Shown: positions 1-42,459 of the stretch, one piece after another
Numbering within the stretch: position 1 is the stretch's first letter
How the letters are laid out: each line of letters opens with the position of its first letter
DNA from: a virus
Strand: one strand, 5' to 3'
Virus record (IMG/VR): IMGVR_UViG_3300025000_000201
Coordinates: 1 to 42,459 of that record
DNA: 42,459 nt
The notes under the pieces: model-generated
What the model saw: only the letters and a program-made list of their open reading frames with translations
Told to the model about the DNA's origin: nothing
Database searches by the model: none
Position numbers and translations under genes: made by a program

Positions 1-980
1 AAGTAAGTTCTCATAAACGCTGGGTCTCTGTTCTGTGGTATTGCTCCAACCCAAACTTCCGGTACTGCATAGAGCCCAAGGGCTGCACAGATACAGAGTT
101 TCTTATCGTAACTCAGGTACTGCTTAGTGTCTATATCCCAGATACCAAAGACGAAGAAGTGTAATTCCGAGAGTCCATACTTATTCCCTTGAACCCCTGG
201 ACCCACGATCTCCCCTTGGATAGCTAACGAAAGGTTGTTCTTCTTACAATACTCAGTGAGTCTCTCTTCGATGCTATAGATACCAGAGATGCTCCACCAA
301 GTGCTCCCATCCCTGCACTTCTTCCAGACATTACGGGAGCATACACCGTATAGCCCTCGGTTAAAGAGACCGTTTCTAAACTCTCGGTTATAAAAGTAAG
401 TAGCACTCTGCCCATCTAGTTTCTCAGTACATACTATCTGCTTACCGTAGAACGGAGTGAAGCTAGTTACGTTCTGCACTCGTTCCTCATCGGTCTTTGG
501 AAACCACTCAGGCCATGAACCAGACGCCCTGGGGTAGAGGTAGCTATGAATCCTTCGGCCTATTCCAAATCTCAGTAACCACTTATGGGGCGGTGGTTTT
601 CTTGAGTAGCACTGAGTAGTCGAGTCCTTGGAGCCAGAGACTTCATAGAGCTTCACTCCGAGAGTTTCAGTAACATCTGCTCCAAGTGCCCAAGACTCAA
701 CAAGCCCGACTGTCTCCAGAGACAAAGCGAGACCTTGACTGAGTTCTCCCCTGAGCTTTATAGTCTTCACTCTGAACTTCCTGGGTCTCAGAAATTCTGA
801 CCAAGATGCCTCAGGGAGTACAGAGTCTATTTCAAAGTAAACGCATAGACTCCCTGGTACGAACTCCCCTCTCTTCACTACACACTGCCACCCATCTATA
901 CGAGCTAACTCTATGTTGTCTGCTCCGGGGATATTGGCAATGCTACTGATCTCTCTAACCGTTGCTAGTTTCCGAGACAT
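1..980 (-). CDS. RNA ligase, DRB0094/TIGR02306-like (C-terminus outside window)
   Basis: This open frame of 326 codons runs off the left edge, so the C-terminus is missing. The start at 980 follows GGGAGGAGCTA. The N-terminal part (about residues 5-90) resembles the OB-like domain of the Deinococcus DRB0094 RNA ligase family (DNIELA, GEF-x-PGSLCVYFEIDSVLP, TIKLRGELSQGL). The nucleotidyl-lysine motif I is EKLDG with Lys187, and a motif IV-like GEIVGPG lies near residue 257, followed by HFFVFGIWD. Enzymes of this family seal RNA ends through a lysine-AMP intermediate. With six phage tRNAs in the same genome, tRNA repair is a plausible role, but that is inference. A dispersed palindrome at 711-724 encodes LSLET at the end of the N-domain. 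Confidence 0.88.
   Translation of the reverse strand, partial: MSRKLATVREISSIANIPGADNIELARIDGWQCVVKRGEFVPGSLCVYFEIDSVLPEASWSEFLRPRKFRVKTIKLRGELSQGLALSLETVGLVESWALGADVTETLGVKLYEVSGSKDSTTQCYSRKPPPHKWLLRFGIGRRIHSYLYPRASGSWPEWFPKTDEERVQNVTSFTPFYGKQIVCTEKLDGQSATYFYNREFRNGLFNRGLYGVCSRNVWKKCRDGSTWWSISGIYSIEERLTEYCKKNNLSLAIQGEIVGPGVQGNKYGLSELHFFVFGIWDIDTKQYLSYDKKLCICAALGLYAVPEVWVGAIPQNRDPAFMRTY
711..724. repeat. Dispersed palindrome site 1
   Basis: TGTCTCCAGAGACA, inside the RNA ligase gene (encodes LSLET). Confidence 0.9.
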
Positions 981-998
981 TAGCTCCTCCCTTGGTTC

Positions 999-1175
999 TC
1001 AATAGTTCCCATGTAGTTCCACTATAGCTTCCACTGGACAAGCATCTTTACAACTCCCACAGCCAGCACAGTTATCTTGGTCTATCACAGCATAGACTAT
1101 CATGCTTATGGCACCTAGTGGGCATGTGTCAAGACACTTCTCGCATCCCATACAATCAGTGGTTATGGTAATCAT
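999..1175 (-). CDS. 2[4Fe-4S] ferredoxin
   Basis: The protein has 58 residues with two complete CxxCxxCxxxCP clusters (Cys8/11/14/18 and Cys36/39/42/46), the pattern of bacterial-type two-cluster ferredoxins. The start is set at 1175 because AAGGAGG lies 5 bases upstream; a longer in-frame extension to 1226 lacks a site and would run through the upstream gene. It overlaps that gene by ATGA. It lies about 0.9 kb downstream of the nrdJ end in the same direction, so it might donate electrons to the reductase or to a neighbouring redox protein; that link is inferred. Ferredoxins are uncommon in phage genomes. Confidence 0.9.
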   Translation of the reverse strand: MITITTDCMGCEKCLDTCPLGAISMIVYAVIDQDNCAGCGSCKDACPVEAIVELHGNY

Positions 1176-1381
1176 TGAACCTCCTTGGTATCTTCTTTCT
1201 TCTTCTCTAGCATTTTGATTATGCAATCAATACATATCTCTTCATGATGCCCTAATGAATCAAGGTTACAACACAATATCTTAAGCGTCATACCTGATAT
1301 ACCAGATATCCCACAGGATATTCCCTGTGAACTGTAGTACTTTATTTCTGCCTTGCATATATCACAGTAAACTAATCTCAT
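1172..1381 (-). CDS. Cys-rich small protein (zinc-ribbon-like)
   Basis: The 69-residue protein has a CxxC near the N-terminus (CDIC), a central CC pair and a second CxxC (CIDC) before a Lys/Glu-rich tail, so it probably binds zinc or another metal. The start at 1381 is chosen for the AGGAGG four bases upstream. It overlaps the Tat-signal gene upstream by 20 bases and the ferredoxin downstream by 4 bases, so the three genes are translationally linked. No family is recognised. Confidence 0.75.
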   Translation of the reverse strand: MRLVYCDICKAEIKYYSSQGISCGISGISGMTLKILCCNLDSLGHHEEICIDCIIKMLEKKKEDTKEVQ

Positions 1382-1712
1382 TGGGCCTCCTAGTGTTGTA
1401 GTGTAGATCAAGAGCTTGCCTCATATCTCCCTTGATAACATCTGGGAAATCAGTAAACTCTGTTACCCCACTAAAGTCATACTTCTGCTCATCATACTCA
1501 AATGCTACATAAGCTTGGTAGTCCTCCCCCGGCCTTCGAACTACTGCTCTCCATATTCTATGGAAGTCATCTTGCCTTAGGATTATCTCTTGTCTTAGAA
1601 TTTCATAAGTATTATCTTTGGAGACTAACTTATAAATTCCACTAGGAATACTTACTGATACCCCTATGGCTATAGCTAACTTAATAAAACCCCTTCTGCT
1701 TATTTCTTTCAT
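1362..1712 (-). CDS. Twin-arginine (Tat) signal protein, unknown function
   Basis: The 116-residue product begins MKEISRRGFIK followed by a hydrophobic stretch (LAIAIGVSVSIPSG). This is a textbook Tat signal (S-R-R-x-F-I-K), normally used to export folded and often cofactor-bearing proteins. The mature part of about 85 residues has no recognised motif and no conserved cysteines, so a cofactor is not evident. It sits directly upstream of the Cys-rich and ferredoxin genes. A Tat-exported product is unusual for a phage. The signal is clear, but the function is unknown. Confidence 0.75.
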   Translation of the reverse strand: MKEISRRGFIKLAIAIGVSVSIPSGIYKLVSKDNTYEILRQEIILRQDDFHRIWRAVVRRPGEDYQAYVAFEYDEQKYDFSGVTEFTDFPDVIKGDMRQALDLHYNTRRPNEISLL

Positions 1713-1715
1713 ATC

Positions 1716-2081
1716 TTATGGCATCTCCTGTGCTAAGTTTATCTCAGTCCACTTACCCTCTACTTTTCCCTCTACTCTAAGGTTCTGAGGCTTCATGGAT
1801 TCCTTGACTTTTTCTTCGAGAGTCTTACCTGACAATATCTCTTGTATCTTCTTGTTATGCCATACTACAAACAGGGGGTTCTTAACTAGGCTGCTGAATG
1901 CTTCCTTTATATTCGCTGGTCTCTCCCTGTTGGACTGACCGGTGGACATGGCCCCAGACTCTTTGTGCTTTATCCTAACACAGTTCTGGTGCTTATTTCT
2001 ATACTGCCCACCAGCTCCAGTACCAGAGAAGAACTCAATGTCTAGGTTTTTCTTTCCTACTGAAAACAGTAACTCTTTCAT
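1716..2081 (-). CDS. Peptide chain release factor-like protein (GGQ domain only)
   Basis: The 121-residue protein contains GTGAGGQYRNKHQNCVRI with Gly24-Gly25-Gln26, the catalytic GGQ loop that triggers peptidyl-tRNA hydrolysis on the ribosome. It ends in a basic segment. There are no codon-recognition domains, so it resembles stand-alone RF-1-domain proteins such as ArfB/YaeJ or PrfH-like factors. The start at 2081 has AAGGAGG with a 5-base spacer; the upstream in-frame extension reaches into nrdJ. A role in rescuing stalled ribosomes during infection is the likeliest reading from the family. Confidence 0.85.
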   Translation of the reverse strand: MKELLFSVGKKNLDIEFFSGTGAGGQYRNKHQNCVRIKHKESGAMSTGQSNRERPANIKEAFSSLVKNPLFVVWHNKKIQEILSGKTLEEKVKESMKPQNLRVEGKVEGKWTEINLAQEMP

Positions 2082-2091
2082 GGTATCCTCC

Positions 2092-5000
2092 TTAAATGTC
2101 GCAGCTACCACCTGCACAAGCGTACTCCTGCATACCAGTAGTGGTATCCTCTGTTTCTACAAAGAGTTCCCAAGCTATCGAGGGGAATCCCTCAGTGGCT
2201 TGTTTATACTGATCCTCAGTTATCTCTTCATATGGAGCGTTTTCATAGACAGACTCTCCATCTGCCCTAGGGAAGAAACTAAGTCCTCCAATAGAATCCC
2301 AGTGATCCCATACCCACTGAGCTATAGCGAAGTATTCATTGTCGCTATAGTAAATAGTCTGACTAGGATTCCCATCGCACCAATGATCTCTGTACACTAA
2401 CCAAAGTTCAAGTTGTTCCATTGCACTCATATCCCTAGTGGTTACTGAGTTCGCTGGAGCAGCTACATAGAAGCTGAATATGTACTTGTCTCCAGAGACA
2501 ACATAGGGGACTCCCTGGTCAACTAAAAAGCCAGTGAGAGAATCCTTGCTATCTTGAGTAACTCTTCGTATGTAGTACCTAGCGTAACGTGGGTGAATGC
2601 CACTCGAAGAGTTAACAAGTTGAGAGACTGTCCCAGATGGTTTAACTAAAGTTAATTGTTTGCTTGGCTGAATCCCAAGCTTATCTGCCCACTCTTTATT
2701 CGTGGCATGTGCTACCTCCTTGAGTAGTGCCAATGTATCTTCTAACTCATTGTCACCAATGTTATACTTTGATTTATTTATACCAAGAATTCCCCATCCA
2801 CTTCTTCCACTCATAACCGGATGATCCATGATACCAGTAAGTGACACCCCTAGTAACCGCTCTTCTTCTGCATTGTCTTTCCAGACCTTACGAAGATATC
2901 GGAAGTTAGTTAGAGTAGACTGAAGTGTACCGAGTATCGTAGCTAATCTAACCTTCTCCTTTAGGGTTTCCAGGGTATCCTCTGGTCTTACAATTACTTC
3001 TGTTAAATTGCATAAACCACCGCTGTCCCGAAGGATTGCCTCACCACAGTTTGCAGCAACTACACCCTCTGTTATCAGAGTGTTAGAATCATACACAGAT
3101 ATATCATATACATCCGTCACTGGTCCAACAGATATATTAACAACCTTAACTCCTTGATTTTTTGTATTTGTCTTATAGATGTCCGGGAGTGGTACTATAA
3201 TTTTAGGCATACCTCCCGTAGTTTTTATAAACTTTCCATCACTCCCTTTAATCATGTGGTTATTTTCACACTCATACCTAGTTAAAGTTGAATGTGTGGA
3301 GTGGTGTAAAGCTTCCAGGTTACTTATTGAATTATCATATGTGTCTCCATTTATATGATGAACATCGAACTCTGGGAGAAGTGGTTCATTCACTCCCTCA
3401 TAAACTAAACGATGTTCCATCCTATAAGACTCATCTGTAGATAATTTTATACCCGAGTATCTTGCTCCTCTCCTTACACGATAGAGGCCATTAAGTTTAT
3501 CTCCTACTTTTAAATCTTTAGCTTCAACCCACTCATTCTTTCCTTTATCAATGCCTTTATCTGGTCCCAGTTTAAACACTTTATGATCTGGAGTAACAGT
3601 TAATACTCTCCCAGTATTCAAGTGTATACGAATAGTTTCAGCATTCTCTTTAGTTTTCCAAGATGGTGTTGCCAAAGAGATACAGAGATTCCCAGCTTTA
3701 TCCATTGAATAAAGATAAGTAGGTTCAACTATATCTTTTATCTTCATCCTGCCATTCACTGTTTCAACCTCAGTATCTGGATGAAAGCAGGGATTTAGCA
3801 AGTAGTCCCCTTTGTACTCTCTCCCGCAACTCTCAGCCTTTGCTCTCAGAGCTTCTTTGTTTACTATCCCTCGCTCCCCGGACTTAGAGATGTAAAGGTT
3901 TCTCCACTCTTTACTAAAGCTGTCTAAATCCGGCTTCTCAGTATAAGCCACTGAGTTGTTAGCCAGTGTCCGGTAGGGGGCTGTGGAGTACCAGTCACCA
4001 TTTTTTGCTCGGCGCATACGGTCGTCAGTTAAATTTGAGAAACTTATCGTGGCACTCCTGCGTACTCCTCCCGCAATGATCGCATCAGCAATCTTGCAAC
4101 AGATGTCATGGACTTCCAGTGAATTCAGTTTCCGCTTTCCCTCTTTCACTGCTACTCTAAAAGTCCTAACGGTAAAAGACATGAGAGCCCCGAGAGGTTC
4201 AGGGCCACTAGCACGGCCTCCAAAGGTACGAAGTCGAGAGCCAGCAGGACGAATAGAGCTAAGGTCCCACTTAGGAATATTCCCGGAATAGAGCATAGAG
4301 ATAAGTTCTTTGTAACCAGTTGACCAGCCGATCTTACTGTCTTTGACTTTGATAACTGTCTCTGATTCATTAAGCTCCTCCGGTAAGTCCGGTAGCTGAT
4401 TGACATACTGTCGCTCTACTGAGAACCCAACTCCACACCCACAGCTCAGGAGATACATTATCTCATCAAAACACCTTGGGTGATTGATCGCTATGGCTGC
4501 ACAGTTTCCAGTAACTAATCCCCTTTCTAAAACAAAAGTATTTGTATCTGGGACTTCTGCACAAAATACTTCCTCTTGTATTTCTAGTTCTTTAACAGAG
4601 TCTATACAGAACTTAGATATCAATGGAATAAATTTGTCTCGCTTTCGTTTGATGAGGAAGTCCTCAGATGTGAGGGATGTTCTATCTATTGATATTGTAA
4701 AGGTTCTCCTGGTTCTAGTACCAAAATTAGTTTTACTTCCAAGCTCTCTCACGTTCTGAGCAACATACCCCCAACGAGCAGAGTGTTTTAAAAACCAGTT
4801 TGCATACTCCTCAGATAAGCACAAGGATACATGAGAATTTTTTCCAACATGACAATCTGCTGCAAGCCAACCTCGGAAGAAACCAACCATATAATCTTCG
4901 GTTTCATTATCATAATCTGGTAAATCTTTTAAATCGTGGGTCTTAGCGAAGTCAGAGAAAAGTTTAATTACAGGATCACCATTTGCAGAAGGTGGGTAAC

Positions 5001-5748
5001 TAATCCTAACTTCTGGTAAGAATTCAAAGTATTTAGAAAACTCTTCTTGGTCTTCGCATACTCTTATCATATAGCCTTTTACTCTTTTCTGTGAGTACTG
5101 TGTTGTACCATCCCCAAAGATAATACCATGTACACACCCTAATTTATAATCTATAGAGTCGGTATCAACATTTCTTTTATAGCTTGCAAAAGGTATTTTA
5201 GTCCCGCCCTTCCCAGGCTTTAGTTGGTCTGTTGAAAGCACATTCCCGTCTACATCAACCCATCTATGATTGCCTGTGCAATACATAGTATGCATCGTGT
5301 TTGAGTTCTTTTTTAGAACAACCTTTCTGATGCTCTGTTTGCCGTAGCATTTAAACTTTGCTTTCGTCCACTTAGAGTTTACATTAAGTACGGTTGCCTC
5401 CTTATCTTCCAAGGCAGAGATGGGAAGATACCCAAACTCTTTTGTTAACACCTTAGTAGTGCCAACGACTGGATTGAACCCGGATACGTTGTCCCTCTCC
5501 AACGCTGGCCCAGCAGTCATTAGAGCCCTCATGCTAGGCATGATATCCATACTCTTTACTGCTTTAATAAGAGGCTCCCACCCATTTCCAGAGGGAACAT
5601 CTGAGTCTACCCACCCTTGAAACTTATCTTGCATTAAGAAGAAACCGAAGTACCGATCTACTGTCTCTTCCCAAGTCTCCCTTCGCTTCTCAGAGTCAAG
5701 GTATCTAGCGTATTTACTAAGATGAATATATTTCTGAAGGTCATTCAT
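2092..5748 (-). CDS. nrdJ: Adenosylcobalamin-dependent (class II) ribonucleotide reductase with two inteins
   Basis: The precursor of 1218 residues would yield an enzyme of about 648 residues after removal of inteins at 93-415 and 654-900. Extein features match monomeric class II reductases of the Lactobacillus leichmannii type: RPAGSRLRTFGGRASGPEPL, GGVRRSA, NPC-GE (thiyl-radical Cys after the second intein), LCNLTEV, VKPSGTVSQL and a C-terminal CAGGSC redox pair. The enzyme makes deoxynucleotides from ribonucleoside triphosphates using B12. Each intein sits directly before a catalytic cysteine (Cys416 and Cys901 of the precursor). A dispersed palindrome at 2487-2500 encodes VSGDK near the C-terminus. 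The start has AGGAGAG upstream. Confidence 0.95.
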   Translation of the reverse strand: MNDLQKYIHLSKYARYLDSEKRRETWEETVDRYFGFFLMQDKFQGWVDSDVPSGNGWEPLIKAVKSMDIMPSMRALMTAGPALERDNVSGFNPVVGTTKVLTKEFGYLPISALEDKEATVLNVNSKWTKAKFKCYGKQSIRKVVLKKNSNTMHTMYCTGNHRWVDVDGNVLSTDQLKPGKGGTKIPFASYKRNVDTDSIDYKLGCVHGIIFGDGTTQYSQKRVKGYMIRVCEDQEEFSKYFEFLPEVRISYPPSANGDPVIKLFSDFAKTHDLKDLPDYDNETEDYMVGFFRGWLAADCHVGKNSHVSLCLSEEYANWFLKHSARWGYVAQNVRELGSKTNFGTRTRRTFTISIDRTSLTSEDFLIKRKRDKFIPLISKFCIDSVKELEIQEEVFCAEVPDTNTFVLERGLVTGNCAAIAINHPRCFDEIMYLLSCGCGVGFSVERQYVNQLPDLPEELNESETVIKVKDSKIGWSTGYKELISMLYSGNIPKWDLSSIRPAGSRLRTFGGRASGPEPLGALMSFTVRTFRVAVKEGKRKLNSLEVHDICCKIADAIIAGGVRRSATISFSNLTDDRMRRAKNGDWYSTAPYRTLANNSVAYTEKPDLDSFSKEWRNLYISKSGERGIVNKEALRAKAESCGREYKGDYLLNPCFHPDTEVETVNGRMKIKDIVEPTYLYSMDKAGNLCISLATPSWKTKENAETIRIHLNTGRVLTVTPDHKVFKLGPDKGIDKGKNEWVEAKDLKVGDKLNGLYRVRRGARYSGIKLSTDESYRMEHRLVYEGVNEPLLPEFDVHHINGDTYDNSISNLEALHHSTHSTLTRYECENNHMIKGSDGKFIKTTGGMPKIIVPLPDIYKTNTKNQGVKVVNISVGPVTDVYDISVYDSNTLITEGVVAANCGEAILRDSGGLCNLTEVIVRPEDTLETLKEKVRLATILGTLQSTLTNFRYLRKVWKDNAEEERLLGVSLTGIMDHPVMSGRSGWGILGINKSKYNIGDNELEDTLALLKEVAHATNKEWADKLGIQPSKQLTLVKPSGTVSQLVNSSSGIHPRYARYYIRRVTQDSKDSLTGFLVDQGVPYVVSGDKYIFSFYVAAPANSVTTRDMSAMEQLELWLVYRDHWCDGNPSQTIYYSDNEYFAIAQWVWDHWDSIGGLSFFPRADGESVYENAPYEEITEDQYKQATEGFPSIAWELFVETEDTTTGMQEYACAGGSCDI
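2487..2500. repeat. Dispersed palindrome site 2
   Basis: TGTCTCCAGAGACA, inside nrdJ (encodes VSGDK). Confidence 0.9.
3049..3789 (-). other. Intein 2 of NrdJ: Cys1 intein with HNH endonuclease
   Basis: This is precursor residues 654-900 (247 aa), starting P|CFHPDTEVETVNG and ending VVAAN|C. Block B is TVTPDH, and block F is VYDISVYDSNTL. An HNH-type endonuclease core, VHHINGDTYDNSISNLEAL, lies at about residues 796-814. The penultimate residue is Ala instead of the usual His, and the block F His position appears to be Asn. Such exceptions are known in active inteins, but splicing efficiency cannot be judged here. The insertion is in the NPC-GE loop, exactly before the cysteine that carries the thiyl radical. 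Confidence 0.9.
4504..5472 (-). other. Intein 1 of NrdJ: class 3-type (Pro1, Trp/Cys/Thr signature) with LAGLIDADG endonuclease
   Basis: This is precursor residues 93-415 (323 aa). It begins N|PVVGTTKVLT and ends VTGN|C. The first residue is Pro, not Cys or Ser. Block B is TGNHRW (Thr158, His161, Trp163), block F is VFCAEV with Cys396 where Asp is usual, and block G is T-G-N with Thr413. This is the Trp-Cys-Thr triplet defined for class 3 inteins, in which the block F Cys makes the first branched intermediate. Between the splicing blocks are two LAGLIDADG-type motifs, GIIFGDGT (about 208) and GWLAADCHV (about 293). The insertion point is immediately before the extein cysteine equivalent to Cys119 of the Lactobacillus enzyme. 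Confidence 0.88.
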
Positions 5749-5775
5749 GGGGCTCTCCTATAATTCTATAGCATC

Positions 5776-5979
5776 CTACCAAAACAAGTCCTCCTCTTCC
5801 CCATCAAGAAGCTGCTCGTTAATATCTTTCCTGAATTCAATATCAATAGCTCTCTTTCTATCTTGCATCTTTACGAACTCTACATTGAGATACTCTTGAT
5901 CTGCTCTAAGCCTCTTATACTTTTCCCTCAAATTTTTATACTCTATAATCAAATCTCTTTTTTCTCGTTCACTCAACAT
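5776..5979 (-). CDS. Small coiled-coil protein
   Basis: The 67 residues are highly charged (Lys, Arg, Glu) with heptad-like spacing over residues 3-55 and an acidic end (EEEDLFW). AAGGAG precedes the start. It is 27 bases upstream of nrdJ in the same direction, so it is likely co-transcribed. No family is recognised. Confidence 0.7.
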   Translation of the reverse strand: MLSEREKRDLIIEYKNLREKYKRLRADQEYLNVEFVKMQDRKRAIDIEFRKDINEQLLDGEEEDLFW

Positions 5980-6157
5980 GCTCTTCTCCTTTATACCTGG
6001 ATACTCTGTTACCAGCTAGTATATCAATCGCTCTGTACAACTGCTCTATTACTTCTTCCACTTCCATCGGATTATAGATGCCCAAGTCAGCTCTGTGTTC
6101 ATGGAAGTGTAGTCGGATATCTTTGTATCCACCGATGTCCCTTATTTCGAATCTCAT
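5969..6157 (-). CDS. Hypothetical protein
   Basis: The 62-residue protein starts MRFEIRDIGGYK. The start at 6157 is chosen for AAGGAG seven bases upstream. It overlaps the next gene by 11 bases. The middle is mixed beta-like and the C-terminal half is helical (VEEVIEQLYRAIDIL). The function is unknown. Confidence 0.65.
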   Translation of the reverse strand: MRFEIRDIGGYKDIRLHFHEHRADLGIYNPMEVEEVIEQLYRAIDILAGNRVSRYKGEEHVE

Positions 6158-6174
6158 AGACGCTCCTTGGTCCC

Positions 6175-6324
6175 TCATGATGTCTGAGGCTCCTCTCTGG
6201 CTATCTGTTTCTTAAACTTCTTTACACAAGCAGAGCAGATACAGAGTTCTGGGGTTCGCTCAATCAAGAACTCCTTACGCTTCTCTACTTCCTGCTTTGT
6301 CTTTAGACAGAATGCACAGTGCAT
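6175..6324 (-). CDS. Small zinc-finger-like protein
   Basis: The 49-residue frame begins MHCAFCLKTK and has a second cluster CICSAC, giving a paired CxxC/CxxC arrangement typical of treble-clef or HNH-accessory knuckles. A G-rich stretch (GGGGGG) lies 5 bases upstream and may act as a weak ribosome site. It fills an otherwise empty gap in a leftward operon, which supports its being real. Confidence 0.65.
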   Translation of the reverse strand: MHCAFCLKTKQEVEKRKEFLIERTPELCICSACVKKFKKQIAREEPQTS

Positions 6325-6336
6325 AGAACCCCCCAG

Positions 6337-6438
6337 TTACATTGAAGCCATAATCATCTTATAAATCACAAACATCCAAAAGACTCCTGACGCTAGGAAT
6401 CCATTAAATTTTAGTAAATCTGTTAGGTAGTACTTCAT
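6337..6438 (-). CDS. Small single-pass membrane peptide
   Basis: The 33-residue frame starts MKYYLTDLLK with a hydrophobic segment FLASGVFWMFVIYKMIMA. GGAGGGGGCTA is placed correctly before its ATG. It fits exactly between its neighbours. Its role is unknown; small membrane peptides of early phage operons sometimes affect the host envelope, but that is speculation here. Confidence 0.6.
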   Translation of the reverse strand: MKYYLTDLLKFNGFLASGVFWMFVIYKMIMASM

Positions 6439-6450
6439 TAGCCCCCTCCG

Positions 6451-6738
6451 TTACCCAATAGTCTCTTCCACGTCTCTCGCTACAGCTTCAGCTTTGTTCA
6501 AGAGGCGGCTATAGTACCCACTGAGTTGCTTAGAGTTGTACCGATGCTTAGGTACGGTCACTCCTACCAATCTCAAGTCTGTCTCTAGAGACGCTACCTT
6601 GCTACGGAGTCTCATATTATGTGGTGGAAATACCATAGCTCTCCGTGTCTTACGGTTGAGCTGCTCGTAGATTCCAGTGGCCCTCGGGATTACTGAGACC
6701 AGCTCAAGTTTCCCTGTGTTTCTATTGAACTTAATCAT
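6451..6738 (-). CDS. Hypothetical protein
   Basis: The 95-residue basic protein has a predicted helical C-terminal half (QLSGYYSRLLNKAEAVARDVEE). It overlaps the upstream gene by ATGA, with AAGGGGG as ribosome site. A dispersed palindrome variant at 6590-6603 (last base G instead of A) encodes SLETD. No family is recognised. Confidence 0.65.
   Translation of the reverse strand: MIKFNRNTGKLELVSVIPRATGIYEQLNRKTRRAMVFPPHNMRLRSKVASLETDLRLVGVTVPKHRYNSKQLSGYYSRLLNKAEAVARDVEETIG
6590..6603. repeat. Dispersed palindrome site 3
   Basis: TGTCTCTAGAGACG: 12-bp core intact, last base differs (encodes SLETD). Confidence 0.85.
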
Positions 6739-6920
6739 AGTTCCCCCTTCTTAGCTTCATCCAGAAAGTACTCAATCTCCTCTGTACCACCAGCTACATC
6801 AATCAGATACCTAACTATGTCTGCTATGGTATGCTGCTCAGTAATAAGCCAGTCATCTGCACCAGCTACATACATCTTACCTTCCATAAGTTTAGTTACT
6901 GGTCTCTTTATTTCACTCAC
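6735..6920 (-). CDS. Hypothetical protein (GTG start)
   Basis: The 61-residue acidic protein uses GTG as start, overlapping the stop of the upstream gene as GTGA, with GAGGAG upstream. It contains DDWLITEQHTIADIVRYLID. The function is unknown. Confidence 0.65.
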   Translation of the reverse strand: MSEIKRPVTKLMEGKMYVAGADDWLITEQHTIADIVRYLIDVAGGTEEIEYFLDEAKKGEL

Positions 6921-7180
6921 TTTACTCTCCTCGCTTTCCTATGTTCTTTCATCTGCTGCTTAGCTATCTTAGCTGTCTCTGGAGACACGTCTCCGTAATG
7001 AGTAGCGTACCCATCCTTAGACCAGCCAGAGCCTTTAAGGTGGAACTCGGGTAAGCTCAGTTGTCTAACCAGTTTCTCTCCGCACTCCTTACAATATTGG
7101 TCATTCCGTAGATCAACTGGGATACCAAGCCTATCCTCTTTCTTTTGACAGACCATACAGAGATAAGTGTAAGTTGGCAT
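6917..7180 (-). CDS. FmdB-family zinc ribbon protein
   Basis: The 87 residues start MPTYTYLCMVC. Cys8/Cys11 and Cys30/Cys33 form a zinc ribbon, followed by SLPEFHLKGSGWSKDGY, the family hallmark of FmdB-type regulators that also occur in phages. The tail is basic (HRKARRVK) and may touch nucleic acid. The palindrome at 6974-6987 encodes VSPET just after the conserved core, as if appended. Its target is unknown. Confidence 0.82.
   Translation of the reverse strand: MPTYTYLCMVCQKKEDRLGIPVDLRNDQYCKECGEKLVRQLSLPEFHLKGSGWSKDGYATHYGDVSPETAKIAKQQMKEHRKARRVK
6974..6987. repeat. Dispersed palindrome site 4
   Basis: TGTCTCTGGAGACA, inside the FmdB-like gene (encodes VSPET). Confidence 0.9.
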
Positions 7181-7185
7181 GATAC

Positions 7186-7734
7186 TTAGTCTCCCTTACT
7201 TAAAATCCTATAGAGTACCAAGTACCCAATCAGATCAAGTATCGTATCATCCCCTGGATACTCAGTGCCCTTAGCGATCCTGGACAGCTTATCATCTATA
7301 CGGACTCTCATCTGTTCCAGTGAATCTGAGGTGCTGAACACTCGGATCGGCTCAGCGGCTGAGTTACCGTAGCATTTGTTCTTGAGTAGAAGCATAGACT
7401 TGACTACATCACACTCCCTTGTAATCCTCTGTTCCATTGGAACCACTGGAGTCTGCCCAGTATCCTTTAGGTACTCTACGATTTCTTCTTCACTCAAGCA
7501 CTTCCCAATCTCCTCTTCTGCATCAACAACTGGAACTGGGCAAGAGAACATGGGTGCTACATACCTTAACCCTAGCTCTTTGTCTGACTTCCTCCTGCCT
7601 TCCAGCGTTTGACACTGACACCCCTCATCCTGGGTATCTTGGGTATCAGTGGCGTCTTGGGTATCAAGGATATCCATACCGTTCTTATTATTCCAGTCAT
7701 ATACTTTATGAAGCCTAAGTTCCAAGCTATCCAT
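7186..7734 (-). CDS. DUF1599 / nucleotide modification-associated domain 1 protein
   Basis: The 182-residue protein's C-terminal half matches the family pattern: LLLKNKCYGNSA, PIRVFS, EQMRVRIDDKLSRI and DDTILDLIGYLVL. The family is found in phages and is linked by context to nucleotide modification; its biochemical activity is not established. The N-terminal third is low complexity with DTQD repeats (about residues 23-36) and is probably disordered. Confidence 0.85.
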   Translation of the reverse strand: MDSLELRLHKVYDWNNKNGMDILDTQDATDTQDTQDEGCQCQTLEGRRKSDKELGLRYVAPMFSCPVPVVDAEEEIGKCLSEEEIVEYLKDTGQTPVVPMEQRITRECDVVKSMLLLKNKCYGNSAAEPIRVFSTSDSLEQMRVRIDDKLSRIAKGTEYPGDDTILDLIGYLVLYRILSKGD

Positions 7735-7737
7735 AGG

Positions 7738-7920
7738 TCACTCCTCCAAATGTAAATCTTCTTTAAGCATTTCTGAGACTTGCTCGTACCTCTCTTCGAC
7801 CCAAACCTCAAGCCCATCCTCTAAGTCGGCTACTGTAACCTCTATCCGTTCCTCTAGTTCACACAGGGAATAGTTCTCCTTGAGCAGTTCAATCATCTTT
7901 TTGATAGTAAGCCTTTTCAT
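7738..7920 (-). CDS. Hypothetical small protein
   Basis: The 60 residues start MKRLTIKKMIELLKE, then become acidic and helical (EERIEVTVADLEDGLEVWVEERYEQ). The start at 7920 has AGGGG upstream. The N-terminus could be a helix-turn-helix-like segment, but the match is not convincing. Confidence 0.6.
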   Translation of the reverse strand: MKRLTIKKMIELLKENYSLCELEERIEVTVADLEDGLEVWVEERYEQVSEMLKEDLHLEE

Positions 7921-7936
7921 GGTACCCCTGTGGCCT

Positions 7937-8665
7937 CTACCGTAGGAAAGATTCAAACGAGATAGCCACTGGCATCCCGGATACTATAACCACTGCTCCC
8001 CTAATGGGTCGGATTACTGAGCCCTTGTTATAAGCGTATGGTGGCCCCTTGTCTGAGATGAGACATCCGGTGTCCACTGCATAGATGAGCTTAGTTGGTG
8101 AATGTATCCCCTGTATCCCGAACTTCGAGTGAGCATGGGCCAATACCGTAGTCATTCCCATAGTCTTTGCTACGTTATATGTGGAACCAGAGGCTGTGTG
8201 TCTGAAGTAGAGCTTCTCTCTAGTAGAGTTCACTGTGATGCTAAGATCAGTACTCCATCTCCAGGTGCTAGGGGCTCTGATAAGCTGGTTGTAGGGTACA
8301 ATCATCTCCTTTGGTATCCCAGCCATAGTTCCACTCTTGTAGAGCCTATCATCGTGGTTAGAGGCAATGATGTCCATACGGGGGAACAGCTCAGCTAACT
8401 CTTCACAACAGTCCACAGCCCTACTTATCTCAGAAGAAGGGGATTCATGGTTAGGAGCCTTGGGATATGCAGAGAACGCATACTGATCCAACAAGTCTCC
8501 AGCATGAATCACTCGGTCTGGTTCGTACTCCTCTTTAACCCTCTTTAAGAACTTAAACGTATCCCTATGTTGGTACGGAAAATGTGTATCAGCAAATGCC
8601 AATACAATTTCATTGTCATATCGTTTAGTTAGTCTCTGGTTCAGATTCATTGGGTTCCTATTCAT
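7937..8665 (-). CDS. Calcineurin-like metallophosphoesterase
   Basis: The 242-residue protein has the metal-site series of the superfamily: DTHFPYQH (Asp-x-His), HAGDLLD (Gly-Asp), ASNHDDR (Asn-His-Asp) and LAHAHSKFG (His-x-His). It probably hydrolyses phosphoester bonds in nucleotides or nucleic acid ends; the substrate cannot be told. Two starts are possible: 8665, overlapping the upstream gene by 8 bases, or 8650 with AGGAACCCA upstream. Confidence 0.88.
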   Translation of the reverse strand: MNRNPMNLNQRLTKRYDNEIVLAFADTHFPYQHRDTFKFLKRVKEEYEPDRVIHAGDLLDQYAFSAYPKAPNHESPSSEISRAVDCCEELAELFPRMDIIASNHDDRLYKSGTMAGIPKEMIVPYNQLIRAPSTWRWSTDLSITVNSTREKLYFRHTASGSTYNVAKTMGMTTVLAHAHSKFGIQGIHSPTKLIYAVDTGCLISDKGPPYAYNKGSVIRPIRGAVVIVSGMPVAISFESFLR

Positions 8666-8924
8666 TAGCCTCTATCTCTTTCTTAAGTTCTTTCTTTTGC
8701 TTCTCAAGCTTCTTGACCTCAGCCTTGAGCTCTGCTCTGTCCTCGATCATTCTCTGAATTTGCTTCTTGTCACCCAATGCAGACTCCATCCTATTACACA
8801 TACCTTGAAGTTCTTCGATGAGACCCACAAGAGAGCAATAGTTTCTTGTCTCGTTGCACTTCCTCATCTCTTCCAATACATCACATGCTGTTCTGTTAGC
8901 CCAGTACTCATAGAAACTCATCAT
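8658..8924 (-). CDS. Coiled-coil hypothetical protein
   Basis: The protein has 87-88 residues with a strongly charged coiled coil over the last 40 (ELKAEVKKLEKQKKELKKE). Tandem ATG codons at 8924 and 8921 share GGGAGG; the second has better spacing. It overlaps the upstream gene's stop. The function is unknown. Confidence 0.65.
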   Translation of the reverse strand: MMSFYEYWANRTACDVLEEMRKCNETRNYCSLVGLIEELQGMCNRMESALGDKKQIQRMIEDRAELKAEVKKLEKQKKELKKEIEANE

Positions 8925-9208
8925 TGTCCTCCCATTAGTTTATTCAGTAAATTTGCTAAGCTCCCACCGTCTCTCTGAAATGGACAACTGTCTCCAGAGA
9001 CAAACACTGTGCACTCTCCATGAAAGTGATGCTGGCAATCCTTGGATTCCTTGATGTCACTGTACTCACAAGTGTACAGGTAGCTCCGTTTAAACTTCTT
9101 AGTAGCGCAATTATCTTGGTTTATGGCTACACCTTCGATCTTTACGACAACACCCTTGGCTTTTGTGTCGTTATCCTCAGTCTTTATGACGTGATCTTTG
9201 GTACTCAT
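8921..9208 (-). CDS. Hypothetical Cys/His-containing protein
   Basis: The 95-residue protein's central part (YTCEYSDIKESKDCQHHFHGEC) may bind metal. The palindrome at 8989-9002 encodes VSGDS within TVFVSGDSCPF. It overlaps both neighbours by 4 bases. No family is recognised. Confidence 0.65.
   Translation of the reverse strand: MSTKDHVIKTEDNDTKAKGVVVKIEGVAINQDNCATKKFKRSYLYTCEYSDIKESKDCQHHFHGECTVFVSGDSCPFQRDGGSLANLLNKLMGGQ
8989..9002. repeat. Dispersed palindrome site 5
   Basis: TGTCTCCAGAGACA, inside the gene at 8921 (encodes VSGDS). Confidence 0.9.
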
Positions 9209-9645
9209 ATCGCTTTACCAGTGCTCCCTGGATTATCTACGTTCACTGGAAACTCTTTGAAATACTTATGGCATCTATCTAGAAACCTGGGCAACTCTTT
9301 ATGAAGCGAGTAGGGAATATCCTCGGTGTAATAGAATCTCCCCTTGATTGCTCTCCGTACTGCTATCTCTGATGCTTGGTCCTTGTTGAAACGATTCCCT
9401 GCGAACAGCTCTCCAATGAAGTTATACGCTGACCAACCAAGACGTACTGTGTCGTCTTCATCTCGGTATGCAAAGAGACACCCAACTGGTCTGGTCTTAT
9501 CTTTGTTACCATACTTATCCCGCTTGTAAACGTACTCAGCTAAATGCTTATAGTGATCCTTGGGTCCAGGTTCATAGTGATCTTTGTATTCGTACCCTAA
9601 CCCACTCAGGTCTCCCTCTACCTCTGTTATCATAATCTCTTCCAT
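9205..9645 (-). CDS. Hypothetical protein
   Basis: The 146-residue protein has AGGAGG seven bases before its ATG. It contains a compact alpha/beta-looking core (VGCLFAYRDEDDTVRLGWSAYN) and an HKELPRFLDRCHKYFKEFP helix. Phages carry many proteins of this appearance, but no motif allows a function. Confidence 0.7.
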   Translation of the reverse strand: MEEIMITEVEGDLSGLGYEYKDHYEPGPKDHYKHLAEYVYKRDKYGNKDKTRPVGCLFAYRDEDDTVRLGWSAYNFIGELFAGNRFNKDQASEIAVRRAIKGRFYYTEDIPYSLHKELPRFLDRCHKYFKEFPVNVDNPGSTGKAI

Positions 9646-9656
9646 TTGATTTCCTC

Positions 9657-9974
9657 CTAAAGAAGCTCTTCTTCTTCAATAATTTTATAAAACTTTATAC
9701 CTTCTAGCTGAGAATACCCAGGCTCCGGTACGGGTATGAAGTCAAGTAGAATATCAAGCTCCTCTTCAGTTAACAAAGGAGGCCCATAGTACTGTCTAAG
9801 TTCTGAATCATCATACTCTTCTATCCCAGGATTCTTTGGATTTCTAAAGAGTGGTTTGATTTTATCTATAATACCTTTTAGCTCATCAAGCTTTTCTTTT
9901 GACACATTATACACTTCTGTTACATAATCTGCATCATTAGTATCTACTATTACTTCTACTTTGTATTCCTTCAT
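9657..9974 (-). CDS. Hypothetical acidic protein
   Basis: The 105 residues are rich in Glu, Asp and Pro, with a helical KEKLDELKGIIDKIKPLF segment. CGGAGGAAAACAA precedes the ATG, a leader like that of the single-strand binding protein gene. The function is unknown. Confidence 0.65.
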   Translation of the reverse strand: MKEYKVEVIVDTNDADYVTEVYNVSKEKLDELKGIIDKIKPLFRNPKNPGIEEYDDSELRQYYGPPLLTEEELDILLDFIPVPEPGYSQLEGIKFYKIIEEEELL

Positions 9975-10011
9975 TTGTTTTCCTCCGGTTACTTAGTTGA
10001 ATTAAGTTCTC

Positions 10012-10431
10012 TTAGTTTCCAACACTTAGATCAACGTCAGGCACAATACTCTGTGGTTTAAAAATAACTTTATAGTGATACACATTAACCTCAGCTTCTC
10101 TAATCTGTTCAGAAAAATAAGTAACATTCCCACCGAGACCAAGATAGTGTTTCTTATACTCATCTTGCCCAGTCTTACAAGTAACTGCTACGGCTTCAGT
10201 ACCAGTGGTTCCGGCTCCGCTCTTAATTGAACAAAGCCCTTCTATAGAAAGCAGATAGGTATCTGTCCACGTATCAAAGAATACAATCCTTCGCTCAATT
10301 TGAAAGCTATCTGCTGCAATAGAGAGATTCCTAGAAGCAACATCAGCATCGGTACTACATCCTGATAAAAAAGAGCTCGCTGAAATCATTACACCCAACA
10401 CTATTACACTCATAATCTTTGTAATTTTCAT
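10012..10431 (-). CDS. Phage beta-sandwich-type lipoprotein
   Basis: The 139-residue product has a signal peptide with lipobox LSGC (Cys25), so it should be lipidated and membrane anchored. The mature part (DADVASRNLSIAADSFQIERRIVFF, then EGLCSIKS, VTCKTG, EYKKHYLGLGGNVTYF and YHYKVIFKP) resembles a lipoprotein family that recurs in many phage genomes, also in early gene blocks. An effect on the host envelope or on superinfection is often suspected but not proven. Two cysteines could form a disulphide. It lies right after the tRNA cluster. Confidence 0.8.
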   Translation of the reverse strand: MKITKIMSVIVLGVMISASSFLSGCSTDADVASRNLSIAADSFQIERRIVFFDTWTDTYLLSIEGLCSIKSGAGTTGTEAVAVTCKTGQDEYKKHYLGLGGNVTYFSEQIREAEVNVYHYKVIFKPQSIVPDVDLSVGN

Positions 10432-10468
10432 TTACTTTCCTCCTGGTATTTGATTTGCTTCTGGTCAC

Positions 10469-10543
10469 TGGTGTTCCCAGATGGAGTCGAACCAGCCGTC
10501 AATCTGTTATAAGCAGATCGCTCTTCCGTTGAGCTATGGGAAC
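10469..10543 (-). tRNA. tRNA-Ile (anticodon TAT)
   Basis: It has a 7-bp acceptor stem GTTCCCA/TGGGAAC, anticodon arm ATCTG-CTTATAA-CAGAT, T-loop GGTTCGACTCC, and CCA encoded in the DNA. Read literally it decodes AUA; a TAT anticodon has no C34 to be changed to lysidine. AUA is often rare in hosts. Confidence 0.9.
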
Positions 10544-10564
10544 ATTTGAATCGCTTAATGCAAC

Positions 10565-10640
10565 TGGAGCCACAGGGAAGACTCGAACTCCCAACCCTCT
10601 GCTTACAAGGCAGTTGCTCTACCGTTGGAGCTACTGTGGC
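10565..10640 (-). tRNA. tRNA-Thr (anticodon TGT)
   Basis: Acceptor GCCACAG/CTGTGGC, D-arm GCTC/GAGC, anticodon loop CTTGTAA, T-loop TTCGAGT, discriminator T and encoded CCA. The outer pair of the anticodon stem looks mismatched (A/A). Confidence 0.9.
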
Positions 10641-10653
10641 TTTACTCATGAAT

Positions 10654-10729
10654 TGGCTCCAGAGCCAGGACTCGAACCTGGAATACCTTGGTTAACAGCC
10701 AAGTGCCTTTCCAATTAGACTACTCTGGA
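10654..10729 (-). tRNA. tRNA-Asn (anticodon GTT)
   Basis: Acceptor TCCAGAG/CTCTGGA, anticodon arm CTTGG-CTGTTAA-CCAAG, discriminator G as usual for Asn, T-loop TTCGAGT and encoded CCA. Confidence 0.92.
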
Positions 10730-10755
10730 GTGTATTCTGTGTTACATCTAACGCT

Positions 10756-10830
10756 TGGCAGAGGTAGATGGGATCGAACCACCGTTACCGGAGTCAAAGT
10801 CCAGTGCCTCAACCACTAGGCTATACCTCT
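10756..10830 (-). tRNA. tRNA-Gln (anticodon TTG)
   Basis: Acceptor AGAGGTA/TACCTCT, anticodon arm CTGGA-CTTTGAC-TCCGG, discriminator G, T-loop TTCGATC and encoded CCA. It is the first tRNA downstream of the 89-bp control-like element. Confidence 0.92.
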
Positions 10831-10855
10831 GTGTGTTCTTATGTAACCCAAGGTA

Positions 10856-10944
10856 TCTGTCTCTAGTACCTAGACCCTTAGCTTAGTACTACCTAGCTAT
10901 TATCTAGATTCCCTACTAAGCAATCGTCTCTAGAGACAGATTCC
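10856..10944 (-). promoter_or_regulatory. 89-bp repeated intergenic element, copy A (between tRNA-Leu and tRNA-Gln)
   Basis: On the minus strand, the first 29 bases (to GATTGCTTAG) and the last 19 bases (TCTAGGTACTAGAGACAGA) are identical to copy B at 28049-28137, while the central 41 bases differ but have equal length. The first end holds a full palindromic site, the second a half site. The position before tRNA and gene blocks suggests a promoter-operator module. No consensus sigma-70 promoter is shared by both copies. Confidence 0.7.
10925..10938. repeat. Dispersed palindrome site 6
   Basis: CGTCTCTAGAGACA in the 89-bp element copy A; 12-bp core perfect, non-coding. Confidence 0.9.
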
Positions 10945-10962
10945 ATTGGCCTCTCTGGCATC

Positions 10963-11048
10963 TGGTCCAAGCGGAGAGACTCGAACTCTCATGCTCTAAC
11001 GAGCGTCAGTTCCTAAGACTGATGCGTATTCCGTTCCGCCACACTTGG
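10963..11048 (-). tRNA. tRNA-Leu (anticodon TAG)
   Basis: The gene is 86 bases with a long variable arm (CGCTCGTTAGAGCAT), acceptor CCAAGTG/CGCTTGG, anticodon arm TCAGT-CTTAGGA-ACTGA, discriminator A and encoded CCA. Confidence 0.9.
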
Positions 11049-11071
11049 ATACTACTGAACTCACTGGTATC

Positions 11072-11149
11072 TGGTCGGGGTAGCTGGATTTGAACCAGCG
11101 AACCTTCCGCTCCCAAAGCGGGCGCTCTACCAGACTGAGCTATACCCCG
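11072..11149 (-). tRNA. tRNA-Pro (anticodon TGG)
   Basis: Acceptor CGGGGTA/TACCCCG, anticodon loop TTTGGGA between CCGC and GCGG, T-loop TTCAAAT, discriminator A and encoded CCA. It is the first tRNA of the cluster in transcription order. Confidence 0.92.
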
Positions 11150-11154
11150 ATACT

Positions 11155-11364
11155 TTAGTTCCCCACTTTGAATTCATCTCCCAAAAAATCCACCGACTCC
11201 CCTAAGTAACACTTTGGCTTCTCTCCAAAGAAACACACTGGAGCCCCCTCGGAACCCCACCATGCTTCCGCATTAGCTGCATCGGTATCAGTGAAGAACC
11301 TGTCGCATTTGTTCTTGTGTGTACAGGTGTTCTCTCTACACCAGGTTCGATCTTTGTAGCACAT
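11155..11364 (-). CDS. Cys-rich small protein
   Basis: About 69 residues with seven cysteines (CYK, WCREN, CTHKNKC, VCFFG, KCYLG), probably metal binding. GTG at 11367 and ATG at 11364 are adjacent possible starts behind GGGAGGAG. It ends just before the tRNA cluster. The function is unknown. Confidence 0.65.
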   Translation of the reverse strand: MCYKDRTWCRENTCTHKNKCDRFFTDTDAANAEAWWGSEGAPVCFFGEKPKCYLGESVDFLGDEFKVGN

Positions 11365-11366
11365 CA

Positions 11367-11735
11367 CTAGTAGCTCCTCCCACTTATATATTTATTCTTT
11401 ATATCCTCTCCTAACTTCTTGAGTTTTACCTCTCTAACACTCTCTTGCTCCTGAGCATTCAGTATTATAGCTTCCAGCTTCCCAAGGATCGCTAAGTACT
11501 GAGGATGAGTAGCATCACAGTAGTCTCCGTGTTTCAGTGAATGCTCTAGTGCTTGTACTGGGTCACTAGTTTTGAATGAACCATCTCTCATAAGCAGACT
11601 AAACCTACAGTCCTTACAAGTGTATCGAAACGTACTCACATACATCCCGTCTATTCTAATTGAGCATCTGAACTTAGACTCTCCCTGATTCCCTTGGGAG
11701 TCTTGGGTATCTTTTGCTTTTCTATCTGAATCCAT
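11367..11735 (-). CDS. Hypothetical protein with zinc-knuckle-like segment
   Basis: The 122-residue protein has a low-complexity N-terminus (DTQDSQGNQGESKF), a CKDC pair in YTCKDCRFSLLMRDG and a helical C-terminal half. Its first 85 bases overlap the endonuclease I gene in another frame, an unusually long overlap. A later start at Met31 (GMYVSTF) is possible. Confidence 0.55.
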   Translation of the reverse strand: MDSDRKAKDTQDSQGNQGESKFRCSIRIDGMYVSTFRYTCKDCRFSLLMRDGSFKTSDPVQALEHSLKHGDYCDATHPQYLAILGKLEAIILNAQEQESVREVKLKKLGEDIKNKYISGRSY

Positions 11736-12151
11736 TCCTTAGTTACCTCCCCGGAACAGAGAACCTCAGGTACATTCTGCACCGAATAACATAGAATCCC
11801 ATACCTGTTACACCAGTCTCTGTATGTCATGTAGCTACCGTCTTTCCTTACCTGGCCGTACTTCTTCTCTGGATTCGAGAAGAGAAACACTAGCTCAACT
11901 CCAGGTGTCTCAGCTATAGCTTTGTACTTTGCTGCGTCTCCTTCCCGAAAGAAACCCTTAGTCTCTATAAGTAACCACTCTTTCCCGGTAAAGGTGAAGT
12001 CAGGCTGATATACCCGAGACATCCTGTAGTGTACCTTAGCTTCTCTGCTCTCGTACTCGGCAGTTGGTAATAGGGCCGCTACTGTCGCTTCAAACTTGCT
12101 CTTGTACTTCCCCATTTTCTGGGGTTTCTTGGAGTATCGCTTGTATCTCAC
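11651..12151 (-). CDS. Endonuclease I-like Holliday junction resolvase (T7 gp3-type)
   Basis: The 166-residue product keeps the PD-(D/E)xK pattern of T7 endonuclease I: SKFEA (Glu21), YQPDFTF (Asp51) and LLIETKGFF (Glu63, Lys65), then FLFSNP and DWCNRYGI. The spacing is close to that of T7 (Glu20, Asp55, Glu65, Lys67). The enzyme resolves branched DNA. The GTG start at 12151 has GAGGAG far upstream; ATG at 12115 is the alternative. It overlaps the 5'-3' exonuclease gene, matching T7-like clustering. Confidence 0.82.
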   Translation of the reverse strand: MRYKRYSKKPQKMGKYKSKFEATVAALLPTAEYESREAKVHYRMSRVYQPDFTFTGKEWLLIETKGFFREGDAAKYKAIAETPGVELVFLFSNPEKKYGQVRKDGSYMTYRDWCNRYGILCYSVQNVPEVLCSGEVTKEWIQIEKQKIPKTPKGIRESLSSDAQLE

Positions 12152-13226
12152 TTGGTAACATTGCTCCTCTAGTAAGTGGTGGTTCCCAAACTTCTTTAGG
12201 GTCTCTAAGTAAATGAACCTGCTTCGCCACGTTTGTTAGTGCTGCTAAAGCAAGGTCATACTTATCATTTGGTGTTAGATACCCAGACATTTCCTGCGGG
12301 ATGTTCTTCTCTACATCCTTGAGATAAGCAAGAAGAGACGCAATGAAGAAGCTTTCATCTAAATCAGAATCCCTTGTAGCTAGGATTTTCTCAGCAGTCT
12401 TGGGGCCTACACCAGAGATACCGTAGATGCCATCAGTTACGTCTCCCATGAGTACCTGTTTCCAGAAGTTGTAACGAGCAGTGATATCGTTGATACTCTG
12501 AAGCTCATCTTTGATCGGATTGTAATGAACCCCTGGAATCTGTAGCAAATCTTTGTCTACAGAGACAATCACATTGGCTACTCCAAGTTCATTCAGTTGC
12601 TTGTTCCTGATAGCCAACACATCGTCTGCTTCGAGTCTATCCACAGACATTGCTCCGAACTTGTCCATCAAGTACTGCTTACAAGCGTTCAGATGCACTG
12701 GCTTGTGTTCTTCCTTGCGCTTCTCTTTGTACGATGGATTCACTTCCTTTCGAAAGTTAGTAGCTCCAGTGAGGTAGAGTTCGAAGAAAAGCCTATCTGT
12801 ATTTCCAATCTTATCTGCTATAGTGTTATACATGCTCTCCAGCGCCATAGCTACATTGTGTATAGCATATGACTCTGGTTCTGGTTTTAATACTGTAGTG
12901 ATCTTGGGATTCTCGATACCATTGGCTACACAGTAGGCGTCCATGTCCTTCTTGTATCGAGTAGTGTAACCCTTGGCACTGTGTACCCCTGGCTCATTGG
13001 ATACTTTGTATCTCACCTTATACATCTTCCCATCACAAGTAGCTGCTGCTCTGTATGCAAATACATCAGCATCTATCAAGTACACTACATCACTTGAGTT
13101 CGGCTCAGCGAACCCAGTCCTGCATACCATACTCGACAAGGGATTCTTCTTTGGCTCCTTGTAAGTACCATTCTTTTTCATGTCTTCTATTTGATCTGAA
13201 ATCAGCATAACATCTTTGTTTGCCAT
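12090..13226 (-). CDS. 5'-3' exonuclease (FEN/T7 gp6-like)
   Basis: The 378-residue protein has the acidic residues and helix-hairpin-helix of flap nucleases: LIDADVF (Asp52, Asp54), DRLEADDVLA, VSVDKDLLQI and GDVTDGIYGISGVGPKTAEK. It removes primers and degrades DNA 5'-3' during replication and recombination. It lies between the single-strand binding protein gene and endonuclease I. At 12554-12567 the catalytic VSVDKD coincides with a one-base variant of the dispersed palindrome. Confidence 0.9.
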   Translation of the reverse strand: MANKDVMLISDQIEDMKKNGTYKEPKKNPLSSMVCRTGFAEPNSSDVVYLIDADVFAYRAAATCDGKMYKVRYKVSNEPGVHSAKGYTTRYKKDMDAYCVANGIENPKITTVLKPEPESYAIHNVAMALESMYNTIADKIGNTDRLFFELYLTGATNFRKEVNPSYKEKRKEEHKPVHLNACKQYLMDKFGAMSVDRLEADDVLAIRNKQLNELGVANVIVSVDKDLLQIPGVHYNPIKDELQSINDITARYNFWKQVLMGDVTDGIYGISGVGPKTAEKILATRDSDLDESFFIASLLAYLKDVEKNIPQEMSGYLTPNDKYDLALAALTNVAKQVHLLRDPKEVWEPPLTRGAMLPSEIQAILQETPENGEVQEQV

Positions 13227-13292
13227 CAGTTAATCTCCAGTTGCCACTGAGTTTAGTTCTAAAGTTCCTCTGTACCAGAAAAGAAAGCCTTG

Positions 13293-13308
13293 TCTCAGGT
13301 ACCTGAGA
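13293..13308. repeat. Perfect 16-bp palindrome TCTCAGGTACCTGAGA
   Basis: It lies in the 145-bp gap between the exonuclease and single-strand binding protein genes, 40 bp from a standard dispersed palindrome. With the flanking TG it reads TGTCTC, then AGGTACCT, then GAGA, so it looks like the dispersed site with its halves pushed 6 bp further apart. It may be an operator. Confidence 0.6.
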
Positions 13309-13347
13309 AATGCTGCTAAGACGGCGTTAGGTCTGCACCAGAATTTC

Positions 13348-13361
13348 TGTCTCCAGAGACA
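13348..13361. repeat. Dispersed palindrome site 7
   Basis: TGTCTCCAGAGACA in the gap between SSB and exonuclease genes. Confidence 0.9.
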
Positions 13362-13371
13362 AGGCAGTTGT

Positions 13372-13845
13372 TTAGAATACTATGTTGTTCGATCCAGCGC
13401 CGTTGAAAGCTACAAGGTTCTCTACTACTACCTTGTCAAAATAAAGTGGAAGGTGGGTCTTCCCTGCTACTGAGAAGAACTTAGCGGAGCAGTGCACTGT
13501 GACAATGCTACCGTTCCCTATTGCGTCAGTACATGGAGTGCCATCGGGGAACTCCACTACAGGAGGGGTGCGAAGTGTCCCGTCTGGGTTATGTACTTTG
13601 CGTTTAGCAGTGATGAAGTACTCACCTTCCTTTTCCTTGACCGGGAATCCAATGGCTTTCATCTCGGTATATTGAGCTTCACTCAGTAACAAGTCAATCT
13701 TCCAAGCTGGTTTAATAGAGTATTTGGCGTTCCCTTCATCCGGCTTATGGACCCTAGCCCATCGGCATTCTGTGCTCTGAATCTGAAACTTCTGATACTT
13801 CCCTTCAAAAGCGCTCTGCATTTCTTGAATCGTTGGTTTACTCAT
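13372..13845 (-). CDS. Single-stranded DNA-binding protein (T7 gp2.5-like)
   Basis: The 157-residue protein has SIKPAWKIDLLL, YFITAKRKVHNPDGTLRTPP, GNGSIVTVHCSAKFF and LYFDKVVVENLVAF, fitting the OB-fold single-strand binding proteins of T7-like and related phages (DUF2815-like). It coats single-stranded DNA beside the polymerase and helicase. The start at 13845 has CGGAGGAAAACAA; an upstream in-frame ATG falls in the repeat leader and is rejected. A sigma-70-type promoter and 10-bp repeats lie upstream. The C-terminus lacks the usual run of acidic residues. Confidence 0.8.
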   Translation of the reverse strand: MSKPTIQEMQSAFEGKYQKFQIQSTECRWARVHKPDEGNAKYSIKPAWKIDLLLSEAQYTEMKAIGFPVKEKEGEYFITAKRKVHNPDGTLRTPPVVEFPDGTPCTDAIGNGSIVTVHCSAKFFSVAGKTHLPLYFDKVVVENLVAFNGAGSNNIVF

Positions 13846-13860
13846 TTGTTTTCCTCCGTT

Positions 13861-13890
13861 GCATTGGGTTACATTGGGTTGCATTGGTTC
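13861..13890 (-). repeat. Three tandem 10-bp repeats in the SSB leader
   Basis: On the plus strand the units are GCATTGGGTT, ACATTGGGTT and GCATTGGTTC. A related unit GCATCGGTTC is at 13951-13960. In the mRNA they read as A/C-rich, poorly folding units about AACCCAATG, ending just before the ribosome site. This may be a binding site for the SSB itself. Confidence 0.75.
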
Positions 13891-13976
13891 TGTTCAGTAA
13901 TCACGTTAGTCTTCCCTTGGTTCATTTGCCCATCTTGGTTTACTTGGTTTGCATCGGTTCACTCAGTGGCAACCAA

Positions 13977-14005
13977 ATAGTACCAAACCTAGTACATCTT
14001 GTCAA
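13977..14005 (-). promoter_or_regulatory. Sigma-70-type promoter for the SSB gene
   Basis: Minus strand TTGACA (14000-14005), a 17-base spacer and TACTAT (13977-13982). This is the best consensus promoter in the window and gives a leader of about 125 bases. The -35 box overlaps the stop region of the gene at 14002. Confidence 0.75.
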
Positions 14006-14241
14006 GCATCTGTAAGTAATTGGATTGGTTCAAAGTCTTCTCGTTCTCCCCAGTATGTTGTTGAAACCCCCTTAGCCAAAGTTTCAAACTCATCTTCCAA
14101 AATAACAAGGATGTGTTCTCCATCTGAGTCCTCCCCTACAATCATTATTAAGTCTCCAATATTAAGATCATAAATTGATTCAGAGACTCCAGATTTATTT
14201 ATTGTTACTGCGTAATAAGGTTCATCATAATACTTTTTCAC
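14002..14241 (-). CDS. Hypothetical acidic protein (GTG start)
   Basis: The 79-residue protein is linked to the sigma-like gene by GTGA overlap. It has a beta-rich look (YDLNIGDLIMIVGEDSDGEHILVILEDEF). The function is unknown; translational coupling with the sigma-like gene would allow a partner or anti-sigma role, but nothing in the sequence shows this. Confidence 0.65.
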   Translation of the reverse strand: MKKYYDEPYYAVTINKSGVSESIYDLNIGDLIMIVGEDSDGEHILVILEDEFETLAKGVSTTYWGEREDFEPIQLLTDA

Positions 14242-14879
14242 CCCAATACCCCCTTGCCCTTATGTATAATAGTCTTTATAGCCAGAGCCACGGTCTGCCT
14301 TGATACCCCGAGTCTCTTAGCTACCTCTTGATCCGAGTTGCCATAGTGTAAGTAAAGTTCAAGTATCTCTCTTTGCCTAGCAGTGAGTTTTGCTTTGTTC
14401 AGAACATCTTCGAGTTCCATTTCAATCACATGGTGGTCTGCCTTAGGGTCATCTATGGACTCTTCAAAATTAATAGGCTCAGGGATATCCCATAAATGAG
14501 ATTCATTATTTATTATCTCTTCTATAGAATACTTAGATTCCTTGGAGTTCCCATTAATACCCTTGGTACCCTTGGATTTCTTAGTACTCTTGTATCTAAA
14601 ATTCCTATACTCTTTTCTTTCATAAAGGTAACAAGAAAACAGTACTCTCTGGTATACAAAGGTATTCATTGGTACCCCTAGGTCTGGGTTGAACATATGC
14701 CTTGCTTCCATGAGCCAGATGAAAGCCTCTTGTTCCATGTCCTCCCTGAATGGTTGAAGATGTTTCTTGAAAGAGATGAATTTATTTACTACATAATTAC
14801 AAAAAGATATATCATTCTTGATATCCTTGTCATCGTACTCATACTTCCCAGGCTTAGGTATCACTTTAGCTTCACTCAT
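14238..14879 (-). CDS. Sigma-70-like RNA polymerase sigma factor
   Basis: The 213-residue protein has a region 2-like part (about 25-95: MEQEAFIWLMEARHMFNPDLGVPMNTFVYQRV) and a region 4 helix-turn-helix (about 165-205: LTARQREILELYLHYG, then EVAKRLGVSRQTVALAIKTI). A disordered linker joins them (STKKSKGTKG). It is likely to redirect host polymerase to phage promoters, perhaps the late rightward genes; its target sequence is not known. It overlaps both neighbours by 4 bases. Confidence 0.8.
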   Translation of the reverse strand: MSEAKVIPKPGKYEYDDKDIKNDISFCNYVVNKFISFKKHLQPFREDMEQEAFIWLMEARHMFNPDLGVPMNTFVYQRVLFSCYLYERKEYRNFRYKSTKKSKGTKGINGNSKESKYSIEEIINNESHLWDIPEPINFEESIDDPKADHHVIEMELEDVLNKAKLTARQREILELYLHYGNSDQEVAKRLGVSRQTVALAIKTIIHKGKGVLG

Positions 14880-15163
14880 ATATCCTCTTGTATTAGTGTT
14901 ATTTCTTCTAACTCATGACAATACCAATCCCAGATACCAGTGCTTGTAATAAATTCATTCTCTTTAAAATTAAAGTCTAAGTTTATAAAGAAAGGCTTTA
15001 AACCTTCATGTTTAGCAACTTTAGTTGCCTCAGTAACTCTACAAAGAAATCCTACTTTAGCTATTGATCCGCTAGGATTAGTCGAAGCAATAGAGTTTAC
15101 TACTAATATAGTCCCAACCGGAGGGAGCTTAGGCCCCTTGGAATTCTTAGTGCACTTCTGCAT
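14876..15163 (-). CDS. Hypothetical protein
   Basis: The 95 residues start MQKCTKNSKG, with GGAGG upstream at the right distance. It overlaps the end of the DNA polymerase gene by 17 bases. It contains PPVGTILVVNSIAS and a C-terminal IWDWYCHELEEITLI; a small beta domain is possible. No family is recognised. Confidence 0.65.
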   Translation of the reverse strand: MQKCTKNSKGPKLPPVGTILVVNSIASTNPSGSIAKVGFLCRVTEATKVAKHEGLKPFFINLDFNFKENEFITSTGIWDWYCHELEEITLIQEDI

Positions 15164-17060
15164 AGTTACCTCCAAATTTCACATCACATTCAATGGGAAT
15201 CTTTATGTCGTAGAATTCCCCTGCTGCTTTTGCTGTTCTTTTTAAGTTCTTTTCAATCCAATCTCTATTTGCGGGGCTATCGGTTACTTCATGCTCAAGC
15301 TCATCATGGTAAGCGATAAGTTGTTTTATAAGAACCCCGATGATTCCGCAGTACCACTCATACGTTAGCACCATCCAACGCTTGAAGATGATAGCTGCGG
15401 AACTCTGGATCAAGCTGTTGAGTAGCTTGTGGTCACTCCTGATAAACACCTTACGCCCGTCCAGACCATAGATGAACCCTTGATTCCTTCTGAATGACTG
15501 GACCAAGAGTTCCCTGATTTTATCTAGGCCCTTGTTAATCCTCCAGTATTCTTTGACTAGCTTCCTAGCTTTACTTACTGGTATCTTAAGTAACTTACTC
15601 AGCTTCTCTGGACCAGCACCGTAGCTTAGTGAATACAGAAAAATCTTAGCATCGTTCCTGGATATCCCCAGAGTCCTTGCATTGTATGTATGGATGTCCT
15701 CTTGTAACAAGACGTTTATCAATGCGCCTCCATCAAACATAGCCGAGTAGTGCCCCATGAGCCTAGCTTCAATCCCCTTGAGATCAGAGCCTACCATTAC
15801 CATACCTTCGGGTACCTTAAACAACTCCCTTAACTCTGTACCGTAAGCACTTGTAACTCTGGGTAAATTCACTACCTTACCTGAGTGCCTGTACCTAGCA
15901 GTAGGAGTACCACAAGTTATCCCTTCCGCTGGGAGTCTACCGTCCGATCTGACCTCACCTATTGCACCCTTACTACAGTCCTTCTCATTGACTAAGAATG
16001 ACATACGATGCTTCAAAGTCAAGAGGTGAGCAATGTCTTTACCGAGACCAGTTGGCAATGAATCATACGATTCCTCTGTGAGTTTCGGTGAGGACTTTTC
16101 CTTAGTACCCTTCTTATAGTTCCACTCAGTAGGTTCCCAGCCGAGGCCAAGAAGCACTCCCTTTAGCTCGTCTGGGGATTTAACATTGACTTGCCTGAAC
16201 CCCACTCTGGAGAAGGGTCCAACTGCTAGACTTGAATGGGGACCATTGTCACTAACGTACTTCATAGCCCTAGTTGACAGAGAACCGTTAGCATTGAATG
16301 GCTTACTTACTTCGATAACCCCTTTGGTCTTCTCTTGAATCCAAGGGAGCCTTGACTGTACTTCAATCTCTAGCTCAGAGAATTCTTGGGATAGATTGTT
16401 GTAGAGATCAATGGCTCTGTCTGTATCGAACAGTACTCCACTCAGCACTTGTCCTGAGTGTATCCATAGAACCTTCTGCTCCAAGTCCACTGCTGATTGC
16501 CAAATGGGCTCCTGTTTACCCTTGATCTCTCTGGTTTTATAGAGTCCCTTGTTCTTCCCAAAGTACTCATACAGTTTCCAGTTCAGCTCCACATCCCCAA
16601 TACATCTGGTTAGCATATCCTCTGATAACTGGGTCCAGTCATTGTGTTCTATCTTGGGGGTACCTAAGATACCTCCCCAGTATTCCAACGAATTCTCTGT
16701 CTCTGGAGACAAGACCTGAGAGACTGACATAGTATCTAGTATCTGGGAATTCCAAGGAGTGATCTCAGTACCCCTAGATAACCCAAGCTTCTTAATCAGA
16801 GGCAGATCAAAGCCACATATGTTGTGTCCAACCAGAGTACGACTGTCATTAATAAAATTCTTAAGCTCTCTAATCCCATCAGCTATCCCACCCCATCTGT
16901 TGTGTAAAGAACTTTTGATACTATGTATATCATCATAGAAAAGATAAGTATTCATGCTAGTTTTAATCACTATACAATGTATCTTAGTAGCCTCGAACAG
17001 CAGCCCATCTGCCTCTATGTCAAAGACTACGGTGTTCGCTGGATTGTATTCCCATGCCAT
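15147..17060 (-). CDS. DNA polymerase family A with 3'-5' exonuclease domain (T7-like)
   Basis: The 637 residues include an exonuclease domain with DIEADG (Asp14, Glu16), VGHNICGFDLP (Asp85) and GDVELNWKLY (Asp156). The polymerase domain has TARYRHSGKVVNLPRV (390-400), motif A GSDLKGIEAR (Asp426), motif B RNDAKIFLYSLSYGAG (Arg468, Lys472, Tyr480) and motif C YHDELEHEV (His585, Asp586). Length and order match T7 gp5-like replicative polymerases. The palindrome at 16698-16711 encodes LSPET in a loop of the exonuclease domain. CGGAGG precedes the ATG. Confidence 0.95.
   Translation of the reverse strand: MAWEYNPANTVVFDIEADGLLFEATKIHCIVIKTSMNTYLFYDDIHSIKSSLHNRWGGIADGIRELKNFINDSRTLVGHNICGFDLPLIKKLGLSRGTEITPWNSQILDTMSVSQVLSPETENSLEYWGGILGTPKIEHNDWTQLSEDMLTRCIGDVELNWKLYEYFGKNKGLYKTREIKGKQEPIWQSAVDLEQKVLWIHSGQVLSGVLFDTDRAIDLYNNLSQEFSELEIEVQSRLPWIQEKTKGVIEVSKPFNANGSLSTRAMKYVSDNGPHSSLAVGPFSRVGFRQVNVKSPDELKGVLLGLGWEPTEWNYKKGTKEKSSPKLTEESYDSLPTGLGKDIAHLLTLKHRMSFLVNEKDCSKGAIGEVRSDGRLPAEGITCGTPTARYRHSGKVVNLPRVTSAYGTELRELFKVPEGMVMVGSDLKGIEARLMGHYSAMFDGGALINVLLQEDIHTYNARTLGISRNDAKIFLYSLSYGAGPEKLSKLLKIPVSKARKLVKEYWRINKGLDKIRELLVQSFRRNQGFIYGLDGRKVFIRSDHKLLNSLIQSSAAIIFKRWMVLTYEWYCGIIGVLIKQLIAYHDELEHEVTDSPANRDWIEKNLKRTAKAAGEFYDIKIPIECDVKFGGNYAEVH
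16698..16711. repeat. Dispersed palindrome site 8
   Basis: TGTCTCTGGAGACA, inside the DNA polymerase gene (encodes LSPET). Confidence 0.9.
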
Positions 17061-17062
17061 GA

Positions 17063-17275
17063 TTACCTCCGGTTACTAGTAACTCCGAGAGCCTTTTTAT
17101 ATAAGAATATTCTCTCCTCTAGAATTTCTATAGATTTTCCTTGGTAATAAATTGAACCTTCAGCAAGAACCACTATGATCCACACAAAAGCAGCATGGTA
17201 ATTACCAGAGATACCAGCGTTCACTCCTCCTAAAAATGCAACTATAATCATGAGTACTTCTAAGTTAATCTTCAT
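17063..17275 (-). CDS. Small membrane protein (two helices)
   Basis: The 70-residue protein has two hydrophobic segments (LMIIVAFLGGVNAGI and AAFVWIIVVLAEGSI) and a basic C-terminal helix. GGGAGGAACA precedes the ATG, and it overlaps the upstream gene by ATGA. Its position next to the polymerase is noted but the function is unknown. Confidence 0.65.
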   Translation of the reverse strand: MKINLEVLMIIVAFLGGVNAGISGNYHAAFVWIIVVLAEGSIYYQGKSIEILEERIFLYKKALGVTSNRR

Positions 17276-17514
17276 TGTTCCTCCCGATTCACTTGGATTC
17301 TCTCAGTTATCTTCCAGCCATGAGCATCACATCCGTTTAATGTGCACGAAAGTCTTCCTTCTTTTATCTGGCTTTCTAAAAGAGTTACGTCATCTCCTGG
17401 CCCATAGGGCATTATTAGTTGACAAGGTTCAGTGCAAGAGTCACCATTCAAACAAGCAGTGCACTCAAGGATTATATAAAGAGTTGCACTTTTATCCCTG
17501 GTTCCTAAACTCAT
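17272..17514 (-). CDS. Cys-rich hypothetical protein
   Basis: The 80 residues start MSLGTRDKSATLYIIL. The start at 17514 is chosen for AGGAGG seven bases upstream. Pairs ECTAC, DSC, EPC, LSC and NGC suggest metal binding or disulphides. It overlaps the upstream small gene by 23 bases. Confidence 0.65.
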   Translation of the reverse strand: MSLGTRDKSATLYIILECTACLNGDSCTEPCQLIMPYGPGDDVTLLESQIKEGRLSCTLNGCDAHGWKITERIQVNREEQ

Positions 17515-17671
17515 CGAACTCCCTCCTGAACTCATTAAGAATACCTTGGACTTCGTACCAGTCATCTTCGGACCTTAGGTCACTGTGATCCTCTTCTTCC
17601 CAGCGTACCTTAGTTTTTCCCTTGCTCTCCTCTGCTTCAACTGCCATAAGAATATCTAATGTTTCGAACAT
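17492..17671 (-). CDS. Small acidic protein
   Basis: The 59-residue frame starts MFETLDILMAVEAEESKGK and is very acidic (WEEEDHSDLRSEDDW). It fits between two genes in the operon. The start region has only a weak site (GGGGGACTAGGTATC). No family is recognised. Confidence 0.55.
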   Translation of the reverse strand: MFETLDILMAVEAEESKGKTKVRWEEEDHSDLRSEDDWYEVQGILNEFRREFDEFRNQG

Positions 17672-17676
17672 GATAC

Positions 17677-17856
17677 CTAGTCCCCCTCAACTGTCTCAAA
17701 TACTTCTTTGATTTCCCACTTAGCTTCACAGTCTCTGGATGCTGGGCAAGAGAAATATTCTAGCATTACACTAGAATCCTCAGTATCCTTATAGTATAAC
17801 TCACATGGATGCCTACATACACCACAGACTAGCAATGTGATCTTAGTTTTCAGCAT
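17677..17856 (-). CDS. Small Cys-rich protein, paralogue of the upstream gene
   Basis: The 59-residue frame reads MLKTKITLLVCGVCRHPCEL and ends KWEIKEVFETVEGD. Its CxxCxxPCEL-YY layout, a later cysteine pair and the ending W-x-I-x-E-V-F-(D/E)-x-V-E line up with the next upstream gene, so the two look like a tandem duplication. GAGGGAG precedes it. Confidence 0.7.
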   Translation of the reverse strand: MLKTKITLLVCGVCRHPCELYYKDTEDSSVMLEYFSCPASRDCEAKWEIKEVFETVEGD

Positions 17857-17859
17857 AGC

Positions 17860-18042
17860 TCAATTCTCCCTCTCTACTTCATCAAAGACTTCAACTATTT
17901 TCCACTTTGCTTTGTCTCGGTCTCTTTTTATAGCAATACACCCCAAGTCTTCTATTGGCGTAAGCGTACCATTGGTACCATAATAGAACTCACAAGGTAT
18001 TGAACACTCATTGCATACCATGTATTGCACTCTATTAGCCAT
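17860..18042 (-). CDS. Small Cys-rich protein
   Basis: The 60-residue protein has CNECSIPCEFYYG and ends KWKIVEVFDEVEREN. It is a paralogue of the gene at 17677. It probably binds zinc. It lies directly downstream of the primase-helicase gene. The function is unknown. Confidence 0.7.
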   Translation of the reverse strand: MANRVQYMVCNECSIPCEFYYGTNGTLTPIEDLGCIAIKRDRDKAKWKIVEVFDEVEREN

Positions 18043-18055
18043 TGCTCACTCCTCC

Positions 18056-19708
18056 TCAGAATACCATAGCAGGTTCAAGGTAATCTCCGGTAGTCGCATC
18101 ATACGCTACCGGGAATCTCCCAGCATTACCAAAGTTTCTATCCTCTAACAACACAAACTGGCTTGTGTTTCTCTCTGCTTCCTCGAGGTTTGGGTCTTTG
18201 TTTCTCTCGATACCAAGCATATAGAAGCAGTTCTCCATCATCGCTCTACTTCCTCGGAACTGGACAGATTCAACCTTTCCCCCTCGCTCATGAGGCACAC
18301 CATTTGTAGGAGCTTTAAGGTGACAAGTGACGATGTAGAAGAAGCCCAAGTCCTGAGCCATACAAGCGAGTTCATCGCTGATCTTTCTGAGCTCAGTCTC
18401 AGTGTCAGATGGGCTGAGGTGATTAGTAAGCTTCGTAATAGGGTCAATGATAATTGTTTTACTACCCTCTGAAACAACATATCTTATGTACTCCTTTAAG
18501 GTTGCCCAGTCAGCTTGACCAAACGCTTGATACATGAAAAACTTTCCATCCATAGAATCAATTGTCTGCTCTAACTGGGACAGATTAAACGCTACATCTG
18601 GTTTGTGGTAAGTACATGAATCAATCTTTCCTGCGATCTTCTTAACTGTAAGTGGGGGCTGCTCCTCAAACTTGATTACCGCTGGAATATCCCCGTCGTT
18701 AGCTAGGATTCTATGCTTTATCAGCTCATTGAGCAGCTCAGATTTGCCAATCTTCACCCCCGCTCCAATGAACATACCCTCTCCATCTCTCATCCCATAC
18801 GTCCACTTCTGCAACGTAGGCCAGGGCCATGAGCGTCCATACTGAGGGGCTACACAGGCTTTCTGTTTGACATCCCGGACTCTGACCAGGAACGGGGGGC
18901 GATACTTCTCCGCTGTATCAAACGCCATAGTAAACTCAGTCTGTCTCCCTGCGATAAGCATATCATTAGCGTCCTTGAGTGGGAGCTTGATGATCTTGAT
19001 ACGGGGAAACAACTTAGCCAACTCAGTAGCTAGCTCTTGTCCGGGAGGATCATTGTCAGGAGCAAAGTAGAGTTCACCGATGGACTTCAGTATGTCCATG
19101 TTGTTCTTTACTACTCCTAGCCCATTGGAGCCAGGGATACCAAGTACCGGAACTCCGGGGTGTGTCTTCTTAAGCATATCAAACACAGCCATAGCATCTT
19201 CTTCACCCTCAGTTAACACTAGACGCCTGGGTACTCCCTTGAGCGTCTGGATACCAAAGAGGTCTTGCTTTCCTTTGAGCTTCTTTACCCAAAAGAAATC
19301 TTTAGTTTCAATGATTCTCCCTTTGTAAGTGTATGGTGCTCCCTCTACATAGACCGGATAATAGTGCTTCACTGGAGCCCCGTCTACCTGAGAACACTCA
19401 GTAACAACTGAGTACACTCGTCTAGTCTCTACTGAGATACCCCTGTCTGCTACTGATACCAGAGAACTGATATCTGGGGTAGCTGTTGACATAAAAAGGG
19501 TTGTCTCTGGAGACAGAGGCATTGTACCAGAGAGACTCACGATTGTCTCAGTTATCGTGGCGCTCTCTGGTTCTCTAGTCATATACACTGGATGATACTT
19601 GGTTCCATGCAGACAAGTCCATGTACGCTTGTCATTCATGAGAAACAAGTGGTCCCCTTTTTCGTCCTTTCCGATTGCTCTACATGCTGGGCATGGTCTG
19701 TTATTCAT
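18056..19708 (-). CDS. Primase-helicase (T7 gp4/Twinkle-like)
   Basis: The 550-residue protein has an N-terminal Cys/His zinc motif (Cys6, Cys9, Cys32, His34), a Toprim primase core (LVLTEGEEDAMAV at 163-175; APDNDPPG with Asp218 and Asp220) and a RecA-like DnaB-type helicase domain (Walker A GAGVKIGKS at 315-323; Walker B TIIIDPITKL near 420). It unwinds DNA and probably primes the lagging strand. The palindrome at 19502-19515 encodes LSPETT in the linker after the zinc motif. Confidence 0.92.
   Translation of the reverse strand: MNNRPCPACRAIGKDEKGDHLFLMNDKRTWTCLHGTKYHPVYMTREPESATITETIVSLSGTMPLSPETTLFMSTATPDISSLVSVADRGISVETRRVYSVVTECSQVDGAPVKHYYPVYVEGAPYTYKGRIIETKDFFWVKKLKGKQDLFGIQTLKGVPRRLVLTEGEEDAMAVFDMLKKTHPGVPVLGIPGSNGLGVVKNNMDILKSIGELYFAPDNDPPGQELATELAKLFPRIKIIKLPLKDANDMLIAGRQTEFTMAFDTAEKYRPPFLVRVRDVKQKACVAPQYGRSWPWPTLQKWTYGMRDGEGMFIGAGVKIGKSELLNELIKHRILANDGDIPAVIKFEEQPPLTVKKIAGKIDSCTYHKPDVAFNLSQLEQTIDSMDGKFFMYQAFGQADWATLKEYIRYVVSEGSKTIIIDPITKLTNHLSPSDTETELRKISDELACMAQDLGFFYIVTCHLKAPTNGVPHERGGKVESVQFRGSRAMMENCFYMLGIERNKDPNLEEAERNTSQFVLLEDRNFGNAGRFPVAYDATTGDYLEPAMVF
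19502..19515. repeat. Dispersed palindrome site 9
   Basis: TGTCTCTGGAGACA, inside the primase-helicase gene (encodes LSPET). Confidence 0.9.
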
Positions 19709-19719
19709 AGATACCTCTT

Positions 19720-19935
19720 TTAATTCTTATCAACGTAACACCATTTGACTACATAGCCCTCTCCAAAAAGCACTGGACCACTGGGAAGATACCACTCCAT
19801 AGTACCATGTGAATTCAAGCGATTGAGACAAGCTCTGTCGAATTGATTATCAGTAGTAATTACTAATACCCAGACTCTATCTGGAGGTAATTTATCAGAT
19901 ACCATGGTCCAGTTTGTAGACACCTCTTTAACCAT
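19720..19935 (-). CDS. DUF551-like small protein
   Basis: The 71 residues include NWTMVSDKLPPDRVWVLVIT and end with VVKWCYVD, the outline of the DUF551 family found in phages and prophages (W-x-x-x-x-x-LP near the start, aromatic end). AAGGAG precedes the ATG. The function of the family is unknown. Confidence 0.6.
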   Translation of the reverse strand: MVKEVSTNWTMVSDKLPPDRVWVLVITTDNQFDRACLNRLNSHGTMEWYLPSGPVLFGEGYVVKWCYVDKN

Positions 19936-19945
19936 AGTTTACTCC

Positions 19946-20182
19946 TTAGATTTCAACTTGTATCTCTTCCCTATATTTCTCTACCCAGAGTGGGCTAGAG
20001 TCCTCAACCGTTCTTTTTAGACAAATATCTTTTACATCTGATTCACCTACTCCAACCCCAATCCATCGAAAAGAGATAACGCAGGGAACCATTAGATTGT
20101 ATAAGCTTCCTATTATCTTGTTTGGAGAGTTAAAGCAAGCATTGCATTCGTACATTACATCAGTGACTGTGTGAATTCTCAT
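19946..20182 (-). CDS. Hypothetical protein with CxxC
   Basis: The 78 residues start MRIHTVTDVMYECNACF. The start at 20182 is preferred because GAGGAAACT precedes it; an upstream ATG at 20215 lacks a site and would overlap the previous gene. The CNAC pair plus later cysteines might bind metal. The function is unknown. Confidence 0.6.
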   Translation of the reverse strand: MRIHTVTDVMYECNACFNSPNKIIGSLYNLMVPCVISFRWIGVGVGESDVKDICLKRTVEDSSPLWVEKYREEIQVEI

Positions 20183-20196
20183 AGTTTCCTCAGTAA

Positions 20197-20379
20197 TCAC
20201 TTCTTCCAGTGGCATTTGTGGTAGTAGCTATAGTATGCCTTAGCTTGCTTCTCGATGAGTGCTGAGCTCTGTTCCCAGACACCTTTTTCTTCTTGGTAAT
20301 ACGGACGATCACAAGAGGGACAAATGAAAGTGATCTTACTGGAATCTCGGTGATTCATTTGAATCTGCTTAGGTTTCAT
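20197..20379 (-). CDS. Small zinc-finger-like protein
   Basis: The 60-residue protein has ICPSCDRPYYQEEKG and a C-terminal HKCHWKK, giving a possible C-C-H-C site. AAGGAGACACT precedes the ATG. The function is unknown. Confidence 0.65.
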   Translation of the reverse strand: MKPKQIQMNHRDSSKITFICPSCDRPYYQEEKGVWEQSSALIEKQAKAYYSYYHKCHWKK

Positions 20380-20391
20380 AGTGTCTCCTTG

Positions 20392-20709
20392 TTAGCTGAG
20401 CTTAATAATGATAGTAGCCAAGAGCAGCACAGTAAGCCCAATGTTTGCTCTCCAGAGCCACTTAGAATCTTTGTGGATAAGAAACAAGTGGTGTCCAATT
20501 TCTTCACAGACCTGCTTCAGCTTCTTATCCAAGCCCTTGTTAATCACAAGCTGCCTTCGATAAGCAGAGGACATATCTGAATAGTTCCCTTGGAGTGTAT
20601 GGTATTTCTTGTTGAGCTCTTCCAGAGCTACATTAGTTGTCTCCGGAGACAGTGGTTCTGAGTTACCCTGGATATCCAACGGTTTACTGAATGTCTCTAC
20701 ACGATTCAT
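20392..20709 (-). CDS. Coiled-coil protein with C-terminal membrane anchor
   Basis: The 105 residues have a helical, coiled-coil-like middle and a C-terminal hydrophobic segment NIGLTVLLLATIIIKL, so it is probably a tail-anchored inner-membrane protein. The palindrome at 20638-20651 is the only copy with a CG centre and encodes LSPETT in the N-terminal extension. CAGGAG precedes the ATG. Confidence 0.7.
   Translation of the reverse strand: MNRVETFSKPLDIQGNSEPLSPETTNVALEELNKKYHTLQGNYSDMSSAYRRQLVINKGLDKKLKQVCEEIGHHLFLIHKDSKWLWRANIGLTVLLLATIIIKLS
20638..20651. repeat. Dispersed palindrome site 10
   Basis: TGTCTCCGGAGACA, the only CG-centred copy (encodes LSPET). Confidence 0.9.
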
Positions 20710-20754
20710 AGTGTACTCCTGTGTTACTTAGTAATCTTAAGTGCCTTAGTTTCC

Positions 20755-21213
20755 TTAGTTACCCTGGTTTCTCTTAGCTTTCTCTATAAGTTGCTCAAGC
20801 TGCTCTACAGTACTGAAAAGATTCTCAGTCTCACTAGCAAAGTACTCCTGAAGAGCTTCGATATGCTTGAGTACCTGCTCAAGCTGTTCCACAGGAATCT
20901 CTTCAAATGCTCCAGCTTTGGACATATGAATGAAGTATGAAGCATGGGTAGCCGGGAGTCCATCTTCAACTAAGCAAGCGATAGCGGAGAGAAACGAAGG
21001 GTCATCCATTTTCTCAGCTATCTTCTGTACCATATGAGCCCGAGTAGTTCCACCGAAGAGACCTTTGAAGTTCACTACAATCTGATACATGTAGTGTGCA
21101 AAAGCGGCTTCGTCAAACCCTTCCACGGATTCACTGAGTTTCTTGGCGTTAGTGTTAACTGATACCTGAGAGCCAGTGTTTCCATTGGTTCCAAACAGAT
21201 TCATTATTTTCAT
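20755..21213 (-). CDS. Hypothetical helical protein
   Basis: The 152 residues are mostly helical, with a charged C-terminal half (PVEQLEQVLKHIEALQEYF). CCGGAGG precedes the ATG. It lies between the CobS-like ATPase and the replication block. No family is recognised. Confidence 0.65.
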   Translation of the reverse strand: MKIMNLFGTNGNTGSQVSVNTNAKKLSESVEGFDEAAFAHYMYQIVVNFKGLFGGTTRAHMVQKIAEKMDDPSFLSAIACLVEDGLPATHASYFIHMSKAGAFEEIPVEQLEQVLKHIEALQEYFASETENLFSTVEQLEQLIEKAKRNQGN

Positions 21214-21230
21214 AGTATTCCTCCGGTTAC

Positions 21231-21533
21231 TTAGTTATGTTTCTTCAACTCAGCAAGAAACTCTTTCACTCTTGACATTATATATTTATCCCTAACACGT
21301 TCAACCACACAGCAACTCCCGTTGTGATGCTCTTCCCATCTACGACAAATTCTCTTGAATGACTCAAGGTAATCACTGAATTTATAAGTGTTCCACTCTA
21401 TACTTTGGTCTTCGTCCCACGCCCAGTACCACATATAACTCAAGTCACTTTCTTTCTTCCCGAAGAGTTCTTTTTCTGAATTAGAGACTAAGCTACTAAG
21501 AATTTCCTCAAAAACAGCATATTTCTCATTCAT
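21231..21533 (-). CDS. Hypothetical protein
   Basis: The 100-residue protein is rich in Trp, Glu and Lys (YMWYWAWDEDQSIEW). A weak AAGGGG site precedes the ATG. It directly follows the AAA+ ATPase gene. The function is unknown. Confidence 0.6.
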   Translation of the reverse strand: MNEKYAVFEEILSSLVSNSEKELFGKKESDLSYMWYWAWDEDQSIEWNTYKFSDYLESFKRICRRWEEHHNGSCCVVERVRDKYIMSRVKEFLAELKKHN

Positions 21534-21535
21534 AG

Positions 21536-23143
21536 CTATTGCCCCTTTGACGCTTCATTATCCAACCCAGAAACCTTATACATCTCCATCACTGCCATTC
21601 TCTCGTTATCATCAGCAATCTTGTTGATGAAAGCCAAGTTGACCGCAGTGAGCATAGGAAGTTTCATCTTAGATACCATATCCAATATAGCAATGAGACC
21701 CCTTGGGGACATAGTGAGAGCCAGTTCCCCGGACTTGTAAGCGTTCCTAATAAGCCCAGCGAACTTCACCAGCTTACGGATCACTGGTTTCCTGACTCCA
21801 GTGAACTTATGCTTCAGCATCTCTACTTCATCATCTTCCTTCAGGTAGTCGAGATGAGCGTTGATACTGATCCGATCCAGCATACTCGTATCCTGAATCT
21901 GAGTAGCTGCAAACTTCTCCATGGAATCCCCAGTTCCCTTGACGTTATCAGTGAGGAACATCTGGAACTCTGGAGCTGGCCTAATGATCTTATCCGCAGA
22001 AGTCCCAGGCATATCATCTATAGTCAGGTAACCGTTCTTCTCATACAGATGCTGCATAGCCATAGCGATATGAGGGGGAATCTTGAATACTTCATCAATC
22101 GTAATCATGAAACCACCCATGAGCCCTTGGGGGAGGAGACCGTACTTGAACTCCATACCTCCCTCAGATGCCCAAGGGAATCCCAGGAAACTGGAGCTTT
22201 CCAAGTCGCCTCTACCACCGAGTCTCATATATGGCTGCCTAAGATGAGCTGCAAACTGCTCTACAGCAGTGGTCTTCCCTGTCCCCGGAGGGCCAGTAAT
22301 CAGCATCTTTTCCCCCAACAAAAGGGCAACCACCATACCTTCGAGTACCTCTGTATCCCAGAGGTAGTCAGGATTAATAGCTGGAATATGCTGCCTCACT
22401 GCTTCCGGGAAGTGAGTTTCAGCATATACTGGGATGTCATAGTCAGATCCAGAGAGAGGGAGCTTTCCGCCAGTGATTGTGGAGAGCTTAATTACAGTTT
22501 TAGGGGCTGGAGCATGTGTCTTAGAAGCCCGTTTCTTGGGCGTCTTAGTTTCTGTCTCTGGAGACACTTCGGAGACCACTGGAATCTCTGGTTCCAGAGC
22601 AGCAGTCTCCTCTTTCTCTTTGGCTTCTCCAGGCACTTCAATAATGAATTTGCACTTAGCAGCTATCTGAGAAGCAATAAGATTCACATGCTCCTTAGCG
22701 ATATCTTCGTCTACTTCTGCATCACTCATGTAGTCGGATACCACATCACTAAGGATATCCCGAGAAGGAGCGTGGAATTTCCCACTAGCATCTACACACT
22801 TCTTAAGTTCCTCCATGACAGTCCACTGAGCGGAATTCAGAGTGACTGTCTCAGATACTACTGGAACCGTTGGGGTACCAGTAGCCTCTACAGCTTTGCA
22901 CTTATCAAAAGGGATAAGCACCTTTTTCCCAGTTCCGTCTGTCCTACACAGATACGAGCCAGAGCTCTTTCCAACTACCTCAAAGCTGGCTCCAGTCTTG
23001 AAGCCGAAGTAATCAGTGGTCAATACTACTCTCATAAGTTTTCCTCCGTTACTTTGTGGTTCCTCTGATTCTTTGGTGAACCCGTTGTTACCAAAGAAAA
23101 GCTCGTTTAACTCGTTAGCCCATGAATTAACAGTATCACTCAT
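21536..23143 (-). CDS. MoxR/CobS-like AAA+ ATPase
   Basis: The 535 residues end in an AAA+ module with Walker A GPPGTGKT (284-291), Walker B MITIDEV (346-352) and sensor-like FLTDNVKGTGD. The N-terminal 220 residues carry small folded parts and a disordered Ala/Pro/Lys linker. The palindrome at 22553-22566 encodes VSPET in that linker. It overlaps the HExxH/vWA gene by ATGA. Such pairs act as chaperone-like remodelling or metal-insertion machines (CobS/CobT, MoxR/vWA). A direct role in B12 synthesis is not shown; the B12-dependent NrdJ makes it worth noting. Confidence 0.87.
   Translation of the reverse strand: MSDTVNSWANELNELFFGNNGFTKESEEPQSNGGKLMRVVLTTDYFGFKTGASFEVVGKSSGSYLCRTDGTGKKVLIPFDKCKAVEATGTPTVPVVSETVTLNSAQWTVMEELKKCVDASGKFHAPSRDILSDVVSDYMSDAEVDEDIAKEHVNLIASQIAAKCKFIIEVPGEAKEKEETAALEPEIPVVSEVSPETETKTPKKRASKTHAPAPKTVIKLSTITGGKLPLSGSDYDIPVYAETHFPEAVRQHIPAINPDYLWDTEVLEGMVVALLLGEKMLITGPPGTGKTTAVEQFAAHLRQPYMRLGGRGDLESSSFLGFPWASEGGMEFKYGLLPQGLMGGFMITIDEVFKIPPHIAMAMQHLYEKNGYLTIDDMPGTSADKIIRPAPEFQMFLTDNVKGTGDSMEKFAATQIQDTSMLDRISINAHLDYLKEDDEVEMLKHKFTGVRKPVIRKLVKFAGLIRNAYKSGELALTMSPRGLIAILDMVSKMKLPMLTAVNLAFINKIADDNERMAVMEMYKVSGLDNEASKGQ
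22553..22566. repeat. Dispersed palindrome site 11
   Basis: TGTCTCTGGAGACA, in the CobS-like linker (encodes VSPET). Confidence 0.9.
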
Positions 23144-25092
23144 ACCAAAAACTCCTTTAGTACATTGAACAGCACCATATCCAAGTCTTCTGGATCATTC
23201 ACTGCACAGTGGTGTTTGTAGTACCTCTTCACAACGTCTGTGGTCACTCCGATTCCGACTAGATCGATGGGAGTCTTTGTTTCAATATCGCTACAGACTT
23301 TCTTCAGGTACCGATCAGCATTACCACCATTCGCTCCACACGGAGAACCATCAGAAAGGACAATAAGCAGCTTACGGTCTTCTTTTCGAGTCAGTAGCCG
23401 CTCCGCTGCATAGAGTATTGAATCCCCATCACAGTTGTAGTGCATATTGACCTGCTGAGATGACATAATATCTGTCATCATCTCTTTGGATACCCGTTTC
23501 CCATAGGGCTTAAAGACGTAGGTCGTCAGCTTATTGTGGGCAGTGAACCCAAGTATCTCATGCTCGATTTGAAGAGCAGTGAGAGTCTCATTTAACGCTA
23601 CTACACAAGCAGACCCAATAGCGTACTTGGAACCACTCATGGAACCAGAGCAGTCCAGCAAGAGTTCAACTGCTGAGTTCTTGTTGAGTCTGGAGCCGTC
23701 TTTCTTCTTGAATATCCGTGGAGTTGCCCCTGGAATCTTGTTACCAGAGTACACTCTATGAACATTCTTTGAATGGATTTTCCCTTGTGTCTGTCCATAG
23801 CTATACGTTGAAACTGACATGGTTTGGAGATACTTAGCCACTTGTTTTGATACTGTGGAGTTACCGATAGCAGTAACAATAGCTTCCTTCTGGCCCGCAT
23901 CTACTCTCTTCTCAGAGATGTCGATTACATCATGAGTCGGATAGGGTTCATACGGTCTGTTTCCACCATACTTTTCAACCTTAGTCTCTTCCATAGGAGC
24001 TGTCATTTTAACGGCTATGGCTTTCTTGATTGTCTCTAGTTGAGCTGAGGTAATCTGCTTGTCTTTCATCTCCCACTTAGCATCAATCAGCTTCTCGTTT
24101 CCCTCGGCGTTAGTGGGCTGTCCCCCATGCTCACCTTGGTTATGGTCAAAAGCAGAGTCAGGAGTGCCACTGTGATCCTTGACACCAGAGCCATCTTTGT
24201 TCTGGTTCCCTTGGCCATCTTGGCCCTCCCCTTGGCCCTCTTTAGGCTCTCCTTCACCTTCTCCCTCCTGAGGCTCTCCCTGGCTCTCTTGATTGCCTTG
24301 GCTCTGTCCCTGGCCCTCCTGAGACTTTCCCTGGTCCTCCTGAGACTTTCCTTTGCCGCTCCCTTGTCCGCTTGGCGGTGGTGGAGTATACCCGACGAGT
24401 TTGAGCAAGTCAAGTACGATACCAGCCTGTATCTCTGACTCTTGACCTGGGCTCTGGAGAACTGAGTCCATCCTTGTCTCCAGAGACAGTTTGTCGAACG
24501 CTTCGTAGAAGTCCTTATGGATACCACGGTACTGGGTCATATCCAGAGCTTCCATAGGATGTCCCATCCATTTCTGTCTGCACTCAGCAGTGTAAGCGAA
24601 CAGTGACAAGAACAGCTCATCAATGGGATCAGTGGATGCAGTGAGCAAGGGATCAACATAGGCACCCTTGCTCTTCTTCGTAAGGTCTAACTCAGCTCTT
24701 CCAGTGTGCATCAAGAACCGTCCGATAGAAAAGAGCTGGTCTATCCTGTCGAATTTACCGAACATTGCTTTCTCGCAATGAACGTCCATTAAAAGGTTGT
24801 TAATAAGACACACTAATTGGTCTTCGAAATTCAGATGCTTGGTCAGCTCAAAGTAAGACCAGTGCATTTTCTCCATAACATGAGAAAGCTCATGAAAACT
24901 GAGAAACCAAAAGAACTCTTCATCGTAGCCAGAGGGAGGCGGTAAGGTGATTTCACAGTGCCCCCGTTTCGTCATAGTCGCTTTTGGTTGATTACAGTAT
25001 GGCTCCCATCTTACGGAGATGTTCCCGGAAGTCGCCAGCGATACCAAGAACTTCTTCTGGGCTTCACTGGTTAGTCCAATAGGGATTGCCAT
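23140..25092 (-). CDS. CobT-like protein: HExxH domain plus von Willebrand A domain
   Basis: The 650 residues open with a helical domain containing FHELSH (His67, Glu68, His71), a zinc-peptidase-like motif. A low-complexity Gln/Gly/Glu stretch (about 240-330, with QEDQGKSQEGQG) follows, then a vWA domain with the MIDAS motif DCSGSMS (Asp480, Ser482, Ser484) and VLSDGSPCG. The partner is the MoxR-like ATPase encoded next. HELSH may be catalytic or structural. The palindrome at 24475-24488 encodes LSLET. CGGAGG precedes the ATG. Confidence 0.87.
   Translation of the reverse strand: MAIPIGLTSEAQKKFLVSLATSGNISVRWEPYCNQPKATMTKRGHCEITLPPPSGYDEEFFWFLSFHELSHVMEKMHWSYFELTKHLNFEDQLVCLINNLLMDVHCEKAMFGKFDRIDQLFSIGRFLMHTGRAELDLTKKSKGAYVDPLLTASTDPIDELFLSLFAYTAECRQKWMGHPMEALDMTQYRGIHKDFYEAFDKLSLETRMDSVLQSPGQESEIQAGIVLDLLKLVGYTPPPPSGQGSGKGKSQEDQGKSQEGQGQSQGNQESQGEPQEGEGEGEPKEGQGEGQDGQGNQNKDGSGVKDHSGTPDSAFDHNQGEHGGQPTNAEGNEKLIDAKWEMKDKQITSAQLETIKKAIAVKMTAPMEETKVEKYGGNRPYEPYPTHDVIDISEKRVDAGQKEAIVTAIGNSTVSKQVAKYLQTMSVSTYSYGQTQGKIHSKNVHRVYSGNKIPGATPRIFKKKDGSRLNKNSAVELLLDCSGSMSGSKYAIGSACVVALNETLTALQIEHEILGFTAHNKLTTYVFKPYGKRVSKEMMTDIMSSQQVNMHYNCDGDSILYAAERLLTRKEDRKLLIVLSDGSPCGANGGNADRYLKKVCSDIETKTPIDLVGIGVTTDVVKRYYKHHCAVNDPEDLDMVLFNVLKEFLV
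24475..24488. repeat. Dispersed palindrome site 12
   Basis: TGTCTCCAGAGACA, in the CobT-like gene (encodes LSLET). Confidence 0.9.
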
Positions 25093-25108
25093 AGTTACCT
25101 CCGCTTAT

Positions 25109-25306
25109 CTAATTTTTCAATACCTTGTCAGCAATGCGTTTTAGACATCTATTACATAACGTCATTCCTACTGATTGGTAATGAGTCCACCCATCAGTAT
25201 TGTCACAATAATCACACTTTCTTTTTTTCAAATCCTGGCATATAGAAGTTGCAGGATGATTAAGAAGCCATGCGATGTTTTTGAATACTCTTATAATAGT
25301 TTTCAT
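25109..25306 (-). CDS. Small zinc-finger-like protein
   Basis: The 65-residue protein has CDYCDNTDGW and LCNRCLKR, two CxxC knuckles 18 residues apart, and a basic amphipathic N-terminus. CGGAGGAAAAC precedes the ATG. A nucleic acid or protein contact is likely; the function is unknown. Confidence 0.7.
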   Translation of the reverse strand: MKTIIRVFKNIAWLLNHPATSICQDLKKRKCDYCDNTDGWTHYQSVGMTLCNRCLKRIADKVLKN

Positions 25307-25318
25307 GTTTTCCTCCGC

Positions 25319-25558
25319 TTATGTAGGGGTTAACGTGTAGAATCCATCGAATACGCTCTTGACACCAGGGAACAATGATAAGTCCTCAGCGACTAGATCG
25401 CGGATTTGTTCACAGAACAAAGGTGGAACAAACCCAAATCTGTCTCTGGAGACAAATATCCAGTACCCAAGGCGCTTGGACACTACACAACGCTCTGTCA
25501 CCTCAGTCAGTATAGTGGCTGACAAGCCACAGTATCTTGTCACAAGATGTTCATACAT
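25319..25558 (-). CDS. Hypothetical protein
   Basis: The 79-residue protein has CGGAGG before the ATG. The palindrome at 25441-25454 encodes VSRDR in its middle. No motif is recognised. It is the first gene after a 504-bp non-coding stretch, so its transcript probably begins there. Confidence 0.65.
   Translation of the reverse strand: MYEHLVTRYCGLSATILTEVTERCVVSKRLGYWIFVSRDRFGFVPPLFCEQIRDLVAEDLSLFPGVKSVFDGFYTLTPT
25441..25454. repeat. Dispersed palindrome site 13
   Basis: TGTCTCTGGAGACA, in the gene at 25319 (encodes VSRDR). Confidence 0.9.
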
Positions 25559-26062
25559 AGTACCTCCGAATACTTAGGAATCTTGGGTCACTTTGACCAC
25601 TACAGTAGGGCTAGATTAGAAACCCAGTAAACTGAGCTTGTACCTAGCCCCACTAAAGTTTTCAAAGTAAACTAAATGCCTCTATTACAAGGCACTGGTA
25701 TCTCTAGTACCTAAAAGACCGGGAAAGATACTTTGTCTTGAGCTTCATGGGTACTGAGGGTAACTATAAAAGCTTACACAGGTTTCTCCGTCCGCTACTT
25801 GCGTTTCTCTTGTTGCAGCTTTGTCTCTAGAGACACCTTAGTTCACTCTGGAACCTGCATAGTGCCAGTTCACTACGCCGTAACCATATCACTCAAGCTA
25901 TGGAAACGAACCCTTTACTTTCTTGCCTAGTGCCTATGGTTCTCAAAGCCCACTCCAGCAAAGGGGTACTCTGTAAAACCCAAAAGTACTACTAAGTTTT
26001 AAATAGATTCCAAAGTACCCCAACTACGGTGGCTTGTGTATTGGCATGGTATTCTCCGAGTT
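25559..26062. other. 504-bp non-coding control-like region
   Basis: No convincing gene is seen on either strand. It contains a palindromic site (25822-25835), a TCTCTAGTACCTA box (25701-25713) like the ends of the 89-bp elements, an inverted repeat GGTCA-CTT-TGACC (25586-25598), and a nested stem (25608-25650) with arms GGGCTAG/CTAGCCC around a 5-bp hairpin. TAGTGCC occurs twice. A promoter or leader region for the leftward genes at 25558 is the likely role. Confidence 0.6.
25822..25835. repeat. Dispersed palindrome site 14
   Basis: TGTCTCTAGAGACA in the 504-bp non-coding region. Confidence 0.9.
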
Positions 26063-26512
26063 TTAGAATTCCATCTCGTTGAATTCCTTAAGTTTAGCGG
26101 GAAGATCAGTTACCGGAATAATTTCGAGAACCACTTCATCTATCAATCGTTTTGCATAACGTTCTACCTCAGCAGTACGTTCTTCATACCCTTCATTTAA
26201 AGCAGTAATCTTTTTGCTCACTTTGATAGTATCTTCGGTCTCAATCCAAAGCCGAATACTGTAATGCCCTGCTTTGTCGGTTTTGTTTGAGTAATAAGTT
26301 TCAATCTCGTAAGAGCTACGACGACCTCTATCAGCCAGTTCAAACTTACCGCTTTTTAATACCTTTTTAGCTTCTTCAAAGCTGAGCTCCTTTACGGAAT
26401 CCTTTAGCTCTTGCACCTTAGCGTTTCTAATGGTGCTCAGCCTGCCATTGATACACATAGTAATCTGGTCTACTCGTTCTTTTACATAACCAATCTGCTG
26501 CTTGTTAAGCAT
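26063..26512 (-). CDS. Hypothetical protein
   Basis: The 149-residue, highly charged protein has helical ends and a central beta-like segment (SSYEIETYYSNKTDKAGHYSIRLWIETED). CGGAGGAAAAACC precedes the ATG. It overlaps the next upstream gene by 8 bases. No family is recognised. Confidence 0.65.
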   Translation of the reverse strand: MLNKQQIGYVKERVDQITMCINGRLSTIRNAKVQELKDSVKELSFEEAKKVLKSGKFELADRGRRSSYEIETYYSNKTDKAGHYSIRLWIETEDTIKVSKKITALNEGYEERTAEVERYAKRLIDEVVLEIIPVTDLPAKLKEFNEMEF

Positions 26513-26909
26513 GGTTTTTCCTCCGTCTCTTAGTTACTGGTTTCGGTTTCCACTCAGGAATCAATGGTTTCTTCTTGGATTTCAGTGGTTTCTTCAGCTT
26601 TTCATGTAATCCCTTACCGCCAGCCCTCGGAGTCCTTGGCACCCTTGTCTTCGGTCCAGTGCTCCCTGGAACTCTGAGTCCGACTTGAACGCCCTCAGTG
26701 CCTTGGTTTTCGGTTCCGTGGTTCGCTTTCTCATGCTCGCTGCATTCATGTCCTCCTGTGATCCCTTTGCCATAGTCGCCTCCAGCTACTTGGATTTTAG
26801 CTGTTCTCTGCTTTCTCGCTGAACAGCCAGTCTTTGAATCCCACTCAACTAGATATTGAATGGAAGTTCTATGTATCTCACTGAGATTCCGTTTCTTTAA
26901 TCGCTTCAT
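26505..26909 (-). CDS. Very basic low-complexity protein
   Basis: The 134 residues start MKRLKKRNLSEIHR and end in a Lys/Arg/Pro-rich tail (KKPLKSKKKPLIPEWKPK, then KRRRKNH). It probably binds nucleic acid. AAGGAG lies rather far (12 bases) before the chosen ATG; an earlier start at 26936 is possible. The N-terminal 35 residues could be a helix-turn-helix. The function is unknown. Confidence 0.55.
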   Translation of the reverse strand: MKRLKKRNLSEIHRTSIQYLVEWDSKTGCSARKQRTAKIQVAGGDYGKGITGGHECSEHEKANHGTENQGTEGVQVGLRVPGSTGPKTRVPRTPRAGGKGLHEKLKKPLKSKKKPLIPEWKPKPVTKRRRKNHA

Positions 26910-26916
26910 AGATGCT

Positions 26917-27099
26917 TCAGCTCCTTTCCAGTTCACTCACAATACGCTGGAACAGGATTTCAGCTTGGCTTCTTGAGAGGATATTGTATCGCTCTTTGGT
27001 TAGCTGTCCATACTCCCAGCCAAGTACTTTGTAGGTGTTGAATTTTGTCTCTAGAGACAGTTCGACTCGGATACTATTGTGTTTATGAACTCGCTTCAT
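26917..27099 (-). CDS. Small hypothetical protein
   Basis: The 60-residue protein overlaps the upstream gene by 17 bases, with GAGGACAG upstream. The palindrome at 27046-27059 encodes LSLETK. The C-terminal half is helical (SRSQAEILFQRIVSELERS). The function is unknown. Confidence 0.65.
   Translation of the reverse strand: MKRVHKHNSIRVELSLETKFNTYKVLGWEYGQLTKERYNILSRSQAEILFQRIVSELERS
27046..27059. repeat. Dispersed palindrome site 15
   Basis: TGTCTCTAGAGACA, in the gene at 26917 (encodes LSLET). Confidence 0.9.
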
Positions 27100-27307
27100 C
27101 TGGTCTGTCCTCTAGTAAAATATCATCAATTAAATTCCAGAGTTTTTCAGTGTCACCATAAGTTATTCCATAATTGTGTGTGAAATCGTCTAATCCTTTA
27201 TTAAAGACGTCTTTACTCACACATCCTGTAGCAACAAAAAGAGTTTTCAATTCTTTGTCAGTTAGTAGCCACAAAGCCTCCCCTGATTCACTACTTACCT
27301 TTTCCAT
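27083..27307 (-). CDS. Small acidic protein
   Basis: The 74 residues start MEKVSSESGEALWLLTDKEL. The start at 27307 is chosen for GGAGGCAGCT. Its first 17 bases overlap the next upstream small gene. The function is unknown. Confidence 0.65.
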   Translation of the reverse strand: MEKVSSESGEALWLLTDKELKTLFVATGCVSKDVFNKGLDDFTHNYGITYGDTEKLWNLIDDILLEDRPDEASS

Positions 27308-27446
27308 AGCTGCCTCCGTAAACCAGAGAACCAAGACCAGCGAATGGCATATGGAAACCAGGGCGCTTGAATACCTTTTTGCGCTGGTATCTCTTGATCC
27401 CCCGAATTGTCTCCAGAGACACTTTACCTATCACCTTAGCTTTCAT
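27291..27446 (-). CDS. Small basic peptide
   Basis: The 51-residue frame reads MKAKVIGKVSLETIRGIKRY and ends GGSYGKGK. AGGAGGATAGCT lies before its ATG at 27446. The palindrome at 27408-27421 encodes VSLET. The end overlaps the next gene by 17 bases. It is basic, so nucleic acid or ribosome contact is possible; the function is unknown. Confidence 0.65.
   Translation of the reverse strand: MKAKVIGKVSLETIRGIKRYQRKKVFKRPGFHMPFAGLGSLVYGGSYGKGK
27408..27421. repeat. Dispersed palindrome site 16
   Basis: TGTCTCCAGAGACA, in the small basic peptide gene (encodes VSLET). Confidence 0.9.
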
Positions 27447-27479
27447 AGCTATCCTCCTGATATATAGGTTGTTCTTAGC

Positions 27480-27530
27480 TACACTAGAGAGTGCCTAAGC
27501 TCTGCACCAATCTTAGGCACTCTAAGTGTA
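27480..27530. repeat. Long stem-loop between small genes
   Basis: Arms AGAGTGCCTAAG (27488-27499) and CTTAGGCACTCT (27512-27523) pair perfectly over 12 bp with a 12-base loop. They are extended by TACACT/AGTGTA across a small internal loop. No U-run follows on either strand, so it is not a classical terminator; RNA processing or an mRNA-stabilising hairpin is possible. Confidence 0.75.
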
Positions 27531-27540
27531 TCTAAATATC

Positions 27541-27789
27541 TCATTTATTAGCATACTTATTAAGTATATCACCATGACATGCCAAGGGAGCACACCAGCA
27601 TCCAAGAATTTTTCCCCTGAGTTCATGTATATCATTCATTAATTTCTTATTAGAAAGCAAGTATTCCTCATACTTTCTGATTACCTCTTCACGGTTTCCA
27701 TCTTTTCCGATATTAAAAGGATTTCCCCATTTACTAGGTCTTCCAATGTACACATCATATTTCTCTTTTTTGCAATGAACTACTCTCAT
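27541..27789 (-). CDS. DUF4326 family protein
   Basis: The 82-residue protein matches the family core: VVHCKKEKYDVYIGRPSKWG, NPFNIGKDG, GKILGCWCAPLACHGDIL. This small family occurs in phages and bacteria; its activity is not established. Conserved Cys and His in CWCAPxxCHGD could bind metal. A GGAGG site precedes the ATG. Confidence 0.85.
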   Translation of the reverse strand: MRVVHCKKEKYDVYIGRPSKWGNPFNIGKDGNREEVIRKYEEYLLSNKKLMNDIHELRGKILGCWCAPLACHGDILNKYANK

Positions 27790-27802
27790 AATGCCTCCTG
27801 TA

Positions 27803-27922
27803 TTAATGTATCACCCAGAGCACTAGAACCACAAGTAACGGTACAGTAAGCATAAGACAGACTTCTACAAATGTTTCAAGAAGTTCCATAGATGTTATAT
27901 GGGGTATTTTATAGTGTTTCAT
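27803..27922 (-). CDS. Small single-pass membrane peptide
   Basis: The 39-residue frame starts MKHYKIPHITSMELLETF and continues as a hydrophobic helix (VCLMLTVPLLVVLVLWVI). CAGGAGAGAGCTA precedes the ATG. The function is unknown. Confidence 0.6.
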   Translation of the reverse strand: MKHYKIPHITSMELLETFVEVCLMLTVPLLVVLVLWVIH

Positions 27923-27994
27923 TAGCTCTCTCCTGTTTATGGTTTTTTAATTCATAGAGCCTAAGTAATCCAATGTATCCAAAGAACTCCGCAA

Positions 27995-28020
27995 TGTACC
28001 CTTAGTTACCCAAGGGTACA
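27995..28020. repeat. Inverted repeat TGTACCCTT / AAGGGTACA
   Basis: Perfect 9-bp arms with an 8-base loop (AGTTACCC), about 30 bp from the 89-bp element copy B on its downstream side with respect to leftward genes. No U-run follows. It may be an RNA hairpin in the leader of the genes at 27922 and beyond, or a protein site. Confidence 0.7.
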
Positions 28021-28048
28021 CTAGCAATCCTTTGTCTGAATTTGGGTT

Positions 28049-28137
28049 TCTGTCTCTAGTACCTAGAATCCTAGGTAAGTATTCTTGTCATTTATGGCAA
28101 TTTCCTATCTAAGCAATCGTCTCTAGAGACAGATTCC
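28049..28137 (-). promoter_or_regulatory. 89-bp repeated intergenic element, copy B
   Basis: The ends are identical to copy A at 10856-10944 over 29 and 19 bases; the central 41 bases are of equal length but differ. It contains the palindrome at 28118-28131 and a half site at 28051. It begins 8 bases past the stop of the gene at 28145 and precedes the small leftward genes. A promoter-operator role is inferred. Confidence 0.7.
28118..28131. repeat. Dispersed palindrome site 17
   Basis: CGTCTCTAGAGACA in the 89-bp element copy B, non-coding. Confidence 0.9.
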
Positions 28138-28144
28138 CAAGGCC

Positions 28145-28822
28145 CTAAAACGGAACCTCCTCCGTAACCGTAGGAACTACAGCCTCCACGTTAGTCTTAT
28201 GCTCACCGACTGCCATGTAAGTCGCCATGAGAGACGTTACCAGCGCCTCAAGCTCAACTACGTTGCTGATGTTGGCGTAGTTGTCTTCAATAATCTTGAG
28301 TCCACGCTTGACCGCTTGTTCTGGTGTCTCCTGGTTTTTCAGCATAGCGTCTAGTTCAGACTTGGGCCGAATCTTGCCGTTCGGGAATACCTCGTCCACT
28401 CCAGCAACAAAGATAGCACCGAATATCGTGGAAAGATACTTCCATTGATTCGCAGTGTACGGCAGGGAGCGAAACTTGATACCGTTTTTATCCCGAGTCT
28501 TCCAGGGTTTCCCGTCCTTATCCACTACTTCCGGGATTTCAGCGTCCAGCGCCTGCTGCAAGTAGGAGTTCACAGGCGTCTTCGCCATCTCTATCCAGTC
28601 CTTTTTGTCGAGAGTTCCATCGTTTTCGAGAGCAACCAATTCCTGCTCCCAGAGCATTCTTCCCGTTGCGTTCCATGCCTGTTCAGTCGCCTCAGTGCTA
28701 CGGGCCTGAGCCTTGGACTGCTTGACGCATACAGTAAGCCAGTCGATTCCGTTGAAGTTGCCCTTAGCTGCCTTGGCACTAGTAGAAGCCGGGACGATTC
28801 CAGTAGTTGCAGTAGTTTCCAT
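28145..28822 (-). CDS. Hypothetical phage protein (225 aa)
   Basis: The soluble, mainly helical protein begins with a Thr/Ala-rich segment. It has SLPYTANQWKYLSTIFGAIFVAG and a helical C-terminal part before VTEEVPF. Its codons look more GC-rich than those of neighbouring small genes. CGGAGGAAACGCA precedes the ATG. Its position at the head of the leftward set suggests early expression. No family is recognised. Confidence 0.75.
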   Translation of the reverse strand: METTATTGIVPASTSAKAAKGNFNGIDWLTVCVKQSKAQARSTEATEQAWNATGRMLWEQELVALENDGTLDKKDWIEMAKTPVNSYLQQALDAEIPEVVDKDGKPWKTRDKNGIKFRSLPYTANQWKYLSTIFGAIFVAGVDEVFPNGKIRPKSELDAMLKNQETPEQAVKRGLKIIEDNYANISNVVELEALVTSLMATYMAVGEHKTNVEAVVPTVTEEVPF

Positions 28823-28844
28823 TGCGTTTCCTCCGTTGGTTTGG

Positions 28845-28858
28845 TGTCTCTAGAGACA
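28845..28858. repeat. Dispersed palindrome site 18
   Basis: TGTCTCTAGAGACA in the 51-bp gap before the gene at 28145, followed at once by a further half site GTCTCTAG. Confidence 0.9.
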
Positions 28859-28873
28859 GTCTCTAGCTTGGTT

Positions 28874-29179
28874 TTACTTCGTAACCTCTGGTGTCCAGTT
28901 AGCCACGTTATTGTGTATACGCTTGAAATTCAGTTTACGCTTGAAACCGATTACTTGGCCTTCTTGGTTCTCCACATCATCCCAATACACGCTTACTTCC
29001 CGCTTAGCCGCTATGAACTTCCTTGTCTTCGCAGTACGTTCCACAGTGCCTAAGCGAATAGGGCGGGATGTGCAGGTATCCATGCGTTTCTTATGGGCAT
29101 TTGGCATAACGCCAGTGTCAAATGACCCGTGATTACCTACGCCCTTAGGGGCGTCATAGTATGCGTAGTGCTTCTTCAT
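28874..29179 (-). CDS. Hypothetical basic protein
   Basis: The 101 residues start MKKHYAYYDAPKGVGNHGSF. The start at 29179 is chosen for TGGAGGCACT. It is rich in Lys, Arg and His, with a beta-like core (EVSVYWDDVENQEGQVIGFK). A DNA- or RNA-binding role is possible but not shown. Confidence 0.7.
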   Translation of the reverse strand: MKKHYAYYDAPKGVGNHGSFDTGVMPNAHKKRMDTCTSRPIRLGTVERTAKTRKFIAAKREVSVYWDDVENQEGQVIGFKRKLNFKRIHNNVANWTPEVTK

Positions 29180-29209
29180 AGTGCCTCCATTGTTCCTTGG
29201 TTTCACTGA

Positions 29210-29332
29210 TTATCTGTGGATATAACGATAAAGTCTATCGCTGATGATTCTTCCTTGCCTCTGCAAGTCATGTGCATAGTACCACTGTCCAGGTGTTGCA
29301 CATGCCCATGCTTTGAAGTCGTTTATGCTCAT
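29210..29332 (-). CDS. Small peptide (40 aa), first gene of the leftward block
   Basis: The frame reads MSINDFKAWACATPGQWYYA and ends SDRLYRYIHR. ACGGAGGATACC lies correctly before its ATG. It follows a long structured leader (29365-29444). Such a short first gene might be a leader peptide or an independent host-takeover peptide; neither can be decided. Confidence 0.6.
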   Translation of the reverse strand: MSINDFKAWACATPGQWYYAHDLQRQGRIISDRLYRYIHR

Positions 29333-29364
29333 GGTATCCTCCGTAATTCTTTGGTTCTTTGGTG

Positions 29365-29444
29365 TCAAAGACTCCATAGTGCCAATACCAGGGCATACTC
29401 ACTGGTATTAGCACTAGCAATCTTTGATAGCCTGTCACGCTATC
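29365..29444. repeat. Cruciform-like inverted repeat followed by a second hairpin
   Basis: Arms AGTGCCAATACCAG (29378-29391) and CTGGTATTAGCACT (29402-29415) pair with one mismatch and a 10-base loop. Outer arms TCAAAGA/TCTTTGA extend the stem. Right next to it GATAGC (29426-29431) pairs with GCTATC (29439-29444). It lies in the leader of the leftward 40-residue gene. Confidence 0.75.
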
Positions 29445-29677
29445 ATGCATCCCTGTTCACCTACTATGTCGCCACGCAAGGGCTTTCAGTGTTCAGGTCA
29501 GTCGGTGAGGATGTCACCACTTAATTCAACCGAGGTCTGCACAGTCCCACATGGAGCTCACATGGTTCACCTGTAGTGCCTGACTTGTCGTACCCTTTCG
29601 GCTCTCCTCGCTAGTGCCGTAATGCCGTCGGGGCACCCTGTTTCCAGCCAGAAATCGGGAATCGTTGGCTGCCAATC

Positions 29678-29691
29678 CGTCTCTAGAGACA
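29678..29691. repeat. Dispersed palindrome site 19
   Basis: CGTCTCTAGAGACA in the divergence region. Confidence 0.9.
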
Positions 29692-29752
29692 ACCACTTCG
29701 TGGTTCAAGGCGCATGATACACAGGCAAATGCACACGTATACATAGGCACAC

Positions 29753-29793
29753 ATAGCACATCTTGTGCAAGGGCATTGATCTTCTTGTGCTAT
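29753..29793. repeat. Overlapping inverted repeats ATAGCACA / TGTGCTAT
   Basis: ATAGCACA (29753-29760) can pair with TGTGC directly beside it (29764-29768) or with TGTGCTAT further on (29786-29793). Two mutually exclusive hairpins are possible, as in attenuators, or this is a paired protein site. Confidence 0.6.
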
Positions 29794-29883
29794 ACCCATG
29801 CACTTTCCACGTATATTCGCGCACTTACACCGGGTGGGGCCTTGCGCATGAAGGGGAACCCAAGGTGTCGCGGGAAAGGGAGA

Positions 29884-29903
29884 CCCCCCGAGTCACCGGG
29901 GGG
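29884..29903. repeat. GC-rich 7-bp hairpin CCCCCCG / CGGGGGG
   Basis: Perfect arms with a 6-base loop (AGTCAC) in a stretch of higher GC than its surroundings. No U-run follows on either strand. It lies between divergent operons. Confidence 0.75.
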
Positions 29904-30006
29904 ATGGTCACACTCTCTCCCAGATACCTAAAAATATTCTATACTTACCCTACCCTGGACTCTCCCTGGAATTACTAAGACATTGCATATAATTTAGTAA
30001 AACGAC

Positions 30007-30034
30007 TTACATAGAATACATTAGTATATACTAT
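30007..30034 (+). promoter_or_regulatory. Candidate rightward promoter for the terminase and structural genes
   Basis: TTACAT, a 16-base spacer and TACTAT in an AT-rich stretch ending 45 bp before the small-terminase start. It is a partial match only; if the late genes use the phage sigma-like factor the true promoter may differ. Confidence 0.4.
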
Positions 30035-30079
30035 AGAACTGGTTACTAAGTAAAGAACCATTAGGAGGGAGCTTTAATA

Positions 30080-31237
30080 ATGTATATACAAAAGAGTACT
30101 ATGGAATCCAAAAGAAATACAACTGAAAAGTTATCGAATTCCTCTGACAACCCTAGTGTCATCCAGGGAAAACCAGAGGACACTATAGACAGCTCAGTAG
30201 AGTCCTTAGCTTTCGTAGGAGAAGAACAAAAAGAAATAGATGAGCTTAGGAAAGACCTAAGGGAGTCCATGGCTCTAGAGAATAGATTAATTAAAAAGAA
30301 TACTAAGAAGCCAAGGAAAGCTCAGAGTGCTTTGGTATCCAAGACTAGAAAGAGAACCCTAGACCCAGCTAAGCTGGACCAAGAAAAACAATGGCAAATC
30401 GTTAAGGAGTACACCGAGGGGACTCTTACCGTTACTCAGTTAGCTGAGAAATATAATACTTCTACTGACAACATAGGGCTTATCGCCACTAGATGTTGGA
30501 AGAACTTGACCAATATGAAAGAAACCAGAGCCCTGGTATCCATTAATTCAGTCAGTTCTCAGCATTCCCTTAAAGTGTTACATAACACTAACCTTATCAA
30601 CCAACAGTTTTTAGATTTACTTTCAACTTCTGGGACGGAGACCACTCTCACTGATGCAGAGTCCATCTATGCTTGGGTCTACACTCACACCGGAGAGAAC
30701 CAGTTGGCGTTGGAAGAGTCTGGGCTCCATGTTGGGTTACTCCATGCTAAGAATGATCCCAATAAAAGTCAGCCCAACTACGAGAAAGCGTGTTCCCTCA
30801 GAGGTATGTACCTTAGGTCGCTTCCCAATGTCGCTTCTTATATCAAAGAGCTTAGAGAGAGACGTTTCGTTGACCAGGATATCAGTAAAGCCAGGGTACA
30901 GTCCGAACTGATTGACCAGCTCTCTCAGCTAAAAGAAAGCGGAGACCCTAGGAATAAGACCCATATTTTGAAGACCATCGAACTCTTAGGCAAGACCATC
31001 GGGGCATTTATCGAACGGGTCGAGGTCACTGAGATTGATCCAAACAAAGCGTTGGACCATCTAATCGACATGGCAAAGACAGGGGCTGTGAGGGAGCTGC
31101 ATAGGAACCAGGGGAAAACCAGAGAGCCAGAGAGGCCAACTGAGCCAAAGAAAATTGTCTCTGGAGACAGAGTTGTTACTTACGTTTCTCCAGAACCAGA
31201 CGACCTCGTAACAGAAGAGTGGGAAATTCAGGAGTAA
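30080..31237 (+). CDS. Candidate terminase small subunit / HTH protein
   Basis: The 385 residues have a charged, disordered N-terminus to about 100, then a helix-turn-helix (GTLTVTQLAEKYNTSTDNIGL, about 115-135) and a helical region. It lies directly before the large terminase, which with the HTH suggests DNA recognition for packaging; the length is more than usual for small terminases, so the call is tentative. The palindrome at 31156-31169 encodes VSGDR near the C-terminus. AGGAGGGAG lies 11 bases upstream. Confidence 0.6.
   Translation: MYIQKSTMESKRNTTEKLSNSSDNPSVIQGKPEDTIDSSVESLAFVGEEQKEIDELRKDLRESMALENRLIKKNTKKPRKAQSALVSKTRKRTLDPAKLDQEKQWQIVKEYTEGTLTVTQLAEKYNTSTDNIGLIATRCWKNLTNMKETRALVSINSVSSQHSLKVLHNTNLINQQFLDLLSTSGTETTLTDAESIYAWVYTHTGENQLALEESGLHVGLLHAKNDPNKSQPNYEKACSLRGMYLRSLPNVASYIKELRERRFVDQDISKARVQSELIDQLSQLKESGDPRNKTHILKTIELLGKTIGAFIERVEVTEIDPNKALDHLIDMAKTGAVRELHRNQGKTREPERPTEPKKIVSGDRVVTYVSPEPDDLVTEEWEIQE
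31156..31169. repeat. Dispersed palindrome site 20
   Basis: TGTCTCTGGAGACA, in the candidate small terminase gene (encodes VSGDR). Confidence 0.9.
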
Positions 31238-31244
31238 TACCCAG

Positions 31245-32681
31245 ATGACAACTAAGCATTACTCCGTACCAGCGACCCAAGCTAACCTTGGGTCCATGAG
31301 CCCGTCTCAGAAATACAATGAATTGATAAAGCTATGGCGAGATGATCCTCTCGTAGCTATCCACTCTTTATTCGGGGTTATACCAGATGAGCAACAGTCA
31401 GCACTGATATTGGCCGCAAATGCCCCTGGGGCCAGGATTTGCGTCAAGTCGTGCCAGGGTGCCGGGAAAACCTCGTGTCTCACTTGGCTTTGTTTTTACT
31501 TCCTTTTGACCCTCCCCGATTGTCGGATACTTATTACTTCTCCTTCGTTCCAACAGCTAGGTCGAGTTTTCAATACAGAGCTTATCAAATGGCATATGAA
31601 GATGCCAGAGATGTTCAAAGACTTCTTTGAGATTACTAAGGAACGAGTCTTCCTCAAAAGCAACCCAACTCAAGCAGCCCACTTAGTTACGGCTAAAGCA
31701 GAGAATCAAGAATCTTTGCAGGGTGGTCATGCTGAGAACTACATTATACTTGCTGATGAAGCATCCGGTATTGATGAAGGAGTCTTTGACTTGCTGTACG
31801 GTACCTTGGGTACTGGGTCCGGGGGTCGGTTCATAATGACCAGCAACCCAGTTCGTAACTCTGGGCGTTTCTATGAAATCTTCGACCGAGAGATAAACCC
31901 ATGGGTTCTCCAGACATTCCATGCTGCTGGAAGTTCTCAGGTAAAGCCGGAGTGGATAGCGGAAATGGCGGAGTTCTATGGAGAAGATAGTGACTTCTAC
32001 AAAATCCGCGTACTAGCACAGTTCCCTAGAGCGTCTGAGGATCAGTTCATTCCAGTGGACTACGTTGAGCAAGCTATGGAATCCGATCTCCCCAAAGGTT
32101 CCTACGCTAACTTTGAAAAAGTAGCTGGAGTGGACGTAGCGAGATTTGGGAGTGATAAGACGGTTCTCACGTTGAGACAGGGACCAAAGCTCTTAGACGT
32201 TACTACATTCTCTGGCCTGGACAACATGGAAGTTTCAGCGAGAGTCTTGGACTATCACCGTAAGTGGATGCCACAGCGTATTTTTGTTGACTCTATTGGT
32301 GTCGGTGCTGGGGTCTATGACCGCTGCAAGCAGCTTGGCCTCCCAGTAGTAGAGGTCGTAGTCTCTACTCGGTCCTCTGATCCTAAGACTTACTTCAACC
32401 TCCGAGGGCAGCTCTGGGGTGAGATGAGGACTTGGTTGAGCAACGGAGCGTCTCTTCCTAAGAATGATGATCTAAAGTCCCAGCTAGCTGCAATGACCTA
32501 CGCCTATAATAACAAAATGCAGATACAGCTATCCACGAAAAAGGATATGAAGAAGCGTGGCTTAGATTCCCCGGATATAGCTGATTCTATTGCACTAACT
32601 TTTGCTGGTAATACCTTTGCTTATACCCCAAAGATGGCTATGAAGCGTAATGTAGCTAAGTCCAATTATTTCTGGGTATAA
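31245..32681 (+). CDS. Terminase large subunit
   Basis: The 478-residue protein has an ATPase part with Walker A SCQGAGKTS (about 70) and Walker B YIILADEAS (about 170), then a coupling motif TSNP. The RNase H-like nuclease part has GVDVARFGSDKT, RIFVDSIGVGAGVYDRC and SPDIADSIAL, the three acidic positions. It cuts and pumps phage DNA into the procapsid through the portal encoded next. The start follows GGAG at 10 bases. Confidence 0.93.
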   Translation: MTTKHYSVPATQANLGSMSPSQKYNELIKLWRDDPLVAIHSLFGVIPDEQQSALILAANAPGARICVKSCQGAGKTSCLTWLCFYFLLTLPDCRILITSPSFQQLGRVFNTELIKWHMKMPEMFKDFFEITKERVFLKSNPTQAAHLVTAKAENQESLQGGHAENYIILADEASGIDEGVFDLLYGTLGTGSGGRFIMTSNPVRNSGRFYEIFDREINPWVLQTFHAAGSSQVKPEWIAEMAEFYGEDSDFYKIRVLAQFPRASEDQFIPVDYVEQAMESDLPKGSYANFEKVAGVDVARFGSDKTVLTLRQGPKLLDVTTFSGLDNMEVSARVLDYHRKWMPQRIFVDSIGVGAGVYDRCKQLGLPVVEVVVSTRSSDPKTYFNLRGQLWGEMRTWLSNGASLPKNDDLKSQLAAMTYAYNNKMQIQLSTKKDMKKRGLDSPDIADSIALTFAGNTFAYTPKMAMKRNVAKSNYFWV

Positions 32682-32760
32682 GAAATTGATTACTACGGCT
32701 ACTATATAACTGAACTTTATAACAGTACAATTAATACACAACTTAACACCAGAAGGAAAT

Positions 32761-35271
32761 ATGGAAGAGAGCTTTGTAATAGAGGGGAAAGAAGGAGTAT
32801 CTGTTCAAACACTTGCACAAGTAGCTGCTGAGGTAGTATCAAACAATGCTCTCGAAGCAACTCAAGAGTTTGAAGCAGAGAGGATGGAGCAGTTCAACTC
32901 TTCTCTAGCTGGTCATATAATCAATAACTTTGAGCTGAACAAGACAGCTAGACGGGACTCAGGCATAGAAGAAGAAATGCTAGAGTCTCTTCGTGCGTTT
33001 AATGGTTCCTATTCTCCCTCCGACTTAGCTAAGATTGGATCAGATGGCGGTTCTTTGATTTACATGAATATTACTTCCACTAAGTGCAGAGCCTGCGCTA
33101 GCTGGATCAAAGATATCCTAATGCCTTCCAATGGAAGAGCGTGGGAAGTAAACGCCTCAGTAGTCGAGGATATCAGCCCAGAGCTCATGGAGGAGATCGA
33201 GAAGCGGCTAGAGGAAGAGTTCACTAATTTCGAGAAAACTGAGAAAGAAGCGGAATCCAAAGAAACTTCTGGTGCTGCGGGTCAAGGTGCTCCTCCTCCG
33301 GCATCAAACGATGTAGCACCAGAAGCTGTTGCTCAAGCTCCTCAGAGTTCCCAAGGCGCTCAGGCTCCCCAGGAATCTCAGAAACCTAATCCACCTACCC
33401 CCGCATCTAAAGTAGCTATGCGTCTCAGGGAGATGAACAAAGCTCGAAGAGACGTAAAGGAAACGATTAGGGAAGAAATCAGGATGGTCGCCAAGTCCGA
33501 GATGAAGGACATGGAGAAAATGATAGAGGATCAGTTGGACGCTGGAGACTGGGAAGAAGCATTGTCAGACTTCGTAGACAATTTCTGTGTGTATCCAACA
33601 GCTTTCCTCAAAGGGCCGATTATTACTAAACGTAAGAAGTGCTCTTGGAACCAAGGGAAGCTGGTCGAGAAAGATGATTACGTCTTCTTCAATAAAGCAG
33701 TGAACCCCTTGGATATGTATCCGTCTCCTTCTGCTAACCGCATTGGAGATGGTGCTCTGATTGAGCATATGCGTTTAGAGAGAAAAGATCTAGTTTCGAT
33801 GAAGGGCCTGGGGGCAGAGAACGGATATAAGGATTTTGAGATAGATGAGATACTTGAGGAGTATGCTGCACCGGAGTTTGTTAACTGGTGGAATACTGAC
33901 ATTGAAGATGAGAAAGCAACTGAAGAAGCCAGAGGTAGTTCTTTTCATTCTAATCGTAATATTATTCATGCTCTACATTTTCATGGACCAGCTAGCATTA
34001 AGTCTGTTAGAGATTGGGGATATCCTGAGTCCGAGCTGGTAAATAAGAAAGATACGGATGAAGTAGAAATCGAAGCTATACTAGTCGGCAACACAGTAAT
34101 CAAAGTGCTTCTTAATGATGATCCAATGAAGAGGCGTCCGTACTATAAAGCTTCTTTTCAGAATCGTCCAGGTTCTTTCTGGGGTCGGTCACTACCTAAT
34201 CTCATGCGTTCAGAGCAGAGGATGTGTAACGCTACAGCAAGAGCGTTGGCAAACAACATGGGTGCTGCTGCTGGCCCACAGGCGGAGATTTACATAGACC
34301 GCCTAGCGGATGCAGGAGATATTACTGAGATTACTCCATTCAAGATTTGGCAAGTTACTTCTGATCCTACTGGTGCGGGAGGAAGAGCAGTTACTTTCAG
34401 TACTGTTCCGTCCATCGCTGCTGAGTTACTTAGCGTTTATAAAGAGTTTGAACTAAGGGCAGATGATGCGACAGGTATTCCTAGGTATAGTTATGGAAAT
34501 GAAAGGGTCGGCGGAGCGGCTCAGACAGCATCGGGCCTATCAATGCTTCTGGAATCTGCGAGCAAGGGCATTAAGGATGCTATACGACATATTGATCATG
34601 GTGTCCTAATCCCGAGAGTAGAGCTACAGTTCTATTGGAACCTTAAGAAATATCCAGAACTGAACTACACTGGGGATATCGAAGTAGTAGGCAAAGGCTC
34701 TGCTGCATTGACAATCAAAGCTGCTGAGCAGGGCAAACGAATGGAATTCCTACAAGCTATCGCCGGTAATCCAGCTATCATGGGAGTCGTTGGTGAAGAG
34801 GGTATGGCTGAGATATTCAGAACAATGCTTCAGGACATTAATATTGGAGAGATACTGATCCCCTCTCGCTTAGAACTCAGAACCAAGTCTAAGGAACGGG
34901 AACAAGCTGCTGCACAACAGCAACAGCAAGCAATACAGTTGGCTTCTGAGAAGAATCAGATTGGCCTCAAGGCCACTGAGACTCAGATTCAGGGGCAAGT
35001 GAATATGCACATGGAAGCTATGAAGCGGAAAGACCGGGAACTTGATCTCAAAGAAAAGACCGAGATGGCTAGGTCTATAGACAAGGGCCGAGAGCTAGAG
35101 ACTAGGGAACGAGTAGCATCAGGCAGGAACACAGTAGACTCAGCGAGAGCCAGGGCAGAACAAGAGCAAGCTGATCTAATGCAACGTAGAGAGATGGCTT
35201 TTGACTTAGAGACTGCACAAAGTGAGTCCCCAACTGATACTATAACAAAGCGAATGGAAAGAAACGGTTAG
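32761..35271 (+). CDS. Portal protein
   Basis: The 836-residue protein follows the large terminase, the usual portal place, and has portal-like features (SLPNLMRSEQRMCNATARALANN; RYSYG, TASGLSMLLESASKGIKDAIRH). An insertion at about 160-225 is low complexity (Pro, Ala, Gln). The last 150 residues are a long coiled coil with a Gln run, perhaps a barrel-like helix. It is larger than most podovirus portals. A 79-bp AT-rich gap precedes it. Confidence 0.85.
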   Translation: MEESFVIEGKEGVSVQTLAQVAAEVVSNNALEATQEFEAERMEQFNSSLAGHIINNFELNKTARRDSGIEEEMLESLRAFNGSYSPSDLAKIGSDGGSLIYMNITSTKCRACASWIKDILMPSNGRAWEVNASVVEDISPELMEEIEKRLEEEFTNFEKTEKEAESKETSGAAGQGAPPPASNDVAPEAVAQAPQSSQGAQAPQESQKPNPPTPASKVAMRLREMNKARRDVKETIREEIRMVAKSEMKDMEKMIEDQLDAGDWEEALSDFVDNFCVYPTAFLKGPIITKRKKCSWNQGKLVEKDDYVFFNKAVNPLDMYPSPSANRIGDGALIEHMRLERKDLVSMKGLGAENGYKDFEIDEILEEYAAPEFVNWWNTDIEDEKATEEARGSSFHSNRNIIHALHFHGPASIKSVRDWGYPESELVNKKDTDEVEIEAILVGNTVIKVLLNDDPMKRRPYYKASFQNRPGSFWGRSLPNLMRSEQRMCNATARALANNMGAAAGPQAEIYIDRLADAGDITEITPFKIWQVTSDPTGAGGRAVTFSTVPSIAAELLSVYKEFELRADDATGIPRYSYGNERVGGAAQTASGLSMLLESASKGIKDAIRHIDHGVLIPRVELQFYWNLKKYPELNYTGDIEVVGKGSAALTIKAAEQGKRMEFLQAIAGNPAIMGVVGEEGMAEIFRTMLQDINIGEILIPSRLELRTKSKEREQAAAQQQQQAIQLASEKNQIGLKATETQIQGQVNMHMEAMKRKDRELDLKEKTEMARSIDKGRELETRERVASGRNTVDSARARAEQEQADLMQRREMAFDLETAQSESPTDTITKRMERNG

Positions 35272-35274
35272 CCT

Positions 35275-35460
35275 ATGAAGATCAAGGCAACCCAAATAGA
35301 GAGGAGCGACAGTAAAGCAGGGAACATGAGGTCTCTGCTTAGTGTTATTGACCAGACAATAGACGAACAGACTAAGATTCTGGTCATGCAGAGGGAGGAT
35401 ACAAGATTGTATCAGGGATATGTTCAAGCCCTGTTAGCAATAAAGGAGTTCTTGTCATAA
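35275..35460 (+). CDS. Small helical protein
   Basis: The 61-residue protein (MKIKATQIERSDSKAG) lies between portal and scaffold. The ribosome site is weak. The helical part (LLSVIDQTIDEQTKILVMQ) is compatible with a small assembly factor. The function is unknown. Confidence 0.55.
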   Translation: MKIKATQIERSDSKAGNMRSLLSVIDQTIDEQTKILVMQREDTRLYQGYVQALLAIKEFLS

Positions 35461-35529
35461 ATGCAAGTCTCAGAGTGAATCCTACTATTGTAGCTCACAA
35501 GAATCACTTAGCAAAGGAGAGAAACCAAG

Positions 35530-36534
35530 ATGAGTGCTGAAGACATTATTAAGAAGCTTGATGAAGAAGCTGAGAGTATCGTTAGTAACCCAGTGTCCCA
35601 GGATACTGCTACTGACACAGAAGAAGTAACAGAAGCAGCTAGTGTAACCGAAAGCTTGAGAGAGCCAGAGGCAACGGAAGTTGACACTAATACACTAGAA
35701 GACGAAGAAAACGGCTTCGATTCTTCAACTGAAGAGCAGAGACAGCAACGAACCAATTGGAAGAAACGCTTTATTAACTATAAAGCCTCAACCGATACAA
35801 CAGTACATGGTCTCCGACTGGAGAACCTTAATCTCAAAGAAAGACTCAACTCTGTTATGCAGAGGATGACCCAATTTGAGAAGATGCTAACTGAGAAACA
35901 AGAGAATAAAGACCCTTTCGAGGGGCAGTTCTCTGAAGAAGAAGTTGGAGTCTTTGGCCAAGACGGGCTAGAAATTGTAAAGAAAGCTGTCAAAACTATT
36001 GAAGAGAAGAGAATCAAACCTCTTGAAGAGAAGCTAAAGCAGTCCGAGAATCAGAGGCAGAAAGACCTTGAGAATCAGTTAGTAGCTGAACGACAGAAGG
36101 AATACGATGTGTTCCTTGGTCGGCTTGAGTCACTGAGTCGGAATTATAAACAGCTTAACGCAGATCAGAGGTTCGTAGCTTGGCTTAATGAGCCTGATCC
36201 GGGTGACACTTACACTCGTAAGTATTACTTGCAGAAAGCTGAAGCGGCCAGGGATGCTGTTCGTGTTGCAGACTTCTTTAATAGATATACTCAAAGCTCT
36301 AAGGCTCCTAATAGTCTCGACAGACATATCACTCCGATTGGTACCGGAAGTGGCGTAGAAATCCCAGGTAAACCAGGAAACAAATCGAACATTGATATGA
36401 ATTTTATCAATAAGTTCTATGATGACTCCGCAAGGGGCCGATATAAAGATAACCCGGCTGAAGCTCAGAAGATAGAAGCGCAGATAGATAAGTACTATGA
36501 AACGCTTCTGCAACAGAGATCAGCCAAACGATAA
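35530..36534 (+). CDS. Scaffolding protein (predicted)
   Basis: The 334 residues are acidic at the N-terminus, with a long coiled coil in the middle (about 95-200) and a basic C-terminal end near YYETLLQQRSAKR. Its position just before the major capsid protein and its composition fit a scaffold; there is no family motif to prove it. AAGGAGAG precedes the ATG. No protease is seen nearby. Confidence 0.75.
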   Translation: MSAEDIIKKLDEEAESIVSNPVSQDTATDTEEVTEAASVTESLREPEATEVDTNTLEDEENGFDSSTEEQRQQRTNWKKRFINYKASTDTTVHGLRLENLNLKERLNSVMQRMTQFEKMLTEKQENKDPFEGQFSEEEVGVFGQDGLEIVKKAVKTIEEKRIKPLEEKLKQSENQRQKDLENQLVAERQKEYDVFLGRLESLSRNYKQLNADQRFVAWLNEPDPGDTYTRKYYLQKAEAARDAVRVADFFNRYTQSSKAPNSLDRHITPIGTGSGVEIPGKPGNKSNIDMNFINKFYDDSARGRYKDNPAEAQKIEAQIDKYYETLLQQRSAKR

Positions 36535-36546
36535 TGGAGATTTAAA

Positions 36547-37500
36547 ATGGCTGTAGGATCAACTCGTCCACCCAACGTGGGTGCTGCTCCGGCATATGCT
36601 GGCGCTGATTATAGTTCTTGGGGCGGAGATGGTAACAACTTCATTCCCCAGTTGTACGCAAATAAAGTACTTCGCCAGTTCTACGCTAGCTCGATTTGGA
36701 CTAGCATCACTAATACTGACTATCAGGGTCAGATCAAAGCTCAGGGCGATCAGATCGTTATCCGTAGGACTCCTACGATTTCGACTTCTCCTTACTCCGT
36801 AGGTACTACTATTAACTACGAAGTTCCCGAGACTGATTCCTTGACAATGCGGATTGACAAGGGTCTCTACTCTGCTTTCCGTATTGATGACATTGATGCG
36901 GTTCAGAGTGACCTTCCCTTGGTCTCTATGTTTGCCAAGGATGCTGCTGAGCGTATTAAGATCGAAGTGGATCAGGAAGTACTTGAGTACTTGGCTTCTG
37001 CTGCGGACTCGAATAACTCTGGTGCTACTGCTGGTGCTATCAGCAACAACATTGATCTCGGTACCGCTGCTGCTCCTGAGACGATTACTTCTATCAATGC
37101 GATTGACTACATCGTGAAGATTAATCAAGTTCTTGACGAAGCGAATATTCCGAGTGAGGGCCGCTTTGTAGTTGTCCCTGCTTGGTACAGCTCCATGCTT
37201 AAGCTTGGTGATCTTCGTAGGGCAGACGTAACTGGGGATGGTACTGGTGTAATTCGTACTGGTCTCATTGGCAGGATTGATCGTACCGATGTTTATCAGA
37301 ACAACAACCTCTATACCCTAGCTGGCAATACTTATATTGTAGCTGGAACTAAAGAGGCGGCTTCTTTTGCTGCTCAGATCACAAAGACTGAGACTCTCCG
37401 TATCCCGGATTCGTTCGGTGAATACTGGCGTACTCTCTTTGTCTATGGTCGCCAGTGTGTTCAGCCAACTTGTTTGGTTAACATGGTTGCTACTTCTTAA
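36547..37500 (+). CDS. Major capsid protein
   Basis: The 317-residue protein has features of HK97-fold coat proteins: an N-arm with FIPQLYANKVLRQFYASSIW, an E-loop region (GDQIVIRRTPTISTSPYSVG), LTMRIDKGLYSAFRIDDID, a long spine helix (AERIKIEVDQEVLEYL) and a strand-rich A domain (GRFVVVPAWYSSML). Codon use is biased to strongly expressed forms. GGAG lies 7 bases before the ATG. Confidence 0.9.
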   Translation: MAVGSTRPPNVGAAPAYAGADYSSWGGDGNNFIPQLYANKVLRQFYASSIWTSITNTDYQGQIKAQGDQIVIRRTPTISTSPYSVGTTINYEVPETDSLTMRIDKGLYSAFRIDDIDAVQSDLPLVSMFAKDAAERIKIEVDQEVLEYLASAADSNNSGATAGAISNNIDLGTAAAPETITSINAIDYIVKINQVLDEANIPSEGRFVVVPAWYSSMLKLGDLRRADVTGDGTGVIRTGLIGRIDRTDVYQNNNLYTLAGNTYIVAGTKEAASFAAQITKTETLRIPDSFGEYWRTLFVYGRQCVQPTCLVNMVATS

Positions 37501-37521
37501 TCTTAACTGGAGACTAATACA

Positions 37522-38040
37522 ATGGGTGCAAAATATGTAAATCATTTTTCTCTTGGTGGTGGTGCAATGCGTACCACTGTTCGCCTTGAGAGTTACGGTG
37601 TCAACGACTCTGCTCTTGCAAATGCAAACGAGTCTACTGGTACTCTTCTGTTTTCCTTTAACGATCTAGCTAGTATTGCTGATACTGATATCATCATTAT
37701 CACTGGCGCTGGTGCAAACGTGTCTCTGGATTCTACTGGTGGAAACAACACAGCAGATACCCCAGAGCTCGGGATCGGTACTCAGAAGGGTGCTGCTGTC
37801 CAGGCTACGCTTGGTGCAGACAACGCTGCTTGTGAGAACCTTCTTGGTCCGCAGGTCATGACTGACTGTAACGGTACTGCTGCGTTTGATTACGACATGC
37901 TTACCGCTGCTCCTGTAGCTGGGGTCGGCACTGCTGACGTGTATCTTAACGTAGCTGATGGTTGGGCCGGGGTCGAAGCGATCTCTGGTCTAGAAGCCAC
38001 TGGTGATGTGGCAATTGACTGGTTCGTGTTCAGCGCATAA
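37522..38040 (+). CDS. Probable virion protein (capsid decoration-like)
   Basis: The 172 residues are rich in Ala, Gly, Thr and Asp with a predicted beta fold and few charged residues. It lies directly after the capsid gene with similar codon use and before a terminator, so it is probably a highly made virion component. No family is recognised. Confidence 0.7.
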   Translation: MGAKYVNHFSLGGGAMRTTVRLESYGVNDSALANANESTGTLLFSFNDLASIADTDIIIITGAGANVSLDSTGGNNTADTPELGIGTQKGAAVQATLGADNAACENLLGPQVMTDCNGTAAFDYDMLTAAPVAGVGTADVYLNVADGWAGVEAISGLEATGDVAIDWFVFSA

Positions 38041-38058
38041 GCTGTAATTCAATCTAAC

Positions 38059-38098
38059 CCCTGGCTCTGCCTAATAACGGAGCCAGGGTTCTCTCTTT
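38059..38098 (+). terminator. Rho-independent terminator after the capsid genes
   Basis: Stem CCCTGGCTC (38059-38067) and GAGCCAGGG (38080-38088), 12-base loop, followed by TTCTCTCTTT. It probably limits read-through from the strongly expressed capsid genes. Confidence 0.85.
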
Positions 38099-38112
38099 GG
38101 GAGGAGAAACCA

Positions 38113-38475
38113 ATGGCACTAAAGAACGCTAAAGTAGAAAAGAAACATGGAGTAGGGTACTACGTGGCTTACCGTAGGGAAGCTAAGAAGTATTGCTGTG
38201 TTTCCGAGAAGCATTACAACAATTACGGTGTAGAGTATGAGCGGGGTCAGTTCTATCATGATTACATGGATGCTGCTAAGGCTACTGATGTATTGAATCA
38301 TGGTGAAGACTTTGAAGTACCTGAGAACTCAGTAATCATAGTAAATCCAAAAGAACCCGAAGTGTCTCTACAACGATCCAACGAGTTGTCTCTAGAGACA
38401 GTTTCAAATGAACCGGAACCCTTGGTGACTGAAACCAAAGTCCCTGGTAAACGAGCAGTAAAATTTAAAGAATAA
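38113..38475 (+). CDS. Hypothetical protein
   Basis: The 120-residue protein has a folded N-terminal part (GVGYYVAYRREAKKYCCVSEKHY) and a disordered tail. The tail carries the palindrome at 38387-38400, encoding LSLETV, and a half site at 38363. GGGAGGAG precedes the ATG. The function is unknown. Confidence 0.7.
   Translation: MALKNAKVEKKHGVGYYVAYRREAKKYCCVSEKHYNNYGVEYERGQFYHDYMDAAKATDVLNHGEDFEVPENSVIIVNPKEPEVSLQRSNELSLETVSNEPEPLVTETKVPGKRAVKFKE
38387..38400. repeat. Dispersed palindrome site 21
   Basis: TGTCTCTAGAGACA, in the gene at 38113 (encodes LSLET); a half site lies 24 bp upstream. Confidence 0.9.
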
Positions 38476-38490
38476 CAAAGGTGAAATGAG

Positions 38491-39123
38491 ATGAGTAATA
38501 CAATTAGTAAATTAGGTATCGGTCGGCTCTGGCTAGACGGTACTGAGGTAACTGCAACTGCTAGTGAACTCAATGCACTAGATGGCATTACCGCTAGCGT
38601 AACAGAGCTAAATCGGGTGGCAGATGTCACCAGTGATGCTATGAGTGCTTCTACGGTGATGGCAGCTACTGTTGCTGACTATAGGGCAATAACTAACCGT
38701 GTTGGCGACGTTATTAAGACTGTGATCTATGTAGACCTTACTGGTGCCAAGAGTACAACTACTGATCTAGATGTCATCGGTGACACTGGGGCTTGCCATA
38801 TTGGTAGGGTTACTACTGCTGTAAACGGTCTCTTGTTCAAAGCTCGTATGTCTTGTGCTGAAACCCCTGCTACTGGGGCTGATGACATTAACCTCGCTAC
38901 GTCTACTGCTGCTACTGGTGCATATGATGCTGATGCCTCTGGCTTGGCTGGGTATGTTCTTAACCTGGATTCAAATGGTGCATGGGTCAAAGGAAGATCA
39001 GTGAATGTTACCACAGCTCCGGCTGTTGACAGTTACCTTTACCTTATTAATGGTGAGGCCGGTGTGGTAGGTACTTACACTGCTGGTATGATCGTTATTG
39101 AACTTTGGGGCTATGTTGTATAA
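38491..39123 (+). CDS. Head fibre-like / decoration protein
   Basis: The 210-residue protein has near-repeats ATASELNALDGITA and VTELNRVADVT, a pattern seen in trimeric phage head-fibre and tail-fibre stalks, then a beta-rich C-terminal domain (GDTGACHIGRVTTAVNGLLF). It is likely on the capsid surface given its position. Confidence 0.65.
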   Translation: MSNTISKLGIGRLWLDGTEVTATASELNALDGITASVTELNRVADVTSDAMSASTVMAATVADYRAITNRVGDVIKTVIYVDLTGAKSTTTDLDVIGDTGACHIGRVTTAVNGLLFKARMSCAETPATGADDINLATSTAATGAYDADASGLAGYVLNLDSNGAWVKGRSVNVTTAPAVDSYLYLINGEAGVVGTYTAGMIVIELWGYVV

Positions 39124-39144
39124 TCTTAACTAAGGAGTTCCACT

Positions 39145-40038
39145 ATGAACTATCTGGATATGTGTAAATCTACATATCGTCTAGTTGGAGAAAGTGGAGC
39201 ATTCAATTCAGTATCCACCGCTACTGGTTTCGAGCTAGTTGTAGCTGAAGCAGTATCGGAAGCATGGGAAGACATTCAAAGGGAACGTCCAGACTTTACG
39301 TTTAGGCGTTCCCATTCTTTTGTTAAGATAGACAGTACTAAGCAAATCTATAGTCCATCTACGGATTGGGGTTTGACAGACTTTGGATATCATGACAAGT
39401 CCATGCTGCTGTATGACAATGCCCCGCTTAGCCTCTATTCTTACGATAGGTTTCTGACTACACCAGTTAGCCAGAATGACTACAAGATAAACTTTACTTC
39501 TGGTGGAGTAGGAGTTCTAGAAATCGGAGTAGACATCGTTGGGGATACTAGTGGTGCTACTGCGACTATCAGTTCTGACGTTACTCTGTCGTCTGGCTCT
39601 TTCGCAGGAGGGGACGCTGCTGGGTACTTCTATGTAGAAGATGTTCACGGAGCATTTACTGATGGAGAGGGAATCGAAGTATCTTCGGTCAACTTCGCTA
39701 CACTCACAGATACAGAGCAGAGCACCGGGAGTCAGCCCTATGCGTACACGATAATCCCTAGCTCTCAAGACCTCTATTTCAATAAACTCAATGATGCTTA
39801 TGTAGTAGACTTCAATTACTTTAAGAAACTAGAGTCACTGAGTTCGAATGCCGATACTCCTACTTTTCGTTATGAATGGCATATGCTGATTGTGTATCGA
39901 GCCGTCTCTGAGCTAGCTTCGTACCTTGGGGAACCAGTGCTGGAGCAAAGGTACTCTATGAAGTACTCTCAGATGCTTGGGCAAATGATGAGATCAGAAG
40001 TCCCTGGGAGATATATTAAGAAGAGGCCGATAGCGTAA
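39145..40038 (+). CDS. Head-tail adaptor protein
   Basis: The 297-residue protein opens with MNYLDMCKSTYRLVGESGAF and EAVSEAWEDIQRERPDFTF, the layout of phage adaptor proteins that follow capsid genes (gp6/gp4-like, connector). A beta insertion (GDTSGATATISSDVTLSSG, FAGGDAAGYF) sits in the middle. It should bind the portal ring. AAGGAG precedes the ATG. Confidence 0.75.
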   Translation: MNYLDMCKSTYRLVGESGAFNSVSTATGFELVVAEAVSEAWEDIQRERPDFTFRRSHSFVKIDSTKQIYSPSTDWGLTDFGYHDKSMLLYDNAPLSLYSYDRFLTTPVSQNDYKINFTSGGVGVLEIGVDIVGDTSGATATISSDVTLSSGSFAGGDAAGYFYVEDVHGAFTDGEGIEVSSVNFATLTDTEQSTGSQPYAYTIIPSSQDLYFNKLNDAYVVDFNYFKKLESLSSNADTPTFRYEWHMLIVYRAVSELASYLGEPVLEQRYSMKYSQMLGQMMRSEVPGRYIKKRPIA

Positions 40039-42437
40039 TGAGACCCAACAAGATTACAATGCCACAGGTCAGGGACCAGATAGTCCAGTTTACTGGAGGA
40101 GTAAACGAGTCTGAGACCCAACTGGAATTGAAACCAGGGGAACTCATTGCTTGTCAGAACTACATGGAAGCAGACGGGCCAGCAAAGGGCTACGTCTCGT
40201 TGAAAGGGTTCGAGAGGTATGATGGAACTACCTTGGCTTCTACTATAGATGTTCCTATACTAAGGGATTATGGGCTACTGAACAATGATACAGTGGTCTT
40301 GCTTGAGTCAGATGGGACTCTTGGGTTTATTGATTTAAACAGTTCTGAGATATTCACAAGTACTTCTGTAACAGAGCCAGAGACACACTCCTTCTTTCCT
40401 AAATTTAAGGACACTTCTTTCTCCGTGAACAATCATGTTGGCGGGCTCTCAATGACTGATCCAACAAGTCTTATAGACCTCTCTGTAGATGACTTTACAG
40501 TAGACTTTAGGTTCAAAGCTGGACTCTTAATAGATGAAACAATTGACTCTACTCTTATTAATAAGACTGGAGTATTCAGAGTCTACTGTGATAGTGATGG
40601 GACTGATCTAAGGTTTGCTTTCAGCATCTCAGATGTAGCACCATCAACCACTACTGTAATTACTTCTAAGAAGATAGAGAGAAATGGAGAATACCATGTA
40701 GTTCTCTCAAGCAAAGTAGTAGCTGGAACTAGAATCACTAGGCTTTTAGTGAACGGGGAAACTCTCATAGAGAATGGCACCTTCGATACAGCAGAGATTA
40801 CAGGAACTGATGCGCTAGTATCCAACACCAATGCTCTCACTATCGGAGCCACTGTTCCAGCAACTAACACAGGTTCTACTTATGGATATTTCGATGCAAT
40901 CCGGATAGACATAGGCTCTTATAGATACTTTGGTCACTATGACATTCCTACACTCCCCTACTCTGATCCGGGGTATAGCACAATCAACTATGATGACAGG
41001 TCTAGGGAACTAGAGAGGGCTACTATCAAGCCCCCTTCTCTAGCTTACCAACCAAGTGGCATAGCATACTTCTCAGAGGATCACAAGATATACGTTAAAG
41101 CTGGGAACAAAGTTTACAACGACTCCGCTTCTGGATGGGTACAGAATACCAATATCACTCCAAATGCCCCAGAGTCAGCTACATATACTTCAGAGGTTAT
41201 GAGGACCGGGGGAACACTCAAAGGGGCTGACTACCGTATAGATGGATTTGATAGTGGTTCTTCAGTTCTGATCTTAGTTGATGGGGTTTCTTTACCTCGG
41301 ATTTGGGATGGGACTACCTGCACAGTACTAACCGACATAGCTATACTAGAGATGGCAGATGCGGGTCAGTACCCATCCTTCACTATGGTCTGGGCTAATA
41401 GAGTGGTACTTGGGTACGCTAGTGGACAGTTACTCATGTCAGCTTCATTCTCTCCTACAGATTTCTCTGGGGGATTCGGGGCTGGAGTAGTCCTTGGAGA
41501 TGCTTTAGTAGGCTTCGCAGAAGGACCAGAGGACACCATGATCTGTTTTATGAGGAACAGTATCAAGGTATTCTACAGCAGGATAGAAGCTAGTGCAGAC
41601 TTTACTATGACATCTAAGGTGTTCTCTAGGTCATCTGGAGCTATCGAGGGTACTATACAGAGGGCATTAAGTGACATAGTATACGCAGATGACAGAGGGG
41701 TTCTCTCGTTTCAGTCTACAGATAAGTACGGAGATTTTGAATCAGTAGCTCTGACCAAGAAGGTGAACAAAACTTTCCAGAGTAAGAAGCTAACGATCAC
41801 TTGCTCTATGATAGATAAAGAGAGTAACCAGTATCGGCTCTTCTTCGAAGATGGCTCAGGAATGATCTTCACATTTGATAAAGAGGGTAAGTTAGCTGGA
41901 GCTACTTTCTGCAAGTATCAGATCCCGGTGAGAGAAGTGGTTACTGGGGAAGATGTTAGTGGGAACATAGTGAAGTACTTTGTGTCCTCTACTAACTATG
42001 TCTACAAGATGGACTCTGGAACCTCTTTTGATGGGATCGACATACCAGTTGCCATAGAAACCTCGTTCCATAGCTACGGTGGTGCTAGGTACTGGAAGCG
42101 TTTTAGGAAGATCATCTTCGAGATAGACGCTGAAGACTATCACTTGTGGTTCAATTACAAAGTGAACTATGATTACAAAGAGAACTTCATCAATAACTCC
42201 CAGGATACTTCGTTGAGTCTCTTTGATACTATGTCTTCTTCTTCTCTCTGGGCTAAGGGAGACTGGGGTTCTTTCTTCTGGAGAAGCAAGAGTCTAGTTG
42301 AAAGACCAGCTCTGAATATCTCAGGCTATGGAACCAACATGAGTCTTGCAATGAATCACTCAAGCAGATACTTGAATCAGCACATTCTACACAACATGAT
42401 TGTGGATTACTCAGTGAACAATAGGAAAAGGAGATAG
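40038..42437 (+). CDS. Stopper/tail hub-like protein with LamG-type domain
   Basis: The 799 residues have start and stop overlapping with the adaptor (TAATG). The ends are beta-rich and resemble P22 gp10-type stopper/tail proteins (QFTGGVNESETQLELKPGEL; SGYGTNMSLAMNHSSRYL). An inserted jelly-roll of the LamG/concanavalin class lies at about residues 110-300 (DFTVDFRFKAG, EYHVVLSSKV, GYFDAIRID). That domain may bind host sugars. The functional call rests on position and partial resemblance. Confidence 0.7.
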   Translation: MRPNKITMPQVRDQIVQFTGGVNESETQLELKPGELIACQNYMEADGPAKGYVSLKGFERYDGTTLASTIDVPILRDYGLLNNDTVVLLESDGTLGFIDLNSSEIFTSTSVTEPETHSFFPKFKDTSFSVNNHVGGLSMTDPTSLIDLSVDDFTVDFRFKAGLLIDETIDSTLINKTGVFRVYCDSDGTDLRFAFSISDVAPSTTTVITSKKIERNGEYHVVLSSKVVAGTRITRLLVNGETLIENGTFDTAEITGTDALVSNTNALTIGATVPATNTGSTYGYFDAIRIDIGSYRYFGHYDIPTLPYSDPGYSTINYDDRSRELERATIKPPSLAYQPSGIAYFSEDHKIYVKAGNKVYNDSASGWVQNTNITPNAPESATYTSEVMRTGGTLKGADYRIDGFDSGSSVLILVDGVSLPRIWDGTTCTVLTDIAILEMADAGQYPSFTMVWANRVVLGYASGQLLMSASFSPTDFSGGFGAGVVLGDALVGFAEGPEDTMICFMRNSIKVFYSRIEASADFTMTSKVFSRSSGAIEGTIQRALSDIVYADDRGVLSFQSTDKYGDFESVALTKKVNKTFQSKKLTITCSMIDKESNQYRLFFEDGSGMIFTFDKEGKLAGATFCKYQIPVREVVTGEDVSGNIVKYFVSSTNYVYKMDSGTSFDGIDIPVAIETSFHSYGGARYWKRFRKIIFEIDAEDYHLWFNYKVNYDYKENFINNSQDTSLSLFDTMSSSSLWAKGDWGSFFWRSKSLVERPALNISGYGTNMSLAMNHSSRYLNQHILHNMIVDYSVNNRKRR

Positions 42438-42442
42438 AGCAA

Positions 42443-42459
42443 GTGGGTACTAATAGATT
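42443..42459 (+). CDS. Possible start of next gene (partial)
   Basis: A GTG codon follows AAGGAGATAGAGCAA; only five codons lie within the window. Confidence 0.3.

Follow-up and report, generated by a model that had tools for sequence, protein, structure and literature searches.

A Pro1 intein with a class 3-type signature in a phage class II ribonucleotide reductase, and its Cys1-bearing relatives

Introduction

Class 3 inteins are defined by a Trp-Cys-Thr triplet (Trp at B:12, Cys at F:4 and Thr at G:5) together with a splicing reaction for which Cys1 is not needed (PMC4031507, PMC5222942, PMC5050341). One study finds them monophyletic and describes the class 1 inteins that carry Cys F:4 as polyphyletic (PMC3196547); the monophyly of class 3 is held also in PMC4031507, which describes class 2 inteins as KlbA orthologues with Ser at G:6. 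The triplet is said to occur only in class 3, direct evolution of class 3 from class 1 has been held unlikely, and grafting of the triplet onto a class 1 intein failed (PMC7664689). A 2020 survey lists 1701 class 3 inteins, 82.5% of them with a LAGLIDADG domain (PMC7891396).

The classical class 3 inteins of DnaB, terminase and RecB-like proteins (e.g. MsmDnaB1, 6bs8, and MchDnaB1, 6rix) share with the intein described here (intein 1) Trp B:12, Cys F:4, Thr G:5, a position 1 at which Cys is not required and, usually, a LAGLIDADG domain, but they differ in His G:6 and Ser/Thr+1 and form a separate, distant clade. The 13 phage examples collected here (DnaB, terminase, RecB-like, helicase) all end in Thr-His-Asn followed by Ser or Thr, and their position 1 is occupied by A, G, D, R, P or C. 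Pro1 occurs in the terminase of phage Violet (L082), and Cys1 in Acidovorax phage ACF1 (L080). The seeds for this set came from a DnaB intein consensus verified by matches to 6rix, 6riy and 6bs8, after which only database sequences were used; a DnaE query against phages gave no match.

Two other class 3 inteins are likened to intein 1 by description only. The Bvi IcmO intein combines the class 3 signature with Cys+1, as of 2016 the one class 3 intein known to do so, and its Cys F:4 is not replaceable by Cys+1 (PMC5222942); unlike intein 1 it is a mini-intein in a different host protein. The AceL NrdHF intein is a class 3 intein of a phage-like contig, interrupts a ribonucleotide reductase (RNR) subunit and has no His at G:6 or in block F, but is split, has Ala1 and Met in place of Trp, and lies in a class Ib RNR beta subunit (PMC7891396).

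Here we describe intein 1 in the class II RNR gene of a virus (IMG/VR record IMGVR_UViG_3300025000_000201), the whole analysed stretch of 42,459 nucleotides being referred to as the window. The literature searched yielded no earlier report of a class II RNR interrupted by a class 3 intein.

The host gene and the anatomy of intein 1

The RNR open reading frame (Table 1) encodes 1218 amino acids with two inteins, and 648 once spliced. It matches PHROG 367 (2e-145), NCBIfam TIGR02505 (3e-68, under that model's whole-protein cutoff) and PDB 1l1l (1e-27). The joined extein is 54.6% (over 654 aligned positions) and 51.8% identical to two intein-less phage class II RNRs (L090 and L091), and homology to monomeric class II RNR (RTPR) extends along the extein.

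Table 1. Features of the RNR gene and its inteins, in positions of the window
Feature	Position	Strand	Basis
Class II (adenosylcobalamin-dependent) monomeric RNR gene	2092..5748	(-)	TIGR02505, PHROG 367, PDB 1l1l
N-extein, residues 1-92, end ...VSGFN	5473..5748	(-)	alignment with intein-less L090, L091
15 nt of extein identical to L007, adjoining intein 1	5473..5487	(-)
Intein 1, 323 aa, residues 93-415, class 3-type signature	4504..5472	(-)	extein alignment, conservation, model
Pro1 codon (Cys in nearly all relatives)	5470..5472	(-)
Cys65, derived residue in Pro1 clade	5278..5280	(-)
Block B His69-Arg70-Trp71 (His B:10, Trp B:12)	5260..5268	(-)
LAGLIDADG endonuclease domain, approximate span, Asp121 (FGDG) and Asp206 (LAADC)	4618..5175	(-)	alignment; Pfam in relatives; fold matches
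Cys304 (block F:4), proposed first nucleophile	4561..4563	(-)
Thr321-Gly322-Asn323 (block G:5-7)	4504..4512	(-)
Cys+1 (Cys416), first active-site Cys of the reductase	4501..4503	(-)	presumed equivalence to RTPR Cys119
17 nt of extein identical to L007, adjoining intein 1	4487..4503	(-)
Intein 2, 247 aa, HNH type, Cys1, Asp F:4 (class 1), before Cys901 (NPCGE; RTPR Cys408)	3049..3789	(-)

In L090 and L091 the site of intein 1 reads ...AGY-NC... and that of intein 2 ...NP-CGE or ...NP-CSE. Because the intein-less homologues have an N|C site, Pro93 is the sole start of intein 1 that gives a terminal Asn and an intact extein; a start at Cys, Ser or another residue is ruled out by this junction. 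Precursor residues Pro93, Trp163, Cys396, Thr413, Asn415 and Cys416 are thus Pro1, Trp71, Cys304, Thr321, Asn323 and +1 of the intein.

Intein 1 has Pro in place of the Cys, Ser or Thr found at position 1 of class 1 inteins, and its RNR host, Pro1, Gly G:6 and Cys F:4 set it apart from class 2 (KlbA orthologues with Ala1 and Ser G:6). It carries the full triplet (Trp71, Cys304, Thr321), and this class 3 signature is confirmed as real and not due to chance. At +1 it has Cys416, where Ser or Thr is a class 3 feature. Gly, not His, precedes the terminal Asn, and Asn311 stands where the block F His would be. Intein 1 alone gave almost no score against Pfam, NCBIfam and PHROG profiles.

Pfam LAGLIDADG_3 is matched in 15 of 23 relatives, and an AlphaFold model of intein 1 (23 sequences) is confident (pLDDT 93.4). 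In the PDB the model comes closest to the intein endonucleases TliVMA, PI-SceI and PI-PfuI, it also resembles I-DmoI in fold, and its best viral matches include RNRs. Intein 1 therefore has the intein fold and two-motif domain of a LAGLIDADG intein.

An earlier note on this DNA, made from the sequence alone, had placed the intein and its six key residues exactly to the base, and its reading of the class II RNR intein as bearing a class 3 signature, without Cys or Ser at position 1, agrees with the residues and with the intein-less junction; the alternative alignment it considered, with the start moved to a Cys or Ser, is incompatible with the extein and with L090 and L091. Its view of LAGLIDADG as unusual in class 3 is contradicted by the frequency of that domain in the 2020 survey. 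Class 3 also has a precedent among RNR subunits, AceL NrdHF (PMC7891396), which the note leaves out, as it does the rarity of Cys at +1 and the Gly that takes the place of His before Asn.

Pro1 inteins and their Cys1-bearing relatives

Scanning viral contigs with family alignments revealed additional inteins that begin with Pro1 and occupy this RNR site (L009, L010, L011, L012-L018, L095 and L107; L009 is the L007 contig again, and L011 has the same match values as L010), and the class 3 signature is common to about ten other Pro1 copies. In nine aligned copies (intein 1 and eight others at 47-53% identity to it), Pro1, Val2, His69, Trp71, Cys304, Thr321, Gly322, Asn323 and both endonuclease Asp residues are invariant, and each copy is followed by Cys+1; L095 and L107 also keep Pro1, the triplet, Gly and Cys+1. 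Since divergent copies share it, Pro1 is a stable state and not a single mutation. Val2, Cys65 and Asn311 mark the clade and are candidate compensating changes accompanying Pro1: Cys65 occurs in 9/10 of the clade, with Ala at this position in 24/32 Cys1 relatives, and the position of Asn311 is His in 15/32.

Relatives gathered by tblastn and alignment-based contig scans form a large phage and bacterial family in RNRs and DnaG primase, almost all with Cys1 plus the Trp-Cys-Thr triplet; Cys1 is present in almost all of some 100 relatives examined. They are found in class II RNR (Thermobifida phage P318, L001), in class III NrdD (Klebsiella phage FBKp34, Morganella phage MP1, Vibrio phage V6Aob and gut phages), and also in other genes and bacterial DnaG primases. 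The first scan had selected on Cys F:4 and is hence unfit for counting that residue; a fair count is given by 55 loci picked by the endonuclease motif HG..GDG and without EVFCAEV. Among these, Trp B:12, Cys F:4 and Cys+1 are each present in 54, G:5 is Thr in 48 and Ser in 5, and G:6 is Gly in 42. At position 1, 45 have Cys and 2 have Pro; the remaining 8 are start-calling errors, and inspection gave Cys in 7 of these (all but L166).

The Cys1-plus-triplet inteins of phage RNRs (L102-L105 in class II, L004-L006 in NrdD, and L001) and of bacterial DnaG (L172-L224) resemble intein 1 in the triplet, Gly G:6, Cys+1 and LAGLIDADG domain, but retain Cys1. Some occupy its exact site: L102-L105, at 42-45% identity, lie at a class II RNR site identical to that of the Pro1 clade (...AGYN|C or ...CGYN|C). 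In 2011, Tori and Perler reportedly described three inteins of this mixed kind, in which the triplet accompanies Cys1 or Ser1 (Catera Gp206, Nocardioides TOPRIM and T. fusca 2914), and at least one of those tested is said to splice by the class 3 route. The Nocardioides DnaG inteins found here are presumably of the Nocardioides TOPRIM type, and the mixed state is therefore not new; its breadth and the nested Pro1 clade appear new to us.

Other RNR inteins carry only part of this set. The NLC-site NrdA inteins (Salmonella phage Kenya-K36, Staphylococcus phage RP15 (L073), Vibrio phage eugene, ICP1 (L075) and Aeromonas phage PhAER-4) share Cys F:4 and, mostly, Thr-Gly before the last residue with intein 1, but have Cys1, Phe/Tyr rather than Trp at B:12 and mostly a C-terminal Gln. 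NPC-site inteins found in the same RNR genes have Asp F:4 (L012b, L017b) or Cys F:4 with Phe B:12 (L022b, L024c). RNR inteins thus span Phe/Asp, Phe/Cys and Trp/Cys, all with Cys1, and Trp/Cys with Pro1.

Phylogeny and profile distances

Four trait columns were taken out of all trees except one splicing-domain tree; the tree rows were partly picked by homology to the query, the groups were named once relatives had been seen, and the root was not fixed. In splicing-domain trees (77 rows) the Pro1 inteins form one clade and classical class 3 another, and forcing the two together is not rejected (p-AU 0.20). At full length (48 rows), Pro1 groups with Cys1-triplet inteins at 97/95, and uniting it with classical class 3 fails the AU test (p-AU 0.0096). 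With 55 full-length rows that union is again rejected (p-AU 0.041): Pro1 joins five Cys1 inteins (L102-L105, L108) at 98/92, then L109-L111 at 98/94, the triplet family is held at 99/98, and classical class 3 lies beyond a 100/100 branch. In the same set, the data also allow Pro1 to fall outside an exclusive Cys1-triplet clade (p-AU 0.124). A separate test does not reject a single clade of triplet inteins of both kinds, i.e. a single origin of the triplet (p-AU 0.113).

The hhalign profile distances from Pro1 agree with the trees, at 4e-74 for Cys1-triplet inteins, 4e-18 for class 1 RNR inteins and 2.7e-8 for classical class 3. Together they make it most likely that the Pro1 clade lost Cys1 on its own. 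The earlier note had implied membership in the phage-born, helicase-type class 3 clade and had proposed a profile comparison with class 3; the trees and profiles instead place intein 1 with the Cys1 RNR inteins, and classical class 3 is the group most distant from it.

Recent mobility

Intein 1 recurs in the IMG/VR contig L007, from another phage, with 99.7% DNA identity (3 differences in 969 nt). Only 1 synonymous difference is found across its 323 codons, compared with 35 in the adjoining 85 codons of extein, where identity is 77-82%. The near-identity stops 15 nt upstream and 17 nt downstream of the intein, and these two flanks (Table 1), judged by their sequence, are the likely homing target. 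The contrast between intein and flanks is the trace expected of homing, and points to a recent event. The RNR gene of L007 is without intein 2.

Splicing mechanism and origin

In our view intein 1 is likely to be functional and mobile, a LAGLIDADG intein with class 3-type splicing whose Cys1 was lost from a triplet-bearing ancestor separately from classical class 3. In the proposed reaction, the Asn92-Pro93 bond would be attacked by Cys304 to form a block F-branched thioester, from which the N-extein would be transferred to Cys+1, an active-site cysteine of the reductase; and Asn323 would cyclise, with rearrangement of the bond to a peptide. In the ancestor of the lineage, the Trp-Cys-Thr triplet, the Gly preceding Asn and Cys+1 would all have been in place when Cys1 was lost, in an event separate from the loss behind classical class 3. 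The sequences themselves show the anatomy and boundaries of the intein, its conservation, its relatives and its recent mobility; we infer all these chemical steps, as well as the direction from Cys1 to Pro1. This reading as a whole is argued for by the catalytic set shared among Pro1 copies, the Cys1 relatives L102-L105 at the same site, the tree, profiles and full-length AU tests, the mobility, and the inability of Cys+1 to stand in for Cys F:4 in Bvi IcmO (PMC5222942). Against it weigh the splicing domain, which by itself fails to separate Pro1 from classical class 3, the two other groupings that the AU tests allow (Pro1 outside an exclusive Cys1-triplet clade, and a single triplet origin), and the way in which rows and groups were chosen. 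The suggestion in the earlier note that Cys396 is the likely first nucleophile is supported, with splicing through this residue (Cys304) as the presumed route.

A broader claim, which we regard as evenly balanced, is that class 3-type splicing arose at least twice, and that here a Cys1 intein first acquired the triplet and later, at one fixed site, lost Cys1, the Cys1 and Pro1 versions showing the step from class 1 to class 3. It is also possible, if somewhat doubtful, that splicing already begins at Cys F:4 in the Cys1-plus-triplet relatives, Cys1 being idle and its loss changing no mechanism. This fits the anatomy and the tree, and opposes only a mechanistic switch; nearly all Cys1 relatives have the whole triplet, and a mixed-motif intein of Tori and Perler is said to be a class 3 splicer. 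An idle residue should however drift, as position 1 does in classical class 3, while Cys1 is kept in almost all of the relatives.

A class 2-type reaction, with Cys+1 attacking the Asn92-Pro93 bond directly and Cys304 dispensable, would suit Pro1 alongside a strong Cys+1 nucleophile, but is improbable given the invariance of Cys304, Trp71 and Thr321 in the Pro1 clade, the restriction of class 2 to KlbA orthologues with Ser G:6 (PMC4031507) and the failure of Cys+1 to substitute in Bvi IcmO (PMC5222942). We find it equally unlikely that intein 1 belongs to the classical monophyletic class 3 clade and moved into RNRs: the signature is the same, Pro1 recurs in the Violet terminase and the splicing domain alone allows the grouping, but both full-length tests reject it, the profile distance is the largest among all groups, and Gly G:6 and Cys+1 replace His and Ser/Thr. 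That intein 1 has decayed, losing splicing with Cys1, would account for the missing nucleophile and for Asn311 in place of the block F His, but is very improbable, as divergent copies keep the same catalytic set, the reductase is interrupted at a catalytic cysteine, and the spread is recent.

Significance

Intein 1 presents a class 3 signature in an unusual setting, with Cys+1, Gly before Asn, an acceptor that is an active-site cysteine of the RNR, and a lineage outside classical class 3. Since +1 is a required cysteine of the reductase, the family supplies many natural Cys+1 inteins of class 3 type, compared with the one known in 2016. Two origins of class 3, if true, would contradict the view that the triplet occurs only in class 3 and that a direct class 1 origin is unlikely (PMC7664689). 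Close relatives at one site differ in Cys1, which makes the passage from Cys1-initiated to Cys F:4-initiated splicing testable by simple mutants; and because the closest relatives at that site keep both cysteines, intein 1 records how one splicing mechanism may become another.

Inteins in ribonucleotide reductases and DnaG

The second intein of the ribonucleotide reductase (RNR) gene carries an HNH nuclease, begins with Cys and has Asp at F:4. It is inserted directly before the NPCGE cysteine, which corresponds to Cys408 of the monomeric class II enzyme RTPR. L007, a close relative, lacks this intein in its RNR. Three inteins occur within one class II RNR gene in L017 (IMG/VR 3300044801_000208): one with Pro1 and the Trp-Cys-Thr triplet, one of class 1 with Asp at F:4, and, at a third site, one with Cys1 and the triplet, ending in THN. 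Inteins of NrdA at the NLC radical-cysteine site (L072-L076, e.g. in ICP1 and Staphylococcus phage RP15) combine Cys1 with Cys F:4, yet have Phe or Tyr at B:12; their C-terminal residue is mostly Gln. Cys1-plus-triplet inteins are also found at the zinc-finger site of DnaG primase (FxHC|...|CFGC; L172-L224), in Nocardioides, Geodermatophilaceae and sphingomonads.

Genomic context

The 3' end of the RNR gene is overlapped by the neighbouring peptide chain release factor-like ORF. A cobaltochelatase-like gene pair and the B12-dependent RNR are carried by one phage.

Intein 2 and other features of the window
Feature	Position	Strand	Details
RNA ligase	3-980	-	PHA02142 OB-fold domain; at window edge
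Short ORF	999-1226	-	two ferredoxin-type 4Fe-4S cysteine motifs
Release factor-like protein	1716-2117	-	small; RF-1 domain (GGQ); PF00472 5e-11, PHROG 3122
Intein 2 of RNR gene	3049-3789	-	247 aa; HNH nuclease
CobS-like ATPase and CobT-like cobaltochelatase genes	21536-25092	-	adjacent

Follow-up and report, generated by a model that had tools for sequence, protein, structure and literature searches.

How a gene comes to hold two inteins, each directly in front of a catalytic cysteine, and how the first could be excised when it begins with proline, are the questions raised by the NrdJ locus in the window, by which is meant the whole stretch of 42,459 nucleotides analysed (positions 1 to 42,459 of IMG/VR record IMGVR_UViG_3300025000_000201). 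The open reading frame at 2092–5748 on the minus strand (1218 aa) encodes NrdJ and both inteins without interruption of the reading frame; with the inteins in place, it scored 230.5 bits (E 3e-68) against NCBIfam TIGR02505, for which the curated cut-off is 340. The answer that we favor, with a probability of roughly 0.75, is that two independent mobile inteins occupy invariant active-site codons of NrdJ, intein 1 being of class 3 type and intein 2 of class 1. The features concerned, in the order of translation, are these:

5473–5748, minus strand: NrdJ N-extein (aa 1–92, C-terminus ...SGFN), compared with relatives
4504–5472, minus strand: intein 1 with LAGLIDADG nuclease (323 aa, aa 93–415; Pro1, Trp-B12/Cys-F4/Thr-G5, ending TGN)
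5470–5472, minus strand: first residue of intein 1, Pro (CCA), in place of the Cys or Ser of class 1 inteins, by alignment
5260–5268, minus strand: intein 1 block B His69-Arg-Trp71 (His at B:10, Trp at B:12), invariant in the A3 alignment
5110–5112, minus strand: intein 1 Asp121, acidic residue of LAGLIDADG motif 1, by alignment
4855–4857, minus strand: intein 1 Asp206, acidic residue of LAGLIDADG motif 2, by alignment
4561–4563, minus strand: intein 1 Cys304 at block F:4, putative initiating nucleophile, present in 9/9 aligned
3790–4503, minus strand: NrdJ middle extein (aa 416–653, C-terminus ...LLNP)
4501–4503, minus strand: +1 Cys of intein 1, equivalent to RTPR Cys119 (1L1L alignment via L002)
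3049–3789, minus strand: intein 2, class 1, with HNH_3 nuclease (247 aa, aa 654–900; Cys1; ending VAAN, no penultimate His)
2095–3048, minus strand: NrdJ C-extein (aa 901–1218), holding the Cys419 equivalent and the C-terminal CAGGSC pair
3046–3048, minus strand: +1 Cys of intein 2, equivalent to RTPR Cys408, the thiyl radical Cys of NPCGE (1L1L alignment)

The sequence-only reading had placed two unrelated inteins with different nucleases at 3049–5472, and the two ends of this span coincide with the final codon of intein 2 and the opening codon of intein 1. Its claim that both directly precede catalytic cysteines was borne out when the intein-free relative L002 was aligned to PDB 1L1L: Cys119, Cys408, Cys419, Cys731, and Cys736 of the adenosylcobalamin-dependent RTPR were all matched, with Cys119 and Cys408 as the two +1 residues. 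Among the best 80 NrdJ loci (the best 80 matches were retained in this and two further scans), cysteine occupied the Cys119 column in 75/75 alignable loci, the Cys408 column in 78/78 and the Cys419 column in 79/79. Five of the seven near-invariant cysteines in these loci are catalytic, and inteins that need Cys+1 therefore readily land on them.

The two inteins have no sequence likeness to each other (best BLASTP E 0.5). Intein 2 was recognized by Pfam (Intein_splicing, E 5e-10; HNH_3, E 6e-8) and has the features of class 1, namely Cys1, block B TPDH and VAAN followed by Cys, with matches to intein_Nterm and Intein_splicing. Intein 1 was not detected in the Pfam search; its C-terminal block matches NCBIfam intein_Cterm, and its first residue was set by the empty site of L002 together with the family alignment. 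An AlphaFold2 model of intein 1 (pLDDT 86.8) superposed on two structures comprising intein and LAGLIDADG domains, PI-PfuI (Z 20.9, 299 residues, rmsd 4.4) and PI-SceI (Z 18.1, 300 residues, rmsd 4.5). The acidic residue Asp121 is retained in 23/23 Pro1 rows and Asp206 in 22/23, these rows including duplicate copies of one contig.

What had been overlooked in the sequence-only reading is that intein 1 is missing its N-terminal nucleophile and bears a class 3 signature. Class 3 inteins have no Cys, Ser or Thr at position 1 and carry Trp-B12/Cys-F4/Thr-G5; intein 1 has Pro1 with Trp71, Cys304 and Thr321, and by these residues it is probably class 3-type. Pro1, Trp71, Cys304, Thr321, and Asn323 are invariant across nine aligned Pro1 inteins that are 47–53% identical to that of the window, as would be expected with selection for splicing. 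The Ser or Thr usual at +1 of class 3 inteins was not found, all 12 Pro1 inteins having Cys+1; it is not obligatory, as the class 3 Bvi IcmO intein also has Cys+1 and was the only one known according to a 2016 report (PMC5222942).

Splicing of both inteins, the route taken and the activity of their nucleases are predicted here from sequence. Since Pro1 cannot initiate splicing, Cys304, aided by His69, Trp71, and Thr321, would attack the N-junction at its Asn-Pro bond. Transfer of the N-extein to the +1 Cys, which is to become Cys119, would then be followed by cyclization of Asn323 and ligation of the exteins. Intein 2 would splice as class 1 inteins do, starting from its Cys1 and passing the N-extein to its +1 Cys, the future Cys408. 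The helper histidines at F:13 and G:6 are both absent from the Pro1 clade, and because of this its Asn cyclization would need other help.

It is unlikely that intein 1 instead splices in the manner of class 2, with Cys+1 attacking the N-junction directly and Cys-F4 as a bystander. A Pro1 that offers no nucleophile and Cys+1 in all 12 Pro1 inteins, as in class 2, would suit such a route, but class 2 inteins have Ala1, Asp at F:4 (PMC4031507) and no internal Cys nucleophile, whereas here Pro1 stands with Cys-F4, Trp-B12, and Thr-G5. For Bvi IcmO, moreover, a class 3 intein that likewise has Cys+1, an F:4 mutant yielded precursor only (PMC5222942).

The class 3-type intein 1 is also mobile and was recently transferred laterally. 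It is identical at 966/969 bases between phages in which exteins 2 and 3 are identical at 570/714 and 782/954 (about 80%; Fisher p 3e-63 for the contrast). L002 has neither intein and real empty sites, with an extein 3 that is 93% identical, and L082 has intein 1 only. The Cys119 site was uninterrupted in 75/75 testable loci of the best 80. Among the 12 Pro1 contigs readable at the Cys408 site (the truncated L129 stands outside this count), the site was interrupted in four (the window, L122, L131, and L162) and uninterrupted in eight, which speaks against linkage of the two inteins. At the Cys408 site of L008, a gap of 188 bases was observed.

These distributions bear on the claim that dNTP synthesis is gated by the two splicing events. 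Its premise was sound, in that the unspliced NrdJ precursor should be inactive with +1 residues that are the catalytic Cys119 and Cys408. That both inteins splice in response to redox state or zinc and so control dNTP synthesis is nonetheless quite improbable. Inhibition of class 3 N-cleavage by H2O2 (PMC7664689), the reported response of mycobacterial DnaB splicing to oxidative stress and zinc (PMC6195587, PMC7360933) and the redox-active nature of both +1 cysteines in NrdJ are compatible with it, but the number of inteins varies from none to two among close relatives, the Cys119 site is uninterrupted in every testable one of the best 80 NrdJ loci, the transfer of intein 1 is recent, and the placement is accounted for by the need for Cys+1 and by homing into conserved DNA. 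Inactivity of the precursor before both excisions is most plausibly a side effect of homing into conserved codons rather than a means of control. The two-intein arrangement and the placement before essential cysteines are a known phenomenon, ordinary for phage inteins, and split RNR genes were reported in 16/128 RNR-bearing phage genomes (PMC3653736). That intein 1 has decayed and no longer splices, like Arsp-FB24 Arth_1007, is very improbable: Pro1 and the loss of both helper histidines do resemble degeneration and a class 3 pseudogene intein has been reported (PMC3196547), but all class 3 residues are invariant despite 47–53% identity, neither the reading frame nor the catalytic cysteines of NrdJ are disrupted, and copies of the intein spread recently.

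With intein 1 read as a splicing, class 3-type intein, its origin can be considered. Scans that started from these inteins and from patterns including the block F Cys, and were biased accordingly, gave 182 unique relatives: 136 with Cys1, Trp-Cys-Thr, and Cys+1; 12 with Pro1, Trp-Cys-Thr, and Cys+1, all at the NrdJ Cys119 site; and 34 other or unaligned. Seven rows with no residue aligned to position 1 (second-site inteins of L099, L104, and L114; L272; three A5 rows) were counted neither as Cys1 nor as Pro1. In a 42-row tree, built without the known class 3 inteins lacking Cys1 (DnaB, Snf2), the 12 Pro1 inteins formed one clade (100/99) within a 19-row clade (95/90) alongside seven Cys1 inteins, six of which share the NrdJ site of the Pro1 clade as judged from flanks. 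These surrounding Cys1 inteins already carry Trp-Cys-Thr. Tori and Perler, in a 2011 paper on phage-derived class 3 inteins, reportedly described inteins that combine Trp-Cys-Thr with an N-terminal nucleophile. The second intein of L140, removed ahead of the tree, had also appeared as Pro1, most likely through misalignment of its N-end, with the true start two residues on at CGDV.

It thus appears from the tree and residues that the internal nucleophile was already in place when Cys1 was lost, a stepwise path to class 3. We give about an even chance to the Pro1 NrdJ inteins being an independent and recent class 3 origin, in which a Cys1 lineage gained Trp-Cys-Thr and then, with its insertion site unaltered, exchanged Cys1 for Pro1, possibly by way of Ser1. 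Under such an origin, Cys+1 would have been retained because the residue is the catalytic Cys119 of NrdJ. Class 3 inteins have been described as monophyletic (PMC3196547, PMC4031507); the change from class 1 is said to need improbable simultaneous steps, a separate protease-like origin has been proposed, and grafting Trp-Cys-Thr onto gp41-1 gave almost no splicing (PMC7664689). An independent origin, if true, would show that class 3 does not form a single monophyletic group with a separate origin of its own. The order of events is testable with natural proteins because Cys1 and Pro1 kin share one site and the same Trp-Cys-Thr, and the group may reveal how a switch to an internal Cys gave rise to a rare splicing mechanism. 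It also supplies new class 3 candidates that combine Cys+1 with an Asn-Pro scissile bond, of use for splicing chemistry.

The Pro1 inteins are distant from the Trp-Cys-Thr inteins of actinophages (prob 73, E 3e-5), and in the A5 scan Cys1 was present in 80/80 of the best 80 matches, with +1 Ser in 36, Thr in 35, Cys in 8, and Gln in 1. The class 3 PDB chains 6bs8, 6rix, and 6zgq were absent from the A4 profile search at E up to 10; an actinobacterial search for class 3 inteins lacking Cys1 had other inteins among the matches listed from 20 regions, and no Pro1 members were among the matches listed in 50,697 phage records. Pro1 NrdJ inteins were not found among the articles listed in a literature search, and passages from a survey of multi-intein and intron-rich phage RNR genes (PMC3653736) contained neither a class 3 assignment nor Pro1 inteins. 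A proline start is not wholly unprecedented, as functional Pro inteins have been described and that of phiCbK TerL has Pro first and a Cys in block F (PMC3556154 and its sequence); it differs in having Phe at B:12, Val at G:5, and His-Asn then Ser+1, and is remote from the Pro1 family (14 bits to the family model).

The closest known systems are the phage RNR inteins of Thermobifida phage P318 NrdJ and of Morganella MP1, Klebsiella FBKp34, and Vibrio V6Aob NrdD, which form one family with intein 1 (hhalign prob 100, E 6e-82 to the NrdD-led set). They share with it the LAGLIDADG nuclease, Trp-Cys-Thr, and Cys+1, and that of P318 lies, by its flanks, at the corresponding NrdJ position; unlike intein 1, they retain Cys1. 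Bvi IcmO, set beside intein 1 by description, is a mini-intein in another host protein. The AceL NrdHF split intein (6zgq) is a class 3 intein in an RNR gene of likely phage origin that is without both helper histidines, as in the Pro1 clade, yet splices (PMC7891396). The intein 1 model superposes on it with Z 15.1 (129 residues, rmsd 2.2); it differs in being in the beta subunit and split, with Ala1, Met at B:12, no LAGLIDADG domain, and a flanking Ser+1. Mycobacterial DnaB inteins have the same fold as intein 1 (6bs8, Z 17.5, 122 residues, rmsd 1.9; 6rix, Z 17.4, 126 residues, rmsd 2.4) but differ in that the solved chains are without a nuclease domain and the Msm and Mle DnaB inteins have Ser+1 (PMC5222942).

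The window is an IMG/VR virus record of 42,459 bases, and its class II ribonucleotide reductase (NrdJ) gene is interrupted by two inteins, as follows.

2092-5748, minus strand: NrdJ ORF, 1218 aa, two interruptions
4504-5472, minus strand: intein 1, 323 aa, LAGLIDADG nuclease
3049-3789, minus strand: intein 2, 247 aa, HNH_3 (not LAGLIDADG) nuclease

The ORF was identified as an RTPR-type reductase (NCBIfam TIGR02505, E 3e-68; the score of the intein-containing sequence falls below the curated cut-off). Its exteins are 92, 238 and 318 aa long with a G+C content of 0.45, 0.48 and 0.44, compared with 0.38 and 0.36 for the inteins. Both insertion points are real, since empty sites are seen in related loci: the NrdJ gene of L002 is uninterrupted (extein 3 being 93% identical to that of the window), L082 has intein 1 and an empty intein 2 site, and nothing is inserted at the intein 1 site of L003, L013 and L014, each of which carries a relative 48-51% identical to intein 2.

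Cysteines 119, 408, 419, 731 and 736 of RTPR have established catalytic roles. In an alignment of the intein-free L002 protein with PDB 1L1L (with the cysteine numbers read off the alignment itself), the first residue after each intein (+1) corresponds to Cys119 for intein 1 and to Cys408 for intein 2, with Cys419, Cys731 and Cys736 likewise found. Among the alignable cases of the best 80 NrdJ loci, cysteine occupies the 119 column in 75/75, the 408 column in 78/78 and the 419 column in 79/79. The structural alignment thus bears out the sequence-only reading, in which each intein directly precedes a catalytic cysteine. That reading also held that dNTP synthesis is gated by two splicing events, for which no support was found: near relatives lack one or both inteins, and the Cys119 site is without interruption in all 75 testable loci of the best 80. 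An unspliced NrdJ precursor must, we infer, be inactive; nothing in this analysis shows splicing to act as a switch. The mature window NrdJ has 12 cysteines, and seven positions are near-invariant in the best 80 loci, five of them catalytic by equivalence to PDB 1L1L. An intein requiring Cys+1 and homing into conserved DNA would be expected at a catalytic cysteine about five times in seven, and the location of both inteins is therefore unsurprising. Such a location bias is stated as general in a passage of PMC7765530.

With Cys1, a TPDH block B, a terminal Asn and Cys+1, intein 2 belongs to class 1. Its C-terminus reads Ala-Asn, and its relatives in L003, L013 and L014 have His-Asn. The N-terminus of intein 1 is PVVGTTKVLT, and Pro at position 1 makes the class 1 first step impossible. 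The His69-Arg-Trp71 of block B, Cys304 of block F and Thr321-Gly-Asn323 at the C-terminal end, which is followed by Cys+1, constitute the class 3 signature (Trp-B12, Cys-F4, Thr-G5) as defined in sections of PMC5222942 and PMC7891396. A Pfam search of intein 1 gave no match above threshold. An AlphaFold2 model built from nine sequences (pLDDT 86.8) matched PI-PfuI over its whole length (Z 20.9, 299 residues, rmsd 4.4), and its splicing domain matched both class 1 NpuDnaE (Z 19.3, 130 residues, rmsd 1.8) and class 3 inteins (6bs8, Z 17.5; 6rix, Z 17.4; 6zgq, Z 15.1), a modelled fold that alone would not decide the class. The observation of two inteins stands, and intein 1 is better described by Pro1 and the class 3 signature; splicing, its route and nuclease activity are predicted for both.

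Scans of viral contigs, GTDB genomes and named phages, together with seven actinophage-type inteins (a separate Cys1 family with Trp-Cys-Thr), yielded 182 unique full-length sequences. Cys1, Trp-Cys-Thr and Cys+1 occur together in 136 of these, in hosts judged by flanks and motifs to be NrdJ/NrdA, NrdD, a DnaG-like CFGC context and others. Another 12 sequences, drawn from 13 contigs of which the window is one, combine Pro1 with Trp-Cys-Thr and Cys+1, and every one of them sits at the Cys119 site of NrdJ. The matches listed from 50,697 phage records contained no Pro1 member, and the closest of them, in Thermobifida phage P318, has Cys1. When a maximum-likelihood tree of 42 rows was computed with residue 1 removed, the 12 Pro1 rows formed a single clade (bootstrap/SH-aLRT 100/99) nested in a 19-row clade (95/90) whose remaining seven members have Cys1. 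Flanks place six of these seven at the same NrdJ site (L158, L159, L160, L161, L164, L226) and L163 elsewhere. A 116-row quick tree was concordant, except for the mis-aligned L140 row. Profile comparison of the Pro1 set gave probability 100 (E 6e-82) against an NrdD-led Cys1 set, which is partly dependent as it includes the window and P318, and probability 73 (E 3e-5) against the actinophage-type set. The block F His is replaced by Asn or Ser in the Pro1 clade (His in 0/23 rows, counting copies of one contig) and kept in 5/6 same-site Cys1 inteins.

The simplest history suggested by these sequences is that Trp-Cys-Thr predates the loss of Cys1, which was then lost once, Cys becoming Pro. This would need at least two base changes (TGY to CCN), possibly through Ser (TCY). 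Class 3 inteins are described as monophyletic in parts of PMC3196547 and PMC4031507, and passages of PMC7664689 treat a class 1 to class 3 conversion as improbable and argue for a separate class 3 origin. If splicing occurs, the same-site Cys1 and Pro1 inteins would be a natural counter-example to the argument in those passages, and a second, independent class 3 origin is plausible on a tree drawn without the classical class 3 inteins lacking Cys1. A section of PMC3556154 provides a precedent for Pro1 in the phiCbK TerL intein, although this is remote from the window family and has Phe-Cys-Val in place of Trp-Cys-Thr.

Between the window and L082, intein 1 is identical at 966/969 bases, whereas extein 2 is identical at 570/714 and extein 3 at 782/954 (Fisher p 3e-63, intein against exteins); the 60-base flanks match at 55/60 and 54/60. 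This difference is the signature of a recent lateral transfer of intein 1. The LAGLIDADG acidic residues are kept in 23/23 (first) and 22/23 (second) Pro1 rows. Mobile elements recur in the NrdJ active site, a second insert at Cys408 being present in 4 of the 12 readable Pro1 contigs (window, L122, L131, L162).

Other inserts were also seen in related genes. The L122 NrdJ (1586-aa ORF) carries a Pro1 intein at Cys119, another of class 1 and LAGLIDADG type at Cys408 and a third, nearer the C-terminus, with Cys1 and Trp-Cys-Thr at HNPS/CTIY. Besides its Cys408 intein, L014 has a group I intron in the Cys419 region (Rfam RF00028, 67.8 bits against a gathering score of 50; 4158-4431, insert to about 4995), the third mobile element seen in this active site; the insert contains an ORF that resembles, by eye, a zinc-finger/HNH-type nuclease. 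At the Cys408 site of L008, 188 extra bases, not a multiple of three, separate the extein 2 and 3 matches and may be what is left of an intron or an artefact of the alignment. In the NrdJ-like ORFs of L099, L104 and L114, second-site inteins at the NP/C position have mixed class marks (Ser1, Asp at F:4, Trp or Phe at B:12, Thr at G:5). Inteins with Cys1 and Trp-Cys-Thr are common in viruses. The actinophage-type family is large (L348-L427 and L339-L344; annotated hosts portal, terminase and methylase), with Cys1 and an H-x-W block B in 80/80 of the best 80 and mostly Ser/Thr at +1.

Elsewhere in the window, the following features were identified.

1716-2117, minus strand: small RF-1 domain protein (Pfam RF-1, E 6e-11; GAGGQ motif), overlapping the NrdJ ORF end
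10469-11149, minus strand: six tRNA genes, Ile(tat), Thr, Asn, Gln, Leu and Pro
21536-23143, minus strand: CobS-like cobaltochelatase-type protein (NCBIfam TIGR01650, E 1e-34)
23140-25092, minus strand: CobT-like cobaltochelatase-type protein (Pfam CobT_C, E 6e-34)

The RF-1 domain protein may be a release-factor-like or ribosome-rescue protein. The CobS-like and CobT-like genes, both below NCBIfam cut-offs, adjoin each other in a phage with a B12-requiring ribonucleotide reductase.
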